From assembly GCF_000017165.1 (NCBI RefSeq), contig NC_009634.1, forward strand, positions 1,286,552 to 1,350,551: a stretch of 64,000 nt of DNA. The letters are read 5' to 3'. Source of the DNA: Methanococcus vannielii SB (GTDB taxonomy: Archaea > AGJL01 > Methanococci > Methanococcales > Methanococcaceae). Both the position numbers and the translations under genes were made by a program. Every line of letters begins with the position of its first letter. Positions within the stretch are counted from its first letter, which is position 1. The notes below the pieces were generated by a model. It saw only the letters and a list, made by a program, of their open reading frames with translations, did no database searches and was not told the origin of the DNA. Of this stretch, positions 1 through 64,000 are shown piece after piece.

Positions 1-320
1 CTAATAATCAATACGGTAGCTACTTTGCAATTGGTACTTCTAGAGGTGGTACTAATACCCAAAACATATACTTTGATAATTTTCGTGTTAGAAAATATGC
101 AGCAATTGAACCTACATCAAAAGTTTACCCCTTATCAAAAACAATAGGTTTAAACTACATTTCACCAAAAAGGTCAGATGGAACAAAATATACGCTTTCA
201 ACAGATTACAGCATTTATTATGAAGAAGCAGATGGCTATCCTTCAATAATAGACAGGCTTGCCGGAAAAGACGTTAAAACATGGAACCTTGGCTATGGAA
301 TTAAATTAATGGGTTATTAA
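1..320 (+). CDS. C-terminal fragment of a DUF2341-type surface protein (5' cut by window edge)
   Basis: An open frame runs from the left edge to a TAA at 318-320, giving about 105 residues. The segment YFDNFRVRKYAAIEPT, at roughly residues 22-37 of the fragment, resembles the end of DUF2341 / concanavalin-like modules found in large secreted archaeal proteins. It is followed by a Tyr-rich tail ending in GIKLMGY. There is no internal start with a ribosome binding site, so this is the tail of a longer gene. It probably belongs to a cell-surface or secreted protein. The family call rests on a short motif and should be read as likely rather than certain. Confidence 0.6.
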   Translation, partial: NNQYGSYFAIGTSRGGTNTQNIYFDNFRVRKYAAIEPTSKVYPLSKTIGLNYISPKRSDGTKYTLSTDYSIYYEEADGYPSIIDRLAGKDVKTWNLGYGIKLMGY

Positions 321-342
321 AAAAATAAATTAAAAATAAATC

Positions 343-615
343 TTATTCAATTTTTTCTAATTTTCCTTCGATAAATTCCAAAATGCATTTATCGACGTCT
401 TCAAATTCGCAAAAATAACTTTCAAATTTAGCGTTTAATTTTTTCTGTTCATTTAAAATAATTGCGTTAGGTTTTTCTTTTAGCATTTCTTCAAAGGATA
501 GTACAGTCTTTGTATCAACCACTTCTTTTTCTGAAATTTTAAATATTAAGAAATAATTTGCAGATTTAACGCTTGAAATAGCATCCATATCCATTGGAAC
601 TGCAACATTAATCAT
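343..615 (-). CDS. Small NifX-like protein (90 aa)
   Basis: The 90-residue protein starts MINVAVPMD and continues with KSANYFLIFKISEKEVVDTKTV. This layout of a short N-terminal strand, then the yFLIfkv strand, resembles the start of dinitrogenase iron-molybdenum cofactor (NifX/NifB C-terminal) domains. The expected histidine in the 'HFGRA' segment is absent. A GGTGG ribosome binding site precedes the ATG. It lies 9 bases downstream of mptD on the same strand and is likely the last gene of that transcript. The fold assignment is by eye, and a role in metal cofactor handling is only a possibility. Confidence 0.55.
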   Translation of the reverse strand: MINVAVPMDMDAISSVKSANYFLIFKISEKEVVDTKTVLSFEEMLKEKPNAIILNEQKKLNAKFESYFCEFEDVDKCILEFIEGKLEKIE

Positions 616-624
616 TTTTCCACC

Positions 625-1005
625 TTAAATTTTTTCAACATACATCAAAGGGTAATCAAGTTCTTTAATGTATTTTAATCGTAAAATTACTGAATTTTCT
701 TCTTCTTTTGTATTTACCGTTAACGATACATCAAGCATGTTTCCATCAAGGGATACATATTTTCCTTCTTCAATATCAAGAATAATTGAAACAGAAATGT
801 CTTTAATAAATGGCTGGTTTTTTAAGGATTCTGAAATTGCAAGTTCTAAACTTTTTTTAGTTTTATTACTTACTGGAGTTCCAACAAACTGGTGAAATAA
901 TGCCCCAAGAGATATTCCTCCTTCAAAAACGGCTCTTTCTCTTTCAGTTAGATTTTTAAAATATGAATTAAAAATTTCACTATTTTCAAGTTTTTTTTCT
1001 GCCAT
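625..1005 (-). CDS. mptD: Archaeal dihydroneopterin aldolase, MptD family
   Basis: This 126-residue protein carries the segment TERERAVFEGGISLGALFHQF, split here as TERERAVFEGG and SLGALFHQFVGTPVS (about residues 20-46), which is characteristic of the archaeal MptD family (PF04038). The family cleaves 7,8-dihydroneopterin to 6-hydroxymethyl-dihydropterin and glycolaldehyde in tetrahydromethanopterin synthesis, so it is expected to act in the cytoplasm. The length matches the family. The start has a GGTG site whose bases overlap the end of the DHH gene just upstream (gap of one base), so translation may be coupled. A second methanopterin gene, the beta-RFAP synthase, lies at 29816-30793. Confidence 0.8.
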   Translation of the reverse strand: MAEKKLENSEIFNSYFKNLTERERAVFEGGISLGALFHQFVGTPVSNKTKKSLELAISESLKNQPFIKDISVSIILDIEEGKYVSLDGNMLDVSLTVNTKEEENSVILRLKYIKELDYPLMYVEKI

Positions 1006-1006
1006 T

Positions 1007-2011
1007 TTAACACCTTAATTCTTCTTTAAGTGTTTCTATACATATCGAAAGTACTTCTTTTACTGCTTCTTCTTTTGATATTTCCTTGTTCCATGGTGCA
1101 TTTAGTCCAGCAGCTTCTTCATGGCCTCCGCCTTCACCACCTAACTTTTTAGCAACTTTTTCCATCAAACTTCCCATATGAACTTTTTTTGAAACTGACT
1201 TTCTACTCCTAACACTCACTCGTATTTCTTTATCTTTTTTTCTTGCGGCAACAACAAATGAAACATCCGCACCAATACTTACAATAGTTTTTGCACACGA
1301 TGCTTCATGTGAACTTGCATTTGAAATTGAAATTACATAATTTCCCAAATCGATTATTTCCATTCTACTACATGACTTTAAATGGGCAATTCTTTTACTT
1401 GGGTCACTTTCCTGACTTAAAAGATATAGTATTTTTTGAAAACTGATTTCTTTTATAAGCCATGAAATAGTGTTAAATGTTGATTCTTTTGCAAGCTTTA
1501 AATGTTTTGTATCGTACAATATCCCTAAAAGAAGTGCAGTTCGAATATTTTTTGGAGGATATATATTCATTTCCCGAAAAATATCTGAAACGATTTCGCA
1601 AGTTGAAGTTGAATTTTCATCAACAATTAAAACCTTACAAAGGCTTGATAAATCTGTTTTTCTATGGTGGTCAATTAAAATTACGTCTGAATTTAAAAAA
1701 TCTTTTTTATTTACTGTAATTTGATTTAAAGATGAAGTATCAATTAAAAAAACGGTTTTTGGTAATTTTGGATACTCGATAATTTCGATATCCTCATTTA
1801 ATTCGGTTAAAATAGCTCTTGAAAGTTTGCTTACGGAGTCAGCTGATATTCTCACGTTTTTTTCTTTCAATTTTTTTTTCGAAAAACTGTTTGCAAGGTA
1901 TTTTAAACCAATTGCAGCACAAACTGCATCGGGATCAGCGTTATGGTGGCATAATAGTAAAATATCTTCTTCTTTTAAATAATCTTTTAAAATTTCTAAA
2001 TCTTTTTTCAT
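1007..2011 (-). CDS. DHH-DHHA1 family phosphoesterase (RecJ/NrnA-like)
   Basis: The 334-residue protein has the DHH-superfamily motif HHNADPDAVCAA near residue 22, an IDHH motif near residue 115, and the DHHA1 motif GGGHEEAAG near residue 295. These are the metal-binding and phosphoester-binding motifs of the family. Members hydrolyse nanoRNA, pAp or cyclic dinucleotides, or act as RecJ-like nucleases; the substrate here cannot be told from sequence. It follows prefoldin beta in the same direction and nearly abuts mptD. A second, larger DHH protein with a TrkA-N domain is encoded at 37279-38742. Confidence 0.8.
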   Translation of the reverse strand: MKKDLEILKDYLKEEDILLLCHHNADPDAVCAAIGLKYLANSFSKKKLKEKNVRISADSVSKLSRAILTELNEDIEIIEYPKLPKTVFLIDTSSLNQITVNKKDFLNSDVILIDHHRKTDLSSLCKVLIVDENSTSTCEIVSDIFREMNIYPPKNIRTALLLGILYDTKHLKLAKESTFNTISWLIKEISFQKILYLLSQESDPSKRIAHLKSCSRMEIIDLGNYVISISNASSHEASCAKTIVSIGADVSFVVAARKKDKEIRVSVRSRKSVSKKVHMGSLMEKVAKKLGGEGGGHEEAAGLNAPWNKEISKEEAVKEVLSICIETLKEELRC

Positions 2012-2056
2012 AACGAGAACCCTAAAAAAATAATTAATATATATTAAAAATAGAAA

Positions 2057-2398
2057 TTAATGGCCTTGACCGATAACCTTTTGAAGGTTTTCTTGTAATT
2101 CGGCGTATCTTTTCTGCATCTTTTCTTCCTGTTTTTCAAAAGTTGCAACTCTTAACTTCATTGTTTCCATTTTTTCGCTTAATTCTTCTTTTACTTCATC
2201 TTTATTTCTTTTAACGAGTATTCCGCCTGCCATTTTGAATACTTCGTCTGAAGTTGACTTTTCCATTTCTTCAACGGCTTTTTCCATTTCTTTTAACTGG
2301 GTTTCAAACTGCTGTTTTTGATACATTATCATTTGTAACTGTTGTTGAAGCTGTTGAAACTGCATTAACTGATTTTGAACATTTGGAGGTAATTCCAT
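2057..2398 (-). CDS. pfdB: Prefoldin subunit beta
   Basis: The 113-residue protein has the classical beta-prefoldin layout. An N-terminal coiled coil (residues 1-45, rich in Q and L heptads) leads to a central hairpin containing [17 protein letters not shown], followed by a second long coiled coil to the C-terminus. It assembles with alpha subunits into the jellyfish-shaped chaperone that hands unfolded proteins to the thermosome in the cytoplasm. The gene follows pcc1 in the superoperon, as in many archaea. A GAGG site precedes the ATG. Confidence 0.93.
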
Positions 2399-2454
2399 GA
2401 TTTCAATCCTCTTTTTAATTTAATCATTTTTAAACTCATTTTATTTATCGACTA

Positions 2455-2724
2455 TTATTCATTTTCAGTTAGTTTATATATACCTTCTGCAACGTTTATC
2501 CAACGAAGGTATGAATAAATGGATGCTTTTAAAATGCTTAATTCATCTGAAACACAAACTATTTTTATTACGCAATTATCTAAGCTCATTTCACATTTTG
2601 ATTTTATTTGTGAGTCACTATGCTCTAAAAAAACAGAATTAAAGATAATTTCGGCTTTTTTTGGATTTTCAAAAACCAGTTCCAAATCGAATTTTGGCAG
2701 GTTACTGATATTTTTACAGTTCAT
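2455..2724 (-). CDS. pcc1: KEOPS complex subunit Pcc1
   Basis: The 89-residue protein ends with the segment ILKASIYSYLRWINVAEGIY, which matches the conserved C-terminal helix (ASxNSYLRWI) of Pcc1. Pcc1 is the dimerisation subunit of KEOPS, which makes the t6A base at position 37 of ANN-decoding tRNAs together with Kae1, Bud32 and Cgi121. None of those partners is encoded in this window. The gene begins 8 bases after the Brix gene stop and precedes prefoldin beta, the usual archaeal position, which supports the call. Confidence 0.85.
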   Translation of the reverse strand: MNCKNISNLPKFDLELVFENPKKAEIIFNSVFLEHSDSQIKSKCEMSLDNCVIKIVCVSDELSILKASIYSYLRWINVAEGIYKLTENE

Positions 2725-2732
2725 TTTTTCAA

Positions 2733-3224
2733 CTATTCAATATCCATCAAAACAACGGTTTTTACTTTTATACTTGGGCCGATATTTTCCAAACCATCAT
2801 GGATTTCAATATAAAATGTGGAACTATCAACGTATTTAAAGTGCAATGCGGTACTAAAATTACATTCATCGTACTTTAATTTGCTAAATAGGAAATCGTA
2901 AAATAAGCCTTTTAAGTGCTCTGTTTTTTTATCGAAGAGTGAACCAATATTTCCAGATGTTTTAAAAACTTTTCCTGAAACTTCCCTTTGCAGTTTTAAA
3001 GAAATATTCATTGATAAAATTTTATTTAGCTTAAAATCGTATAATTTTAACCTTGCAGGGTTTCCTTTAAATTCCTCAATGATTACAATATCCTTTTTAT
3101 TTTCTACAATTTCTGAGAGAGCAACTTTGCCCCGATTTTGGACTTCAAAGTTGAAAACTCTTGCAAGGTCATTTACAAAACTTCTAGTACGCTGTGAAGG
3201 TTTTCTTGAAGTTGTAATTATCAT
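2733..3224 (-). CDS. Archaeal Brix-domain ribosome biogenesis protein
   Basis: The 163-residue protein starts MIITTSRKPSQRTRSFVNDLARVF, shown here as TTSRKPSQRTRSF. This is the typical start of archaeal single-domain Brix (Imp4-like) proteins. A later segment, IVIIEEFKGNPARLKLYDF, fits the sigma70-like motif region. Brix proteins help assemble ribosomal subunits. The ATG overlaps the TAA of rpoP by one base (TAATG), indicating translational coupling. The position between rpoP and pcc1 matches the conserved archaeal superoperon. Confidence 0.87.
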   Translation of the reverse strand: MIITTSRKPSQRTRSFVNDLARVFNFEVQNRGKVALSEIVENKKDIVIIEEFKGNPARLKLYDFKLNKILSMNISLKLQREVSGKVFKTSGNIGSLFDKKTEHLKGLFYDFLFSKLKYDECNFSTALHFKYVDSSTFYIEIHDGLENIGPSIKVKTVVLMDIE

Positions 3225-3364
3225 TATCTAGCCTGTACTTTCTTGACTACTCTGGGCCTCAATTTTATCAATACCCTGTTACTACAGTGAGGGCATTTTG
3301 CCTTTAATCCAATTTCCTCAAGAGTGACGATTTTTCCGCAGTTGGAACACCTGTACTCTGCCAT
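3224..3364 (-). CDS. rpoP: DNA-directed RNA polymerase subunit P (Rpo12)
   Basis: This 46-residue protein reads MAEYRCSNCGK, then CPHCSNRVLIKLRP and the basic tail VVKKVQAR. The two CxxC pairs (YRCSNCG and KCPHCS) bind one zinc ion, and the C-terminus anchors the subunit on Rpo3/Rpo10. Family members are 44-50 residues, so this is full length. The stop codon overlaps the Brix gene start by one base. It is flanked by eL43 upstream, the standard archaeal arrangement. Confidence 0.93.
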   Translation of the reverse strand: MAEYRCSNCGKIVTLEEIGLKAKCPHCSNRVLIKLRPRVVKKVQAR

Positions 3365-3419
3365 AAATACCACCTAAAAAAAGCTTAAAATAAAAATAAA
3401 TGGTTTAAAAATAATTAAA

Positions 3420-3710
3420 TTAAATTTCTCTACTTTTACTTTCGATAACTCTTCGGATAGCCTTTGTAACTACCTTACCAGCACCGGTTTCTGGAGTGTA
3501 TGCGCCACCTGCAATTTTTGCACCGCATTTGTCACATACCCAAATTGAAGTTCCTGCTCTTTTTAATTTAGGGAATGCACAAACAGGGCACTTGTATTCT
3601 TTGTTCTGTTTAATTTCAACGTCTCTTAATCTTACTCTGATTTTTCTACCGTATCTTGGTCCGAATCTTCCAGCTGAACCAATTTTCTTTGTGTGGCTAA
3701 ATTCTACCAT
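3420..3710 (-). CDS. rpl37ae: Ribosomal protein eL43 (L37Ae)
   Basis: The 96-residue protein starts MVEFSHTKKIGSAGRFGPRYG and contains a zinc finger, CPVCAFPKLKRAGTSIWVCDKCG (in parts CPVC and CDKC), as in L37Ae. It is a large-subunit protein. An upstream ATG at 3734 is in frame, but the ATG at 3710 is preceded by GGTGAAATA and gives the family length, so 3710 is preferred. In most archaea the exosome genes rrp4, rrp41 and rrp42 sit between SBDS and this gene. Here only 29 bases separate them. Confidence 0.93.
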   Translation of the reverse strand: MVEFSHTKKIGSAGRFGPRYGRKIRVRLRDVEIKQNKEYKCPVCAFPKLKRAGTSIWVCDKCGAKIAGGAYTPETGAGKVVTKAIRRVIESKSREI

Positions 3711-3739
3711 TATTTCACCTGTTTCTATCCGCAAATTGA

Positions 3740-4444
3740 TTAGTCGTATTTTTTAAGTACTTTTGTTTGAACAGTTCCTTTCGTAAGTTTATTTAAGTGT
3801 AAGTAAAATTCACTTTCGATACCGCTTGGAATTTCAATTACAAAAACAAGGGAGCCGTCCCCCGACCATTCTTCCTGTTTGGTACTGCCGTATTCATGAA
3901 TTGTATGGTATGCAGTCCCTGCAAATTCACCAGGGATTTTAACTACAATATCCCTTTTTTCAAACTTAATGGGTAAAAGTTTCCTCAATTCCTTTATAAT
4001 TTTAGGGACCTGTTCTTCAGCGCTTTTATAAATATCAACGCTAATTCTGGCTTCTTCCATAGCATTTTCAATCCTTTTTGGCGGATGGGGAGCATCAGTC
4101 TGGGGGTTAATCGTGTTTCTTGAAATCAATGACACGATCTGTTTTCGCTTTTGTTCATGTATTTCTTTCCTTTGATTGGCGGTTAACTGGACCTGTCCTT
4201 TTATTAAAATCTGTTCTGCTATTTCCAAAGGGTTTATCGTTTCAAAAATCTTTAGTAGCATTTCATCTGGAACTTTTTCTCCCTTTCCAGAGTCCTTGTA
4301 GACTGCCTCAGCAGCTAAGATTTCCGATATTGCTATTGGCTGACCTTCTTTAAATTTGGCTGCCAAATATGGATCAACGAGTATTTCGAATTTTTCCCCA
4401 TGTGATTGAAGTCGTGCTATAACAGCATTGTCCAATGACACCAT
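3740..4444 (-). CDS. sdo1: Ribosome maturation protein SBDS (Sdo1)
   Basis: The 234-residue protein shows the three SBDS domains: an N-terminal FYSH domain (residues 1-90, starting VIARLQSHGEKFEILVDP), a central helical domain containing NPQTDAPHPPKRIENAM, and a C-terminal ferredoxin-like domain. The length matches archaeal SBDS. Together with aEF2 it is expected to release aIF6 from new 60S-type subunits. A GGGGAT site precedes the ATG. It lies between psmA and eL43 in the superoperon. Confidence 0.95.
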   Translation of the reverse strand: MVSLDNAVIARLQSHGEKFEILVDPYLAAKFKEGQPIAISEILAAEAVYKDSGKGEKVPDEMLLKIFETINPLEIAEQILIKGQVQLTANQRKEIHEQKRKQIVSLISRNTINPQTDAPHPPKRIENAMEEARISVDIYKSAEEQVPKIIKELRKLLPIKFEKRDIVVKIPGEFAGTAYHTIHEYGSTKQEEWSGDGSLVFVIEIPSGIESEFYLHLNKLTKGTVQTKVLKKYD

Positions 4445-4542
4445 ATGTATCCCCTCTTTTATTTATATACCTTTCCACGCATTAAACAAAACACGAATAT
4501 AAGATTTTATTACAAAATTAGCATAATTTGAGGAGATTATTT

Positions 4543-5322
4543 CTATTCTATATTTTCAGTAGCCTTCTTTTTTTCAGCCTCTTCGTTTTCTACTTTTATT
4601 TTATCATATACTTTTTTTACAATTTTTTCAATTTCAAAAACAGTTATTTTTTCGACCAATTTTCCGGTATCTTTTACAATTGCCATGTCTATATTTTCAG
4701 GCTTTAATTCTTCAGTAGTTTTACTTAAAGCGTAAATTGCAAGTTCCATACCTTCACTAACGCTCATATTTTCGTCGTATTTTTCTTCAAGAATTTCCAT
4801 TGCAACAGGCCGTCCTGAACCGATTGCAGTAGCTTTGTATTCAATTAAAGCTCCACTAGGGTCAGTTTCAAAGAGCCTTGCACTGTGTCTATCAATTCCG
4901 GTTATCAAAAGTGCCAAACCAAAAGGCCTTGCACCTCCGTGGTGAGTATACGCTTGTTTAATATCGCAGATTTTTTTTGCAAGTGCTTCGACAGTAATCG
5001 CTTCGCCATATGATATTCTATTTACTTGAGCTTCAACCCTTGCCCTATCAATTAAAACTCTTGCATCAGCAACCAGACCTGATGTAGCAGCTACAATATG
5101 GTCGTCAATTTGAAATATCTTTTCAATTGATGAAACATCAATTAATTTACTTGTAATTCTTCTGTCAACGGCTAAAACAACACCGTCTTTACATTTAATG
5201 CCTACCGCAGTAGTTCCTCGCCTTACGGCTTCTCGTGCATATTCTACCTGGTAAAGTCGTCCTTCTGGGCTGAATATGGTTATTGCCCTATCGTATCCTG
5301 ATGCTGGAACCATTTGTTGCAT
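4543..5322 (-). CDS. psmA: Proteasome alpha subunit
   Basis: The 259-residue protein begins MQQMVPASGYDRAITIFSPEG, which includes the alpha-ring signature (YDRAITIFSPEGRLYQVEYA). It lacks the N-terminal Thr nucleophile of beta subunits, as expected. Alpha subunits form the outer rings and gate of the 20S proteasome. The C-terminus has a Lys/Glu-rich extension. A strong GAGGAGG site precedes the ATG. It heads the superoperon, and its promoter region is shared with the divergent selenoprotein gene. Confidence 0.97.
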   Translation of the reverse strand: MQQMVPASGYDRAITIFSPEGRLYQVEYAREAVRRGTTAVGIKCKDGVVLAVDRRITSKLIDVSSIEKIFQIDDHIVAATSGLVADARVLIDRARVEAQVNRISYGEAITVEALAKKICDIKQAYTHHGGARPFGLALLITGIDRHSARLFETDPSGALIEYKATAIGSGRPVAMEILEEKYDENMSVSEGMELAIYALSKTTEELKPENIDMAIVKDTGKLVEKITVFEIEKIVKKVYDKIKVENEEAEKKKATENIE

Positions 5323-5396
5323 GTAATTTCCTCCTCTGTTTAAATTATTAATTTTAAATTAAAAATCAACGGATATAATTACTACTTTTTAATGAA

Positions 5397-5411
5397 TTTT
5401 TATATATATCT
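5397..5411. promoter_or_regulatory. Near-palindromic TATA element between psmA and the selenoprotein gene
   Basis: The sequence TTTTTATATATATC at this position fits the methanococcal box A on the plus strand. Its complement also reads as a TATA box. It lies about 85-95 bases from both start codons (psmA at 5322 and the HesB-like gene at 5494), so one element could drive both directions. A plus-strand start would fall near 5435. Confidence 0.45.
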
Positions 5412-5493
5412 ATCCTTTTTATACTGAATTTCTTGTCTAACAATATTAATATATTAGAAAATCTAATGTATTTACATATAGGAAGGTGAAATT

Positions 5494-5790
5494 ATGATAC
5501 CTGTAACTATATCCGATGAAGCATTGGAATTTATTTCCGAAAAATTAAAAAATGCTAATAAAAAGGATATTATAGTTTTTTTTGAGGGCTTCGGCTGAGG
5601 AGGGCCTAAATTTGGAATAGATGTAGCAAGCAAAATCATGGATACGGATGAAAAAATTTTTGAAGGCGAATTTAATATCTATATTGATAAAATGGCAAAA
5701 CAGGTATTAAATGAAGTCTATATAATTGTTAAAAAGTCCGTATTTAGTGGTAAATACCTTGCAGTTAAGGGAGCTGGCGGCTGCTGTTAA
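5494..5790 (+). CDS. HesB/IscA-like selenoprotein (in-frame UGA = Sec35)
   Basis: The ATG at 5494 follows an AGGTG site, and the frame runs to TAA at 5788-5790 with one in-frame TGA at 5596-5598. Reading it as selenocysteine gives 98 residues: MIPVTISDEALEFISEKL, then EGFG-Sec-GGPKFG, and a C-terminus ending KGAGGCC. The HesB/IscA family places a cysteine near residue 35 and a C-terminal cysteine pair; Sec takes the place of the first and CC the second. HesB-like selenoproteins are an established family in methanococci. The conserved sequence continues normally after the TGA, which argues against a pseudogene. The exact function of this version is unknown; Fe-S or metal handling is inferred from the fold. 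Confidence 0.87.
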
Positions 5791-5817
5791 TTAAAAACCT
5801 GAAATCAGGATTAATAA
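5788..5817 (+). promoter_or_regulatory. Candidate archaeal SECIS element in the 3' UTR
   Basis: Directly after the stop codon lies a hairpin: TTAA (5791-5794), AAA, CCTG (5798-5801), loop AAAT, CAGG (5806-5809), A, TTAA (5811-5814). This has the shape of an archaeal SECIS, with a lower helix, an asymmetric purine internal loop with three bases on the 5' side and one A on the 3' side, and a short upper helix. Archaeal SECIS elements sit in the 3' UTR, as here. The known consensus internal loop is GAA/A, whereas this one reads AAA/A. The lower helix is all A-U. Confidence 0.55.
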
Positions 5818-5906
5818 CTTAACCGCCATTAATATTTATTTTTTTAATTTTTTTAATCGTTGTAATTTACCGATGTTATTTTATTAAATTTAATTTAGAT
5901 TATAAT

Positions 5907-8027
5907 TTACTTTAACTTATTTTGAATGACGATTAAGGCATCCCCAACAATTCCCCCGTGGCCTTCTTCTTTTATAAATGCAGGGTTAATATCGATTTCA
6001 AGTATTTCATTGTAAACTTCCATTAAAACGCCAACTCGAACCATAAGTTCTTTTAAGTAATTTATATCGCTTCTTTTTTCGCCCCTGACTCCCTCAAGTA
6101 TCTTGTAGGATTTTAAAGACTTTATAATTTCTTCTGCATACTCTTCAGTTATTGGTGAAATTCCAAAAGACACGTCCTTTAAAACCTCTACAAATATTCC
6201 TCCAAGTCCTGTCATAACAACAGGGCCAAATACGGGGTCTCTTTTTGCGCCTATTATTATTTCTTTTCCTAAAATATATTCTTCCACTAAAACGCCATCG
6301 ATTATTCCATCAACATTTTTTTCACTTAGATACTTTTCTCCATTTTTAATAATAGTTTCAAAAGCCTCTTTAATATTCGCAGGATTTATTATTACACAGC
6401 CTGCGTCAGATTTATGCGGTATGTTTGATGAAACAACTTTCATTACAACTTTTCCTAAACTTTTAGCGTAAGTTTCAGCTTCTTCAACCGATTTTGCAAC
6501 AAACTTTTTAGGAATATTAAAACCGTTTAACTTTAAAAATTCTTTTGAGTTACTTTCATTTGGATTTTCAAGTAATTCTTTAATTAAGACGTGATTATCT
6601 TTTTTAACACTTGAAACTTCTTTTCTAATTTTATTTAGATATTCTGGACTGTCATATTTGTCACGTAATATACTTTGCCGGTATAAACATGCTAAAGCTT
6701 TAACTGCAAGTTCCGGGCATATAAATGCTGGAATTCCTTTTTCTTGTAGGTAACTTCTAGATTCCATCACTGAACCTCCGCCTACAAAAGATGCAACAAT
6801 TGGCATTTTTTCATTTTTACATATCATGTAGTTTTTAAGCTTTACAAGTTCCCTTGAAACTCCTAATGAATCAGTCATTCCTTGTGGAGTTAGTATCACC
6901 AGTAAACCGTCAATATTTTTGTCTTTTTCAATTAATTCAAATGCATGCCGGTATCTTTCAACATCTGCATCACCAATTAAATCAAGCGGATTTGAAATTT
7001 TGGACGTTTCGGGTAAATATTTTTTTAATTCTAAAACCGTCTCTTTAGAAAATTTTGCAAGTTCAAGTCCGTATTTATCAACAGAATCAGCTGCTAAAAC
7101 TCCAAATCCCCCCGCATTTGTTACAACGGCAATTCGATTTGACTTCATACGGGGTTGGACTGAAAATATTTTTAAAAGGTTTACAAGGTCTTCAAAGCCT
7201 TCAACGTTAAAAACACGGCTTTTTTTAAATGCTGCATTATATACTTCGGAATTTCCAGCAAGACTTCCAGTATGTGAGGATACTGCTTTTGCACCTTCTT
7301 TAGACCTTCCGCTTTTTAATACTATAACTGGCTTTTTTCTTGAAATTCTTTTTGCAGCAGAAATAAATTTTCCGTCTTTTAATCCTTCAATGTAAAGGGC
7401 AATTACTTTTGTATTGGGGTCATTTTCAAGGTACCTTAATATTTCATCCTCTTGAATATCAATTTTATTTCCCATGCTAACTATTTTTGAAAAACCTAAA
7501 TTGGAATACTCTGCAATATCAAGTAATGCAGTTAAAATAGCTCCACTTTGAGATATAAATGCAATATTTCCTATTTTTGAAAATTCTTTACTAAACGAAG
7601 CATTAAGATTACTGTAGAGGTTGATAACCCCAAGACAGTTTGGCCCAATTGTTCTAATTTTATATTTATCGATTACATTTTTTAGTTTAAGTTCTAAATC
7701 TTTATTATCTGATTCCGAAAATCCTGCGGTAATTATTATTGCAGATTTTATGCCTTTTTTTCCGCATTCCTCCATTGCATCAACGGTGTATTCTGCAGGT
7801 ATTGCTAAAATTACTAGGTCAATTGCATCTTCAATATTCAAAATAGAATTGTAACATTTAATTCCATAAATTTCATTGTATTTTCTATTCACAGGAAATA
7901 GTTTTCCGCCGTGTTCTTTAAATTTCATTAAATTTTTCATTACGGATTGACCAACTTTTCCTTCTGTTTCTGTTGCACCAATCAATGCAACGGATTTTGG
8001 GTTGAATATTCCTTCAAGTTCGCTCAA
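5907..8027 (-). CDS. acd: ADP-forming acyl-CoA (acetyl-CoA) synthetase, fused alpha-beta
   Basis: The 706-residue protein has a CoA-binding and ligase region (residues 1-455; start GIFNPKSVALIGATETEGKV) with the phosphohistidine motif SSHTGSLAGN near residue 255. An ATP-grasp region follows (about 480-700), with KVVSSNIPHKSDAGCV and EIDINPAF. This order is that of single-chain archaeal ACDs, which convert acyl-CoA, ADP and phosphate into the acid, CoA and ATP. The start is TTG with a GGGGAT site; no better ATG exists. It may conserve energy from acyl-CoA made by 2-oxoacid oxidoreductases such as the one at 56356-58932. Substrate range cannot be read from sequence. Confidence 0.9.
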   Translation of the reverse strand: MSELEGIFNPKSVALIGATETEGKVGQSVMKNLMKFKEHGGKLFPVNRKYNEIYGIKCYNSILNIEDAIDLVILAIPAEYTVDAMEECGKKGIKSAIIITAGFSESDNKDLELKLKNVIDKYKIRTIGPNCLGVINLYSNLNASFSKEFSKIGNIAFISQSGAILTALLDIAEYSNLGFSKIVSMGNKIDIQEDEILRYLENDPNTKVIALYIEGLKDGKFISAAKRISRKKPVIVLKSGRSKEGAKAVSSHTGSLAGNSEVYNAAFKKSRVFNVEGFEDLVNLLKIFSVQPRMKSNRIAVVTNAGGFGVLAADSVDKYGLELAKFSKETVLELKKYLPETSKISNPLDLIGDADVERYRHAFELIEKDKNIDGLLVILTPQGMTDSLGVSRELVKLKNYMICKNEKMPIVASFVGGGSVMESRSYLQEKGIPAFICPELAVKALACLYRQSILRDKYDSPEYLNKIRKEVSSVKKDNHVLIKELLENPNESNSKEFLKLNGFNIPKKFVAKSVEEAETYAKSLGKVVMKVVSSNIPHKSDAGCVIINPANIKEAFETIIKNGEKYLSEKNVDGIIDGVLVEEYILGKEIIIGAKRDPVFGPVVMTGLGGIFVEVLKDVSFGISPITEEYAEEIIKSLKSYKILEGVRGEKRSDINYLKELMVRVGVLMEVYNEILEIDINPAFIKEEGHGGIVGDALIVIQNKLK

Positions 8028-8247
8028 AAAATCCCCTCTTAAAAAATTAAACAGGCATTTAAATACTCTATTTATAGGTTATCGGTTAATAACTATTTTT
8101 TATAATTAATCAGTTATATTTTAATCAAGTTTTAACAAATATTTAATCATTATATTGAATACATAATTATCTTAGAGCATATAAGTATTTTTTGAAAAAT
8201 CTATATTATTAAATTATATGGACAAAAAGGCTGTTTTGGGTGATTTT

Positions 8248-9765
8248 ATGGTTATAAATCATTTAAGTCAAAATCCAGAGGTATTTTCGAAATTTAATTT
8301 GTTAAAAGAAAAATTGAAAATATATGAAAAATCCGTTTTAACTGCAAATGAAATTTCTTTAATTGACGAAAATTCAAAATATTTTGGATTACCTAAATCT
8401 AAATTAATGGAGAATTCTGGTACTTTAATATTTGAAGAAATAATGAAGCTGGATTTTAAATTTTCAAAAGCATATGTTTTTTGCGGTACTGGAAACAATG
8501 GTGGAGACGGCTTTGTTATTACAAGACATCTTTCAAATATTTTAGAAACTTCCCTTGTATTTATTGGGGATGAAAAGAACATAAAGTCACCTGAAAGTAA
8601 TGAAAATTTTAAAATAGTAAAAGATATTAGTTTTTTTGGAAATTTGGATTATTATAATGTATTAAATAGTGAAAATGTAATGGAAATTATGTCTTTACTT
8701 GAAAAAGACCTAAAATTAGGAAATATTCTTTTAGTCGATGCGATGCTTGGAACAGGTAGTTCTGGAAAGTTAAAAAACCCTTATCAGATGATTGTTGATT
8801 TTTTAAACGTTTTAAAATCTAAATATTATGAAAAATTAAAGATTTTAAGTGTTGATATTCAAACAGGAAATTTAAATTCGGACATTGAAGTAATTTTGCA
8901 TAAGAAAAAGACCAACAATAATTGCAAGAATTTTATTATAAAATCAATTGGAATTCCAAAATATATCGAGTATACCATTGGGCAAGGGGACTTAAATCAA
9001 CTAAGCCAGAAAAAAATAAAAAAAAGTTCTCATAAGGGTCAAAATGGCAAAGTTCTCGTAATTGGCGGTTCTAGTGAATATCACGGGGCTCCTGTTCTGT
9101 CTGCTCTTTCAGCATCTAAACTTTCTGACATTGTATCTGTAGCTTCAGTTTCAAAAGTTATAAAAACAATTAGAAATTTCCCTGAATTAATTCCCTATGA
9201 ACTACTTGGAGATTTTATTAATTTAAATCATTTAGATAACCTCTTAGATTATTCTAAAAAATTTGACTGCATTGTTTTAGGTAATGGAATATCTTTAAAC
9301 GATGATACAGGGGATTTTATAAACTCCTACATAACCGGACTAAATAGAAAAGTAGTTATTGATGCAGATGCAATAAAATTAATAGATTACAATAGTTTTG
9401 AATTTAAGCCAAACTTTATCTTTACCCCCCATAAGCGAGAATTTGAGTATATGGAAAGATATATATCGACTCCAGACTTTAAGTCAACGGTAGTTTTAAA
9501 AGGAAGTTATGATATAATATTTGATTCAGAAAATATTAAATTAAACATTACTGGAAACCCCGGAATGACTAAAGGAGGCACCGGAGATATTTTATGCGGA
9601 CTTATTGGTGCAATTTATGCAACTAATGATGCATTCCTGTCTGCATGTGCGGGCGCCTATATAAATGGTTACTGTGGCGATAAATTACTTGAAAGTAAGG
9701 GGTATTTTTACAATTCTATAGATATTGTAGATAATCTTTCTTACACATTAAAAGAACTACTATAA
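8248..9765 (+). CDS. nnr: Bifunctional NAD(P)HX epimerase / ADP-dependent dehydratase
   Basis: The 505-residue protein fuses an N-terminal YjeF-type epimerase domain (motif CGTGNNGGDGFV near residue 90) to a C-terminal ribokinase-like dehydratase domain (GSSEYHGAP and GNPGMTKGGTGDILCG). Together they repair hydrated NADH and NADPH in the cytoplasm. An in-frame ATG exists at 8218, but the ATG at 8248 has a GGGTGAT site at the right distance and is preferred. The epimerase part has Lys/Asn-rich insertions relative to typical members. The next gene, a PHP protein, starts 20 bases downstream and may be cotranscribed. Confidence 0.9.
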   Translation: MVINHLSQNPEVFSKFNLLKEKLKIYEKSVLTANEISLIDENSKYFGLPKSKLMENSGTLIFEEIMKLDFKFSKAYVFCGTGNNGGDGFVITRHLSNILETSLVFIGDEKNIKSPESNENFKIVKDISFFGNLDYYNVLNSENVMEIMSLLEKDLKLGNILLVDAMLGTGSSGKLKNPYQMIVDFLNVLKSKYYEKLKILSVDIQTGNLNSDIEVILHKKKTNNNCKNFIIKSIGIPKYIEYTIGQGDLNQLSQKKIKKSSHKGQNGKVLVIGGSSEYHGAPVLSALSASKLSDIVSVASVSKVIKTIRNFPELIPYELLGDFINLNHLDNLLDYSKKFDCIVLGNGISLNDDTGDFINSYITGLNRKVVIDADAIKLIDYNSFEFKPNFIFTPHKREFEYMERYISTPDFKSTVVLKGSYDIIFDSENIKLNITGNPGMTKGGTGDILCGLIGAIYATNDAFLSACAGAYINGYCGDKLLESKGYFYNSIDIVDNLSYTLKELL

Positions 9766-9785
9766 TTAATATTCCGAGGGAACTC

Positions 9786-10673
9786 ATGGAAAAAGAAATT
9801 TCTAGGGCTGATTTGCATATCCATACTAAGTATTCGGGAATGATGAAATATATGGGTTTAAAATTTCCTGATTCTGTTGAAGAACCCTTAAAAGTTATGA
9901 AATATGCAAAAGCCAATAATATGGATGTTATTGCAGTTACGGATCATAATTCTATAAAAGGGGCACTTGAAACAAAGAAATTTGAAAAAGAGTTCGGTAT
10001 TGAGGTTGTTGTCGGTAGCGAGATAATGTCAACAGAAGGGGAAATATTGGGACTTTTCTTAAATGAAGACATTCCAAAAAGACTATCTCCTGAAGAAACT
10101 ATTGATAAAATTCGTGAACAGGGCGGACTTTCTATATGCCCTCATCCTTATAGTCCGATATGTGAAGCATTAGGTGACAGAATTTTTGAACTTAAACTTG
10201 ACGGAATTGAAGTTTATAATGCATACCATAGGGATGGTATAGTAAACAACATTGCACTAGAAAAGGTTATCAAAAACTATCATAAATCCCCCTTTGCATT
10301 TTTAGGAAATAGTGATGCACATTTAGCTAGGATGATTGGAAACGGAAACACTAAATTTACTGGAAATTCTGCAGATGATTTATATTATGCAATAAAAAAT
10401 AGGAAAACAACGTTTGAAGGAAGCCCTACACCCCTTTCAGACATAATTCTTTGGAGTTATAATGTTATCTATGCATCAGAAAAGGCACTTATAAAATCGA
10501 TGGTAAAAAAAGAAGACCAGATTTTAAAATACAATGGTTCGCAGTTTAAAAAAGGAATAGCTGCATTTGGAGGGTTAGTTTATATTGGAACCCCACTTCC
10601 AATTGTTGCAGGGGTTTTAGGAAATATGTATCTTAAGAAAAAAGCTAAACAAAAATTAAAAGAAGTTATTTAA
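9786..10673 (+). CDS. PHP-domain metal-dependent phosphoesterase
   Basis: The 295-residue protein carries the PHP metal-binding motifs DLHIHTKYS (near residue 9), VTDHNS (near 56), ICPHPYSP (near 117) and GNSDAHL (near 175). The C-terminus has a Gly-rich hydrophobic stretch (about residues 258-285, IAAFGGLVYIGTPLPIVAGV) followed by a Lys-rich tail, suggesting membrane attachment, which is not typical of simple PHP enzymes. The reaction is likely hydrolysis of a phosphoester, but the substrate is unknown. It follows nnr closely on the same strand. Confidence 0.82.
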   Translation: MEKEISRADLHIHTKYSGMMKYMGLKFPDSVEEPLKVMKYAKANNMDVIAVTDHNSIKGALETKKFEKEFGIEVVVGSEIMSTEGEILGLFLNEDIPKRLSPEETIDKIREQGGLSICPHPYSPICEALGDRIFELKLDGIEVYNAYHRDGIVNNIALEKVIKNYHKSPFAFLGNSDAHLARMIGNGNTKFTGNSADDLYYAIKNRKTTFEGSPTPLSDIILWSYNVIYASEKALIKSMVKKEDQILKYNGSQFKKGIAAFGGLVYIGTPLPIVAGVLGNMYLKKKAKQKLKEVI

Positions 10674-10742
10674 TTATAGAATTTTAATTAAAATTTATTT
10701 AATTGTAATTCTTTTTAGTAGTTTTTAAGTTGTTTATAAGTA

Positions 10743-11354
10743 TTAAATCAATTCTACGAAATTTTCTATCATTTTTAGCCCGTTTTTACCACTTTTTTCA
10801 GGATGAAATTGTGTTGCATAGATGTTTCCTTTAGTTAATACTGATGGAAATTCGTAAACGTAATCGGTAATTCCAGAAATTGTACTGTTATCTACTGGAT
10901 TTACATGGTAGGAGTGTACGAAATAAAAATATTCATTATTATTTATTCCTTCAAAAATCGGGATGTCTTTTACTTGATTTACAGTATTCCAGCCCATATG
11001 GGGGATTTTTCGAACATTTTTAAACCTAATTACGTCCCCATTTATAACTTTTAGTCCTGAAATTTCTTTTTGTTCTTCGCTCCTATCTAAAAGTAGTTGC
11101 ATACCAAGACATATGCCTAAAAAAGGTACTTTACCAACGCAGCGACTTATTACTTCAATTAAAGAATAATCGCCAGTTTTTTGAGCTAGATTTTTCATTG
11201 AATCTCCGAAATTTCCAACTCCTGGTAAAATTAGTTTATCTGCGCTAAATATGGTTTCAGGATCATTTGTAACAATTATATCTTTAGTGTAAAGTTCAAA
11301 AGCCTTTTCAATACTTCTTAAGTTTCCCGCATTGTAGTCAATTATTGCAATCAC
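10743..11354 (-). CDS. hisH: Imidazole glycerol phosphate synthase, glutaminase subunit HisH
   Basis: The 203-residue class I glutamine amidotransferase has the oxyanion and nucleophile motif FLGICLGMQLL (Cys near residue 81) and the catalytic His in YATQFHPEKSG. HisH supplies ammonia to HisF in step 5 of histidine synthesis. The start is GTG, reading MIAIIDYNAGNLRSIEKA; no ATG lies nearby in frame. hisI is far away at 30805-31215, so the his genes are dispersed. It lies 12 bases downstream of tbp on the same strand and may be cotranscribed with it. Confidence 0.94.
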   Translation of the reverse strand: MIAIIDYNAGNLRSIEKAFELYTKDIIVTNDPETIFSADKLILPGVGNFGDSMKNLAQKTGDYSLIEVISRCVGKVPFLGICLGMQLLLDRSEEQKEISGLKVINGDVIRFKNVRKIPHMGWNTVNQVKDIPIFEGINNNEYFYFVHSYHVNPVDNSTISGITDYVYEFPSVLTKGNIYATQFHPEKSGKNGLKMIENFVELI

Positions 11355-11366
11355 GAATATCCCGTT

Positions 11367-11912
11367 TTAATATAATTCCTGTTCTAATTCTTTTAATGTT
11401 GCAGATATTTTGTCAAATGCAATATATGCATCTTCAATTACTTTTAAACCCGTAATTACGACTTTTCCACTGCCAAATATTAGTACTACTACTTTAGGGT
11501 CGCTTAATCTATAAACAAGACCTGGGAACTGCTCAGGTTCGTATTCGGTGCATTCTAAGGTTGAAATATCATCTAAATTTGGTTCCATACCAAGTTCTGT
11601 TGTTGCAACCATGTTTTGTACACTTACTACGGGATTATCTATAATTTCCATTCCAGCTTCCTTTAGTTCTTTTATTATTTTTTTAATTGCAATTTCCGCA
11701 TCTTCTTTACTTTTTGCACCCGTACAATTTAATTTGCCACTTCTAAATATTAAAAGTGCAACCTTAGGATCACTCAATCTACAAACTAATCCTGGAAATT
11801 GTTCTGGTTCATATTCTGCGTTATCTAAAATGTCCGCAGCATATTCTAAATCGATATCAGTACCTATCTGGGTGGATACAACCACGTTTACAATCTTAAT
11901 TTCAGGCTCCAT
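11367..11912 (-). CDS. tbp: TATA-box-binding protein
   Basis: The 181-residue protein consists of two imperfect direct repeats, as in all TBPs: NVVVSTQIGTDIDLEYAA with EYEPEQFPGLVCRLSDP in the first half, and NMVATTELGMEPNLDD with EYEPEQFPGLVYRLSDP in the second. It binds box A and recruits TFB and RNA polymerase. The acidic C-terminus (KELEQEL) is typical of archaeal TBPs. The ATG follows a GGTGAAAGA site. The upstream region is unusually dense in TATA-like sequences, which suggests autoregulation. Confidence 0.97.
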   Translation of the reverse strand: MEPEIKIVNVVVSTQIGTDIDLEYAADILDNAEYEPEQFPGLVCRLSDPKVALLIFRSGKLNCTGAKSKEDAEIAIKKIIKELKEAGMEIIDNPVVSVQNMVATTELGMEPNLDDISTLECTEYEPEQFPGLVYRLSDPKVVVLIFGSGKVVITGLKVIEDAYIAFDKISATLKELEQELY

Positions 11913-11922
11913 TCTTTCACCA

Positions 11923-11980
11923 GTTTATATATATGCTATATTTTTCTATTTATATAGTATATAAATATTTATATATAGTT
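11923..11980 (-). promoter_or_regulatory. Cluster of overlapping TATA-like elements upstream of tbp
   Basis: Within 58 bases immediately upstream of the tbp start, the sequence holds at least three TATA-like stretches, around 11923-11933, 11949-11965 and 11967-11980, several of them near-palindromic. Only A and T occur over most of the region. At least one must be the promoter of tbp. The number exceeds that seen upstream of neighbouring genes, so extra sites could be targets of TBP itself. Confidence 0.45.
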
Positions 11981-12039
11981 TATACATTTAAATATATAAA
12001 TTAATTTTGGTAAAATAAAAAGAATGGAATTTAGCTTTA

Positions 12040-12339
12040 TTACATGAATAAAGCGCCAAGACCTGCAGCTGCAGCAGCCGTTGTGTCTTCCTTCTTTTCT
12101 TCTTTTTTAACTTCAGCTGGAGCAGCAGCAGCTGCAACAGGAGCAGCAGCTGCAACTGGTGCGATAGCAGCTTTTGCGATAGCTTCTGCAATGTCAACGC
12201 CTTCCAATGCTGCAACTAATGCTTTAACTCTAGCATCGTTAGCTTCGATACCGCCTGCAACTAAAACTGCTTTAACTGCTTCTTCGGTTACTTCTTTGTT
12301 TGCTGAATTTAATAATAATGCTGCGTATATGTATTCCAT
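12040..12339 (-). CDS. rpl12: Ribosomal protein P1 (archaeal L12)
   Basis: The 99-residue protein begins [20 protein letters not shown]. It has an N-terminal helical dimerisation domain (1-55), an Ala/Pro-rich hinge (65-85), a Lys/Glu charged segment, and the conserved tail GLGALFM that contacts translation factors. An ATG 15 bases upstream is in frame, but the ATG at 12339 follows a GGAGGTG site, so it is the start. Multiple dimers bind the C-terminal part of uL10. It is the third gene of the L1-L10-L12 operon, as in other methanococci. Confidence 0.95.
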
Positions 12340-12413
12340 AAAGTACACCTCCAAGATGTATGAACTCTTTTTTGAAATTATTTATTTCCATATATATTTT
12401 TTTCGGTAAAATT

Positions 12414-13424
12414 TTAGAAGAGTAATCCAAGACCTGCAGCAGGAGCAGCTTCTTCTTTTTTCTCTTCCTTCTTAGTTTCTGCTTTTGGAGCTTCTTCAGT
12501 AGCTACTACTGCACTGGATGAGATTTGTTCTTTTAAGTCATCATCTAATGCTTCATCGCCAGCTAATTTAGCAACTGCAATCATTTGAGCATGAGCTTTT
12601 CCAAGGATTGCATCAGCAGTTTTTTCTGTTATGAATGCACTTTCAACGGATACTGCTTTTGCATCGTTGAATGCTTTTTGAACAATTGTTTCAATTGTTG
12701 CACTCGTAGGTATAACCGCATTAACTGATAAATTAAATGCGTTAGTGTACGCTTTTTGAAGTTTACCTAAGAATTCTTCTTCATCGATTCTTAATACATC
12801 GGATGTATAGATTACACCTTCTTCGTAAACTCCGAGAACGTTCAAACCAACTGTAACTGGTTTAATACCTAATGCAGAAAGTACTACTGCAAGTTTAGGT
12901 GATATTACATCGCCTTCTTTTGCAACGACTTTGTCTTCTTTAATTCCAATTTTACCTTTATCGATTGCAGCCGGGATTCCAACTGCCTTTAATTCACTTA
13001 AAAATGGCCCCGGTGGCATTCCAGTTGAACCGGATTTAACTTCGATATCGCATGGTGCAATAGCGCCTCCTTTTATTGGAGCAGGACTTTTACTTTCTTC
13101 AAGTGTTTTAAATAATTTGAACGGATTCATTTCTGTAACAACGATTGCCGCCCCTTTGTCCAAGTAATCTACTAATTTAGCAAATTCAGGGTTGCCAGTT
13201 TCTTCAGCAACTTCCTCAACTGCTCTTTTAATCAAAGTGTTTCTTGACATTTTTAATGTCATTTGGTCTCTGATTTTGTCCCTAATTTCTTGGAGCTGTA
13301 CTGCAGGAACTTCCATCATGTCAATTAATGCAATAACATTCGCACTTTTAAGTAATTCTTTTAATGCATTAACTTCTTCAATTTTCCAAGGGGCAATTTT
13401 ATGCTCTGATTTTGCGTCGATCAT
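12414..13424 (-). CDS. rpl10: Ribosomal protein uL10 (P0)
   Basis: The 336-residue protein has the P0 layout: an rRNA-binding N-terminal domain (1-105) with the inserted domain of archaeal/eukaryal P0 (about 110-180), helical P1-binding spine, and a charged tail ending PAAGLGLLF, similar to the end of L12. It forms the base of the ribosomal stalk. The start follows an AAGGGG site, and the stop of L1 lies 12 bases upstream. It is coregulated with L1 and L12. Confidence 0.96.
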
Positions 13425-13436
13425 ACTTTCAACCCC

Positions 13437-14078
13437 TTATTTTGATATGGGGGCTGCTGCACCCATAGTGAGTTTTGTAAATGCACTCTTTACGTGGTAG
13501 AGGCCTTTTTCGTATTTTTTAGCCACTACGTTTAAAATTGCTTCCGCATTTGCAGCGATTTCTTCATCACTCATAGCTTCAGTTCCAATGTATACTTGGA
13601 ATAACGATTTATCCCTTGTATTTATGGCTACTGTTTTTTTGAATCTAGCAACCAATGGAGCCAAATTTGCATTTCCAGGCACTGGTTGTGGCATTTTACC
13701 CCTAGGGCCTAGAACTGGACCTAATGATTTACCTACCAATGGCATCATGTCTGCTTGAGCAATAAAGAATCCGTGCTCGTTAGCAATTCTTTTAGCTGCT
13801 TTTTTATTTTTACCTAATTCTTCTAATTCTTCCTGTCTTATTACAGTGAGGCCCATTTCTGCTGCCTGTGCCGCTAAGTCACCTTTTGCAATCACAGCGA
13901 TCTTAGTGTCCTTACCTTTTCCGCTAGGTAAGACGATCTGTTCTTTCAACCTGTTTTCAGGTCTTGTAAGATCTAACTCTTTCAAGTTTACAATAAGATC
14001 AACGGACTGTGTGAAGTTTCGCGGCTTAGCGAGAGTTCGAGCCTCCTTCACTGCTTTTTGTATTTGTGCACTGTCCAT
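13437..14078 (-). CDS. rpl1: Ribosomal protein uL1 (autoregulatory)
   Basis: The 213-residue protein matches archaeal L1, with the N-terminal domain, the central domain containing [21 protein letters not shown] (in parts), and the return to domain I near [10 protein letters not shown]. It forms the mobile L1 stalk on 23S rRNA. In the related Methanococcus vannielii, L1 represses translation of its own L1-L10-L12 mRNA by binding a hairpin about 30 bases inside the coding sequence. A matching hairpin exists here at 14011-14051. The ATG follows a GGAGG site. Confidence 0.97.
14011..14051 (-). promoter_or_regulatory. L1-binding mRNA hairpin inside the rpl1 coding sequence
   Basis: On the mRNA strand, GTGAAG (14051-14046) pairs with CTTCAC (14016-14011), enclosing an internal region that includes AGGCTCG and GCCGCGAAAC. 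It starts 27 bases after the A of the start codon. This is the place and type of structure through which methanococcal L1 represses its own operon by mimicking its 23S rRNA site. The pairing is seen directly; the function rests on published work in M. vannielii. Confidence 0.75.
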
Positions 14079-14104
14079 GTTGTTGCCTCCTGTAATTATT
14101 TAAC

Positions 14105-14159
14105 CGCACCAATGCGATCTATACATGGAGCATACGTACTATTGTTACATATTATAAAT
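14105..14159 (-). promoter_or_regulatory. Probable promoter and leader hairpin of the L1-L10-L12 operon
   Basis: On the minus strand TTTATAATATG (14159-14149) is a reasonable box A about 70 bases upstream of the L1 start. Downstream of it, CGCA-CCAA-TGCG (14105-14116) would form a four-base-pair hairpin in the leader, shortly before the GGAGG site. Whether the hairpin matters is unknown. Confidence 0.45.
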
Positions 14160-14239
14160 AAGTTACTGAGGTTTAAATATACTTAAAAAAGAGTTTATAA
14201 ATGATATTTTTTTATAAGAATCGTAGTTGGGTATAAAGG

Positions 14240-14527
14240 TTATAATTCTTCTAAACAATTACTACAAAGGTCAATTATGTCCCTTAAAGCTTCTTTTAAA
14301 ACTTTTTCTGCAAGTACCCCTTCAGTTTTTAGGACTAATGTTGGGTTTGAGATATATCTTCCTGTTTCAGGGTGTAAAACTGGATGTTCTACACCATAAG
14401 ATGCAATTACAACTCCTTTTTTTGAAAGCAATGATTCTTTTAATGCATTACTTAATGAATGATCATCGTTAACAAGTTCCAATTCTATAGAATTTTCGCT
14501 TTTTTCAATAATATTAATATAACTCAT
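14240..14527 (-). CDS. rpoL: DNA-directed RNA polymerase subunit L (Rpo11)
   Basis: The 95-residue protein contains [15 protein letters not shown] (residues 20-34) and [17 protein letters not shown], the conserved motif of the RpoL/Rpb11 family that dimerises with Rpo3 (RpoD) in the assembly platform. Its ATG overlaps the stop of the DUF2067 gene by four bases, showing translational coupling. The length matches the family. Confidence 0.93.
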
Positions 14528-15141
14528 TTTTTCACACTCAAAAGTTCTTTTCTTGTTAAATCTATATCCTTATTCAGGACGATTTTTTCGTTTTCTTCCC
14601 GAAATAATTCTTTTTCTAGGCCTTTTTCAAGTAATATGTTAACATCATTTCCTGTAATATATGAAGCAAGCGCTAATACATTTTTAACAGGTTTTGATCC
14701 GAGTTTATAAACGTTTAGTTCGGAATATATTTCGAGTATGTTTTTCAAAATGTCATTTAACTCTTCGACTTTTAATTCACACTTGATTACGTTTTCATCT
14801 TTTAAATATTTAAAATTAATTTTAAGTGCACTTAGGGTGTCTAGAACTAGGTCTTTATTTACAGGGTATTTCAAATCACTTAATTTGTATTCATATAACC
14901 CTTTTACGTCCACATTATATTTATTATGGACATGCTCAATTATTGAAAGAATATTTTTATAATCTTCAACCAATTTATTCTTATCTTCACCAAATATTTT
15001 TATTCGTGCACTATTATATGCTTTATTTTCCGAATAATTGGCTTTAGCATCAAAAGAATAATCTATGCCCATTTTTGATATTCTTTCACATATTTCGATT
15101 ACTTCTTTTTCAGTACCCTTTATAGAAATTATTTTTTTCAC
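14524..15141 (-). CDS. DUF2067 family archaeal protein
   Basis: The 205-residue protein has no motif for an enzyme that I recognise. Its first half looks like an alpha-beta domain ([20 protein letters not shown]). It matches in size and neighbourhood the DUF2067 family, which in archaea lies next to rpoL. The start is GTG with a GGTGAG site. The four-base overlap with rpoL implies a linked role, perhaps in transcription or RNA metabolism, but this is inference from position only. Confidence 0.65.
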
Positions 15142-15237
15142 TTATCTCACCAAAAATTCCCTCATCTCATAAATCATTTCTCATAAAATCATATTAATTT
15201 AATAAGATTATAATGAAAAACTGTTTAGACACAATCA

Positions 15238-15247
15238 TTATATATAG
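15238..15247 (+). promoter_or_regulatory. TATA box for tyrS
   Basis: TTATATATAG lies about 70 bases before the preferred tyrS start and about 25 bases before a plausible transcription start near 15268. It has the usual methanococcal box A shape. The gap 15142-15288 otherwise holds no gene. Confidence 0.45.
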
Positions 15248-15318
15248 TCTTATATATTGTTATTTCTACCGTATATACAAAATTGTAAATGTTTGAATAT
15301 CAAGTATCAGGCGAAAAT

Positions 15319-16248
15319 ATGTTAGAAAGTATATTAAAAAACACTTCTGAAATAGTGTCAATTGAAGAAATGAATGAACTTTTAAAAAAAGAAGGCGAAA
15401 AAATTGCATACATCGGATTTGAACCTAGTGGAAAGATTCATTTGGGCCACTATCTTCAAATAAAAAAAATGATAGATTTACAAAAGGCAGGATTTAAAAT
15501 AATTATTTTGCTCGCAGATTTACATGCTTACCTAAACCAGAAAGGCACGATGGAAGAAATAAGGGCATTAGGGGAAGAAAATAAAAAAGCATTTGAATCA
15601 ATGGGCCTTATTGCAGATTACGTTTACGGAAGCGAATTTCAATTAAATGAAGAATATACTATCGATGTATATAAATTAGCTCTTGCTACAACACTAAACC
15701 GTGCAAAAAGGAGTATGGAAGTAATTGCAAGAGAAGATGAAAACCCAAAAGTTGCAAGCGTAGTCTACCCTTTAATGCAGGTAAACGATATAAAACATTT
15801 AAATGTCGATGTTGCAGTCGGAGGAATGGAGCAGAGAAAAATCCATATGCTTTCAAGAGAGATTTTGCCGAATATGGGTTATAAGGCACCAATATGTATC
15901 CACAACCCCATATTAACGGGACTTGATGGCGAAGGAAAAATGTCTTCTTCAAAGGGAAATTTAATTGCAGTTGATGACGATGAAGTAACTATAAAAAATA
16001 AACTTAAAAATGCGTTTTGTCCAATGAAGGAAGTCTTTGGAAACCCTGTTCTCGAAATTGCAAGGTATTACTTGGATTATCCTGTAAATATAAACCGACC
16101 TGAAAAATATGGTGGAAATTTGGTTTTAAATAACTATGGTGAATTAGAAACTGCATATATTGAAGGTCTTCACCCGATGGATGTTAAAACTCTTGTTGCA
16201 GAACAACTGATTGAAATTTTAAATCCTATTCGAGAAAAAATTAAATAA
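15319..16248 (+). CDS. tyrS: Tyrosyl-tRNA synthetase
   Basis: The 309-residue class I synthetase has the HIGH-type motif [15 protein letters not shown] near residue 35 and the KMSKS-type motif GKMSSSKGN near residue 205. The tyrosine-pocket region reads [24 protein letters not shown] (in parts). It is short, lacking a bacterial S4 domain, as expected for the archaeal form. An in-frame ATG exists at 15289, but the ATG at 15319 aligns with known archaeal TyrRS starts ([14 protein letters not shown]). The MscS channel gene follows 23 bases later. Confidence 0.95.
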
Positions 16249-16271
16249 AAAAATTAAATAATAGTGGAAAA

Positions 16272-17330
16272 ATGATATTAGATGTAATTTACCAAGGGAA
16301 TACACTTCATTCTTACTTTATTTTTTTAATTTTCATGTTTTTCGGAATATTTTTTGGAAAATTATCCTATATTGTAATAAACAAATACGTGAAAACATTT
16401 ACTAAAAAAACAAAGACAAAACTTGATGATATATTTTTGAATGCTATTGAATTTCCAATTATAATTGTATTATTCGTGATATTTACTCATTATGGATTAA
16501 ATAATCTTGTTTTACAGGATTCAGTATATTTTTGGATTAATGAGTCTTTAAAAGTTGCATTAACGTTTGCAGGCATAATTTTTACAATTAAAATAGTAGA
16601 TGATATCCTTTTAAACTATATGCTACCTTTAGTTGAAAAATCAGAAAATAAACTTGATGACCAGTTACTACCGATATTTAGGAAATTATTAAAGATATTT
16701 ATATTTTTATCAGGAATTCTTTTGATACTTTCAAATATCGGGTACAATATTTCTGCCCTTCTTACGGGACTCGGTATAGGCGGTCTTGCAGTAGCACTTG
16801 CTGCAAAAGATACAATTGAAAACTTTATTGCTGGAATTCTAATAATAATTGATAGGCCTTTTACATTAGGCGACTGGATAAAATGGGGTAATCAGGAAGG
16901 TATTATCGAAGAAGTTGGAATTCGAAGCACAAGGATAAGGTCTTTTGGTGACACCCTAATAACAGTTCCAAATGCAAGGATAATCCAAGCAGAAATAGAA
17001 AACTTTTCTGCAAGGCGAAAAAGACAGGTAAAAACTACAATAGGCCTTACTTATGATACCCCGGTAGAAAAGGTAGAACTTGCAAAAGAAATAATTAAAG
17101 ATATATTAACTGAACATCATGGTGTTTTAGATCCAATAAGGGTTTCTTTTGTAGAATTTAGTAGTTTTTCACTTGATTTACGGGTTGAATATTTTATAAG
17201 GGATTTTGGATTTGATTTTTACTTAAATACAAAAGATGAAGTTAATTTAAAGATAAAAGAAAGATTTAATCGTGAAAAAATTGAGTTTGCATTCCCAACT
17301 CAAACGATATATTATAAAAAAGATGATTAA
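16272..17330 (+). CDS. MscS-family mechanosensitive ion channel
   Basis: The 352-residue membrane protein has about five hydrophobic segments in residues 1-190, the last being the pore helix with GLGIGGLAVALAAKDTIENF. After it comes the beta domain with RSFGDTLITVPNARI, the signature of MscS channels, and a C-terminal alpha-beta domain. It releases solutes on hypo-osmotic shock. The gene follows tyrS directly on the same strand and may be cotranscribed. Confidence 0.92.
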   Translation: MILDVIYQGNTLHSYFIFLIFMFFGIFFGKLSYIVINKYVKTFTKKTKTKLDDIFLNAIEFPIIIVLFVIFTHYGLNNLVLQDSVYFWINESLKVALTFAGIIFTIKIVDDILLNYMLPLVEKSENKLDDQLLPIFRKLLKIFIFLSGILLILSNIGYNISALLTGLGIGGLAVALAAKDTIENFIAGILIIIDRPFTLGDWIKWGNQEGIIEEVGIRSTRIRSFGDTLITVPNARIIQAEIENFSARRKRQVKTTIGLTYDTPVEKVELAKEIIKDILTEHHGVLDPIRVSFVEFSSFSLDLRVEYFIRDFGFDFYLNTKDEVNLKIKERFNREKIEFAFPTQTIYYKKDD

Positions 17331-17438
17331 CTCCTAAATTTAATTTTTTAATGTATTTTAAAATAAAAATATTAATTTTTTAAGTTATTTTTTTAAATTA
17401 GTTAGGTATATATCATCAATCAGAAATTTAATCAATAT

Positions 17439-18077
17439 TTATCTTACAACCATTAAAATACCATCAAGGGCCATCTGGATTGAAATTGCAGTAAGCACAA
17501 GACCCATCATTTTTGTAAGAATCTTAAACCCTATTTTTCCAATAGTTTTTTCAAGGTCTTTTGAAAACTTAAGTACGAAGTAAGAAAATATTATACAAAG
17601 TGCTATTGCAATTACAACCGAAATTTTACTGTCAAAATCCTGAGATTGTGCCATCATTGCAATAACGGTACTTATTGAGCCAGGGCCCGTAAAAAGGGGA
17701 ACTGTAAGTGGAATTATTGCAATTTCATTTAATTCTTCGATATTTTCGCAAGTTTTTATCTGAGATTCTAATTTTGGGGCTTTTTCAACCTTTGAGGTAT
17801 TTCCTTGAATCATATCGAGTGCAATGAGGAATAATAAAACTCCTCCAGTTATTTTGATTGCAGGAATTGAAATTCCAAAAAATGAGATTATCTGGTTTCC
17901 AAGAAGTGCAAATGTCATCAATATAATGAAAGATGCAATCATGGATTTCCTAATTACTTTTAGTTTTTCAACCTTTGAATAATGGCTTGTAAGGCATAAA
18001 TATGAAGGAATTACTCCAAAAGGGTTTAGTATTGCAAACAGTGAAGTGAATGTTAAAATTGTGAAGTGAATGTCCAT
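17439..18077 (-). CDS. MarC-family integral membrane protein
   Basis: The 212-residue protein has about six hydrophobic segments and the family motifs FAILNPFGVIPSYL (residues 14-27) and PLTVPLFTGPGSISTVI (about 122-138). MarC proteins are multi-pass inner-membrane proteins of uncertain transport role. The ATG follows a GTGAAAAT site. The gene is convergent with MscS and 24 bases downstream of the unrecognised 18102-18818 gene. Confidence 0.88.
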   Translation of the reverse strand: MDIHFTILTFTSLFAILNPFGVIPSYLCLTSHYSKVEKLKVIRKSMIASFIILMTFALLGNQIISFFGISIPAIKITGGVLLFLIALDMIQGNTSKVEKAPKLESQIKTCENIEELNEIAIIPLTVPLFTGPGSISTVIAMMAQSQDFDSKISVVIAIALCIIFSYFVLKFSKDLEKTIGKIGFKILTKMMGLVLTAISIQMALDGILMVVR

Positions 18078-18101
18078 ATTTTCACATCTAATACGTTTTT
18101 C

Positions 18102-18818
18102 TTAAGGTAAATAATTTTTTCTTTTAATACCGGGATAAAGGTCGATAGAGTTCCCATTTAAAAATGCAGACATTGTGTATATTACTCCCGGAGGTAAAAT
18201 GTTTGTTGGAGAACCTTTCTCAACGAAATAAACGTTTTCAAACCCCAATAAACCGCCATAGATAAGTCCTGCAATTTTTGAAAGGTCGTTTACGTTTTTA
18301 AGCGTAATTATAACAACTGGATCATCAGTGGTAGCTCCGGAATACCCTATTCCTGGAATTTCCTTAGGATATTTCGAAACGCTTGTAGAAGTGTCGTAGC
18401 CAAATTTTTGCCCGATTTCTTCGACAAAAAGAGCTGCATTATTTACAAAACTCTCCCCGCAATACGTATCAAAACTTACTATTATTGAATCCCCATATTC
18501 AGAATTGGTTTTTGCAATGGCGTAAGAAACACCTTCCCCTGCATCTTCAGGAGTATTTGATACCCCATTTAAATCTTCAAATCCTTCAGCATGCTTATGT
18601 AGCAATTTAAACACAATTTTATTTACTAATTCTATCTTATCTTCTGAAAGAAACGAAGATATTACTATATCGTCCCCAGTAACATTTGAAATAGTTGATT
18701 TTACGCCTAATTTTGAAAATTCTACTTGAAGTTCTCGCTCAATTTTTTCATTAACGACCGGATTAGTTTCAACGTCATTTGAAGAGATATCTACGCTTAT
18801 TGAGGAAATATACTTCAT
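18102..18818 (-). CDS. Conserved hypothetical protein translationally coupled to truA
   Basis: I do not recognise the family. The 238-residue protein is acidic and has no membrane segment or signal peptide. Noticeable parts are PEDAGEGVSYAIAK (about residue 90), GIGYSGATTDDPVVIITL (about 165) and the Pro-rich end SPTNILPPGVIY. The shape suggests an alpha-beta fold with Gly-rich loops. Its ATG overlaps the truA stop by four bases (ATGA) after a GGTGAG site, so the two are coupled. A link to tRNA modification is inference from position. Confidence 0.8.
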   Translation of the reverse strand: MKYISSISVDISSNDVETNPVVNEKIERELQVEFSKLGVKSTISNVTGDDIVISSFLSEDKIELVNKIVFKLLHKHAEGFEDLNGVSNTPEDAGEGVSYAIAKTNSEYGDSIIVSFDTYCGESFVNNAALFVEEIGQKFGYDTSTSVSKYPKEIPGIGYSGATTDDPVVIITLKNVNDLSKIAGLIYGGLLGFENVYFVEKGSPTNILPPGVIYTMSAFLNGNSIDLYPGIKRKNYLP

Positions 18819-19612
18819 AAACTCACCTGATTTTTGGATAGCATGGTTTTTGAAAGACCCATATTCATGGAATGGTTGTTTAGGGACTTTTTAAAATACT
18901 GATCAAATTTTTTAACCGTATATTCATCAATTTTAAATTCAGTATTCGTTTTAACATCGACGAGTATTAAACCTTCTGCACTTGCAGGTTGAACTCCCAT
19001 TCTTACATCCCTATCCAATAAATCATCAATGAATTTTTCAAACTCTTTGTATTTGCTTAATCCAACATTAGAAAGAAGCCTTACAATCTTTCGAACCATG
19101 TTCCATAAAAAGCTCTTTCCAAAAATTTCAATGGTTATAAAATACTCATTTTTAGCAATTTTAATATTATAAATCGTTCTTATGGGACTTCTGTTCTTAG
19201 TTTTATCTCTTTTTGATAGATTATGGAAAGAATGCGTTCCAATTAATTTTTCCGATGCCTTTTTCATTAATTCAATGTCTTGACCCGTATTTGGGAGAAT
19301 ATATCGATAATGTCGATATTTTACATCGGGAAGCTCTTTTAGTTCATTAAAACCCAGTATCCAGATTCCGTGTTTATGTAATTTCGAGTAAATTCTTGAA
19401 AGCACTGGTTTTTCAGTTATATTGTAAACAATATAGTTTCCAAGTGCGGATACCCCTAAATCAGTCCTTCCACCATATGAGATAGGTATTTCACCTTCTT
19501 TTAAATAACCGCACTCTAAAAGTGTATCCGTAATCTTATCACATACCGTATTTCTATGGGGTTGGGATTGAAAGCTGTAACGTCCATCATACGCAATTTT
19601 GAATATATACAT
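18815..19612 (-). CDS. truA: tRNA pseudouridine synthase A
   Basis: The 265-residue protein has the catalytic motif GRTDLGVSALGNYIVY (Asp near residue 48), together with the later FGKSFLWNMVRKIVRLL segment that is conserved in TruA. The enzyme makes pseudouridine in the anticodon arm of tRNAs. It is a slightly shortened archaeal form. The ATG follows a GTGAT site, and the stop overlaps the next gene. Confidence 0.92.
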   Translation of the reverse strand: MYIFKIAYDGRYSFQSQPHRNTVCDKITDTLLECGYLKEGEIPISYGGRTDLGVSALGNYIVYNITEKPVLSRIYSKLHKHGIWILGFNELKELPDVKYRHYRYILPNTGQDIELMKKASEKLIGTHSFHNLSKRDKTKNRSPIRTIYNIKIAKNEYFITIEIFGKSFLWNMVRKIVRLLSNVGLSKYKEFEKFIDDLLDRDVRMGVQPASAEGLILVDVKTNTEFKIDEYTVKKFDQYFKKSLNNHSMNMGLSKTMLSKNQVSL

Positions 19613-19797
19613 TTTATCACGATTAATTAGGAATTTTGGCTTCGAAGTGTCCTTTTTTGTATGGTTTTCATATATATAAATTTTTGGAGGACTTTTTAAT
19701 GTTGCACAATTAAAATTTTTAAAAATGTTTAAATTTTAATAAGTTATAAATTACTTTAAATTTTAGTTTAGAATATTTAAAATTATAGTTGAGTGTT

Positions 19798-21015
19798 ATG
19801 ACAAAAGTACTTGTAATCGACCCTAAGATAGCCGGAATTTCAGGAGATATGTTTATATCCTCTTTAATTGCCCTTACGGGCTCTTATGAACTGGTTGACA
19901 TGGTAGCGCATGAATTGAATCAACTTAAGTGCTGTAATTCATTTAGTGTAGCAGTTTTAGATGAGAAAGTAAATGGTATTTCTTCTAAAGAGCTTGAAAT
20001 TCAAATTGATTCTGATACTATCGAGAATCCTGATGAATTAAAGGATACAATTATTAATATTTCAAAAAATTTAAAAATGAGGGAAAAGTCTATAAAATTA
20101 TGTGAAAATATAATAAATGATCTAATATTTGCAGAAAAAAAGCTTCACGGGGATAAATTTCATTTACACGAGATTTCCTCTATTGACACAGTATTTGACA
20201 TAGTCTGTTCAATACTTATTCTTGAAAGAAACGGATATTTAGATGGAAAAATATATTCCACATGCCCTTCAATTGGGAATGGCAGGATTAAAATGGCCCA
20301 TGGAATCATTCCAAGCCCCGCTCCTGCAACACTTGAAATTTTATGCAAATATAACATAAAATGTTCAAAACTAGATTTAGAATACGAACTTTTAACACCT
20401 ACTGGAATAGCCATACTTTCAAATATTACCGATGAATTTTTAGATTCTTACCCGGAAATTATTTTTTTAAAAACGGGATATGGCTCTGGAAAACGGAGAA
20501 TGGGGGACTTTCCAAACGTTTTACGAATTATTGAAGGAAAGACGGATGAAAAAATAATTGAAAAAACAATAATGCTTGAAACTAACATTGACGATATTTC
20601 AGCAGAAATAATATCTTATGCTACCGAGCGGCTTTTAAATGAAGGTGCATCTGATGTATTTATCACCCCTACATTTGGAAAGAAAAATAGGCATGGAACA
20701 ATGATTTCAGTAATTTGTCCATATACAAACTTTGAAAAATTTGTTAAAATTATAATGGAGGAAACCGGAACTCTGGGAGTTAGGATTAACCATTATGATA
20801 AAATTAGGGCAAAAAGAAAGTCTGAAAAAGTATTTATAACATTAAATAATTGTAAATTTGAGTTTGATGTTAAAATATCAGAATTAAATGGGAATATTAT
20901 AAATATAAAACCAGAATTTGAAGATTTAAAAAAAATAGCTAAAAAGTTAAACATTCCTTTAAGGGAAGTTTTAAAATATGCAAATATTGAAATAAATAAA
21001 ACTTATGGTTTTTAA
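19798..21015 (+). CDS. larC: Nickel-pincer cofactor protein LarC
   Basis: The 405-residue protein starts MTKVLVIDPKIAGISGDMF. It contains YELLTPTGIAIL and ETNIDDISAEIISYATERL, which are LarC (UPF0272) signatures, with FGKKNRHGTMISV following. LarC inserts nickel into the pyridinium dithiocarboxylate cofactor of lactate racemase-type enzymes; in methanogens its partner is often unclear. No larB, larE or larA lies in the window. An in-frame TTG exists nine bases upstream; the ATG is preferred. The gap 19613-19797 is AT-rich and holds only promoter-like sequence. Confidence 0.9.
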   Translation: MTKVLVIDPKIAGISGDMFISSLIALTGSYELVDMVAHELNQLKCCNSFSVAVLDEKVNGISSKELEIQIDSDTIENPDELKDTIINISKNLKMREKSIKLCENIINDLIFAEKKLHGDKFHLHEISSIDTVFDIVCSILILERNGYLDGKIYSTCPSIGNGRIKMAHGIIPSPAPATLEILCKYNIKCSKLDLEYELLTPTGIAILSNITDEFLDSYPEIIFLKTGYGSGKRRMGDFPNVLRIIEGKTDEKIIEKTIMLETNIDDISAEIISYATERLLNEGASDVFITPTFGKKNRHGTMISVICPYTNFEKFVKIIMEETGTLGVRINHYDKIRAKRKSEKVFITLNNCKFEFDVKISELNGNIINIKPEFEDLKKIAKKLNIPLREVLKYANIEINKTYGF

Positions 21016-21079
21016 GGTTTTAATGCAGGATTATGTACTAACTTTAGCACTTAATTATTATTTAGGTACTTAATTTTAA

Positions 21080-21736
21080 TTACCAGACTTTTAAATCAAT
21101 TCCCTCAATTAAGACCCTATTTCCTTCTACCTCTACAACTACTCCACTATGCACTTTTTGCATCATACAGTGCGTCGGAATAAATTTAACGGTTTTTCCA
21201 ACTTCAGGAGGTTTTCCTCTATAAATACCTTCAAATGCAGCTATAAGTGCAATTCCTACTTCTTTATACTCTTTTTTTGAATCCGAAAATCGATTACATG
21301 GCCCTTCAAGATGTACTACGTACATTCCATGGCTTTCACCTATAATCTCTGCAAAATGCGGTATGGGGCATGCAAGAGGCCGATATTTTATGTGGTCACC
21401 CATTTTTATAGGTGTTTTTGAAAGTATTATTAAAGTTTCCCTACATGAATGCTCTTTTGGAAGCGGATCTAATAAAAAATCTGCCTCATATCCATCAAGA
21501 AGTCCTTTTAATTTACCGCTACTGCATAATGGTACTTTAGGAGTCTCTTTTAAACTACCTTTTATATCGTTAATTTTTTGTAAATTGCCCTTAAATTCTT
21601 CTTTAAGTAGAAATGGACAGTCATTTACGGATTTTCCTTTAAGAATATCTTCTGCAAAAGTATCGCATCTTTTGTATCCGCAAGCCCCACAATTAAACCC
21701 TGGAAGCAGTTTTAAAATTTTTTTAACATTTTCCAT
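21080..21736 (-). CDS. 4Fe-4S domain protein in the comA operon
   Basis: The 218-residue protein begins with a PF04060-type Fe-S motif, GFNCGACGYKRC, then Cys after 'KSVND', which places four Cys (near residues 15, 18, 23 and 41) around one cluster. Further cysteines lie at ACPIPHF and EGPCNRFSD and near THCMMQKV. The C-terminus looks like a small beta barrel. An in-frame ATG lies 30 bases upstream, but the ATG at 21736 has GGTGA and gives MENVKKILKLLPGFNC. The gene starts inside the stop region of the GTPase gene (ATG one base after TAG). It is the last gene of a four-gene operon with comA. Function unknown. Confidence 0.85.
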   Translation of the reverse strand: MENVKKILKLLPGFNCGACGYKRCDTFAEDILKGKSVNDCPFLLKEEFKGNLQKINDIKGSLKETPKVPLCSSGKLKGLLDGYEADFLLDPLPKEHSCRETLIILSKTPIKMGDHIKYRPLACPIPHFAEIIGESHGMYVVHLEGPCNRFSDSKKEYKEVGIALIAAFEGIYRGKPPEVGKTVKFIPTHCMMQKVHSGVVVEVEGNRVLIEGIDLKVW

Positions 21737-21737
21737 A

Positions 21738-22442
21738 CTATTCACCAATATATTTGGTAAAACCATCTATTCTTCTTAAAACGCCTCTATGGTGTTTTTT
21801 AGCAACTTTTGTTTCGCCTACGCACAATGTACAGACACAAAGTGGGGCACTATGCCTTAATTCTTCGTTTTCTAAATCGGATAGTTCTTTTGCAACAATG
21901 ATTTCTTCTGAAACTTCTCCACATCCTTGGCCACTAAGTCCGTTAACATCATGTATTGTACATTTTGGATTCATTTCAAGAACTCTTTCCCTAAAAACTT
22001 CCCTTTCAGCTTGAGATATTATATCTCCCTTAGTGATTGCAACAATATCCGCACTTGTTAAAAATGGACCTACTTTTCTTGGAGTATTTGGGCCAGATGT
22101 AGCGTCAATTACGCAAATTCCAAGGCTATTTTTTGTATATGGGGCACACCTATGGCAAAGTCCGGCGGTTTCAATAATTAATGTGTCAACATTTTGATTT
22201 TTTGCCCAATCTGCCATTTCTTCAATATTATATATTGCAAAATGGTCAGGACACATGTCTTTACTTAACCCGATTAAGGTTGGAATTCCTAATTTACCGT
22301 ATCTTTTGTCATCGTCAGTATATAAGCAATCAACTTTAACTACAGCAGGTTTTTTACCTTTATTTATAAGCTGTTTTATAGTATGGATCATTACTGAAGT
22401 TTTTCCAGCTCCAGGGGTTCCCGCAACAATTACCATCTTCAT
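21738..22442 (-). CDS. HypB/CooC-like P-loop GTPase or ATPase with cysteine motifs
   Basis: The 234-residue protein starts [20 protein letters not shown] with a clear Walker A. A switch-like [15 protein letters not shown] carries two Cys, TKGD serves as a G4-type motif, and the C-terminus holds CVCTLCVG. These cysteine pairs resemble metal-binding sites of nickel-inserting GTPases, but it is not hypB itself. The ATG at 22442 has a TGTGAAATA site; a longer in-frame start at 22493 would overlap the ABC gene and is less likely. It lies between the ABC ATPase and Fe-S genes. A role in cofactor insertion is inference. Confidence 0.82.
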
Positions 22443-22461
22443 TATTTCACATCCGTAAATA

Positions 22462-23250
22462 TTATTCAAGTACTTTCTGAGCTTTAATATCATTTAAACT
22501 AAGTTTTTGGCCGTGCCTTACTTTTTCCCTCATTGAAAGCATCCAACTGTCGATATTACTTAATTTTTTTGAAACTTCCTTTTCTTCATCCGTAGTTTCA
22601 ATAATTTCCATCATTCCACCGTTTTTCATAACTACTCGTCTTGTAGTCATCAAAGCAAGAACTGGGTCATGGGTAATTACCATCACGATTTTACCATATC
22701 CTGAAAGAAGTTCAAGTGCTTCATGCTTTTTAATTCCTGCATTTTCAATTTCATCAATTAATACAATCGGTGAATCACTAATTACTGCTACATCTGCAAC
22801 CATAAGACTTCTAGACTGCCCCCCGCTTAGAATTGTTAAGTTGTAGTCTTTTTTAATCGGTTCACCGGTAAGATTGTTTGCTAAATCAATTACTTTTTCA
22901 ACAATGCCTTCAGAAGTAATACCTCTACTTTTTGCATGCATTATAAGGAATTCTTCAACAGTCATGTCTGCTAAAAAGTTCATGTTTTGTGAAAGTTGTG
23001 CAATTCTTCTTTTTCTAGGATTTCTCCTCATTTCAGTTTCAGGAATTTCGCCATTTATCAATATTTTTCTTTTTGAAGGAGTATCGCCTTGTGAAAGCTG
23101 TTCGATATCACTTATTAAATTAGATTTTCCACTTCCAGTTGGCCCGACTACCCCAAAAATCTCTCCTCGCTTAACAATAAGTTCTTTAACGTTTTCTGAT
23201 TCTCCACACTTATTAACTCCGCCAATTATTTTTATTTCTTTGATATCCAT
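22462..23250 (-). CDS. ABC-type ATPase without membrane partner, comA operon
   Basis: The 262-residue protein has Walker [14 protein letters not shown]-loop region, signature [16 protein letters not shown], a Walker [13 protein letters not shown] and H-loop VITHDP. The Walker B reads IDEIENAG rather than the common LDEPTxxLD, and no permease gene is near, so this is unlikely to be a plain transporter. The gene is 18 bases after comA and 19 bases before the GTPase gene. Soluble ABC ATPases of this sort act in complexes; the partner may be the two genes that follow. Confidence 0.85.
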
Positions 23251-23268
23251 AATACCACGCTCTTTAAA

Positions 23269-24024
23269 TTAACTTTTTAAAAAAGTATCTCCTCTTAATC
23301 CTTTTCTAAGCGTTTCAAGAGAAATAACCTCCTCAAAAGATATATTTCCTAAATTTACTCCATTTCCAAATCGAAGTATAAAATCAACTTGCTGATTTTT
23401 ATTTGGTGCTTCAAAGATTATTTTATTAACTGGAACGTTTTCAGCCAGTATTTCAAGTTCTTCCTTTTTTAAATTTCCTTTATCGTCAAATAAGCCTATA
23501 GATTTACCACTTTCTCTACCTTCAATAATTACGAAATCGGCACCAGATTCAATATCCTTTTTTACGAGTTCAATTCTTTCTAATATTTCAAATTCACTGT
23601 CTTTTTCAATACTTTTTTTTCCAACTTCCGAAAGCACGATAAAACCGTATTCTTTTGCCATTTTTATTGCATAATCTTTATCTTTTGGATTTAAATCCAT
23701 TGATCCATCGGAAATTTCGATACATTCAAAACCTAAATTTTTACATTCAAGCAAATACTCTTCAAAAAATCCTTTTGAAAAGCAGTATTCAAAGAGAGTT
23801 CCACCTGGATACGTTTTAATCCCGTATTTTTTGTAACTTTTAATTTTTTCAGATACTATTTCTCGTTCCTGAACGGCACTTGTTCCCCAACCAAATTTAA
23901 TAAATGTAATGTATTTTCCACAAACCCTTAAATAATTGTCAATAAACTCTGGAGATTGCCCTTTATCGATTACCATCGTTTGTTCAGTGCCTGTTTTTAA
24001 CTTTAAAAAAGAAAATGCATTCAT
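23269..24024 (-). CDS. comA: Phosphosulfolactate synthase
   Basis: The 251-residue TIM-barrel protein contains MVIDKGQSPEF, KFGWGTSA and IEISDGSM near residue 120, which are ComA landmarks. It adds sulfite to phosphoenolpyruvate, the first step of coenzyme M synthesis in methanogens. The start ATG has a GTTGTGAA site. It heads the operon comA, ABC ATPase, GTPase, Fe-S protein. Its promoter region 24025-24260 is shared with the divergent hypE. comB, comC and comDE are not in the window. Confidence 0.92.
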   Translation of the reverse strand: MNAFSFLKLKTGTEQTMVIDKGQSPEFIDNYLRVCGKYITFIKFGWGTSAVQEREIVSEKIKSYKKYGIKTYPGGTLFEYCFSKGFFEEYLLECKNLGFECIEISDGSMDLNPKDKDYAIKMAKEYGFIVLSEVGKKSIEKDSEFEILERIELVKKDIESGADFVIIEGRESGKSIGLFDDKGNLKKEELEILAENVPVNKIIFEAPNKNQQVDFILRFGNGVNLGNISFEEVISLETLRKGLRGDTFLKS

Positions 24025-24260
24025 GGTTCACAACCTTTTTCTTATAAGGAAATACTTTTAAAATATATGTACTATAATCTAATTTTAAAATACTATGAGA
24101 ATAATATATTATATAATTTTTTATTTATTTTTGAAATTTAATTTCCAATAATGAAAAAAACGTAAAAACGTAAAAACTGTAAATCGCAATTAATAAAATA
24201 TAATAGTTCATAATATAAATGGTTCAAAAGTTCAGTTTAAGTTTTGGAGTTGGTTTTTCT

Positions 24261-25265
24261 ATGAAAATTACACGAATGCACGGTGCAGGCGGAACGGTAA
24301 TGCAAAAGTTAATTAAGGAAACAATACTGGGTAATTTAGAAAATACCTCAGTCAATGGTGGTATAGGTCTTGAATCACTTGATGATGCGTCAACAATTCC
24401 ATTAGGTGATAAAGAGATAGTTTTTACGGTTGACGGACATACTGTAAAACCCATATTTTTCCCAGGCGGAGATATTGGCAGGATTTCAGTTTGTGGAACG
24501 GTAAATGACCTTTCAGTAATGGGTGCAACGCCTATTGCCCTTTCTCTTTCAATAATCCTACCAGAAGGCTTTGATATTGAAAACCTTGATAAAATAATGA
24601 AATCAATAAATGAAGCCTGTAAGGAAGCAGAAGTTTCTGTAATTACGGGAGATACAAAAGTTTCAAACGTGGATGACATAATTATTTCTTCTGCAGGAAT
24701 AGGGATTGTAGGACTTGGAAATGCAGTAAGGGATTCGGGAATGAAAGAAGGAGACGTTATAATCGTTTCTGGAAATATTGGAGAACATGGATTGACAATC
24801 TTACTTACAAGAGAAGGATTTGAATTTGAATCAGAATTAAAATCAGACGTAGCCCCAATAAATGGCCTTGTAAAATCAGTTTTAGATGCTGGCTTTAAAA
24901 TTAATGCAATGAAAGACCCAACAAGAGGAGGACTTGCTGATTCATTAAATGAAATGGCAGAAAAAAGTGGTTTAGGAATACTAATTCACGAAGATAAGCT
25001 TCCAATAAGTAATGAAGTGCAATTTATCGGTGAAGCACTTGGGATTGATCCGTTAACTGTTGCAAATGAAGGTAAAGTTGTAATGGCAGTTAGGGCTGAA
25101 GATTCAGAAAAAATTTTGGAAATTTTAAAGATACACCCTCTTGGAAAAAATGCTAAGATTATTGGAACAGTCACATCTGAACACAAAGGCGTTTTAATGG
25201 AAACATTAGTTGGAAAAAGAATAGTAGATACTCCTTTGGGCGATCCAATTCCTAGAGTATGTTAA
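24261..25265 (+). CDS. hypE: Hydrogenase maturation protein HypE
   Basis: The 334-residue PurM-like protein starts MKITRMHGAGGTVMQKLI and ends DTPLGDPIPRVC. The C-terminal Cys in PRVC is the thiocarbamate carrier that becomes the cyanide ligand of NiFe hydrogenases. The motif GKVVMAV and the ATP-binding DDAS region match HypE. An in-frame ATG at 24219 would add 14 residues; the ATG at 24261 matches HypE starts. hypD (39846) and hypA (52764) are elsewhere in the window. Confidence 0.95.
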   Translation: MKITRMHGAGGTVMQKLIKETILGNLENTSVNGGIGLESLDDASTIPLGDKEIVFTVDGHTVKPIFFPGGDIGRISVCGTVNDLSVMGATPIALSLSIILPEGFDIENLDKIMKSINEACKEAEVSVITGDTKVSNVDDIIISSAGIGIVGLGNAVRDSGMKEGDVIIVSGNIGEHGLTILLTREGFEFESELKSDVAPINGLVKSVLDAGFKINAMKDPTRGGLADSLNEMAEKSGLGILIHEDKLPISNEVQFIGEALGIDPLTVANEGKVVMAVRAEDSEKILEILKIHPLGKNAKIIGTVTSEHKGVLMETLVGKRIVDTPLGDPIPRVC

Positions 25266-25295
25266 TTTAGAATTTAAATATTAAATAATTTTTAG

Positions 25296-25367
<72 letters not shown>

Positions 25368-25587
25368 TTAAAATAATATACTATTTTTTAAGGTCTTTTA
25401 GGACTATATTGATAAATTATTGTTATTTGTACAATTAATTATTTAAAAATGGTTTAATCCAAATTATTGCCACATTTAATAGTTTTTTTTGACAATAATC
25501 TATAATAAGGGCTTTTTATAAATTTAGAATTATGTAAGGCATGTAAATTTTGGATAAATTTTTCATGTTTATTCGGGGGTGGTTTTA

Positions 25588-28083
25588 ATGAAAATTTTTG
25601 GGATAATCCTGCTACTTTTAGCTTTAACTTTAATTCCCGGAATTTATGCTAGTGAAAGTACAATATACGTAAATAATACTCACTACTGGTATTTTGAAGC
25701 AGAATCTTTTGAATCAAATAATTCTCTTCAGTCGGCAATAGATATTGCAGAAGAAGGTTCAGTAATTTTGGTTACCAAAAACTCAAAATTTTTTGAAGGA
25801 TTAAAAATTGCAAAAAATAATATTACTATCGATTTAAATGGTTCTACAATTGAAGGAGAATATTCTGGGAAAGGAATAGCTATTTTAGGGGACGGTGTCA
25901 AACTAAAAAACGCTAAAATTCAAAAATTTGAATACGGAATCTTTCTTGAAAATACAAAAAACTGTAAAATTTTAAACAATGATGTATCTGAAAATATTTA
26001 TGACGGAATTTACCTTTCAAATTCAAACTATAACGAAATTGCAAAAAATAATGCATATAAAAATGGCGTTATAGGTATAATTACGGCAGGAATATTTTTA
26101 GACGGGTCAGATTGGAATAATGTATCTGAAAATAGTGCAAACAATAACATTTACAATGGAATAGAGTTGATAAACTCGGAAAGCAATACTATTTCAAGGA
26201 ATACTATATTTGAAAATGAAGATAATGGAATATTTGTCTGGAATTCAAAAAATAATTCCATATCTGAAAATAAAATTTTTAAAAATGAAGATAATGGAGT
26301 ACTTATCAGGGAATCTAGTTACAATACCTTTTTAAATAATACTTTAACTGAAAATAGGGATTCAGGCTTTTATATATGGAAATCTTTTGAAAATAACCTT
26401 ATTAGAAACGAAATTTCAGAAAATTCCATAAATGGGATACGACTTTGGAATTCAGAAAGTAACGAAGTATCTGAAAATAAAGTTTTGAGTAATGGAAAGT
26501 CAGGAGTTTCACTTGAAGTAATGTCATTTGAAAATATGTTATATAACAACATTTTTAATAACTCGATAAATGCCAATTTTAAAGATTCAGGTAAAAATTA
26601 TTGGAATACGTCCATGGATAATGGAACAAATATTTTAAAAGGAGAATTTATCGGTGGAAATTTATGGTGCAGTCCAAAAGGAGATGGTTTTAGTCAAAAA
26701 GCAGAAAATCAGGACTCAAATGGGGACATGTTTAGTGAAAACCATTACAGAATTAACTCAGAAAACACTGACTTTTTACCAATTGCGCCAGATAATACCC
26801 CTCCAGAAGTGACGATACTAAGCCCTAGGGAAAATTCGATATTTAATGAAAATGAAACAATACTAATTAATGTTTCAGCAATAGATAATTCGGGCGTAAA
26901 ATTAGTAATGGTTGAAATTAACGGAGATTATAAAGAGATAATGAAGATAAATGGGAGTAATTTTGTACACGAACTTTCAGGCTTAGGCTATGGAAGACAT
27001 ACATTGAAAGTATTTGCAACAGATAATGCTGGAAACATAAATTCTGGAGCATTAAGGACATTTTCAATTATCCCTCCTGATAATACCCCTCCAGAAGTTA
27101 AAATAATATCTCCAACAGCTAGGGGTTACGCTGAAGATACCGAAATATCGATTAAAGTTCGAGTAACAGATACTTCAGGAATAAAATCAGTATATGCGAA
27201 AGTAGGTAACTATAACGTAGAACTCATAGAAAGTTCTGGATACTACATAAATGTTATAACGGGTCTTGGAAGGGGTGTTCATTCGCTATGGGTATTTGCA
27301 ACAGATAATGCTGGAAACATAAACTATAACGAAAAAGTTACATTTGAGGTAAATGATGGGGATACTACCCCTCCAAAGGTAGAAATAATAGAGCCAGATA
27401 ATAAAAATATATTTAGGGAAACAAGCGTGACAATTAAGGTAAACGCAACAGATGAATCTGGAATAAAGTCCGTAAAGGCAGTTCTTGATGGAAAAATAAA
27501 TTTTAACATGAATTATGATGGATCAGAGTATTATATAGTTACAATAAATGACCTTGCTTATGGGACACATTCTATAAGAATATATGCTGAAGACAATGAA
27601 AAAAATATAAACTCAAAAGAAACTTTAACATTTAAAATTGAAAATAAGGAAGAACTTAAAAATCCTATAAACAATACAGTAGATCCTATAAACAATACAG
27701 TAGATCCTATAAACAATACAGTAGATCCTATAAACAATACAGTAGATCCTATAAACAATACAGTAGATCCTATAAACAATACAGTAGATCCTATAAACAA
27801 TACAGTAGATCCTATAAACAATACAGTAGATCCTATAAACAATACAGTAGATCCTATAAACAATACAGTAGATCCTATAAACAATACCGTAATTGAAGAC
27901 AATAATAAAACAAACAGTACTTCTTTAGAAAATAACACAGAAGAAAATAACACAGAAGAAAATAACACAGAAGAAAATAACACAGAAGAAAATAACACAG
28001 AAGAAAATAACACAGAAGAAAATAACTTGGAAAAATCCGATACTGATTTAAAAAACGACAAAATTGAAGAAAATAAGGTTTAA
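25588..28083 (+). CDS. Secreted beta-helix protein with Ig-like domains and sequon-rich tail
   Basis: The 831-residue protein starts MKIFGIILLLLALTLIPGIYA, a signal peptide with cleavage near residue 21. Residues about 60-350 are NosD-like parallel beta-helix repeats, seen as recurring N-x-I-S/x-N-x-x-x-x-N-x-x-GI patterns. Three Ig-like modules follow, each starting DNTPPEV or DTTPPKVEI and containing a GxHxLxVFATDNAGNIN pattern. The C-terminal tail has 11 copies of a seven-residue unit (PINNTVD) and six copies of NNTEE, rich in N-x-T sequons. A short acidic end follows. I see no C-terminal membrane anchor. It is probably a surface or secreted adhesin-like protein. The start has GGGGGTGG. 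Confidence 0.85.
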   Translation: MKIFGIILLLLALTLIPGIYASESTIYVNNTHYWYFEAESFESNNSLQSAIDIAEEGSVILVTKNSKFFEGLKIAKNNITIDLNGSTIEGEYSGKGIAILGDGVKLKNAKIQKFEYGIFLENTKNCKILNNDVSENIYDGIYLSNSNYNEIAKNNAYKNGVIGIITAGIFLDGSDWNNVSENSANNNIYNGIELINSESNTISRNTIFENEDNGIFVWNSKNNSISENKIFKNEDNGVLIRESSYNTFLNNTLTENRDSGFYIWKSFENNLIRNEISENSINGIRLWNSESNEVSENKVLSNGKSGVSLEVMSFENMLYNNIFNNSINANFKDSGKNYWNTSMDNGTNILKGEFIGGNLWCSPKGDGFSQKAENQDSNGDMFSENHYRINSENTDFLPIAPDNTPPEVTILSPRENSIFNENETILINVSAIDNSGVKLVMVEINGDYKEIMKINGSNFVHELSGLGYGRHTLKVFATDNAGNINSGALRTFSIIPPDNTPPEVKIISPTARGYAEDTEISIKVRVTDTSGIKSVYAKVGNYNVELIESSGYYINVITGLGRGVHSLWVFATDNAGNINYNEKVTFEVNDGDTTPPKVEIIEPDNKNIFRETSVTIKVNATDESGIKSVKAVLDGKINFNMNYDGSEYYIVTINDLAYGTHSIRIYAEDNEKNINSKETLTFKIENKEELKNPINNTVDPINNTVDPINNTVDPINNTVDPINNTVDPINNTVDPINNTVDPINNTVDPINNTVDPINNTVDPINNTVIEDNNKTNSTSLENNTEENNTEENNTEENNTEENNTEENNTEENNLEKSDTDLKNDKIEENKV
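27664..27891 (+). repeat. 21-bp in-frame tandem repeat, 11 copies
   Basis: The unit CCTATAAACAATACAGTAGA plus T repeats head to tail, with ten full copies and one 18-base end copy. It encodes PINNTVD and keeps frame with the gene. The copies are nearly identical at the DNA level; the last reads ACCGTA in place of ACAGTA. Each unit contains one NNT sequon. Confidence 0.97.
27931..28020 (+). repeat. 15-bp in-frame tandem repeat, 6 copies
   Basis: AATAACACAGAAGAA is repeated six times without change, encoding NNTEE. A degenerate seventh copy (AATAACTTGGAA) follows. Each unit has one NNT sequon. Confidence 0.97.
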
Positions 28084-28125
28084 ATTTCATTAAATAGTAT
28101 TAACCTTTTTTAATTTTAGTAATTA

Positions 28126-29268
28126 CTAAATAAATCGGGGGACAAAATAAAGAGTTCCAACTGTACTACCAAGATTTGCAAGTGCTGCAACAAGTAAGAC
28201 CCTCATTGCCTGATTTGACATCAGTTCTTTGAAACTTTCAGTATTTATCATCTTTGAAATATCCTCAAAGGCTACGTCTCTAAATTTCAACTCTACGAGC
28301 CCTGCAACGTAACCTGCACCTATAATTGGAATTAAAGAAGTTATTGGGGCTGCTAAAAACGCTGCAATAATTGTTTGCAATTTCCCCCTTGCTAAAACAA
28401 CGCCTAATGAAGAAAGAACTCCATTTATTAAAATCCATTCGAAAGTAAGGCTCTTTAATGCTTCTAAATTATTCGATACACTGTAAAACCCATAAAGAAT
28501 AATCATCAGTATTACAATAGAAACTAATTTTCCCATTATGTTACTGTTTTTTTTTACTTCCAGGAGTTCTTTAATGTCAATTTCATGGCCTGATTCAAGT
28601 TCTTTTAAATATTTTTTAATTCCGGCTAAGTGGCCTGCCCCAACAACTGCAAGAATTCTTTCTTTCCCCTTACTTGCTTCAAAAATATTTTTAGCCATGT
28701 ATTTATCTCTTTCATCAACCAAAGTTAGGTATATCGATGGTGAAATGTCTTTTAAGATTAATATCATGTCTTCTGCATTTTCTACCATTTCATTAATTGC
28801 CTTTTCATCAAGTTCAACATTTTTTTCAGTTAATAATCCTAGTAAAAACCGAAATTTTTCTTTAAATGACATTTTACTAACAGTTCTTGAAAGGGTAATT
28901 CCAATCGGCCTGTCTATCAATGAGATGGGTTTTTGATACTGTATTGCAAGTTCGGTGGCTTTTTTCATTTCGCTTCCAGGCTTTATTCCAAACTGTTCCC
29001 CGATATTTTTTTGAAAATTTGCTAAAATTGAATGGATTAAAAATATTCCTACCTTACCTTGCTTAATTACTGCCTTTAAATCAACGTTTTCCTTTTTATT
29101 TTGAAGCATTGAGATGAATCTATCTTTATCTAGTTCAATAGCAACAAGCTCAGGATCCATTTCTATAATTGCGTTTTCAACGTAAGCAATACTGTCATCA
29201 GATACGTGGGCAGTTCCAACAAGTCTGATTTCGCATTCTGTAACGCCATTGTTAACACTTATATACAT
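28126..29268 (-). CDS. TraB/PrgY family membrane protein
   Basis: The 380-residue protein has a TraB domain (residues 1-220) with LVGTAHVSDDSI at the N-terminus, AIELDKDRF and VVGAGHLAGIKKYL; the GTAH and GxGH motifs are family landmarks, with conserved Glu. About four hydrophobic segments follow in residues 245-380. Relatives of pheromone-shutdown and Tiki-like proteins are thought to be membrane metalloproteases. The substrate here is unknown. It is divergent from the CBS protein gene, with 73 bases between the starts. Confidence 0.87.
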   Translation of the reverse strand: MYISVNNGVTECEIRLVGTAHVSDDSIAYVENAIIEMDPELVAIELDKDRFISMLQNKKENVDLKAVIKQGKVGIFLIHSILANFQKNIGEQFGIKPGSEMKKATELAIQYQKPISLIDRPIGITLSRTVSKMSFKEKFRFLLGLLTEKNVELDEKAINEMVENAEDMILILKDISPSIYLTLVDERDKYMAKNIFEASKGKERILAVVGAGHLAGIKKYLKELESGHEIDIKELLEVKKNSNIMGKLVSIVILMIILYGFYSVSNNLEALKSLTFEWILINGVLSSLGVVLARGKLQTIIAAFLAAPITSLIPIIGAGYVAGLVELKFRDVAFEDISKMINTESFKELMSNQAMRVLLVAALANLGSTVGTLYFVPRFI

Positions 29269-29303
29269 TTTACCACCATATAACTACTAGCTATATCAAT
29301 TAT

Positions 29304-29316
29304 GGATTATATATAT
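29304..29316. promoter_or_regulatory. TATA element between the TraB and CBS genes
   Basis: GATTATATATATT lies in the 73-base gap between the divergent starts and has a box A shape in both directions. The CBS gene start is only about 30 bases away, so its leader must be very short or absent. Confidence 0.35.
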
Positions 29317-29341
29317 TTGTTGATAATTAGTGGTGATTGCA

Positions 29342-29803
29342 ATGATTTTTGTAAAAAATGTAATGAAAACCCCAATAACACTAAATAAGGATGACAGTAT
29401 TGAAAAAGTAATCAAACTATTTCGGGAAAAATCAATAAGCGGAGCCCCAATTGTTGAAGGAGAACGTATAGTTGGAATAATATCTGAAAGCGATATAATT
29501 AAATCTATAACTTCACACGATGAAAGAGTTAGTTTAGTCTTACCATCGCCATTTGATTTAATTGAATTACCTTTAAAAACAGCCCTAAAGGTTGAACAAT
29601 TTATGGAAGACATTGATAATGCTCTTAAAATAGAAGTATGGGAAGCAATGACCGAAAAGGTAATTACAATTTCTCCAGAAACAACAATAAATAAAGCAGC
29701 TGAAACAATGGTTAAAAATAAAATTAAGAGACTTCCTGTCGTTGAAAATGGAAAATTGGTTGGAATTATTACAAGGGGCGACTTGATAGAGGCAATGGTT
29801 TAA
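29342..29803 (+). CDS. CBS-domain protein (two CBS motifs)
   Basis: The 153-residue protein consists of two CBS motifs: FVKNVMKTPITLNKDDSIEK with VGIISESDIIK, and AMTEKVITISPETTINKAAE with VGIITRGDLIEAM. CBS pairs bind adenosine nucleotides and sense energy state. No effector domain is attached. The ATG at 29342 follows GGTGATTGC; a GTG at 29330 is less likely. The beta-RFAP synthase gene starts 12 bases downstream, so the two are probably cotranscribed. Confidence 0.88.
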   Translation: MIFVKNVMKTPITLNKDDSIEKVIKLFREKSISGAPIVEGERIVGIISESDIIKSITSHDERVSLVLPSPFDLIELPLKTALKVEQFMEDIDNALKIEVWEAMTEKVITISPETTINKAAETMVKNKIKRLPVVENGKLVGIITRGDLIEAMV

Positions 29804-29815
29804 AGGTGAATTTTA

Positions 29816-30793
29816 ATGAAACTGACTTCTCCTTCAAGAATTCACATGGGGTTAATTGACTTAAATGGAAATTTAGGTAGGGTAGATGGCGGATTAGGGG
29901 TAGCAATTGATTATCCTAATTTTAAAATCGAAGGATTGGAAAGTGACGAAATAGAAATCGATTTTAAAGTAAAAATTGAAGAAAAAGATAAAATAGACAT
30001 TGAAAGAAGGATTTTAGATTCTGCAAGAAAAGTTTTATCTAAAATTGGGGAGAATGGAATTAAATTGACGGTAAATGGCGTAATTCCTGCACATTCGGGC
30101 CTTGGGAGTGGAACACAGATTTCCCTTTCGACTGGAAAAATCACGTCCTTAGTATACGGTCACGAAATAAATGCGGAAAATTTAGCAAAAATTACTGGAC
30201 GAGGAGGTACCTCTGGAATTGGCGTAGCTTCTTTTGAAAAGGGAGGTTACATTATTGATTCGGGGCACTCCTTTGGAATTGGAAAAGACAAATTTGACTT
30301 TCAACCGTCATCTGTTTCTGAAAATGTAAGGCCTGCACCTGTAATTTTTAGACACGACTTTAATTGGGATATTGTTTTAACAATGCCAAAAGGTGAACAG
30401 ATATATGGTGAAAGAGAAGTAGACATGTTTAAAAAGTATTGCCCCATTTTAGAATCTGAAACTGAAAAAATTTGCAGGATAATTTTAATGAAGATGATTC
30501 CATCCGTAATTGAAAATGACTTAGACTCATTTGGTTTTTGTATAAACGAATTACAAAAATTAGGATTTAAAAAGGCAGAAGTTAAATTACAAAGCCCTGC
30601 AATAAAAAACATGCTTGAAAAACTTCAGAAGATTTCTTACAGCGGCATTTCAAGTTTTGGCCCAACAATATATTCTTTGGGCGACAAAAAAACTATAATT
30701 GAAGCTTCAAATGAGTATTTCGATATTCATGGAATTGACGGCGAAATAATTTCAACAAGGGCAAATAATACAGGATTTGAATTAACAAGGTAA
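29816..30793 (+). CDS. mptG: Beta-ribofuranosylaminobenzene 5'-phosphate synthase
   Basis: The 325-residue GHMP-family protein starts [21 protein letters not shown] and has the ATP or phosphate loop [15 protein letters not shown] near residue 95. These fit beta-RFAP synthase, which joins p-hydroxybenzoate or p-aminobenzoate to PRPP with loss of CO2 in methanopterin synthesis. The length fits the family. It is followed 11 bases later by hisI, another PRPP-derived pathway enzyme. The ATG has a GGTGAAT site. The gene symbol follows common usage and is less certain than the function. Confidence 0.88.
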
Positions 30794-30804
30794 ATAGTGA
30801 AAAT

Positions 30805-31215
30805 ATGGGCATTAAAGACATTGATATCAAAGAAAACTTTGGAAAAATAGTTCAAAATATGGATTTAAAATTTAGAAAAATTGATGACAAAGAACTTTTA
30901 ATTGCAATTGCCATCGATAAATATAAAAATGTACTCATGACGGCATTCATGGATAAAGAATCGCTTAAGATGACGCTAAAAACTGGTTTAATGCATTATT
31001 TTTCAACCAGCCGGAATAAAATATGGATGAAAGGAGAGGAAAGTAAGAACGTTCAAAAGGTACTTGAAGTATTTAAAGACTGTGATGGTGATGCCCTCCT
31101 TTTTATCGTGGAACAAACTGGATGGGCATGTCATGAAGGATATATGTCATGTTTTCATAATAAAGTAGATTTAAATACCGGCAACTCAACAGTTATTGGA
31201 GATAAACTAGATTAA
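30805..31215 (+). CDS. hisI: Phosphoribosyl-AMP cyclohydrolase HisI
   Basis: The 136-residue protein contains [37 protein letters not shown] (in parts) and [14 protein letters not shown]. The Asp and Cys residues, in [11 protein letters not shown] and the CHEG motif, bind Mg and Zn in this family. It catalyses the third step of histidine synthesis as a single-domain enzyme, without a HisE fusion. It follows mptG by 11 bases. Confidence 0.94.
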
Positions 31216-31271
31216 TATTTATTTTTATATTATTTTAACAAAATTTACATTTTATTTTTTTGGTGATTGAT

Positions 31272-33176
31272 ATGCCGATTTTGGAAGCTATAAAAAAAGA
31301 TGATAACGCCGTTGAAGGTATTGAACGGTTTGAAGACTGTAAAATTACAGTAGACACGTGTGTAATAATTGATGGACGGATTACTGAATTTATAGAAAAA
31401 GGTTTAATTGAAAATTGCAAGATAATTGTTCCAGAAGCAGTTATATCTGAGCTTGAAGCACAGGCAAATAAGGGCCGGGAAATTGGATACTTCGGAATTG
31501 AAGAATTGAAGAATCTAATAGATATTTCAAAAGAAAAAGGAATTGAAATAGAATATTATGGTGAAAGGCCTTCTATTGATGAAGTTTCACTTGCAAGGGG
31601 CGGAGAAATTGATGCAATAATTAGGAAAGTTGCAAGGGAAACAAAATCTATACTTTTTACAAGCGATAAAATTCAGTACAATTTGGCAGTAGCACAGGGA
31701 ATACTAGCTAAATTTTTAAAAGTAGTCGAAAAAAGAGTAGATTTATTTATTAAAAAGTATTTTGATGAAATTACAAGTTCGGTTCATTTAAAAGAAGACT
31801 GTATCCCGTATGTAAAACGTGGAAAACCGGGAAATGTAAGGTTAATTCCATATATCCCAGAAACACTTACAAAAAATGATTTGAAAGTTCTTATTGATAA
31901 TATTTTAAAATATACCGAACAAAATAATGGACTTATCGAGATAGAACGGTTTGGAGCAACTGTAATCCAGCTTGGAAACCTAAGAATATCTATTACAAGG
32001 CCTCCATTTTCAGAAGCTCTAGAAATTACGGCAGTTAGGCCAATTACAAAGGTATCTTTAGAAGATTACAACCTTTCAGAGGACTTAAAAGAACGACTTG
32101 ATAATGCAGAAGGTGTTTTCGTCTCAGGAGCTCCCGGAAGTGGTAAATCAACTTTTGTTGCAGCTCTTGCAGAACGCTTTAAAAATATGGGAAAAATTGT
32201 AAAAACAATGGAGAGCCCAAGAGATTTACAAGTTGGAAATGAAATAACTCAATATGCCCCACTCGAAGGTAGCATGGAAAAAACATGCGATATTTTGCTT
32301 TTAGTGCGCCCCGACTATACAATATATGATGAAGTAAGAAAGACAAAAGATTTTGAAATATTTGCAGATATGAGAATGGCAGGAGTTGGAATGGTTGGGG
32401 TAGTTCATGCTTCAAAACCAATAGATTCTATTCAAAGGTTAATTGGAAGAGTAGAACTTGGAATAATTCCTCAGATTGTTGATACGGTAGTATTTATAGA
32501 AAAGGGTAAAATTGGAAAAGTTTATGATGTGGAGTTTAACGTTAAAGTTCCGCATGGGATGAAAGAAGCAGACCTTGCAAGGCCAGTAATTGAGGTTGTT
32601 GACTTTTTAACAAGGTCGCCAGAATACGAAATATATACTTATGGAGAACAGGTTGTAGTAATGCCTATAAGAGAAACTGCAACTAAAAAAGGGCCTGTTT
32701 TAAAATACGCTGAAGAAAAAATTTCCGAAATTTTGAAAAAACACCTTCCAAAAAAATCAAAGCCAGAAATAAAAGTTATAAACAACGATACAGTAGAAGT
32801 AAAAGTTTTGGAAAAGTTTATTCCTTCAATAATTGGAAAAGGTGGAAAAGAAATTTCAAAAATCGAGGAATTAACGGGCCTTAGAATAAGTGTTCGGGAA
32901 AAAACGGAATTTGAAGAAATTGATAAAATAGGGGGGAGTTACGAGTTTATAAATGACTATGAAACTACTAAATTAACGGAAACTGGAAAACATATTGTAG
33001 TTGAAGTTGGGGAAGACTTTATCGGTGCAAATATTAAAGTTTATGTTGAGGGGCAATACGTATGCACTGCAACCGTTAGTTCTAGTGGAAACGTAAATAT
33101 CAGCAAAAAAACGGTAATTGGTAAAGAACTTGAAAATGCAATGAGAAAAGGAAAAGATATCTATGTGGAAATTTAA
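31272..33176 (+). CDS. PIN-domain ATPase with KH domain (PINA-type)
   Basis: The 634-residue protein has an N-terminal PIN nuclease-like domain (VDTCVIIDGRITEF near residue 28; VPEAVISELE; ALFTSDK-type end LFTSDKIQ). An ATPase like those of secretion systems follows, with Walker A SGAPGSGKSTF near residue 284 and Walker B DYTIYDEVR. A KH-type RNA-binding region near residue 520 reads PSIIGKGGKEISKIEELTG. This architecture is known in archaea as PINA, reported as a helicase/nuclease-like ring ATPase. The start at 31272 has a GGTGAT site and is preferred to a GTG 12 bases upstream. Confidence 0.9.
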   Translation: MPILEAIKKDDNAVEGIERFEDCKITVDTCVIIDGRITEFIEKGLIENCKIIVPEAVISELEAQANKGREIGYFGIEELKNLIDISKEKGIEIEYYGERPSIDEVSLARGGEIDAIIRKVARETKSILFTSDKIQYNLAVAQGILAKFLKVVEKRVDLFIKKYFDEITSSVHLKEDCIPYVKRGKPGNVRLIPYIPETLTKNDLKVLIDNILKYTEQNNGLIEIERFGATVIQLGNLRISITRPPFSEALEITAVRPITKVSLEDYNLSEDLKERLDNAEGVFVSGAPGSGKSTFVAALAERFKNMGKIVKTMESPRDLQVGNEITQYAPLEGSMEKTCDILLLVRPDYTIYDEVRKTKDFEIFADMRMAGVGMVGVVHASKPIDSIQRLIGRVELGIIPQIVDTVVFIEKGKIGKVYDVEFNVKVPHGMKEADLARPVIEVVDFLTRSPEYEIYTYGEQVVVMPIRETATKKGPVLKYAEEKISEILKKHLPKKSKPEIKVINNDTVEVKVLEKFIPSIIGKGGKEISKIEELTGLRISVREKTEFEEIDKIGGSYEFINDYETTKLTETGKHIVVEVGEDFIGANIKVYVEGQYVCTATVSSSGNVNISKKTVIGKELENAMRKGKDIYVEI

Positions 33177-33212
33177 AAACTTCAAATTTTTATTTAGTTT
33201 TTTAGGCATTAT

Positions 33213-33683
33213 CTAAAACATTTTTGAAACTTCAGAGTCGTCTGAAATTACTTTTTCTTTCTGTTTTTCCCTAAATTCTGCTAATTTTTTTGAAAGGTTC
33301 TCATCAGACGTTGAAAGCATTTGAACAGCTAAAATCGCCGCATTTTCTCCCCTATCGATTCCAACACATGCAACAGGAATTCCTGGAGGCATTTGAACAG
33401 AACTTAAAAGTGCATCAAGTCCATCCATCTTACTTTCAACAGGCACTGCAATAACTGGCTTTGTAGTCATTGAGGCAACTACTCCGGGTAAATGTGCTGC
33501 AAGACCTGCAATTGCGATAAATACTTTTGACTTTGAATTTTTTACAATATTTTCAACCAGTTCTGGAGTCCTATGTGCTGGAGCTACTCTAACCTCAAAA
33601 GGGATTTCAAAATCTTTTAAAATTGAACATGCTTTTTTTGCAACTTCTACGTCACTTTTACTGCCCATTAGTATTGTTATCAT
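33213..33683 (-). CDS. purE: 5-(carboxyamino)imidazole ribonucleotide mutase / AIR carboxylase PurE
   Basis: The 156-residue protein starts [19 protein letters not shown] and has [13 protein letters not shown] and [15 protein letters not shown], the PurE signatures. It acts in purine synthesis. Its ATG overlaps the stop of the EFR1 gene by four bases. purK is not in the window, so the class of PurE (mutase or direct carboxylase) cannot be fixed. The C-terminus extends about 20 residues with Lys/Glu-rich sequence. Confidence 0.93.
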
Positions 33684-34474
33684 TTGATATCACCACGCAT
33701 ATATTCAGCGGTTGAAATTCTAGGGTTAAAGTATTGCCGGTTATATTTACTTAACCATCTAGAAATAGCTTTTTTGTTACAAATTTGTATACATGCCATG
33801 CAATCTTGGCACCCGTGTTTCCATATGATATGTCCATCTTTTATATCAATATTTCGAACAGGGCATACTAATTTACATGTTCCACAAAGGTTACAATTTT
33901 TTGATACCTTAAAACTTTTATCGAATTTCGAAAGATTACGCTTCCAAAATGGATAAATTACTTTATATCCTATTTTTTTAAATAACTGCATTCCAAAATT
34001 ATTATTTTCGCTAGCATCTATTGACTTTGCAACTTTTTCTATCATTATATCGGCATTATCCAGTATTTTTTCAATATTATGCTTTTTTGGAGAATTTAAT
34101 AAAACAACGTAATTATCAGGCATTTTTATTCCAAAGTTTGCAGATAAAATTTTACCTTTTTTATTTAATAATTCAGACAATTGAAAATAAGCTCCCCCAT
34201 ATTCGCCACCATAATTTGCAATACAAAAAATATAGGGATTATTTTCAATATGAATATTTTCAATAAATCTTTCAACAATTTCAGGAATTCCAAGACAATA
34301 TACTGGAAATATAATCCCTATTTTTTCACAATTACAAACGTAATCGTTATTTTGAACTGCATTTTTAATAGATTTTACTTCAAAATCTTTGAGGCGTTCT
34401 GCTAATTTTTTTGAGAGATAAAGCGAATTTCCAGTTCCAGAAAAGTAATAGATCGTATTTTTCAATGATTCCAC
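33680..34474 (-). CDS. EFR1-family flavodoxin-ferredoxin protein
   Basis: The 264-residue protein begins with a flavodoxin-like FMN-binding motif [19 protein letters not shown]. Near residue 190 it has two 4Fe-4S motifs, [13 protein letters not shown] and [13 protein letters not shown]. This combination is typical of EFR1 proteins, which likely pass electrons between ferredoxin-type carriers. The partner is unknown. It is coupled to purE by a four-base overlap, which looks like shared translation rather than shared pathway. Confidence 0.9.
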
Positions 34475-34613
34475 CTTAGTGCATTTTTTATTATTTAAAT
34501 TTTCACTTAATCTTCAATATTTTGTTCTATTTTGTTAGTAAAATAATTATATCAATTAAAATATACTGTTTTTAGATTATTAATTAATTGGAATGTTTAA
34601 AAAAGGGGATGTT

Positions 34614-35036
34614 ATGAGATGCGAGGATGAAATTCAACAAACTTTTGTAGCATTAAAACCTGATGCAGTCGAAAGAAAGTTAATTGGAAGAATTATACAG
34701 CGATTTGAGGATAGGGGATTTAATATTATTGAAATTAAAATGTTGAAACTTTCAAAAGAACTTGCGGAAGAATATTACTCCGAACATAAGGGAAAAGAAT
34801 TTTACGAGCGCTTAATAACTTTTATGACTTCTGGAAAAATTGTTGCAATGGTAATCGAGGGTGAAAGGGCAATAAATACGGTTAGAAAAATGATTGGAAA
34901 TACCTGCCCTTATGACGCTTTTCCGGGAACTATTAGGGGAGATTTTGGATTATACCTTCCTAAAAACATTATACACGCATCGGATTCAATAGATGGTGCA
35001 AAAAAAGAAATTGAGTTATTTTTTGATAGCAAATAA
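34614..35036 (+). CDS. ndk: Nucleoside diphosphate kinase
   Basis: The 140-residue protein has TFVALKPDAVERKLIGRII near the N-terminus and the active-site region PKNIIHASDSIDGAKKEI, with the phosphate-accepting His. It balances NTP pools using ATP. An ATG 21 bases upstream is in frame, but the ATG at 34614 has a GGGGAT site. The next gene, infB, starts after a 314-base gap with a TATA box near 35241. Confidence 0.95.
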   Translation: MRCEDEIQQTFVALKPDAVERKLIGRIIQRFEDRGFNIIEIKMLKLSKELAEEYYSEHKGKEFYERLITFMTSGKIVAMVIEGERAINTVRKMIGNTCPYDAFPGTIRGDFGLYLPKNIIHASDSIDGAKKEIELFFDSK

Positions 35037-35350
35037 TTTAGAATTGATAATTTAAATAAAAAAATGGACGTGGATAAATATTTAAAAGTGAAAACCGTTC
35101 TCACAACAAAATAAATTTATACCATAATACAATTTAAATTTATCAAAAGCTATTTACAAATATTGGATTAATTTAAAAACAGTACTAAATTGAAAAATCA
35201 GACTACGATAAATATGCGATAAAAATTTTTATTTTTAGTAAACTATATAATCTGTAGATTACTAATTTTTGATTCGGATTTTTTATAATTTTGTTATCTT
35301 TGGATGAAACACATTTTTAGTTTTAGAAATTAAAATTGATTGGTGATATT
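35037..35350. other. Intergenic region ndk-infB, no gene seen
   Basis: About 314 bases of AT-rich sequence contain no convincing coding frame or RNA-like GC-rich block. The most promoter-like element is ACTATATAATC near 35241-35251, which would start infB mRNA near 35270. A weak inverted repeat, GTGA...TCAC, lies at about 35088-35104; its meaning is unclear. Confidence 0.5.
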
Positions 35351-37147
35351 ATGGCATTGAGATGTCCAATTGTGAGTGTTTTAGGTCACGTAGACCACGG
35401 TAAAACTTCACTTCTTGATAAAATACGGAGTACAAGAGTTACACAGAGAGAAGCTGGTGGAATAACCCAGCATATCGGTGCAAGCGAAATTCCAATAAAC
35501 ACGATAAAAAAAGTTTCAAAGGATCTTTTAGGGCTATTTAATGCTAATCTATCTATTCCTGGACTATTAGTTATAGATACACCGGGACACGAAGCATTTA
35601 CTTCTTTAAGGAAAAGGGGCGGAGCATTAGCAGATATAGCAATTTTAGTAGTGGATATAAACGAAGGATTTAAACCCCAGACAATTGAAGCAATAAATAT
35701 ATTAAAACAATGTAAAACTCCGTTTGTAGTTGCAGCTAATAAATTAGACAGAATTCCTGGTTGGAGTTCAAGTAATGGGCCATTTATTCTAAATTTTAAT
35801 GAAAAAGTTCAACACCCAAATGCAATGACTGAATTTGAGATAAGGCTTTATGAAAATGTTATCAAGCATTTAAATGAATTAGGTTTTGATGCCGACTTAT
35901 TTTCAAGAGTTAAAGATACCACAAGAACAATTAACGTGGTTCCCGTATCCGCAATTACGGGTGAAGGAGTTCCTGACCTTTTAATTATTATTGCGGGACT
36001 TGCACAGAAATTTTTAGAACAAAAACTTGCTTTAAATGTAGAAGGTTATGCAAAAGGAACTGTTTTAGAAGTAAAAGAAGAAAAAGGACTTGGTAGAACG
36101 ATTGATGCGATAATATACGACGGAATTGCAAGAACCGGGGATTACATTGTTATTGGTAACCCTGATGGCATTGTAACGTCCAAGGTAAAGGCACTTTTAA
36201 AACCAAAAGAATTAGATGAAATGAGGGATCCTAAAGATAAATTTAAGCCTTCAAGGGAAATTTCAGCTGCAACAGGGGTTAAAATCTCTGCCCCCGAATT
36301 AGAAATGGTTGTATCGGGAAGTCCATTAAGAATCGTTCCAAAGGAGCATATAAATAAAGCAATGGATGAAATAACGGAAGAAATTGAAGAGTTTACGATA
36401 AAGACTGACGAAGAAGGAATAATTATAAAAGCAGATACAATGGGCTCATTAGAAGCTATTGCAAATGAATTACGAAAAGCAAAAGCAAATATTAAAAAAG
36501 CAGAAGTTGGAGACGTTTCTAAAAAAGATATTATTGAAGCATCATCTTATTCATCTTCAGATCCATTAAATGGCTTAATAATTTCATTTAATACTAAAAC
36601 ATTGCCCGATGCAAAATTAGAGCTCGAAAAAACAGACGTAAAATTACTTGAAGGTAAAATTATATATAAATTAGTTGAAGACTATGGAGCATGGTTAAAA
36701 GAAATGGAAGAGCTTTTAAAGTCTGATGAACTAAATAAGCTTACAAAGCCTGCAATGATTAAAATTCTTCCAAATTGCATTTTCCGGCAGAAAGGCCCCG
36801 CAGTATGTGGTGTTGAAATTTTATATGGTACATTAAAAATTGGGAGCCATATAATGTCTGATGACGGTAAAAAACTTGGTTATGTTAAAGAAATTCGGAA
36901 TAATCAGCAGGAAAATATAAAGGAAGCTAAAGTAGGGATGCAAGTTCCAGTTTCGATTGATGGAAACATGATTCTTGGAAGAAATGCAAAAGAGAATGAT
37001 ATATTATATGTCGAAGTTTCAGAACCTGAAGTTAGAAAACTTTACCACATATATAAGGACGAATTAAGGGGCGATGAAAAAGAAGCTCTTTTAAGATACA
37101 TGGAATTAAAACAAAAGCTCGAAAAAAGTATATTTTGGGGAATGTAG
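35351..37147 (+). CDS. infB: Translation initiation factor aIF5B (IF2-type)
   Basis: The 598-residue GTPase has G1 GHVDHGKTSLL near residue 13, G2 region GGITQHIGA, G3 DTPGHEAF and G4 NKLDRIPG. It is followed by domains II, III and IV of the IF2/eIF5B family. It joins ribosomal subunits at initiation. The start has GGTGATATT before the ATG, five codons after an upstream in-frame ATG. The G domain is not interrupted by an intein, unlike some relatives in the order. Confidence 0.96.
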   Translation: MALRCPIVSVLGHVDHGKTSLLDKIRSTRVTQREAGGITQHIGASEIPINTIKKVSKDLLGLFNANLSIPGLLVIDTPGHEAFTSLRKRGGALADIAILVVDINEGFKPQTIEAINILKQCKTPFVVAANKLDRIPGWSSSNGPFILNFNEKVQHPNAMTEFEIRLYENVIKHLNELGFDADLFSRVKDTTRTINVVPVSAITGEGVPDLLIIIAGLAQKFLEQKLALNVEGYAKGTVLEVKEEKGLGRTIDAIIYDGIARTGDYIVIGNPDGIVTSKVKALLKPKELDEMRDPKDKFKPSREISAATGVKISAPELEMVVSGSPLRIVPKEHINKAMDEITEEIEEFTIKTDEEGIIIKADTMGSLEAIANELRKAKANIKKAEVGDVSKKDIIEASSYSSSDPLNGLIISFNTKTLPDAKLELEKTDVKLLEGKIIYKLVEDYGAWLKEMEELLKSDELNKLTKPAMIKILPNCIFRQKGPAVCGVEILYGTLKIGSHIMSDDGKKLGYVKEIRNNQQENIKEAKVGMQVPVSIDGNMILGRNAKENDILYVEVSEPEVRKLYHIYKDELRGDEKEALLRYMELKQKLEKSIFWGM

Positions 37148-37278
37148 TATTTTTAAATTTAATTATACAAATGACGTAGCATTACAAATATATACTCTGT
37201 ACGTTAAATGTAGTCATAATAAAACTTTTGGAACACCATATAACTTAATTAATTTCGAAATTTTTTCGGAGGCATAAA

Positions 37279-38742
37279 ATGATTTTGGTCATAGGGTATG
37301 GTTCTTTAGGACGTAAAGTCGTAAATAACGCCAAAAATGTTGATAAAGTAACGGTGATTGATAAAAATGATGCTGTTTTTGAATCTCATGAAAATGGAGA
37401 TTTTAACTATGTAATTGGCGATGCTTCCGAACCTGATGTTTTAGAACGGGCAAAAATAAAAGATGCTGATACAATAATTGTTTTAACAAACGATTTTGAA
37501 GTTAATAAGAAAATTGTAGGACTTATTCCTGAAATTAATGCAAAAGCATACTTAATAGTTCGAGGAATGGTTAGATATCCGGAAATATACAACGGACTTA
37601 CTATAAACAAAGTTATTTATCCACTTGAAAGTGCTGCAAGAGACGTTGTAAATGAAATTGAAAAGTCAAAACTCAGGCGGAAATTAAATGAACTAAAGGA
37701 AATAGCAATAGATGCTAAAAATTCATTTAAAAACTATTATACTCCAGAAGAAACTCCTGTAAATAATCATAAAGCTCCTTTTTTAATATTAATGCATAAA
37801 AACCCAGACCCTGATGCAATGGCAAGTGCAATGGCGTTAAAAGCGATTTTTGAAAAATGGGGTGTATCTTCAGAGATTGCTTACGGCGGAAAAATCGGTT
37901 ATGATGAAAATAAAGCAATGGTAAATCTTTTAGGAATTAAATTAAATCAAGTTGATGAATTAAACGCTTTAAATTACTGTTCTGTTGCAGTAGTTGATTT
38001 ATCTTCATCTAAAACACTTCCAATTGATGTAGACCGCTCTAAACTTTCGGTTATTGTTGATCACCATGATAATGGGGATTTAACTGCAAGATATATGGAT
38101 GTTAATCCAGAAATAGGTGCAACTGCTACTATTTTAACTAAATACTTAATTGAACTTGATATCGTACCGAATAGAAATCTTTCAACAGCCCTGTATTATG
38201 CAATTACTTCTGATACAAACTATTTTAAACGGAAAACTTCTAAAAAAGATTTTGAAGCTGCAAGTTATTTACAAGGCCTAATGGACCCTAAAGTTTTGGA
38301 AATGATTGAAAATCCCGATATAGATACTGAAACAATGGAAATTTTAGGAAAAGCCATAATGAATAGAAAAATAGTAAAGGGAAGTATTGCTTTATCTTAT
38401 GTTGGAAATATCAAAAATAGAGACGCTCTTCCAAGGGCAGCGGAATTTTTACTAAAAACTGAAGGGATAAATACAACTTATATATTTGGAATTTCAGATA
38501 ATGAAATACATATAAGTTCAAGAACAAAAGACTTAAGGATTGACGTTGGAAACATAATGAAGTCTGCATTTGGTGGCGGAGGCCATCAAGCTTCCGCTGC
38601 TGCAAGTGTTGAACTTGGAATCTTTCAGTCAGTATCTGACAAAAGTGCACTTAGAAAACTTGTAGAAGAAGCAATTCAGGCAAAAATATTTGAAACTATG
38701 GGTATCGAAGAAGAAGATATGTCTTCACAAGATAAGCAGTAA
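37279..38742 (+). CDS. RCK-N (TrkA-N) / DHH-DHHA1 phosphoesterase fusion
   Basis: The 487-residue protein joins an N-terminal Rossmann RCK domain (VIGYGSLGRKVV; GDASEPDVLERA) covering residues 1-140 to a DHH domain with HKNPDPDAMASAMALK, VDHHDNGDL and a C-terminal DHHA1 motif GGGGHQASAAA. RCK domains bind NAD or dinucleotides. The DHH part probably hydrolyses a nucleotide such as cyclic di-AMP or pAp, and the fusion suggests ligand-controlled activity. No transmembrane segment is present. The ATG follows a GGAGG site. Confidence 0.87.
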   Translation: MILVIGYGSLGRKVVNNAKNVDKVTVIDKNDAVFESHENGDFNYVIGDASEPDVLERAKIKDADTIIVLTNDFEVNKKIVGLIPEINAKAYLIVRGMVRYPEIYNGLTINKVIYPLESAARDVVNEIEKSKLRRKLNELKEIAIDAKNSFKNYYTPEETPVNNHKAPFLILMHKNPDPDAMASAMALKAIFEKWGVSSEIAYGGKIGYDENKAMVNLLGIKLNQVDELNALNYCSVAVVDLSSSKTLPIDVDRSKLSVIVDHHDNGDLTARYMDVNPEIGATATILTKYLIELDIVPNRNLSTALYYAITSDTNYFKRKTSKKDFEAASYLQGLMDPKVLEMIENPDIDTETMEILGKAIMNRKIVKGSIALSYVGNIKNRDALPRAAEFLLKTEGINTTYIFGISDNEIHISSRTKDLRIDVGNIMKSAFGGGGHQASAAASVELGIFQSVSDKSALRKLVEEAIQAKIFETMGIEEEDMSSQDKQ

Positions 38743-38775
38743 GTAAAGATTTTATTAAATTTTATTCTGGATATT

Positions 38776-39024
38776 ATGTTAAAGGAACTGATAAATAGGT
38801 TATTGTGGCATCCTAAAAGTAGCCCTAAAGACTATGTTATAATTTACCTCCATAGGGGCGCACCAGATAATAAAAAATCAATTTCAGTAAATAATATTAT
38901 TATAAACGACTCTTTTTTAGTTTTTAACGAAACCCATATTCCATTTCATCGAATTTTAGAAATTAAAAATTTAAAAACAGGCGAAATACTGTATAAAAAG
39001 GTAGATATCGATGGTTTACGTTGA
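38776..39024 (+). CDS. DUF504 / UPF0248 family protein
   Basis: The 82-residue protein has LINRLLWHPKSSPKDYVIIYLHRGA and FHRILEIKN, which match the small UPF0248 (DUF504) family. Relatives occur in archaea and in eukaryotic RNA-processing proteins, so RNA-related function is possible, but none is established here. Its end overlaps the start of the CBS-ParB gene by 14 bases. Confidence 0.82.
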   Translation: MLKELINRLLWHPKSSPKDYVIIYLHRGAPDNKKSISVNNIIINDSFLVFNETHIPFHRILEIKNLKTGEILYKKVDIDGLR

Positions 39025-39805
39025 AGAGTACATGACAAAAAAAGTTAATTCGCTAGACCCTAGTTCAACAGTTTTGGATATTATTGAACTTGTTAAAAAA
39101 ACAACTCACGACACATTTCCAGTTGTAGTTAATTCAAAGGTTAAAGGAATCATTTCAGTTCATGATATTATTGGAAAATTAGAATCCGAACAAGTAAAAG
39201 ACTTAATGACCAATCGTGATGACATGATAGTTACAAAACCGAAAACAAACATAATGGATGCTGGAAGAATAATGTTTAGAACTGGTTTTTCAAAACTTCC
39301 CGTAGTTGATGAAGAAAATAATATTCTTGGAATAATTACAAATACGGATGTTATACGGTCTCAAATTGAAAAAACTACTCCTAAAAAGCTTGAAAAAATT
39401 ATAAACTCCTATAAAAATCTTGGCTATGAATTAACAACCAAACGTGAAACGATTCCAATTAATGAATTAATTCCAACGCAGTCAAAAGTGTACGAGGATG
39501 AACTTTACGGGCGAGCCTATGAATTGAAAAGAGGCCTCGCAGAACCGATAATCGTGATAAAAACAAATATTGGTAGAAAATATATTCTAGTTGATGGGCA
39601 TCACAGGGCAGTTGCAGCTTACCTTTCATGTATTAATGAGTTAGAGGCTCATGTTTTAGAAATTGATACTGATAAAAAGATGGGAATTGAAAAAACTGCT
39701 GAAAAACAAGGTTTAGTGTCTTTAAAAGATGTTAAAATAATTGATGAAGATAAAAGTAATTGCAGTAGCACATATAAACTTAAGTCAAGCATACTTGAGA
39801 TTTAA
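39011..39805 (+). CDS. CBS pair fused to a ParB-like nuclease domain
   Basis: The 264-residue protein has two CBS motifs (residues 1-125; EEYMTKKVNSLDPSSTVLDI and VDEENNILGIITNTDVI). A ParB/sulfiredoxin-like domain follows, with PINELIPTQSKVYEDELYGR and the active-site-like motif LVDGHHRAVAAY near residue 195. The GHHR pattern is characteristic of the ParB fold. The DNA or nucleotide target is unknown. The start overlaps the DUF504 gene. Confidence 0.87.
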   Translation: MVYVEEYMTKKVNSLDPSSTVLDIIELVKKTTHDTFPVVVNSKVKGIISVHDIIGKLESEQVKDLMTNRDDMIVTKPKTNIMDAGRIMFRTGFSKLPVVDEENNILGIITNTDVIRSQIEKTTPKKLEKIINSYKNLGYELTTKRETIPINELIPTQSKVYEDELYGRAYELKRGLAEPIIVIKTNIGRKYILVDGHHRAVAAYLSCINELEAHVLEIDTDKKMGIEKTAEKQGLVSLKDVKIIDEDKSNCSSTYKLKSSILEI

Positions 39806-39845
39806 TTTAAAAATTTTTTTTAAATCCGTTAAAAAGTTAAAATAA

Positions 39846-40928
39846 TTATCTAAATCTACTGTATTTATAAAATATCCTGCAAGTTCCTTCATCAGAAACC
39901 ATGCAACTTCCAACCGGATTTAAAGGGTCACAAGTCTTTCCAAAAAGTTTGCAGTCATTTGGAAGTTTTTCCCCCCTTAATATTTCACTGCATATACAGG
40001 CCTTATTTATTACCTCTTTAATTTCTGGAATATCGATATTTTCAGAAACATCGTACTTTTTAAATTCTTCTCTTAATTTCATTCCGCCATCTTTAATCAC
40101 CGGAAACCCCCTCCAAGCAACGTCTGAAGGTTCAAACACCTTATTCATAATTTTTTGTGCAATAACGTTTCCTTCTTCCTTCACTGCTCTTTTATATTCA
40201 TTTTCAACTTTAGCTTCGCCCTTTACAAGCTGTTTTAGTATCATTACAAGGGAGGCCATAACATCAATTGGTTCAAACCCTGCAACAACCATCGGAGCTT
40301 TATATGTTTCACATGGCCCATAATATGGTTTTAAACCAGTAATTGTTGAAACGTGACCTGGACATATAAAACCGTTTAACTTCAATTCCGTTCCACCACT
40401 AAGTAAAAAGCCCATTACTGGCGGAGTTTGCCTATGTGAATTTAATATGTAGAAATTTTCAGGTTTTGATAGGAGTTCAGCAGCTGTTGTTGGTGCAGTA
40501 GTTTCAAAACCAATTGCAACAAAAATTACCTTTTCATCCTGCTTTTTTGCCAATTTTACTGCGTCTGGAATTCCGTAAACAATTCTAACATCCGCTCCTT
40601 CAGATTGAAGCTCCATTAGCGACTTTTTGCTTCCTGGAACCCTATACATATCACCTAAAGTTGCAATCGTGTATCCTTGTTCTGCTAAATACATTGCTTC
40701 ATCAATTTCTTTTTGGGTTGTAACACATACTGGGCATCCGGGTCCTGGTACTACAGTAATATTTTCAGGTAAAACATCTCTAATTCCATATTTACAAATT
40801 GTATGTTCATGTGAACCACAAACGTGCATTATTTTTACGTCATCCAACTTTTCAGAGAGTTTCTGGATTGTTTGGATTGATTTTTTAATTAATTCCTTAT
40901 CATTAATATTCATAATGTCATTATCCAT
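39846..40928 (-). CDS. hypD: Hydrogenase maturation protein HypD
   Basis: The 360-residue protein has the HypD motifs HVCGSHEHTI near residue 35, GPGCPVCVTTQKE near residue 65, and a C-terminal Cys-rich region with CICSEILRG and CKLFGKTCDPLNPVGSC for its 4Fe-4S cluster. It builds the Fe(CN)2CO unit with HypC for NiFe hydrogenases. The ATG has a GAGGG site. It is convergent with the CBS-ParB gene and apart from the other hyp genes. Confidence 0.96.
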   Translation of the reverse strand: MDNDIMNINDKELIKKSIQTIQKLSEKLDDVKIMHVCGSHEHTICKYGIRDVLPENITVVPGPGCPVCVTTQKEIDEAMYLAEQGYTIATLGDMYRVPGSKKSLMELQSEGADVRIVYGIPDAVKLAKKQDEKVIFVAIGFETTAPTTAAELLSKPENFYILNSHRQTPPVMGFLLSGGTELKLNGFICPGHVSTITGLKPYYGPCETYKAPMVVAGFEPIDVMASLVMILKQLVKGEAKVENEYKRAVKEEGNVIAQKIMNKVFEPSDVAWRGFPVIKDGGMKLREEFKKYDVSENIDIPEIKEVINKACICSEILRGEKLPNDCKLFGKTCDPLNPVGSCMVSDEGTCRIFYKYSRFR

Positions 40929-41107
40929 TTTTTCCCTCTTAAATTACACTAAAATTACACTAATGAACTAAATGGTAAAATAATATATAAAAATATTAGA
41001 GTGGACTTTGTAAAATATCGGTTTTAAAAAAAGGATATATTATTAATAATTATATTTTAATCTATTTTGGTAATTTCTATTCTAATATATTTTTATAGAA
41101 TGCGTTT

Positions 41108-41120
41108 AAATTATATATAT
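41108..41120 (+). promoter_or_regulatory. TATA box for the aNAC gene
   Basis: AAATTATATATAT lies about 40 bases before the aNAC start and predicts a start near 41143, giving a very short leader that contains the GAGGTG site. Confidence 0.45.
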
Positions 41121-41156
41121 CTTAAATATTATCAAAAAGGTTATAGAGGTGTTTTC

Positions 41157-41534
41157 ATGTTCCCAGGCGGAAAAATGAATCCAAGAATGATGAAACAAAT
41201 GCAAAAAATGATGAAAGATTTTGGAATGGATAGTGAAGACTTAAAAGCAGTAAAGGTTACTATCGAACTTGAAGATAAAATTATGGTATTTGATAAGCCA
41301 AAAGTCCAAGTAATGGATATGATGGGTACAAAAACGTATACTATTTCTGGAAGGTCTAAAAATACGTCGAAAACTGCGGAAAAAATAGAAGACACTGAAG
41401 TTAAGGTAGAAGTAACTGAAGAGGATATTGAAATGGTTGCAACACAATGTAACGTTTCAAAAGAGGAAGCTAAAACCGCTTTAGAAGATGTAAACGGGGA
41501 TTTGGCTGAAGCAATTTTAAAACTTGGAAACTAA
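41157..41534 (+). CDS. nac: Nascent polypeptide-associated complex protein (aNAC)
   Basis: The 125-residue protein starts MFPGGKMNPRMMKQMQKMMKD. It has a NAC domain (KVTIELEDKIMVFDKPKV) and a C-terminal UBA domain (residues 80-125, VSKEEAKTALEDVNGDLAEAI). Archaeal NAC forms homodimers at the ribosome exit. An upstream in-frame start would add 30 hydrophobic residues; the ATG at 41157 with GAGGTG fits the family. Confidence 0.94.
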   Translation: MFPGGKMNPRMMKQMQKMMKDFGMDSEDLKAVKVTIELEDKIMVFDKPKVQVMDMMGTKTYTISGRSKNTSKTAEKIEDTEVKVEVTEEDIEMVATQCNVSKEEAKTALEDVNGDLAEAILKLGN

Positions 41535-41576
41535 ACCATATTAGTTTTCTATTTTATTTTTAGGCCGGTGAAAAGA

Positions 41577-42923
41577 ATGGATATAGAAGGTTATGTAAGA
41601 AGATGTCTTAAAAAAGGCATTTCTGAAGATAAAATTATTGAAGACGGTTTTAAGCGAGTAGTTGAAATAAAGGAAACTGATGATGAATGGGCAAAACGAT
41701 TTTTAGGAGCAGTTTTAGAAGAAGTTAAAACGACTGAAAAATACCATGATTCAAAGGACAATGCTTTGAAATATATATTAGACTGCCCTAATTCTGGAAT
41801 TACAATGGGTAAAATGGGCGTTGGAAGTAGGGGGCAGGGGGATTTTTTTGTACACCGCGAAATTGCGAGAATTATTGAAAGTACTAAACAAAAAACCGAA
41901 GTTGATAGTACTGATCAAGACGACGCAGGAGTAGTTAGGGCAAAAGCAGAACACGTTGTAGTTGCAATTGACGGCACACACTCAAGACTCAGTGATTTTC
42001 CGTTTTTAGCAGGTTTTCACGTTGCAAGAGCTGCTTTAAGGGATGTTTATGTTATGGGTGCAGATGCAGTTGCATTAATTAGTGATATTCACCTTGCAGA
42101 TGATGGGGATGTTTCAAAGATATTTGATTATACTTCGGGTATTTGCGCAGTCTCTGAAGCTGTTTCCGTTCCGCTAGTTGCAGGAAGTACATTAAGGGTT
42201 GGAGGAGACATGGTACTAGGGGATAGAATGGTAAGTGCAGTTGGTGCAATAGGTGTAATTGAAAAAGGGGAGCCTACAGCAAGAAAAAGAGCAGAGGTTG
42301 GGGACGTAATTTTAATGACAGAAGGGAGCGGTGGAGGAACCATTTCAACAACGGCACTTTACTATGGAATGTTTGACGTTATAGGGGAAACAATAAACGT
42401 TGATTTTTTAAAAGCGTGTAAAAGTTTAATTGAAAATGACCTTTTAAAATACGTTCACGTAATGACAGATGTTACAAACGGCGGTTTAAGGGGAGATGCA
42501 TACGAAATATCAAATACTGCAAAAGTTTCCCTTGAAATTATTAAAGAAGATGTTTATAGCCTTATAAATCCAAAAGTGCTTAAAATGCTTGAAGAGTTAA
42601 ATATTGACCCCTTAGGAGTTTCAATAGATAGTCTTTTAATAATAGCTCCAAACGAAAATTCTGCCGAAATTATGGAAAAAACTGGGGCAAAAAAAATTGG
42701 AATAGTAAAAGAAGGAAATACCAGTTATTTAATTACAAAAGAAGGAAAAACTGAACCATTAATTCCAAAGTTTAGGGAGGCTGCATATACTCCTGTTAAA
42801 AAAATCATAGGGGAACAAAAACCAGATGATTTTGAAGAAATGAAAGAAAAAGTTAAAAAAACGTGCGATATGGCAATAGAAAAGAAAAATTATATCGTAA
42901 ATGATATTATTAAAAAAGATTAG
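41577..42923 (+). CDS. AIR-synthase-related (PurM/HypE/SelD superfamily) protein
   Basis: The 448-residue protein has a PurM-like core starting near residue 80: DQDDAGVVRAKAEHVVVAIDGTHSRL, then FHVARAALRDVYVMGADAVAL, DMVLGDRMVSAVGAIGVIEKG and MTDVTNGGLRGDAYEIS, which contain the ATP-binding Asp and Gly-rich parts. An N-terminal helical extension of about 80 residues precedes the core. It is longer than PurM, HypE or SelD, and is a methanogen-type relative whose substrate is unknown. The ATG follows GGTGAAAAG. Confidence 0.82.
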   Translation: MDIEGYVRRCLKKGISEDKIIEDGFKRVVEIKETDDEWAKRFLGAVLEEVKTTEKYHDSKDNALKYILDCPNSGITMGKMGVGSRGQGDFFVHREIARIIESTKQKTEVDSTDQDDAGVVRAKAEHVVVAIDGTHSRLSDFPFLAGFHVARAALRDVYVMGADAVALISDIHLADDGDVSKIFDYTSGICAVSEAVSVPLVAGSTLRVGGDMVLGDRMVSAVGAIGVIEKGEPTARKRAEVGDVILMTEGSGGGTISTTALYYGMFDVIGETINVDFLKACKSLIENDLLKYVHVMTDVTNGGLRGDAYEISNTAKVSLEIIKEDVYSLINPKVLKMLEELNIDPLGVSIDSLLIIAPNENSAEIMEKTGAKKIGIVKEGNTSYLITKEGKTEPLIPKFREAAYTPVKKIIGEQKPDDFEEMKEKVKKTCDMAIEKKNYIVNDIIKKD

Positions 42924-42925
42924 AA

Positions 42926-43111
42926 TTATGGTTTATTTATATTTAGTTCTTTTATTAATTTTCCAATTTTTGAAGGTTCTACAATATTAATATCGATATT
43001 TTTATTCTTTATGGAAATTTCAACTGTTTTTTTACTTTCAACAGACAGTTGCAGTCCAACTCCTTTTTTTTCAAGAGTATCTATTAATCCAAGTATTACA
43101 TCCATATCCAA
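42926..43111 (-). CDS. Small conserved-looking protein (61 aa)
   Basis: The 61-residue sequence MDMDVILGLIDTLEKKGV continues with QLSVESKKTVEISIKNKNI, an alpha-beta pattern with no recognisable motif. A GGGTGG site precedes a TTG start, and an ATG six bases later is an alternative. It lies 24 bases after the aldolase gene on the same strand, so it could be the second gene of that transcript. Coding status rests on the ribosome site and codon pattern. Confidence 0.6.
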   Translation of the reverse strand: MDMDVILGLIDTLEKKGVGLQLSVESKKTVEISIKNKNIDINIVEPSKIGKLIKELNINKP

Positions 43112-43135
43112 ATTAAACCACCCTAATTTATTATT

Positions 43136-44062
43136 TTACTTCATATTCCCGTTATATATTTTTAAAGCTTCTTCAACAGATTTATCTTCAATAGTTATTG
43201 CATAAATTGCATTACACATATTTACTGCTTCATTTAATGGTTTTTGATGTATATTACGGCCAGTAGCATTTCCAAACGCTCCTGAAACATGGATTTGGTT
43301 ATAAAGCTCCTTTAAAAATTCTTCAGGACTTTTACTTCCTCCACCTGCACATACTACTTTTGTTCTTCCTGAGGCCATAACTACTTCTTTAAATAATATT
43401 TCAGGATTTTCCCCTTTAGGATAATTTACCTTTACAAAATCTGCTCCAAGGCATGAAGCAACTCCTGCGGCCCCTGCAATTAAATGGGGGTCTTTTTCAT
43501 TTTTAACGGCTTTTCCCCTTGGATAAACCCAGAGTACAACTACAAAGCCATTTTTATGGGCTTCGTATATTATTTTTGAAGCTTCAGAAAGCATTATTGA
43601 CTCGAATTCACTTCCAAGGTATATTGTATACCCTATTCCAAGTATATTCAGTCCAGAATTCTGTTTAAACTCTAAAACATCGGCTACACTTAATAAAGCA
43701 CAGCTTAAAGGGTCTTTTTGCTCAGTTTCTACGATATTAGTTTTAGAATTTAATTTAACAAGATAGTTTACACCACTGTAATCTCTTCCATAGCGAGATA
43801 TTAATCCAAGCTGTGCTGCAAATACTCCGATTTTAGAATTAGCTGCAATTTTGAATAAATGCTCAGGGTCTGAATCATCTATTGAAATATTTTCGCCGTA
43901 AAAATCGTCATTAAGGTGCTCAATTTTTTGGTCTCCCGCAAAAAGCATTAATTTACCGGTATTTTTGGTAATTTCAAGGTAATTTTTTATATATTCGTCA
44001 TACATGGATTTTGGGGTTTCCAAGGGAACTATTATATCCGTATTTTTTAATTTCTTAATCAT
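43136..44062 (-). CDS. Class I fructose-bisphosphate aldolase family protein
   Basis: The 308-residue TIM-barrel protein has LMLFAGDQKIEHLNDDF near residue 40, FVVVLWVYPRGKAV near residue 175, and the Schiff-base region DFVKVNYPKGENP with Lys near residue 213, which fit archaeal DhnA-type class I aldolases. The GGGSKSPEEFL loop binds phosphate. It probably acts in the upper glycolytic or gluconeogenic route. A related family member makes a precursor of aromatic amino acids; the long N-terminus with GDQKIEHLN favours the aldolase. The ATG has GGGAGGG. Confidence 0.82.
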   Translation of the reverse strand: MIKKLKNTDIIVPLETPKSMYDEYIKNYLEITKNTGKLMLFAGDQKIEHLNDDFYGENISIDDSDPEHLFKIAANSKIGVFAAQLGLISRYGRDYSGVNYLVKLNSKTNIVETEQKDPLSCALLSVADVLEFKQNSGLNILGIGYTIYLGSEFESIMLSEASKIIYEAHKNGFVVVLWVYPRGKAVKNEKDPHLIAGAAGVASCLGADFVKVNYPKGENPEILFKEVVMASGRTKVVCAGGGSKSPEEFLKELYNQIHVSGAFGNATGRNIHQKPLNEAVNMCNAIYAITIEDKSVEEALKIYNGNMK

Positions 44063-44212
44063 GAAAATTCCCTCCCTATTTTTGAATGCTAACTATATTA
44101 TCTGTTCTGGTTTAAACTTCTTTATATTTATTTTAAAAACTTAAATAAAAATTATTATATATGTTACTAACATAAGAAGGCATACATATTAAAAATGGGG
44201 TAGGTGAATAAC

Positions 44213-45187
44213 ATGTTTCGTGGGGGCGAACATGGAAATATTTTAAAATGGGAATTTATTATAGGAAAAAGTATAGATTCGAGTCCCAATTTCGATGAAA
44301 AGGGGACTGTATACGTTGGTTCAAGCGATAAATGTCTTTACGCAGTAAATCCTGATGGAACAATACACTGGTCATTTAAATCTGGTGAAGTAATAGAATG
44401 TAAACCGTTAATTGGAAAAGATGGTACAATCTATTTTGGTTCAGATAAGGTTTATGCAGTAAGTCCAAAAGGGGCTAAAAAATGGATTTTTAAAACTGAA
44501 AAAGCAATTTTGTCGGATTTTACAATATTTAACAATGTTTTATATGTATCATCTCTTGATGGTAATTTATATGCCATAAATCCTGACGGAACAGAAAAAT
44601 GGAGATTTAAAACGGGAAAGTCGATTTATTCAACTCCAGTTGTATATAACGATGGTACAATCTATTTTGGTTCAAATGACGAACATTTATATGCCATAAA
44701 TCCTGACGGAACAGAAAAATGGAGATTTAAAACAAATGACTCCGTAGTGTCCCAAGTTACTATTGGAAAAGATGGTACAATCTATTTTGGTTCAGATAAG
44801 GTTTATGCAGTAAATCCTGACGGAACAGAAAAATGGAACTTTTATGCGGGGTACTGGGTAGTTTCAAAACCTGCTATTTCAAATGATGAATCAATATATG
44901 TAACATCTCTTGATGGTAATTTATATGCCATAAATCCTGACGGAACAGAAAAATGGAGATTTAGTACAAAAAAGCGAATTGAATCTTCTCCCGCAATTGG
45001 AAAAGATGGTACAATCTATTTTGGTTCATATGATGGTAATTTATATGCCATAAATCCTGACGGAACTAAAAAATGGAATTTTGATACTGAAAACTGGATA
45101 GTATCTTCCCCAGTAATTGATGAAGATGGAACTATATACTTCGGTTCTAGAAACGGGAAGCTTTACGCTCTTTTAAATGGTTTATAA
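44213..45187 (+). CDS. PQQ-like beta-propeller repeat protein, no signal peptide
   Basis: The 324-residue protein is almost entirely made of about eight repeats of roughly 40 residues, each of the form [28 protein letters not shown]. An opening strand ([11 protein letters not shown]) and a shorter final repeat ([12 protein letters not shown]) suggest closure of one eight-bladed propeller. No signal peptide or membrane segment is seen, so it appears cytoplasmic or leaves the cell by another route. DNA copies of the repeat are nearly identical in places. Known family members bind PQQ or proteins; no ligand can be claimed. The ATG has GGTGAATAAC. Confidence 0.87.
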
Positions 45188-45314
45188 TTATGTTATAATA
45201 TCTATTTTATTAGAAATATTTCATAATTTTTTAATATTTATAAAACTAAGCTTTTTTATATGTATTTTACTTAAAGGTTTACGATTAATATTATTAAGAG
45301 TATTTGGTGGTATC

Positions 45315-46223
45315 ATGAAAAAAGTAAAAGTATGCGCTCCTGGAACGTCTGCAAATTTAGGCCCGGGTTACGATATTTTTGGAATTGCCCTTTCAAAACC
45401 TTATGACATAGTTACTATTGAAAAAGTAGACGAATTTGGAATTAAAATCACATTAGAGGGAGAAAAAGCAGAAGAAATTCCAACAAATGTTGAAGAGAAT
45501 ACTGCAGGAGTAGTTGCCAAAAAAATGATTGAAGATTTTAAAATAGAATCAGGAATTCATATTCATATAGTAAAGGGAATAAAACCCGGAAGTGGCCTTG
45601 GAAGTAGTTCTGCATCGTGTGCCGGAGTTGCTTTTGGATTAAATGAACTTTTTGAACTTAAACTATCAAAATTAGACCTTGTGAAATACGCTTCTCTTGG
45701 TGAAGCTGTTGCAGCAGGTGCACCTCATGCAGATAATGTTGCTCCAGCAATATTTGGGGGATTTACCCTTACTACTAACTATGAACCTTTAGAAGTATTG
45801 CATATACCTGTAGAAATTGATGTAATTGTTGCACTACCAAATATACAAGTAAGTACAAAATCTGCAAGAGAAATTCTTCCAAAGGAGGTTCCAATGAAAA
45901 GCATGGTAAATAACGTTGGAAAAGCCGCAGGAATGATTTATGCATTATATAATAACGATTTAGACTTGTTTGGACAATACATGTCAAAAGATGCAGTAGT
46001 TGAGCCTTGTAGGGCCCAATTAATTACCGGTTATTTAGAAATAAAAGAAAAGTTAAAAGATTTAGTATACGGGGTAACGATTAGTGGTTCAGGACCTGCA
46101 ATTATTGCAATACCTAAAAAAGAACACGTAATTGATATAAAAAATATATTTAAGGAAGTGTATAACTGCCCAGTTTACTATACTAGAGTTGGCCTTGGAT
46201 GTTACATTGAAGAAATAGAATAA
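45315..46223 (+). CDS. thrB: Homoserine kinase
   Basis: The 302-residue GHMP kinase starts [23 protein letters not shown] and has the ATP loop [20 protein letters not shown] near residue 90. ThrB phosphorylates homoserine for threonine synthesis. A longer frame opens 138 bases upstream, overlapping the propeller gene, but the ATG at 45315 has GGTGGTATC and matches the family start. The 127 bases between the propeller stop and this start are AT-rich leader. Confidence 0.94.
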
Positions 46224-46272
46224 CATCATAAAATCTTTATTTTTATTTTTTCCTTATTTTTATTTTTTAAAG

Positions 46273-47361
46273 TTAATTTAAAACCTGTAAAACCCTATTT
46301 ATCTCTTCATTTTTAAATATTCGAATTTTATCTCCTTCGATAACATTTTCAAGATTATTATCATATTCATAAATCTCATAATTTAAATCATCCATTGCAA
46401 TAATAACTTCTGAACTTACGGAAATTACAGTTGCAGTATCGCAGTCAGTAGCTTTTTTAATCAGTTTTACTTCTTTTTCGACATCATTCCAAGTTAAAGA
46501 GATTTTATCGCCTGATTCAATAGGGTTTAAATAAACTTTAACCTCATTAACCGAAGAAACAACATATAATTTTTTGGCATATTCTAAAATATCTCCAAGC
46601 TTAAATTCTGGAATTCTAACTGCAACAGTAATTCTATACTGGTCTTTTCCAGTATCTTTTTCAACACCAACGAGTTTTGCAGTTTCAATTGATTTTCCGC
46701 CGTATTGTGCCTTTATAGCTCCAGCAATGTTTCTAATTGCACCCATTGAACCCATTTGGTAATCTAAACCTTCTTTTTGAGATATAAATTTTGATATAAA
46801 TGCCATTCTATCTTTATTTAATCTTCTTTCAGCTTCATCCCTTACAAACAAGTCGAGTTCTTTTTTTTCTTCTTCATTTAAGAATCTATTCATTGCACGG
46901 ACTTGTAGCGTTCCTTCATAATAATTTGACATACATCTTGAGCATCTTGGACATTGAACCATATCTAAATAAACTGTAACTTTTTTTTCTTCTTCCCTTT
47001 CATTATCCTCACCAACAAGCTTTCCTTGAGCGAATACAACTACAGGAATTTCAACCCTTGACCGTTTTCCGCCCGGAAGCTGTTTTGGCTCTTGAACTAT
47101 TATATCAACTTCAATACTCTTATTTGATTTTTTTAAATTATCCTTTGTTCCAAAATAAGCAATTTCCTCTAAAACTTCGTAAGTTTCTTTTTTTTGAGGG
47201 TCTTGCCAAAGTCTTCTTTTATATGAGCCACACATATGGCATACTTCAACATGAACCTCCTCATTTATCTCCATAAGTGGATTTACATGAGTATAGCAAA
47301 TCTTACATAGTCCTTCTAAAAGTTCGTCTTCATGACCGCAACGGTAACAGAGTCCTTTCAT
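46273..47361 (-). CDS. nmd3: NMD3-family ribosomal export / maturation protein
   Basis: The 362-residue protein starts MKGLCYRCGHEDELLEGLCKICY and has a second Cys set, CHMCGSYKRR. A later CPRCSRCMSNYYEGTLQVRAM is the conserved NMD3 core. Archaeal NMD3 binds the large subunit near the L1 and P-site regions and is thought to act in maturation or recycling. It is a zinc protein. The preferred ATG at 47361 follows GGTGATTATT. The gene lies downstream of aIF2-beta on the same strand with an 81-base gap. Confidence 0.9.
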   Translation of the reverse strand: MKGLCYRCGHEDELLEGLCKICYTHVNPLMEINEEVHVEVCHMCGSYKRRLWQDPQKKETYEVLEEIAYFGTKDNLKKSNKSIEVDIIVQEPKQLPGGKRSRVEIPVVVFAQGKLVGEDNEREEEKKVTVYLDMVQCPRCSRCMSNYYEGTLQVRAMNRFLNEEEKKELDLFVRDEAERRLNKDRMAFISKFISQKEGLDYQMGSMGAIRNIAGAIKAQYGGKSIETAKLVGVEKDTGKDQYRITVAVRIPEFKLGDILEYAKKLYVVSSVNEVKVYLNPIESGDKISLTWNDVEKEVKLIKKATDCDTATVISVSSEVIIAMDDLNYEIYEYDNNLENVIEGDKIRIFKNEEINRVLQVLN

Positions 47362-47442
47362 AATAATCACCAAATAAAATTAGTCTTTAAAATAATAAAA
47401 AACTAGGGTAATGTAAAATTCAGGTTAAAAAGAAAAAGAGTT

Positions 47443-47859
47443 TTATAATGATTTCAATGGTTTCATTGCACCGCAAGCAGTACACTTTAAGAAGTGTATT
47501 CTTCCTTCTTTGATAATTTTTGTGTCGGGTTTTCCGCATTCTGGACACAAAACATACTCGTTTACATAGTTTTGGATTTTTTCATTTACCATTCTCCATC
47601 CAAACTTACCTTGTAGTATTAACCTGTTTCCTTCCATGTCTCCAGCAGTACCAAGTTCTTTCATTACGAATTTTGCAAACTCGTGAGTATCCCGCTCCAT
47701 GAATTTTGCAATATCCTTGAAATTTTTAATAATGGTTCTATTTCCTTCCACAAAACTGTCTGCGGATGGAATTTCAAACCTTACATCACTGAATACTACT
47801 TCTGGAAGTTGTGATCTCGCTCTTTTTAATAATTCTTTGTAATCGAAGTAATCGACCAT
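47443..47859 (-). CDS. eif2b: Translation initiation factor aIF2 subunit beta
   Basis: The 138-residue protein begins MVDYFDYKELLKRARSQLPE. It has a central alpha-beta domain and a C-terminal zinc ribbon, VLCPECGKPDTKIIKEGR and FLKCTACGAM, with four Cys. It is one subunit of the heterotrimer that delivers initiator tRNA. The ATG has GGTGAAAAC. It is divergent from the L15e leader. Confidence 0.95.
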   Translation of the reverse strand: MVDYFDYKELLKRARSQLPEVVFSDVRFEIPSADSFVEGNRTIIKNFKDIAKFMERDTHEFAKFVMKELGTAGDMEGNRLILQGKFGWRMVNEKIQNYVNEYVLCPECGKPDTKIIKEGRIHFLKCTACGAMKPLKSL

Positions 47860-47935
47860 GTTTTCACCAAATTTAAGTTACAAAATAGACAATTGTAAAA
47901 AAGTAAACAATTTGTAAATGTGTTTTCTAGTCCAT

Positions 47936-47947
47936 TATTTATATACT
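47936..47947 (+). promoter_or_regulatory. TATA box upstream of the L15e leader
   Basis: TTATTTATATAC contains the exact methanococcal box A core TTTATATA. A start about 25 bases downstream would fall near 47970, giving a leader of about 120 bases before the L15e start. Confidence 0.6.
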
Positions 47948-47982
47948 TGCCGTTAAATTAATATAGTTGTCCTGATACATAA

Positions 47983-48062
47983 TGTTAAGCTAGGTTATAC
48001 TAGCAGGTTAGTGACGGGTGTATTCCCGTAGGGCGTGTAGCGATTTAGCTGAACCCATAAAC
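47983..48062 (+). ncRNA. GC-rich structured leader or small RNA before L15e
   Basis: This block is far richer in G and C than other gaps in the window, which is the standard sign of a structured RNA in an AT-rich archaeon. It can form GCTAG-GTTATA-CTAGC (47989-48004), then ACGGG-TGTATT-CCCGT (48014-48029), then AGC-GATTTA-GCT (48039-48050) within GGG (48031-48033) and CCC (48054-48056). An alternative pairing joins GGTT (48006-48009) to AACC (48052-48055). An ACA follows at 48060-48062, as in H/ACA guide RNAs. It could be an L15e autoregulatory leader or a guide RNA. No tRNA fold fits. Confidence 0.5.
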
Positions 48063-48092
48063 AGTAAAGACAAACAAAACTTAAGTGATAAC

Positions 48093-48677
48093 ATGAGCAT
48101 GTATACTTATGTAAAAGAAGCATGGAAAGTACCTGCTAATTCATACGTTAAGGAATTATTGTGGGCAAGAATGCAAACATGGAGAAAAGAACCTTCAGTT
48201 GTAAGAATTGAGAGACCTACAAGAATTGATAGAGCAAGAAACTTAGGATACAAGGCAAAACAAGGAGTTGTCGTTGTAAGAGTAAGTGTTAGAAGAGGAG
48301 GTTTAAGAAAACCAAGACCACAACACTCCAAAAAACCTTCAACACTCGGTGTTAATAAAATTACAATGGCTAAATCAATCCAAAGAATTGCTGAAGAAAG
48401 AGCTGCAAAAAAATACCCTAACATGGAAGCTTTAAACTCATACTGGGTAGGGCAAGATGGAAAACAAAAATGGTACGAAGTTATCTTAATTGACCCATGC
48501 CACCCATCAATCAAAAACGACAAAACCTATGCATGGCTTTCAAATGGAAATCAGAAAGGAAGAGCAAACAGAGGTTTAACTTCTGCAGGTAAGAAGGGAA
48601 GAGGATTGATGTATAAAGGTAAGGGTGCTGAAAAAGCAAGGCCAAGTGTAAGAGCTAACGGCAAAAAGACAAAATAA
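48093..48677 (+). CDS. rpl15e: Ribosomal protein eL15
   Basis: The 194-residue basic protein starts [22 protein letters not shown] and matches archaeal L15e over its whole length, with [21 protein letters not shown] in the middle. The frame stays open 75 bases further upstream into the leader, but those bases belong to the structured RNA and lack coding character. The ATG follows AAGTGATAAC. T-rich sequence near 48692-48728 after the stop may be a terminator. Confidence 0.95.
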
Positions 48678-48691
48678 TTATTATTTAATAA

Positions 48692-48728
48692 TACATAATA
48701 TCTCTTTTTTATTCGTTTTAATTTTTCA
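48692..48728 (+). terminator. Possible T-rich terminator after L15e
   Basis: After the stop codon, CTCTTTTTTATTCG and TTTTAATTTTTC form two T-rich runs, the usual terminator type in methanococci. No hairpin is needed. The region lies between convergent genes. Confidence 0.35.
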
Positions 48729-48812
48729 ATACTTTCAAAGTTATTTAAACCAGTTTTTGCAATATTTATTTTAATTGATTTTTTAATAATTAAAGAATTA
48801 TTAAAATAGATA

Positions 48813-51800
48813 TTAACTATTTAAAACTAATTTTCTTTCTTCTTCTGTAAGTTCGTACAAATCAAAGACCATTTTATCTATTTCTGAATCGGTTTTATTG
48901 ATTTTATCTTGTAAATTATTTAATTCTTTTCTGTATTCTTCAAATATTTCGCTGTATTCTGGAATGTCTTTTTTAGGAATAGTTATTTTCTGTTTTTTAA
49001 GTTCTTTTACAAAGTCATTAAATTCTATTTCGTTAAATGAATCTAATTTTTTAGAAATTTCATTTAAATTTAGACTTACTTTTAGAATTTTAAAAAAATC
49101 TTTCTTTTTCTTTTGGAATTCTTTGTTTAAATTTAACATTAAATCAGCTTTTTCAATAAATGGTGCCTGCTTTTCGGGTGATATTTTTGGTATTGGAATT
49201 CTTGAAGTGACGGGATTATCAAACTGCATTGTACGAATTGCTTTTGCAAAAATAAATCGATATGCATACCAATTTATTAATTTTGAATTTAATAATAACC
49301 AAATTAATTTATTGGATACTTCGGGTTTTACAACAATTTGATTTATTGTATCAACGATTCTATAATCGCACCCCTTAGGGATACATGCCGTAATTTTTAT
49401 ATGATCCATTGGTTTTGTAATATGTGCAACAATTCTTTGAACTAAAACACTATTTTCATAAATAATAGATTTTTCATCATTTTCAACGTATTTTTTTCCA
49501 ACTGTTCCTTTAATTCCAACAATACCGTGTCTTTGAATTTCGGCCCCGCCTAATACTCGGTAGTCGCCAGTTTCAGATATGTATTTTTGAAATAGTCCTC
49601 CCCTACTGTTACGTGAGATATCATTTAAGAAATGATCAAAACTATTCATTCTGTCCGCAATATTTAATTCTTGATTTGAAACGTTATTCAAAAAAAATCC
49701 ATATTTTTCAAAAGTTGATTTATCAATGACTCCAATCTTATTTATTATAGGTTTATTCAGTACTGAAGTATGGTATGATCTAGTTTCGGAATTCTTTTTC
49801 AACTCAACAATGCATTGTTCTAATTTTACTTCGTCCCATACTTTTTTACAATCTACAATTTCAAAAATGTCTTCTTTTAAATATGAACGAATACTTTGAT
49901 AATTGGATGAAAATATAAACGATTTTGGAATAATAAATCCGAGATATCCTCCATTTTTTATAGTGCCGTATGAAAATTTTAAAAAAGAGATGACAGTTTC
50001 ACCACCTCCTTGAATATACTTATTTATCAGATAATTTTGTTCTACCGTACTTAATTTAGCACCATAAGGCGGGTTACCTATAACAACGTCAAAACCACCG
50101 TTTTCAATGATTTCTTTAAATTCTTCTTCCCATTTAAACGCTTTATCTCCTGCAACATTCATATCATCAATTAAAGAGTTTCCACATTTGATATTATTAT
50201 CAAGTGCGGTTAATTTTTCCCCCTTTTCAACGGAATTAAGCCATAAAGAAAGTTTTGTAATTTCGACAGATTCGGCATTTAAATCTACACCGTAAAGGTT
50301 ATTTCTTAAAATATCCGCTTTTAAGTTAAATAATGCAGTAGTTCCCCCCTGTAAATAAGATATAATCTTATTAACTTGATTTCCTTCTTTTACAAGATAA
50401 TTTAAAGCTTGAATTAAGAAAGCTCCAGAACCACATGCAGGGTCAAGTATTTTTATATTTTTTAGAATTTCTTTATATTCTTGCCATGCTTTAAGGGAAT
50501 AATTCGATTGAGTGTTAGTTCCAAGGTGAATACCATCTTTTAAACGATCTTTTTGCAACTGTTCGGTAGATACGTCGGTAAAATATTCTTTTGGTTTCCA
50601 AGTTTTAGATTTTCCGTCTTTAGTATTCTTGTTTTCTATTTTTTTAGCAATTTCTTCATTTATTTTGTTTTCAATCTCTTTTTTCCTATCTTCAAGCCAA
50701 CCGCCAATAGCTTGTTCTACAATATATCTTGTTATATATTCTGGCGTATAATATACACCGTCTTTTTTTCTTTTACCTTTCGTTTTATCGAATTCTTCCC
50801 CGCTAACTGATGCCTTTATTTCTTCAAGGTCTGAAATAGACTGTTCAAATATATGTCCCAATATATTTACGTTCAAATCTCCCTCATAATCGTGAGTGGA
50901 TAGCTTAACAATTTCTTTAAAAATATCATCTGAAACATTTAAACTGTCTAATTCTGCGTCTTTCTTAAATAGTCCCCCATTGTATGCAAAAATTCCGTTA
51001 TTTTCATGACCTGAGTCTATGTTATCAAAGAGGAATTTATACAATTGCCAACGTGGCATTGAAAATTCAGTTTTAGCAGTTTTTTCCACCCTATCGATGA
51101 TATCCGAAGGCAAAATTCCTTTACCTCTTGCAAAAAATACGAATAAAAATCTATCGAGGAGTTTTTGCGTTTTTTCGAGTAAAAATATTTCATCTTTTTC
51201 GGGATTATTGGCTTTTAACGTTTCGAATAACTTTAATCTAATGATTTTATATTCCGTATAAAACTTCTTAGTAATTGCTTCTTGATGCAATACTGTTTCA
51301 GAACACAGTTTTTCAGTTTTAGAGTCGCCAGTTTTAGAAATTAAGTTTTCAAAATTTAATAAATAGTAAAATTCCTTAAATTTATCATCATTTTTAAGTT
51401 CTGCAATGTCAAATAAATGATATTCTTCCATTCTAGTATTTACATAATTATAGAGCCTGATTTCCTTAAAGTTAGAAACTATTACCCATTTACAATTTTT
51501 TCCAGATTTTGCGGCATAATCAAAAGCCTGTTCTATCGGGGTTCTTTTGTCATCTTTCCTATTTTGTTTTAAGTCTAAATTGGTTTTTCCATCTTTTAGT
51601 TCTATTACTGCGTGAATGTCTCCTCCCCCTACTTCACTTTCAAAAAACCCTAAAGCACCATCTGCTTTTTTGCTGTCTACTTTTGTTTTTTGTTCATATT
51701 CTAAATTCCATTCTGTATTTCCTATTCTTGAAATATAGTTTAAAACCGTTCCAAAAATTTCCCCTAAAAATAAGCCCTGTAAGGCTTCCTCTTTAATAGT

Positions 51801-51938
51801 TTCTATCCCTTTATCTTCTATTTCAGTTATCCATTTGTTTAAAATCGTTCTTTTTTCGTTTAAATTTAAAATATCAGATAATTCAAATTTTTCTAATTTT
51901 TCTTTTAAAACATTCTTGTTAATTAGGATATGTTCCAT
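48813..51938 (-). CDS. Type IIG restriction-modification enzyme (Eco57I-like)
   Basis: The 1041-residue protein combines a nuclease and a methyltransferase in one chain. Near residue 110, GGGDIHAVIELKDGKTN has a PD-(D/E)xK-type catalytic pattern (D, then ELK). Near residue 490, DPACGSGAFLIQALNYL is AdoMet-binding motif I, and near residue 605, VVIGNPPYGAKLS is the N6-adenine motif IV (NPPY). The last third, with long coils, is the likely DNA recognition domain. The reading frame is intact. No partner gene is adjacent, as expected for type IIG enzymes. The flanks are core genes, which suggests a single-gene insertion. The recognition site is unknown. Confidence 0.87.
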   Translation of the reverse strand: MEHILINKNVLKEKLEKFELSDILNLNEKRTILNKWITEIEDKGIETIKEEALQGLFLGEIFGTVLNYISRIGNTEWNLEYEQKTKVDSKKADGALGFFESEVGGGDIHAVIELKDGKTNLDLKQNRKDDKRTPIEQAFDYAAKSGKNCKWVIVSNFKEIRLYNYVNTRMEEYHLFDIAELKNDDKFKEFYYLLNFENLISKTGDSKTEKLCSETVLHQEAITKKFYTEYKIIRLKLFETLKANNPEKDEIFLLEKTQKLLDRFLFVFFARGKGILPSDIIDRVEKTAKTEFSMPRWQLYKFLFDNIDSGHENNGIFAYNGGLFKKDAELDSLNVSDDIFKEIVKLSTHDYEGDLNVNILGHIFEQSISDLEEIKASVSGEEFDKTKGKRKKDGVYYTPEYITRYIVEQAIGGWLEDRKKEIENKINEEIAKKIENKNTKDGKSKTWKPKEYFTDVSTEQLQKDRLKDGIHLGTNTQSNYSLKAWQEYKEILKNIKILDPACGSGAFLIQALNYLVKEGNQVNKIISYLQGGTTALFNLKADILRNNLYGVDLNAESVEITKLSLWLNSVEKGEKLTALDNNIKCGNSLIDDMNVAGDKAFKWEEEFKEIIENGGFDVVIGNPPYGAKLSTVEQNYLINKYIQGGGETVISFLKFSYGTIKNGGYLGFIIPKSFIFSSNYQSIRSYLKEDIFEIVDCKKVWDEVKLEQCIVELKKNSETRSYHTSVLNKPIINKIGVIDKSTFEKYGFFLNNVSNQELNIADRMNSFDHFLNDISRNSRGGLFQKYISETGDYRVLGGAEIQRHGIVGIKGTVGKKYVENDEKSIIYENSVLVQRIVAHITKPMDHIKITACIPKGCDYRIVDTINQIVVKPEVSNKLIWLLLNSKLINWYAYRFIFAKAIRTMQFDNPVTSRIPIPKISPEKQAPFIEKADLMLNLNKEFQKKKKDFFKILKVSLNLNEISKKLDSFNEIEFNDFVKELKKQKITIPKKDIPEYSEIFEEYRKELNNLQDKINKTDSEIDKMVFDLYELTEEERKLVLNS

Positions 51939-51941
51939 CAA

Positions 51942-52302
51942 AAACCCCTCGTTAATTAGAAATTGATTTAATTTGAGTTTAAAATATGGATTAAATTATA
52001 TTAAAATACAGCCGGTTAATTTTTATAACCTAGATTAATTTCTTTAAATGTTAAATTTTAAAGTACACATTTCGATGATTTTAAATTTTTTATCAATTTG
52101 AAAATTTGATGAATCCACTGAAAACTATTAAATCCTAGTTCCTTAGATTCTTTATTGTAGAGTTTTAATTTTTCTTCATTTTAGAGGTAAATTTCAGTTC
52201 TTGATAAAGTTACTGCCTACGGTATATTTTTAATATATTTTGTTTATATAGTAATGGTAAATGTCGATTTATACGGATTTAACACAAAAAGGTGTTTATG
52301 AA
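51942..52302. other. Intergenic region, promoters only
   Basis: About 360 AT-rich bases separate the restriction enzyme from the RNA-binding protein. No coding frame with a ribosome site was found. TTTATATA at 52243-52250 is a good box A for the plus-strand genes, with a start near 52275. The short inverted pair around CAGCCGG at 52010 lacks a strong partner. Confidence 0.5.
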
Positions 52303-52764
52303 ATGGTAAATAATGTAACAATATCTACGATTCAAAATGCGACAGAAGATGAAGAAAAGGTTTTAGATACTTTATCCTTTTTTTTACCCGAAATAATTAA
52401 TGAAACTGATATTATTGCGGAAACAGTAGAAACAGAGGGCAATTTTGGAAATCCTATTGAAATACACACTATAACTGTTGAAGGAAAAAAAGCAAGACTT
52501 GTTTTTGAATACGTAATTGACCTTTTAAAAACTGATGAAAGAAATATTAATAAAATAAAAGATGACTTGGATTTAAGGATAGAAAAAAATAAACTTTATT
52601 TAAGATTCGATAAACAAAAAGCGTGTTTAGGTGAATGTAAGCTATTAGATGGCGATGACACGGTTAGAATAGTTGTAAATTTCAAAATTTTTACGCCTTC
52701 TGGAAAAGAAGAAAAAGTAAGGCAGGAAGTTTTAAAAAGACTTGAAAATAGGGGTGTATTTTAA
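52303..52764 (+). CDS. RNA-binding protein, COG1325 type (L5-like fold)
   Basis: The 153-residue protein starts MVNNVTISTIQNATEDEEKVL and continues with GNFGNPIEIHTITVEG and KLYLRFDKQKACLGEC, the pattern of archaeal COG1325 proteins, called 'predicted exosome subunit' from gene context in other archaea. Methanococci seem to lack the exosome, so its role here must differ. An upstream ATG at 52261 is in frame, but the ATG at 52303 has GGTG nearby and fits. Its stop overlaps the hypA start (TAATG). Confidence 0.8.
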   Translation: MVNNVTISTIQNATEDEEKVLDTLSFFLPEIINETDIIAETVETEGNFGNPIEIHTITVEGKKARLVFEYVIDLLKTDERNINKIKDDLDLRIEKNKLYLRFDKQKACLGECKLLDGDDTVRIVVNFKIFTPSGKEEKVRQEVLKRLENRGVF

Positions 52765-53138
52765 TGCACGAACTTTCCTATGCAACATCAATTTTAAATT
52801 CAATACTTGAAGTTTTAAAAGAACAGGAATCTCTTGGAAAAAAGGTCACAGGAGTTTCAGAAATTAATCTTGAAATTGGCGATTTAACCTTGATAAGTTT
52901 TGAACAGTTAAAATTTGCATTTGAAGTTATTGCTGAAAATACGCTTTGTAAAAATGCAGTTTTAAATACTGAAATGATAAAACCGAAAATTTCGTGTTTA
53001 AATTGCGGGTTTTTAGGAATTTTGGAAGTAACTGATGAATTAGAGGCAAAATGTCCAAAATGCGGAAGTATGAATGTTAGAATTAAAGGTGGAAAAGAAT
53101 TCAATATTAAAAATGCAATAATCGAATTTGACGACTGA
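52764..53138 (+). CDS. hypA: Hydrogenase nickel-insertion protein HypA
   Basis: The 124-residue protein starts MHELSYATSILNSILEVLKEQ; Met1, His2 and Glu3 are the nickel ligands in the family. A zinc site is formed by two CxxC pairs, SCLNCGFL and KCPKCGSM. It delivers nickel to NiFe hydrogenase precursors with HypB. The start overlaps the upstream gene by one base, so the two are translationally coupled. Confidence 0.95.
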   Translation: MHELSYATSILNSILEVLKEQESLGKKVTGVSEINLEIGDLTLISFEQLKFAFEVIAENTLCKNAVLNTEMIKPKISCLNCGFLGILEVTDELEAKCPKCGSMNVRIKGGKEFNIKNAIIEFDD

Positions 53139-53159
53139 TTTTATATTAAAAAAATTAAA

Positions 53160-53297
53160 TTATTTTTTTTGGACAAATGCGTCCTTTTTAGCGCCACAAA
53201 GTGGACATTTCCAGTCGTCAGGGAGTTCAGAAAATTTTTTACCCTCTTTTTCTTCATTATACTCATAACCACAAATCGTACATTTCCATATTGCCAT
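53160..53297 (-). CDS. rub: Rubredoxin
   Basis: This 45-residue protein reads [20 protein letters not shown], followed by [20 protein letters not shown]. The CxxCG and CPLCG pairs hold the single Fe(Cys)4 site, and the length fits a short rubredoxin. It shuttles electrons, often to oxygen- or peroxide-detoxifying enzymes. A GGAGGG site lies just before the ATG. It is convergent with hypA. Confidence 0.93.
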
Positions 53298-53377
53298 AAA
53301 AATCCCTCCATTTAATTAAATGTAATTTAAAATTCAAAGAAATATTGTATTTTATACCTTATATATTTACTATGTCA

Positions 53378-54136
53378 TTAAATATCGACAAGTTTAAATA
53401 CCAATTCTGACTTTTTCCCAAAAGTATTTAAAAGGCTTTTATTATCAAAATTTCTTCCTAATGCGGGCCATATTATCGAATCTAGGTGTAATGGGGGTAT
53501 ATTGGACTCTTTTGAAATTTTCCCCCAAAAAACTACAGGGTCTTCATCTGTAAGTTTTTTAGTGTAATTTTCAATTCTGGAGTCTTTTGGTATTTGTATT
53601 TCCATTGGATAGGGTATAAATTTATTAAAAACTATTCTTCCAGCGTATCCAAACATTTTAACGGCAAAAACTATCGTTTTAGACTCTTTTTTAGAGTTTA
53701 ATTCTTTTGAAATTTTTAAGAGCAAATATTCCATATTTTGATAGTAATCTTCAAAGTTTTGAATAGTTAATCCGTTTAAAAACGGGAAAATCTTTTCAAT
53801 TCGTTTTGTTTTAGTATCTAAAAGTCTTTTATTACCTTTAGACCCTCTTAAAAATTTAATATATTCTTTTAAAAGGTTTGATGGTTCAAAATCATGTTTT
53901 GACCAATAATCTGAAAATTCCTTCCACCATAGTTCGCCTGTTGTACCTAATTGGTAACTAACAAGTGAGTTTATTAAAATAAGCTTTATAAAAATTTCGT
54001 CACTTTTTATCGATTTTTTCAAATTTTTAAGTACAAAATACTGTAAATCAACGTTTTCTTCCATTTCACGTGCGAAATTTACATCAAGACTATTAAATAC
54101 TTCTTTGATTTTTCTTATTTTTTCTAAATTTTCCAT
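53378..54136 (-). CDS. Archaeal 8-oxoguanine DNA glycosylase (AGOG type)
   Basis: The 252-residue helical protein has LGTTGELWWKEFSDYW near residue 60, KTIVFAVKMFGYAGRI near residue 155 with the likely catalytic Lys, and PPLHLDSIIWPALG near residue 220 with the conserved Asp. These match the AGOG family (N-glycosylase/DNA lyase), which removes 8-oxoguanine. The helix-hairpin-helix differs from bacterial OGG1, as in other AGOGs. It follows the DUF255 gene by 19 bases. Confidence 0.85.
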   Translation of the reverse strand: MENLEKIRKIKEVFNSLDVNFAREMEENVDLQYFVLKNLKKSIKSDEIFIKLILINSLVSYQLGTTGELWWKEFSDYWSKHDFEPSNLLKEYIKFLRGSKGNKRLLDTKTKRIEKIFPFLNGLTIQNFEDYYQNMEYLLLKISKELNSKKESKTIVFAVKMFGYAGRIVFNKFIPYPMEIQIPKDSRIENYTKKLTDEDPVVFWGKISKESNIPPLHLDSIIWPALGRNFDNKSLLNTFGKKSELVFKLVDI

Positions 54137-54155
54137 AATTTCAACTAAATGATTT

Positions 54156-56219
54156 TTATCTTAACAAATTAAGTATTTGGGAGGGATTCGTTTCAGGATT
54201 TAAGCAAGAGTCTTTTTTACAAATGTAAACAACAGGGTCTTTTGACGTTGGATATTCCTTTACAAAACTTGCTATTTTCTCAAGTTTTTTTAACCGTTCT
54301 GAATCGGAAGGTATGAATAATAGTGACATATTTGGCCGGTATACTCTATTTATTTCGTCAATAATTTCTTTAGTCGTCTTATTTTCTAAATCGCCAACAA
54401 TCGATACATCAGTTGGGTCATTATCAAAATTATATGCCGAGAGCATTTGTAAATACGTAAATGGCGATTTTGAAATTTTTTCAGCAGAATTTTCAAATAA
54501 TTCATATACTTTTTCATGGTATTTATCAATTCTTAAAATATGCGACAACTTTAAAAGATTTAATGCCATTATAGAAGTTCCAGACGGAATTGCGCCATCA
54601 TAAATGTTTCTTACTTTAAAAATATTGTCGTTAACTTCTTTTGAAGCAAAATTAAATCCTCCGTCCTCCCAAAATAGTTCCAAAGTCTTTTCAGCAAAAT
54701 CCCGGGCTTTTTTTAGGTATTCTATATTAAATGTTGCAAAATAAAGTTCAATTAATCCCCAAGTAATAAATGCATAATCATCAAGAAAACCTGGAACTTT
54801 TAACTCGTTTTCAATGTAGCTATGGTACAATTTTTCATTTATAACCATTTTTGAGAGTAAAAATGACATAGCATCTTCTGAAGCTTTGATATACTCTTCA
54901 TTTTTAAAAATCCGGCCCGCTTTTGAAAGTGAAGCAATCATGAGTCCATTCCAGTCTGCAAGTATTTTATAATCTTTTGAAGGTCTCTTCCTATTTTCAA
55001 GCGCATCTAAAAGCTTTTTTCTTGCTTTTTCAAGTATTTGGTCAACTTCTTCGGGCCACATCTCCATTTCTGATGCAATTTCTTGGATTGAACGTTCCAT
55101 GTAAAGAATATTGGTTCCGTTTGTAGCTTCAGTTGATTCTCCAAGGTAATTACCTTCAGGTTTGATATTATATACTTTTTTAAAAATATTATTTTCAGAA
55201 TTTCTTAAAATCTGGTCTATTTCGGTAATGTTCCACGTGTAGAATTTTCCTTCAATCCCTTCACTTTCTGCATTCTCAGCAGAGTAAAAGGCTTTTTCAG
55301 GGGATTTTAATACTTTTAAAACATATTCAAATACTTCTGACACTATTTTTTTATGTTCTTCATTTCTGGTTGCACGGTAGCTTTCAAGGTATGCCATAGA
55401 AATAAGCGCTTGATCATAGAGCATTTTTTCAAAGTGCGGAAGTTTCCACATTTCGTCAACAGCATATCTGTGAAACCCGTAACTTATATGGTCATAAATT
55501 CCGCCCATTTTCATTTTATCAAGCGTTTTTATTGCCATTTCAAGTGCTTCATCGTTTCCAGTCTTTTTCCAGTACTTTATAAGAAATATTATTAAATGGG
55601 CAGTTGGAAATTTTGGAACGCCAAAACCCCCGTAATTTTTATCGTATATTTCTTTAAGCTGTAAAAATGCTTTTTCAAGTAATTTTTCATCTAATTTTCC
55701 TTTAGAAGTTGTTTTTGAAATATTTTCTAAATGAATTAATATTTCATCTGATCTTTTAACGATTTCATCATGTTTGATTGCCCATAATTCTGAAATTCCT
55801 TCTAAAAGGTCTATAATTCCGGGAGATCCAAAACGGGGCTCTTTTGAAATAAAAGTTGCTGCAAAAAATGGTTTTTTATCCGGAGTCATGATTATTGTAA
55901 GTGGCCACCCTCCACTTCCAGTCATTAGCTGACATGTTTTCAGGTATATGTCGTCAAGATCGGGCCTTTCTTCCCTATCGACCTTAATTGAGATAAAATT
56001 TTTATTTAATGTATCTGCAACATCAAAATCTTCAAAAGAATCTTTGGCCATTACATGGCACCAGTGACACGTAGAATAGCCTATGGATAAAAATATTGGT
56101 TTATTTTCTAATTTAGCTTTTTTAAAAGCTTCTTCGCCCCAAGGATACCAGTCAACGGGGTTTTTTGCGTGCTGTTTTAAATAAGGTGATTTTTCATTGA
56201 TAAGACGGTTTTTAACCAT
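54156..56219 (-). CDS. DUF255 thioredoxin-like protein (YyaL / SPATA20 family)
   Basis: The 687-residue protein starts with [22 protein letters not shown] (in parts) and has the thioredoxin-like active site [16 protein letters not shown] near residue 50 (CHWC). A long (alpha/alpha) barrel domain of the six-hairpin glycosidase type follows. Family members are widespread but their substrate is unknown; redox and carbohydrate roles have both been suggested. The start has GGGGGAG. Confidence 0.9.
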
Positions 56220-56355
56220 ATAACTCCCCCATTAAAAATTTATCAAATAAAAATCTGTTTTTAACTTGCTATATACTTAACTCTCGAAAAAAATTAAAAG
56301 AAATTATTTATTAATAAGGAGTTATTTATTAAAGAAATTATTTATTAGTCTTATC

Positions 56356-57216
56356 TTATACTTTTTTAGAATTGATTATTTTATCAATATTTTCAACTAC
56401 AGGCTCCCTATTCCATATTGGAGTTTTATTTTTTTCGTATGCTGGTAATTTTTCTTCAAATATGGGTTTTTTACAAATATAAAATACTCCAAGAGGATAT
56501 TTTTCGTTTTCAAGTGCCCTATTAAACGCTTCTTTTCTATTTTGTGGGTCGTGGTCATACATAAAATAAGTATTTTCTTGATACCATGATACCGTATTTA
56601 CTTTGTTAAATGAGGGGCAGTTATGAAAAATATCCACAATTGAAAGACCTTTATGGCTAATTGCTTGTTTAATTATTTCTTTAGTTTCTTCAACATATCC
56701 CGAAAAGGTACGGGCAACAAAAGATGCATTTAAAGAGATTGCAAGTGCTATCGGGTTTAAAGGTTCTTCAAATACTCCAAAAGGCTGTGTTGGAGTTTTT
56801 GTATTTATAAGTGTGGTGGGGGAAGCTTGTCCTTTGGTAAGCCCATATATCTGGTTATTATGTATCAATACTGTAATATCGGGATTTCTTCTTATTGCAT
56901 GAATTAGATGATTTCCTCCTTCTGCATACATATCTCCATCCCCTCCTTCTGCAATAACGGTAAGATTTGGATTAACTGCTTTTACCGCAGTTGCAGTTGG
57001 AATTGCTCGACCGTGAAGTGCATGAAATCCATTAACTAAGATATGGTGGGGCATTTTTCCAGCTTGCCCTATCCCCGAAATTAATGCCGTATTAGTTGGT
57101 TTTAACGATAGTTCAGATAGTGCCTTTGTAAGCGAATTTCTTATGGCAAAGTTCCCACAACCGGGGCACCATGAAATGTCTATTTTTCCAATTCTATCAA
57201 ATGATTCACTATTCAT
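56356..57216 (-). CDS. 2-oxoacid:ferredoxin oxidoreductase, beta subunit
   Basis: The 286-residue protein starts with KIDISWCPGCGNFAIRNSL (a CxxC for the 4Fe-4S cluster) and has the thiamine diphosphate motif GGDGDMYAEGGNHLIHAI near residue 90 (GDGD...). It pairs with the alpha-gamma protein 3 bases upstream. The complex oxidises a 2-oxoacid and CoA to acyl-CoA, CO2 and reduced ferredoxin. The substrate cannot be fixed; the two-gene form differs from the four-subunit Por, Vor and Kor. Confidence 0.9.
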   Translation of the reverse strand: MNSESFDRIGKIDISWCPGCGNFAIRNSLTKALSELSLKPTNTALISGIGQAGKMPHHILVNGFHALHGRAIPTATAVKAVNPNLTVIAEGGDGDMYAEGGNHLIHAIRRNPDITVLIHNNQIYGLTKGQASPTTLINTKTPTQPFGVFEEPLNPIALAISLNASFVARTFSGYVEETKEIIKQAISHKGLSIVDIFHNCPSFNKVNTVSWYQENTYFMYDHDPQNRKEAFNRALENEKYPLGVFYICKKPIFEEKLPAYEKNKTPIWNREPVVENIDKIINSKKV

Positions 57217-57219
57217 TAA

Positions 57220-58932
57220 TTATCCCCTCAAAATTTCTTCTAATTTTTTTGAAAGGTCTTCAACAGAAAAAGTTCTTCCGTCGTACTTTAATACGTTTGA
57301 ATGAATGTTTATTCCAAAAAATTGTTTTAAAAGTTGTCCAAACTGTCCCGAATAATTCAATTCAACATTTATAATTTTTTCTGCATTTTTAAAATATTTT
57401 TCAGATTCTTTTGGTAACGGATAAACTTGATTGAAGTGTAAAAGTGCGGTATCCTTTAAATCTAGTTTTAAAAGTGCATCTCTTACGGGATAATACGTTG
57501 AACCCCATGTAACAATTAAATTTTTGTAGTTATCGCTTCCAAAAAATTTTGGCATTATAGAATCTTTTTCAATTAAGTTTATCTTATTATTTCGTTTTTC
57601 TGCCATTTTAGTTATGAGTTTTGGATCTTCCGTGACATCGCCAAATTCATCATGTTCGTTACCGCACAAAAGTACGATTCCATCCCCATATCCGGGAATT
57701 CCTCTTTTTGATATTGGACTATCGCTTAATCTGTACCGTTTATAATCTTTTTCGGTTTTGGTGATGTAATTTTCCTTTTTAATATGTTTAAGTTCTAAAT
57801 CCGAAATATTGTAGTATGTATCTGATAAATATTGGTCAGAAAGAACAAAAACTGGAACTTGATATTTATCTGCCATATTAAATGCAAGTTGACTTGTAAA
57901 ATAAGCTTCTTCAATACTTCCGGGTGCATAAATTATTCTTGGAAATTCACCCTGGCCAGAATAAAGTGCTAAATTCAAATCACCCTGTGCAGTTCTTGTT
58001 GGAAGTCCCGTTGAGGGGCCAGGCCGTTGTCCAAGATAAATAACGACTGGAGATTCAGTCATTCCAGAAAGGCTTACGGCTTCACACATCAGCGAAAAAC
58101 CGCCCCCTGAAGTCGTTACAAGGCCACGTCCACCAGCATACCACGAACCAATTGCCATATTAATTGCAGATATTTCATCTTCAACCTGTTCTACAATTAT
58201 TCCTAAATCTTTAGCATGGTTTGCGAGAAATACTGAAACACCTGTTGAAGGAGTCATGGGGTAAAATGATACGAAATTACACCCTGATCTTGCAAAACCT
58301 AACGCAAAAGCTTCAGTACCACTTAGCAACACTTCGTTTTTAACCTCACTATTTTTTTTAATGGTAATTTGGATATCATGATCAATTAAAATTTTTTTTC
58401 CAAGAGTATATCCTTTAAGAGCAGCTTTTAAGTTACTATCTATGACTCCCGCTCCTTTTTTTGAAAACTTTTCAGTTATGTATTTATTAAAAATTTCCAA
58501 ATCTCCGTCAAAAAGGCCAAGAATAATTCCTGAACCAACAGTATTTGAAAATAATTCTCCACCAACACTTTTACTAATTTCTGTAATCGGGACATCGATA
58601 ATGTTTTTATTATTTACGTATTCATCGTCAATATTTTTAATTTCGCCCAAAATTATAGTTTTTTCATCAAGTCTATCATTAAGATGGTTTAAAACACCTT
58701 TTTCAAAAGTTACAAGTAAATCTACCTTTTTAAAATACGAACGATTTTTTTTAGAGGAAACAACGATTTCAGTAGTGTTTATACCGCCTCTTACTCTAGA
58801 CATATACTCTTTTGTAGCAAAAACGTTGTAACCAGATAATTTGAGCACCTTCGTTAGTGACTCTTCAATTATATGAATGCCTTGTCCTGCAGCACCGCCA
58901 AGAACTATTGAAACTTCGTTTTCAAGATTCAT
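57220..58932 (-). CDS. 2-oxoacid:ferredoxin oxidoreductase, fused gamma-alpha subunit
   Basis: The 570-residue protein has a gamma domain (residues 1-185, starting VSIVLGGAAGQGIHIIEESLTK) fused to an alpha domain containing SGCNFVSFYPMTPSTGVSVF and VEDEISAINMAIGSWYAGGRG. The fusion and the two-gene layout are those of archaeal and bacterial alpha-beta type OFORs. The tail has the transketolase C-terminal-like domain (LIVTWGSTYYPVRDALL). The start has GGAGGGG. The acyl-CoA product could feed the ADP-forming synthetase at 5907-8027. Confidence 0.9.
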   Translation of the reverse strand: MNLENEVSIVLGGAAGQGIHIIEESLTKVLKLSGYNVFATKEYMSRVRGGINTTEIVVSSKKNRSYFKKVDLLVTFEKGVLNHLNDRLDEKTIILGEIKNIDDEYVNNKNIIDVPITEISKSVGGELFSNTVGSGIILGLFDGDLEIFNKYITEKFSKKGAGVIDSNLKAALKGYTLGKKILIDHDIQITIKKNSEVKNEVLLSGTEAFALGFARSGCNFVSFYPMTPSTGVSVFLANHAKDLGIIVEQVEDEISAINMAIGSWYAGGRGLVTTSGGGFSLMCEAVSLSGMTESPVVIYLGQRPGPSTGLPTRTAQGDLNLALYSGQGEFPRIIYAPGSIEEAYFTSQLAFNMADKYQVPVFVLSDQYLSDTYYNISDLELKHIKKENYITKTEKDYKRYRLSDSPISKRGIPGYGDGIVLLCGNEHDEFGDVTEDPKLITKMAEKRNNKINLIEKDSIMPKFFGSDNYKNLIVTWGSTYYPVRDALLKLDLKDTALLHFNQVYPLPKESEKYFKNAEKIINVELNYSGQFGQLLKQFFGINIHSNVLKYDGRTFSVEDLSKKLEEILRG

Positions 58933-59006
58933 ATTTCCCCTCCATTAAATATACATATAAATTTTGAATTTTAATATATTTATTATTGTTTGATTTAGTG
59001 ATTACT

Positions 59007-59696
59007 ATGAATGTTGAAATTTACGATGAAATGATAAGAGAACGCGGAAGAGAGTATTTTTTAAAAAATATGGTAGAATATTGTATTAAAAGAAATAATA
59101 TACTTTATGGTAAAGTATATGGGGGGGAACCTTATTTTATAACGATTAATTTAAATGACATGACTGGAATATGTACTTGCCCTTACCAATATAATTGTAA
59201 ACACTCCTATGCACTTTTAGAAGCTTATAAATGTAATAAATTTGAAGATGGAGATTTTTTATTTTCAAAATTGAAAGACATGGATAAAAATGAGATTTTG
59301 ACTCTTTTTGAAGAGATTATTATAAAACATAAGTTATGGGATGAATTTATAGCACGTGAAAAAAATTTACTGGATACTGCAAAAAACATGCTAGTTCTTA
59401 CAACAATTGAGAAAAAAAACATATTTACATTTATTTCCTTTTTAAGAAATCATTTTTTAAGAAATTCTAAAAACGAGGAACTTATACTTTTAATTCCTGA
59501 AGCGATTAAAACCATTCCAGATTCTAAAAAATTGGAAGAAATACTATTTTTAATTGTCGAAGAGATTTTTAAACGTGGAAAAATTGATAAAAACATTCTT
59601 AAAGAACTTGTTTTACTTTCAAAAAAGTATCGGGAACTATGGATGGTAAAAGACAGTATTATTGAATACGAATATTTTGAACTTTTAGAATATTAG
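59007..59696 (+). CDS. SWIM zinc-finger protein
   Basis: The 229-residue protein has a SWIM motif near residue 50: CTCPYQYNCKHSYALLEAY, that is CxC then CxH. The rest is helical and Lys/Glu-rich. SWIM domains bind DNA or proteins and usually sit beside a helicase or a Swi-like ATPase, but neither is near. Codon use and AT content are like the neighbours. The preferred ATG has GTGATTACT; a TTG seven codons upstream is in frame. Confidence 0.83.
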   Translation: MNVEIYDEMIRERGREYFLKNMVEYCIKRNNILYGKVYGGEPYFITINLNDMTGICTCPYQYNCKHSYALLEAYKCNKFEDGDFLFSKLKDMDKNEILTLFEEIIIKHKLWDEFIAREKNLLDTAKNMLVLTTIEKKNIFTFISFLRNHFLRNSKNEELILLIPEAIKTIPDSKKLEEILFLIVEEIFKRGKIDKNILKELVLLSKKYRELWMVKDSIIEYEYFELLEY

Positions 59697-59848
59697 ATAA
59701 TATATATTGATAGTATATATTAGATTATTTAATAAATATATTTATATAATGTTTTTAAAAATATAAACTACGACAATAAAGTCCATGCCATAATAAAAAT
59801 TATATCTGAAAAATATATTAAGTTATCTAATAATAAAAAGGTGCTAAA

Positions 59849-60061
59849 ATGGAAATAGATGTTACAGGAACAGTATGTCCAATGCCAGTTTTAAAAACAA
59901 AAAAATCTTTAGATTCAATAAATTTTGGGGAGGAATTAACAGTAACTGGGGATTACAAACCTGCTCTTCAAAATATCCGGAGATTTGTTGAAGAAAGGGG
60001 CCATACCGTAGTTTTTGCAGAGGAAAACTCAAAAGGTTTTAAAATTGTAATTAAAAAATAA
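59849..60061 (+). CDS. tusA: TusA/SirA-type sulfur carrier protein
   Basis: The 70-residue protein has DVTGTVCPMPVLKTKKSL at the start, the family motif with the sulfur-carrying Cys in CPMP. It accepts persulfide sulfur and passes it on. It is followed after nine bases by a DsrE-like gene. The TusBCD proteins of bacteria are otherwise absent from the window. The gap 59697-59848 is AT-rich and promoter-like. Confidence 0.92.
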   Translation: MEIDVTGTVCPMPVLKTKKSLDSINFGEELTVTGDYKPALQNIRRFVEERGHTVVFAEENSKGFKIVIKK

Positions 60062-60070
60062 GGTGGAAAT

Positions 60071-60415
60071 TTGAAATTTACCATAGTAATTAAGGATGCC
60101 CCATATGGAAAGGAAAGAGCGTTTTCTGCGTTGAGATTTGCACTAACGGCGTTACTTGAGGGAACTGACGTTAATATATTTTTACTTGAAGATGGTATTT
60201 TTGTTGCTAAACGGGGGCAAAATCCTTTAAACGTTCCAAACTACTTAGAACTTCTTGAAAATGTGATTGAGGCAGGGGCCGTAGTAAAAGCTTGTGGGCC
60301 TTGTGGAAAAGCAAGAGGTATACTTGAAGAAGACCTCGTTTCAGGAGTTAAATTTGGCACAATGAATGATTTAACGGCTTTTGTTCGAGAATCTGATAGG
60401 AATATTACTTTTTAA
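60071..60415 (+). CDS. DsrE-family sulfur-relay protein
   Basis: The 114-residue protein starts MKFTIVIKDAPYGKERAFSALR and has VKACGPCGKARGI near residue 78, in which one Cys is at the place of the catalytic Cys of DsrE/TusD, with a CxxC arrangement. It probably takes sulfur from or gives it to the TusA encoded just upstream. The start is TTG with a GGTGG site. The pair is likely cotranscribed. Confidence 0.88.
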   Translation: MKFTIVIKDAPYGKERAFSALRFALTALLEGTDVNIFLLEDGIFVAKRGQNPLNVPNYLELLENVIEAGAVVKACGPCGKARGILEEDLVSGVKFGTMNDLTAFVRESDRNITF

Positions 60416-60578
60416 TTTTTTTAAATTTTCAACTTGTTTTTTCCTAAACTAACATGAAGGTTTTTATATTATTTTTTAAAAGTTAGCTTGATAGAAAAAG
60501 AGTTATTATACATAAATTTTCGAATTCTTACTAATTTTTAATTTTTTTAAAATTTTTTTAATTTTGAGTGGAAAAATA

Positions 60579-61163
60579 ATGTTTGACAATGATAAAAAAC
60601 ACACTTTGGAAAAGCTTCAAAATGCAGTTGAAAATGGATACGTGGATCCTGAAATCATGTATTTTGTTGACCAGATAAACGAGCTTAAAAACTACTATAC
60701 TACGAGTAGCTGTATTGGACGATGTGGAATTATCGAATTTCCAAAAGGCAAAAATCCTAAAATATACTCAAAGTGGCTTGGAAAATGGCACCACTATGCA
60801 GAATATTCTGAAATAGATGAAGCAATATCAAAAAAATCAAAAGATTTTGAAAAAATTTCGTTTGTTTTAAATTCTCCTATATTACATATTGCATCAAAGG
60901 ATTTAAATTCTTCAAAAGCTCTTTTAGACCTTGCATACAATAACGGACTTAAAGGAACGTCAATAAAAGCAATTACTGGCAGAAGATTTATAGTTGAAAT
61001 AATAACTACTGTAAAATTAGATGCACCGGTAGCCTACGATGGAAAAATGATAGTTGATTTTCAATATTTAAAAATATTGCTTGATGAAGGAAATCATAAG
61101 TTAAAACATGCGAGAAACTCTTTAAAACGACTTTATGATAAGTTAGATGAACTCAATCGTTGA
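60579..61163 (+). CDS. taw3: tRNA wybutosine-synthesising protein Taw3 (TYW3-like)
   Basis: The 194-residue protein starts MFDNDKKHTLEKLQNAVENG and has SSCIGRCGIIEFPKG near residue 45 (the SS-x-x-GR motif of TYW3), KWLGKWHHY and ASKDLNSSKALLDLAYNNGLK. Taw3 methylates a wybutosine precursor on tRNA-Phe position 37. The preferred ATG lies after a GAGTGG site; a TTG five codons upstream is in frame. The 163-base gap before it holds nothing recognisable. Confidence 0.9.
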   Translation: MFDNDKKHTLEKLQNAVENGYVDPEIMYFVDQINELKNYYTTSSCIGRCGIIEFPKGKNPKIYSKWLGKWHHYAEYSEIDEAISKKSKDFEKISFVLNSPILHIASKDLNSSKALLDLAYNNGLKGTSIKAITGRRFIVEIITTVKLDAPVAYDGKMIVDFQYLKILLDEGNHKLKHARNSLKRLYDKLDELNR

Positions 61164-61214
61164 TTAAATATTAAATACTTTGAAATATATATTTTTAAAT
61201 AGGTGGGTGATAAT

Positions 61215-61598
61215 GTGCTCAGTCTAAAATTCACAGATTCAAAGGATATTTTTCCGTTTGCTTATGCAGTTCACATGCTAGTTAACAAAGCACCAGTTAC
61301 TATGCGTTCAAAGGAAAATCCTGGCGTTAGAATCGAAAAAGGAAAACTTTTAGATGATATGTATGAGGGGTATGTTTTAAAACAGGCAATTGATACAGGG
61401 GAAATCTTAAGGGTAACTCCAATTGTCGGGCCTTATAAAAATGTTTCAGTTATTGTGGTGCCAATAATTGAAAATAGGGATATAACGGGTGCAATTGGCA
61501 TAGTGGACTTAACTGCGGGAATTTTTGAAGAACTACATTCAATAACAAGAAGGCCTGAAATTATGAAATTCTTGCCTGATGATGCATTTCCAAAATAA
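61215..61598 (+). CDS. DUF2111-type methanogen protein
   Basis: The 127-residue protein starts at a GTG with a GGTGGGTGAT site, reading MLSLKFTDSKDIFPFAYAVHM. It has a PAS/GAF-like alpha-beta appearance with IVGPYKNVSVIVVPIIENRDITGAIGIVDL (in parts). It resembles the methanogen-specific DUF2111 family; the function is not known. A GTG 12 bases upstream is an alternative start. The marker-5-like gene follows after 21 bases. Confidence 0.7.
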   Translation: MLSLKFTDSKDIFPFAYAVHMLVNKAPVTMRSKENPGVRIEKGKLLDDMYEGYVLKQAIDTGEILRVTPIVGPYKNVSVIVVPIIENRDITGAIGIVDLTAGIFEELHSITRRPEIMKFLPDDAFPK

Positions 61599-61619
61599 TA
61601 CGTATTTTTCGGTGATAAA

Positions 61620-62060
61620 TTGAAGAAAGTTTTTATATTCCCCCCAAATAGCCTTATTTTGGCAGATTTGGTTGAAAGATTTGGTCATAAGCCCCTAATG
61701 ATTAATAACGCAATCGGTGAAAAAGTACGAAGTCTTGAGTTAGATACTCCACCTCTTAACATAACTGATGAAGATCCTAAAAAAGGTCTTAAATATGCGG
61801 CTATCGAGGTTCCATCCGGAGTTAGGGGTAGAATGTCATTAATAGGGCCTTTAATTGATGAAGCAGAAGCTGCCGTAGTAATGGTGCACTCTCCAATAGG
61901 CTTTGGATGTGTTGGCTGCGAAAGAACCAACGAACTTACAAAATACCTTATAAGACGAAAAGACATGCCTGTGTTAAATATTGAATATCCATCTTCCGAT
62001 GAAGATGCAAAAATAATAGTTAAAAAAATAACGACATTTTTAGAAAGTTTGGAAAAATAA
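61620..62060 (+). CDS. Methanogenesis marker protein 5-like
   Basis: The 146-residue protein starts at a TTG with a GGTGAT site: MKKVFIFPPNSLILADLVERFG. Near residue 95 it has HSPIGFGCVGCERTNELTKY with two Cys (CVGC). The N-terminal sequence and size fit the protein family called methanogenesis marker 5, found across methanogens. Its function is not known. It lies in a plus-strand run with tusA, dsrE, taw3 and DUF2111. Confidence 0.72.
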   Translation: MKKVFIFPPNSLILADLVERFGHKPLMINNAIGEKVRSLELDTPPLNITDEDPKKGLKYAAIEVPSGVRGRMSLIGPLIDEAEAAVVMVHSPIGFGCVGCERTNELTKYLIRRKDMPVLNIEYPSSDEDAKIIVKKITTFLESLEK

Positions 62061-62078
62061 CGACTTTTGGTGGTATAT

Positions 62079-62528
62079 GTGGTAAAGTTAGTAAAGTTTA
62101 TAGCTTTTATGCTAGTTTTTACATGTATTACGGCAATTTCTGCTGAAAGTACTTCTGATGAAGTATTTTTTGAAGATTTAAAAGATCTTGCTGAAAAGTA
62201 TTCAAATGATTTAGATACTATTCCATTTTCATCTAATATTGCATCAAACGAAAGGATAAATTTGTATATTGGAACTGAAACCGGCGAACTTAACATTTTT
62301 ATAGTGGTTTTTAATGGTAAAATCACGAATTTTGAAAAAGGAATGCTAAATGATGCTACATTGAATATTTACACTACAAAAAGTACAATTTTAGAAATTA
62401 TGGATTCTGAAAATCCGATTTCATCTACTAAAGAAGCTTTAAAACAGGGAAAAATCAAAATGGAAGGAGTAGGATTTATAAAATCGCTAGAAATAGCAAT
62501 AATAACGTTTTTAATGAATTTCTTTTAA
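62079..62528 (+). CDS. Exported SCP2-like small protein
   Basis: The 149-residue protein starts at a GTG with a GGTGGT site: MVKLVKFIAFMLVFTCITAISA, a signal peptide with cleavage near residue 22. The mature part has NERINLYIGTETGELNIF and ends ALKQGKIKMEGVGFIKSLEIAI, which resembles SCP2-type lipid-binding domains. It is a candidate secreted or membrane-attached lipid carrier, with the fold assigned only by eye. It lies 18 bases after the marker-5-like gene. Confidence 0.65.
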   Translation: MVKLVKFIAFMLVFTCITAISAESTSDEVFFEDLKDLAEKYSNDLDTIPFSSNIASNERINLYIGTETGELNIFIVVFNGKITNFEKGMLNDATLNIYTTKSTILEIMDSENPISSTKEALKQGKIKMEGVGFIKSLEIAIITFLMNFF

Positions 62529-62626
62529 TTATAGTAACTTACTTTTTTGTTTTTGTTAACCGTTCCAAAATATATTTATAGTGTTTTACAGTAATCTGTT
62601 TTTCAGTAAACTAGTGTTGAGGAAAT

Positions 62627-62755
62627 ATGTACATAATCAAAAAATTACTATCTAAACATGGCGAAATTGATGCATGCCTTTTATGGATACTATTTACCGT
62701 CATAGCAGTATTGGTTCTTGCATTTAGCGTATACCAACTTCCAAATATGATATAA
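62627..62755 (+). CDS. Small membrane peptide with pilin-like N-terminus (42 aa)
   Basis: An ATG with a TTGAGGAAAT ribosome site opens a 42-residue frame: MYIIKKLLSKHGEIDACLLW, then a hydrophobic helix ILFTVIAVLVLAFSVY and a short tail QLPNMI. The basic N-terminus followed by HGEIDA and a hydrophobic stretch resembles class III (type IV pilin) signal sequences of methanococci, KxGQ, but the usual Gln is Glu and the Glu at +5 is absent. It could be a minor pilin or a plain single-span membrane peptide. Confidence 0.5.
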   Translation: MYIIKKLLSKHGEIDACLLWILFTVIAVLVLAFSVYQLPNMI

Positions 62756-62858
62756 TCTTATACAATCATCACATTAAAACTATTTATTAAAAATTTAAGA
62801 AAGTATTCGGGTTTTCGAGTTTAATATAATATTATTTTAACATGGAAACCGCTCTGAA

Positions 62859-64000
62859 TTAATCCCGATTATCAAAAACCCTTTTACTTTTCTTTTCACT
62901 CCTTGGAAGTGTACCCAAATTAAGACACTCAACGTCAGGTGAAATTCCGATAAATGTTTTAAATGCTTTTATAATGGCATTTTTAATTATTTCCTTTTTA
63001 TAATCGTCTAAACTAACAACTTCCACTCTAAAAATCATGGAATCTCTTCCTTCATTCCTATTAAGGATTATCTGGTATTCGCTACTTGCTCCTGAGATTT
63101 TTGAAATAACATCTTCAATCTGTCCAGGATATATGTTTACGCCTTTTATTTTTATTCTATCGTCAGCCCGCCCTAATATACGGTCTATTCTAGGATATTC
63201 TGAACCACAAGGGCATTTTTCTGGAATTATTCTTGTTAAATCTCTTGTTCGGTATCTTATGAGCGGTGCCCCTTCTTTTGTGAGCGTAGTAATTACAAGT
63301 TCTCCTAATTCGCCGTCTGGAAGATTTTCACCAGTATTTGGGTCAATTATTTCAAATAATAAGTGATCAGACCAATAGTGCATTCCAAAATGGCATTTAC
63401 AGTCAATTGCAATTCCTGGGCCATATATCTCTGTAAGACCATATATATCAAAACTTTCAATTCCAAGTTCCGATTCTATTCTATTCCTCATTTTTTCGCT
63501 CCATCGTTCAGAGCCTATTACGCCAATTTTTAAGTTAATTTTATTATTTATTTCCTTTTTCTTAATTTCTTCTGCAAGTAGCAGCGCATAAGACGAAGTA
63601 GATGCTAAAACTGTTGTTTTTAAATCTATCATCATTTGGAGCTGTTTTTCAGTATTTCCTGGCCCCATTGGAATTGTCATTGCACCAAGCTTCTCTGCAC
63701 CAAGTTGAAATCCTATCCCCGCAGTCCAAAGCCCGTATCCCGGAGTAATCTGCACCCTATCCTTATTTGTTACACCTGCCATTTTGTAGCATCTCATCAT
63801 CATTTCAGACCATATATTAACGTCCTTTTCAGTGTAAGGGATTATTACTGGACTTCCAGTGGTTCCAGATGACGAGTGAATTCTGATTATTTTTTCTTCA
63901 GGGACTGATTGTAGTCCCAATGGGTATGCACTTCTTAATTCTTCTTTTTCAGTAAATGGGAGTTTTCTAAAATCGTCAATAGACTTAACGTCGTTTAAAT
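62859..64000 (-). CDS. Phenylacetate-CoA ligase-like adenylate-forming enzyme (5' cut by window edge)
   Basis: The reading frame continues to the right edge with LNDVKSIDDFRKLPFTEKEE, so the start is outside the window; an internal TTG at 63918-63920 is not the real start. The visible 380 residues contain HSSSGTTGSPVIIPYTE (the P-loop of adenylate-forming enzymes), SFDIYGLTEIYGPG and a C-terminal domain with IKGVNIYPGQIEDVI. These match PaaK-type CoA ligases, which activate aryl or acyl acids. In methanogens they may activate phenylacetate or indoleacetate for aromatic amino acid synthesis. Confidence 0.88.
   Translation of the reverse strand, partial: LNDVKSIDDFRKLPFTEKEELRSAYPLGLQSVPEEKIIRIHSSSGTTGSPVIIPYTEKDVNIWSEMMMRCYKMAGVTNKDRVQITPGYGLWTAGIGFQLGAEKLGAMTIPMGPGNTEKQLQMMIDLKTTVLASTSSYALLLAEEIKKKEINNKINLKIGVIGSERWSEKMRNRIESELGIESFDIYGLTEIYGPGIAIDCKCHFGMHYWSDHLLFEIIDPNTGENLPDGELGELVITTLTKEGAPLIRYRTRDLTRIIPEKCPCGSEYPRIDRILGRADDRIKIKGVNIYPGQIEDVISKISGASSEYQIILNRNEGRDSMIFRVEVVSLDDYKKEIIKNAIIKAFKTFIGISPDVECLNLGTLPRSEKKSKRVFDNRD

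Follow-up and report, generated by a model that had tools for sequence, protein, structure and literature searches.

We found that a HesB-like gene in Methanococcus vannielii SB is very likely a conserved archaeal selenoprotein gene whose in-frame UGA codon is read as selenocysteine (Sec). The gene lies in a stretch of 64,000 nucleotides, the whole of which we analyzed and call the window. The decoding of UGA codon 35 as Sec is well supported by the Sec machinery of the genome, by homologues that read through the codon, by purifying selection, and by a SECIS-like hairpin that overlaps the stop codon. The gene belongs to a known selenoprotein family, as the M. vannielii orthologue of a member described in another species: mutagenesis and 75Se labeling showed the HesB-like protein of M. 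maripaludis to be a selenoprotein, its disruption left nitrogen fixation unimpaired (PMC11097638), and HesB-like protein is listed among archaeal selenoproteins (PMC2933860, PMC13188914).

The gene, here called hesB, was recognized from its sequence, profile matches, and homologues and occupies positions 5494..5790 of the forward strand, with an ATG start at 5494, 98 codons, and a TAA stop at 5788-5790. AGGAAGGTGA stands shortly before the ATG, and the ribosome-binding site read from the sequence, GGAAGGTGA (5481..5489, forward strand), lies just 5' of it. The in-frame TGA (5596..5598, forward strand) is codon 35 and falls inside EGFG-U-GGPKFG, a UxGP motif (GUGGPKF); beyond it, the frame contains no other stop or frameshift. 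The translation, MIPVTISDEALEFISEKLKNANKKDIIVFFEGFGUGGPKFGIDVASKIMDTDEKIFEGEFNIYIDKMAKQVLNEVYIIVKKSVFSGKYLAVKGAGGCC, ends in GGCC, the codons of Cys97 and Cys98 being at 5782..5787 (forward strand; from the sequence and an alignment of 26 orthologues). Rereading the sequence reproduced exactly what a sequence-only reading had described, a 98-residue frame with a good ribosome site, a TGA at 5596-5598, and a Cys-Cys end, and the gene was indeed missing from the standard list of open reading frames. The same reading had predicted that gene callers will miss the gene, which is true of ordinary ORF calling and fits a score below the TIGR01911 cut-off, but an NCBI model exists and the family is listed in reviews. 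The host genome is a single contig of 1,720,048 bases, and searching it with PF01521 gave hesB, with its one internal TGA, as the sole match. The gene is flanked upstream by a divergent psmA (4543-5322, reverse strand) and downstream by a convergent acyl-CoA synthetase-like gene (5907-8027, reverse strand), both named from sequence; of the loci compared, most have the divergent psmA on the upstream side, and many have the acyl-CoA synthetase-like gene on the downstream side. Reading the neighbors of hesB within the window revealed no Fe-S assembly gene.

To assess the conservation of the UGA codon, we considered relatives from the host's genus, family, and order. Among 35 related Methanococcales genomes searched, all 33 full hesB homologues contained exactly one TGA, and in all 26 that were aligned it was at the identical residue; three further, weak matches from the same search carried no stop. 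In named genomes, an alignment-based scan found six hesB relatives, all from Methanocaldococcaceae or Methanothermococcus, and a scan with a single hesB sequence gave no match. The sequence-only reading had seen its claim as threatened by homologues ending at the TGA or by a sequencing error there; with 33 of 33 reading through, the former was not observed, and the latter is no explanation since the TGA is common to all relatives. Comparison of the window gene with its three closest orthologues (Nei–Gojobori) gave, for the codons after the TGA, a pN of 0.08 versus a pS of 0.68-0.76, and a dN/dS of 0.03-0.05 where computable. The codons after the TGA are constrained no less strongly than those before it, indicating that the downstream part is translated and important.

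The archaeal Sec-decoding trait is complete in the host genome, with tRNA-Sec (60.8 bits) and SelB (388.5 bits) both over their cut-offs, SepSecS (E=1.5e-169), PSTK (E=1.7e-123), and a SelD that itself has an in-frame TGA. Of the genes that the sequence-only reading had proposed looking for, selB, selD, and tRNA-Sec were thus found; selA was misplaced in that list, as archaea use PSTK and SepSecS. The concern that the genome might have no Sec machinery is removed by the full archaeal set, through which codon 35 would be decoded as Sec. Further selenoprotein genes with in-frame TGA are those of HdrA, VhuD (two TGA codons), FwuB, FruA, and two FdhA, and the 3' region of vhuU carries a SECIS. The second fdhA (L082:2491-4522, forward strand) has its UGA and is broken up into two frames that overlap; this suggests a frameshift or a sequence error. 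In three related genomes (G022, G026, and G031; loci L095, L096, and L104), vhuD has one TGA and not two, and one Sec position has probably changed there.

The protein matches PF01521 above the cut-off (E=8e-8) and, over nearly its full length, the selenoprotein profile TIGR01911 (HesB_rel_seleno) with 62.7 bits (E=3.7e-17), 3.6 bits under the cut-off of 66.35. Same-genus orthologues also score below it (59.5 for L005 and 61.1 for L006), so the cut-off excludes the host's genus, while the tested Methanocaldococcus members are far above it (141 for L027). Against TIGR00049, ErpA, and NF038090, the window protein falls well short of the curated cut-offs. An AlphaFold2 model based on seven sequences reached a mean pLDDT of 87.8, and its best PDB matches were IscA with [2Fe-2S], HI1723, AQ_1857, and SufA, each with a probability of 1.0; the last four residues are modeled at low confidence, and the Sec–Cys geometry is not readable from the model. 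The protein thus shares the IscA fold with the IscA/ErpA/SufA carriers of PF01521. As the sequence-only reading had stated of HesB/IscA proteins, these have a Cys at the position of the TGA: in the profile alignment, Sec35 falls on a Cys of HI1723, the conserved first cluster ligand of IscA/ErpA proteins. IscA proteins have three Cys ligands, and in IscA-type proteins the cluster can lie between subunits that each contribute few ligands (1x0g). The window protein differs from these carriers in having Sec for Cys and one conserved C-terminal Cys only: the full set of three ligands (C-x(n)-CGC) is lacking, and Sec35 and Cys98 are conserved instead, Cys98 being kept in 25 of 26 orthologues and Cys97 varying.

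The IscA fold makes plausible the role of Fe-S or metal carrier that the sequence-only reading proposed; it is the most likely mechanism, and we give it an even chance. Sec35 and the C-terminal Cys would bind or transfer an Fe-S cluster or, alternatively, some other soft metal or a sulfur or selenium species. The main alternative to the carrier mechanism is a Sec–Cys redox couple, in which Sec35 and the terminal Cys would join in a selenenylsulfide and the protein would not be an Fe-S carrier. In its favor, only one C-terminal Cys (Cys98, 25/26) is conserved, whereas IscA proteins have three Cys ligands, and many selenoproteins are redox proteins; against this, both the fold and the family of IscA have a link to Fe-S clusters, and clusters of the IscA type can be held at an interface by few ligands from each subunit. 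We consider the redox role possible, at somewhat lower odds than the carrier role.

The sequence-only reading overlooked the SECIS element of the gene. We built a covariance model from 23 distinct hesB 3' UTR hairpins of relatives and the host's own selD hairpin, leaving the window hesB out. The model hairpins share a basal stem, a GAA bulge, a C–G apical stem, and an opposing A; those of the relatives covary, with 88.7% of cells paired and a covariation score of 0.632, compared with 0.235 in shuffled controls and no more than 0.284 after a one-column shift. In the 64-kb window, the model gave a single match up to E=10, at 5784..5821 on the forward strand (18.6 bits, E=0.049), which folds with a 3:1 internal loop (z=-2.7) and whose basal stem overlaps the hesB stop codon. 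It has the features of a SECIS, namely a basal stem, a 3:1 purine bulge in which both the invariant AA and the opposing A are present (AAA at 5795-5797 opposite A 5810), and an apical GC clamp within a 4-bp stem (CCTG/CAGG, 5798-5801/5806-5809), all on the forward strand, and lies 199 nt from the UGA, compared with 190-214 nt in relatives. A simple structural scan of both window strands found zero GAA-type and five AAA-type structures, of which this alone sits at the homologous place behind a UGA gene; it is also the only SECIS-type structure near hesB. Rfam, applied both at the gathering threshold and at relaxed ones, detected no SECIS at the window hesB, which is why we built a model from relatives, and a search of the pattern CCGAACC..GGAGG matched the selD and vhuU elements only. 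The insertion signal would be a hairpin starting at the stop codon, with an attenuated AAA/A kink motif.

Compared with TIGR01911 and M. maripaludis MMJJ_08070, the window gene is alike in family, size, UxGP motif, Sec position, and the presence of a 3' SECIS, and its protein is 70-81% identical to same-genus HesB-like orthologues; the AAA/A kink instead of GAA/A is the one difference found. The first bulge base is A and not the consensus G, making this the only non-GAA bulge among the aligned hesB elements, and the basal G–C clamp is replaced by A–U, a clamp that the hesB elements of same-genus relatives lack likewise. In M. maripaludis, the change of GAA to AAA in the fruA SECIS caused a moderate loss, to 298 mU/mg in vivo (Peiter et al. 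2025, PMC11881835). The first bulge base was found to be tolerant, the reduction being moderate with A and fourfold with C, while the two A residues after it are invariant (PMC11881835). Changing the basal G–C clamp to U–A cost about 40% of activity. With the natural AAA/A SECIS of M. maripaludis fwuB, activity was about half that of the reference (PMC11881835); this SECIS shows the same G-to-A change with AA and the opposing A kept, and the window element differs from it by its hesB setting, A–U basal clamp, and 4-bp apical stem. Both invariant A residues are present in the window bulge. The G at the first bulge position thus belongs to the consensus but does not define the element, and equating AAA/A with a dead SECIS, which we considered, was rejected since mutagenesis shows AAA/A to be active (PMC11881835). 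The vhuD SECIS of the host genome (L079:11426, reverse strand) is also AAA/A (ACGAG-AAA-CC..GG-A-CTCGT), as are, by inspection, those in the vhuD 3' UTRs of three further genomes from the genus (L086-L088). In the methanogen selenoprotein and SECIS literature cited here, we found no description of an AAA/A SECIS of hesB. From these comparisons, we infer a lowered strength and regard the window SECIS as probably functional but weak.

Of the hesB SECIS elements compared, the window hairpin scores lowest (18.6 bits versus 36.4 for L003 and 44.1 for L027). Together with its unique bulge, this would be expected of a decaying relic, where the G-to-A change marks a degrading SECIS and translation mostly stops at the UGA to give a 34-residue fragment. 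Strong purifying selection on the region after the TGA, an intact frame, and the experimental activity of AAA/A (PMC11881835) and its use by the host's own vhuD make such decay very improbable, and we retain a selenoprotein with an attenuated signal as the preferred reading.

Three genomes of the Methanocaldococcus group have a UGA-containing hesB, strongly constrained after the UGA, and no recognizable SECIS near it: in G029 (L020), the hairpin is reduced to its outer stem, and in G027 (L026) and G033 (L025), no SECIS was found from -600 to +1300 nt. The usual downstream neighbor of hesB is missing in the latter two, which suggests a rearrangement right after the stop. Between G027 and G033, the hesB region after the UGA shows zero amino-acid changes at a pS of 0.20. 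Some Methanocaldococcus hesB genes might use an undescribed Sec signal, with the AAA/A of the window as a less far-reaching relaxation of the signal in a nonessential selenoprotein; we think this unlikely, although less so than decay of the window gene. Near-cognate suppression of the UGA by Cys, Trp, or another residue without Sec, to which these three genomes and the known SECIS-independent UGA suppression of <1% in M. maripaludis (PMC9622424) could point, is scarcely credible given the complete Sec machinery and SECIS-like element of the host, the alignment of the position with the ligand Cys of IscA/ErpA proteins, and a level of read-through unlikely to sustain the observed selection. The sequence-only claim that the UGA is read as Sec therefore stands, supported by the machinery, the read-through homologues, the selection after the TGA, and the hairpin at the stop codon.

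An apparent loss of a different kind is seen in G004, a complete Methanococcus genome, where we found no tRNA-Sec above the Rfam cut-off and no Sec-type VhuD. Comparing its loci L003 and L120-L131 with loci L124 and L132-L134 of G001, we found that about 40 kb without detectable similarity replaces the approximately 30-kb vhu/hdr/tRNA-Sec block of G001, the flanks being collinear. G004 still has a UGA-containing hesB (L003) with a canonical hesB SECIS, as well as SepSecS. Judging by tRNA-Sec, VhuD, and SepSecS, the Sec genes considered, this looks like a recent loss of Sec decoding.

These results correct the annotation of a gene dropped by ordinary ORF calling and provide one more natural example of an AAA/A SECIS, of which few have been described. 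The genomes that keep hesB after losing the SECIS or tRNA-Sec provide a natural test of what an archaeal Sec signal needs and of the speed at which an orphaned selenoprotein gene decays.
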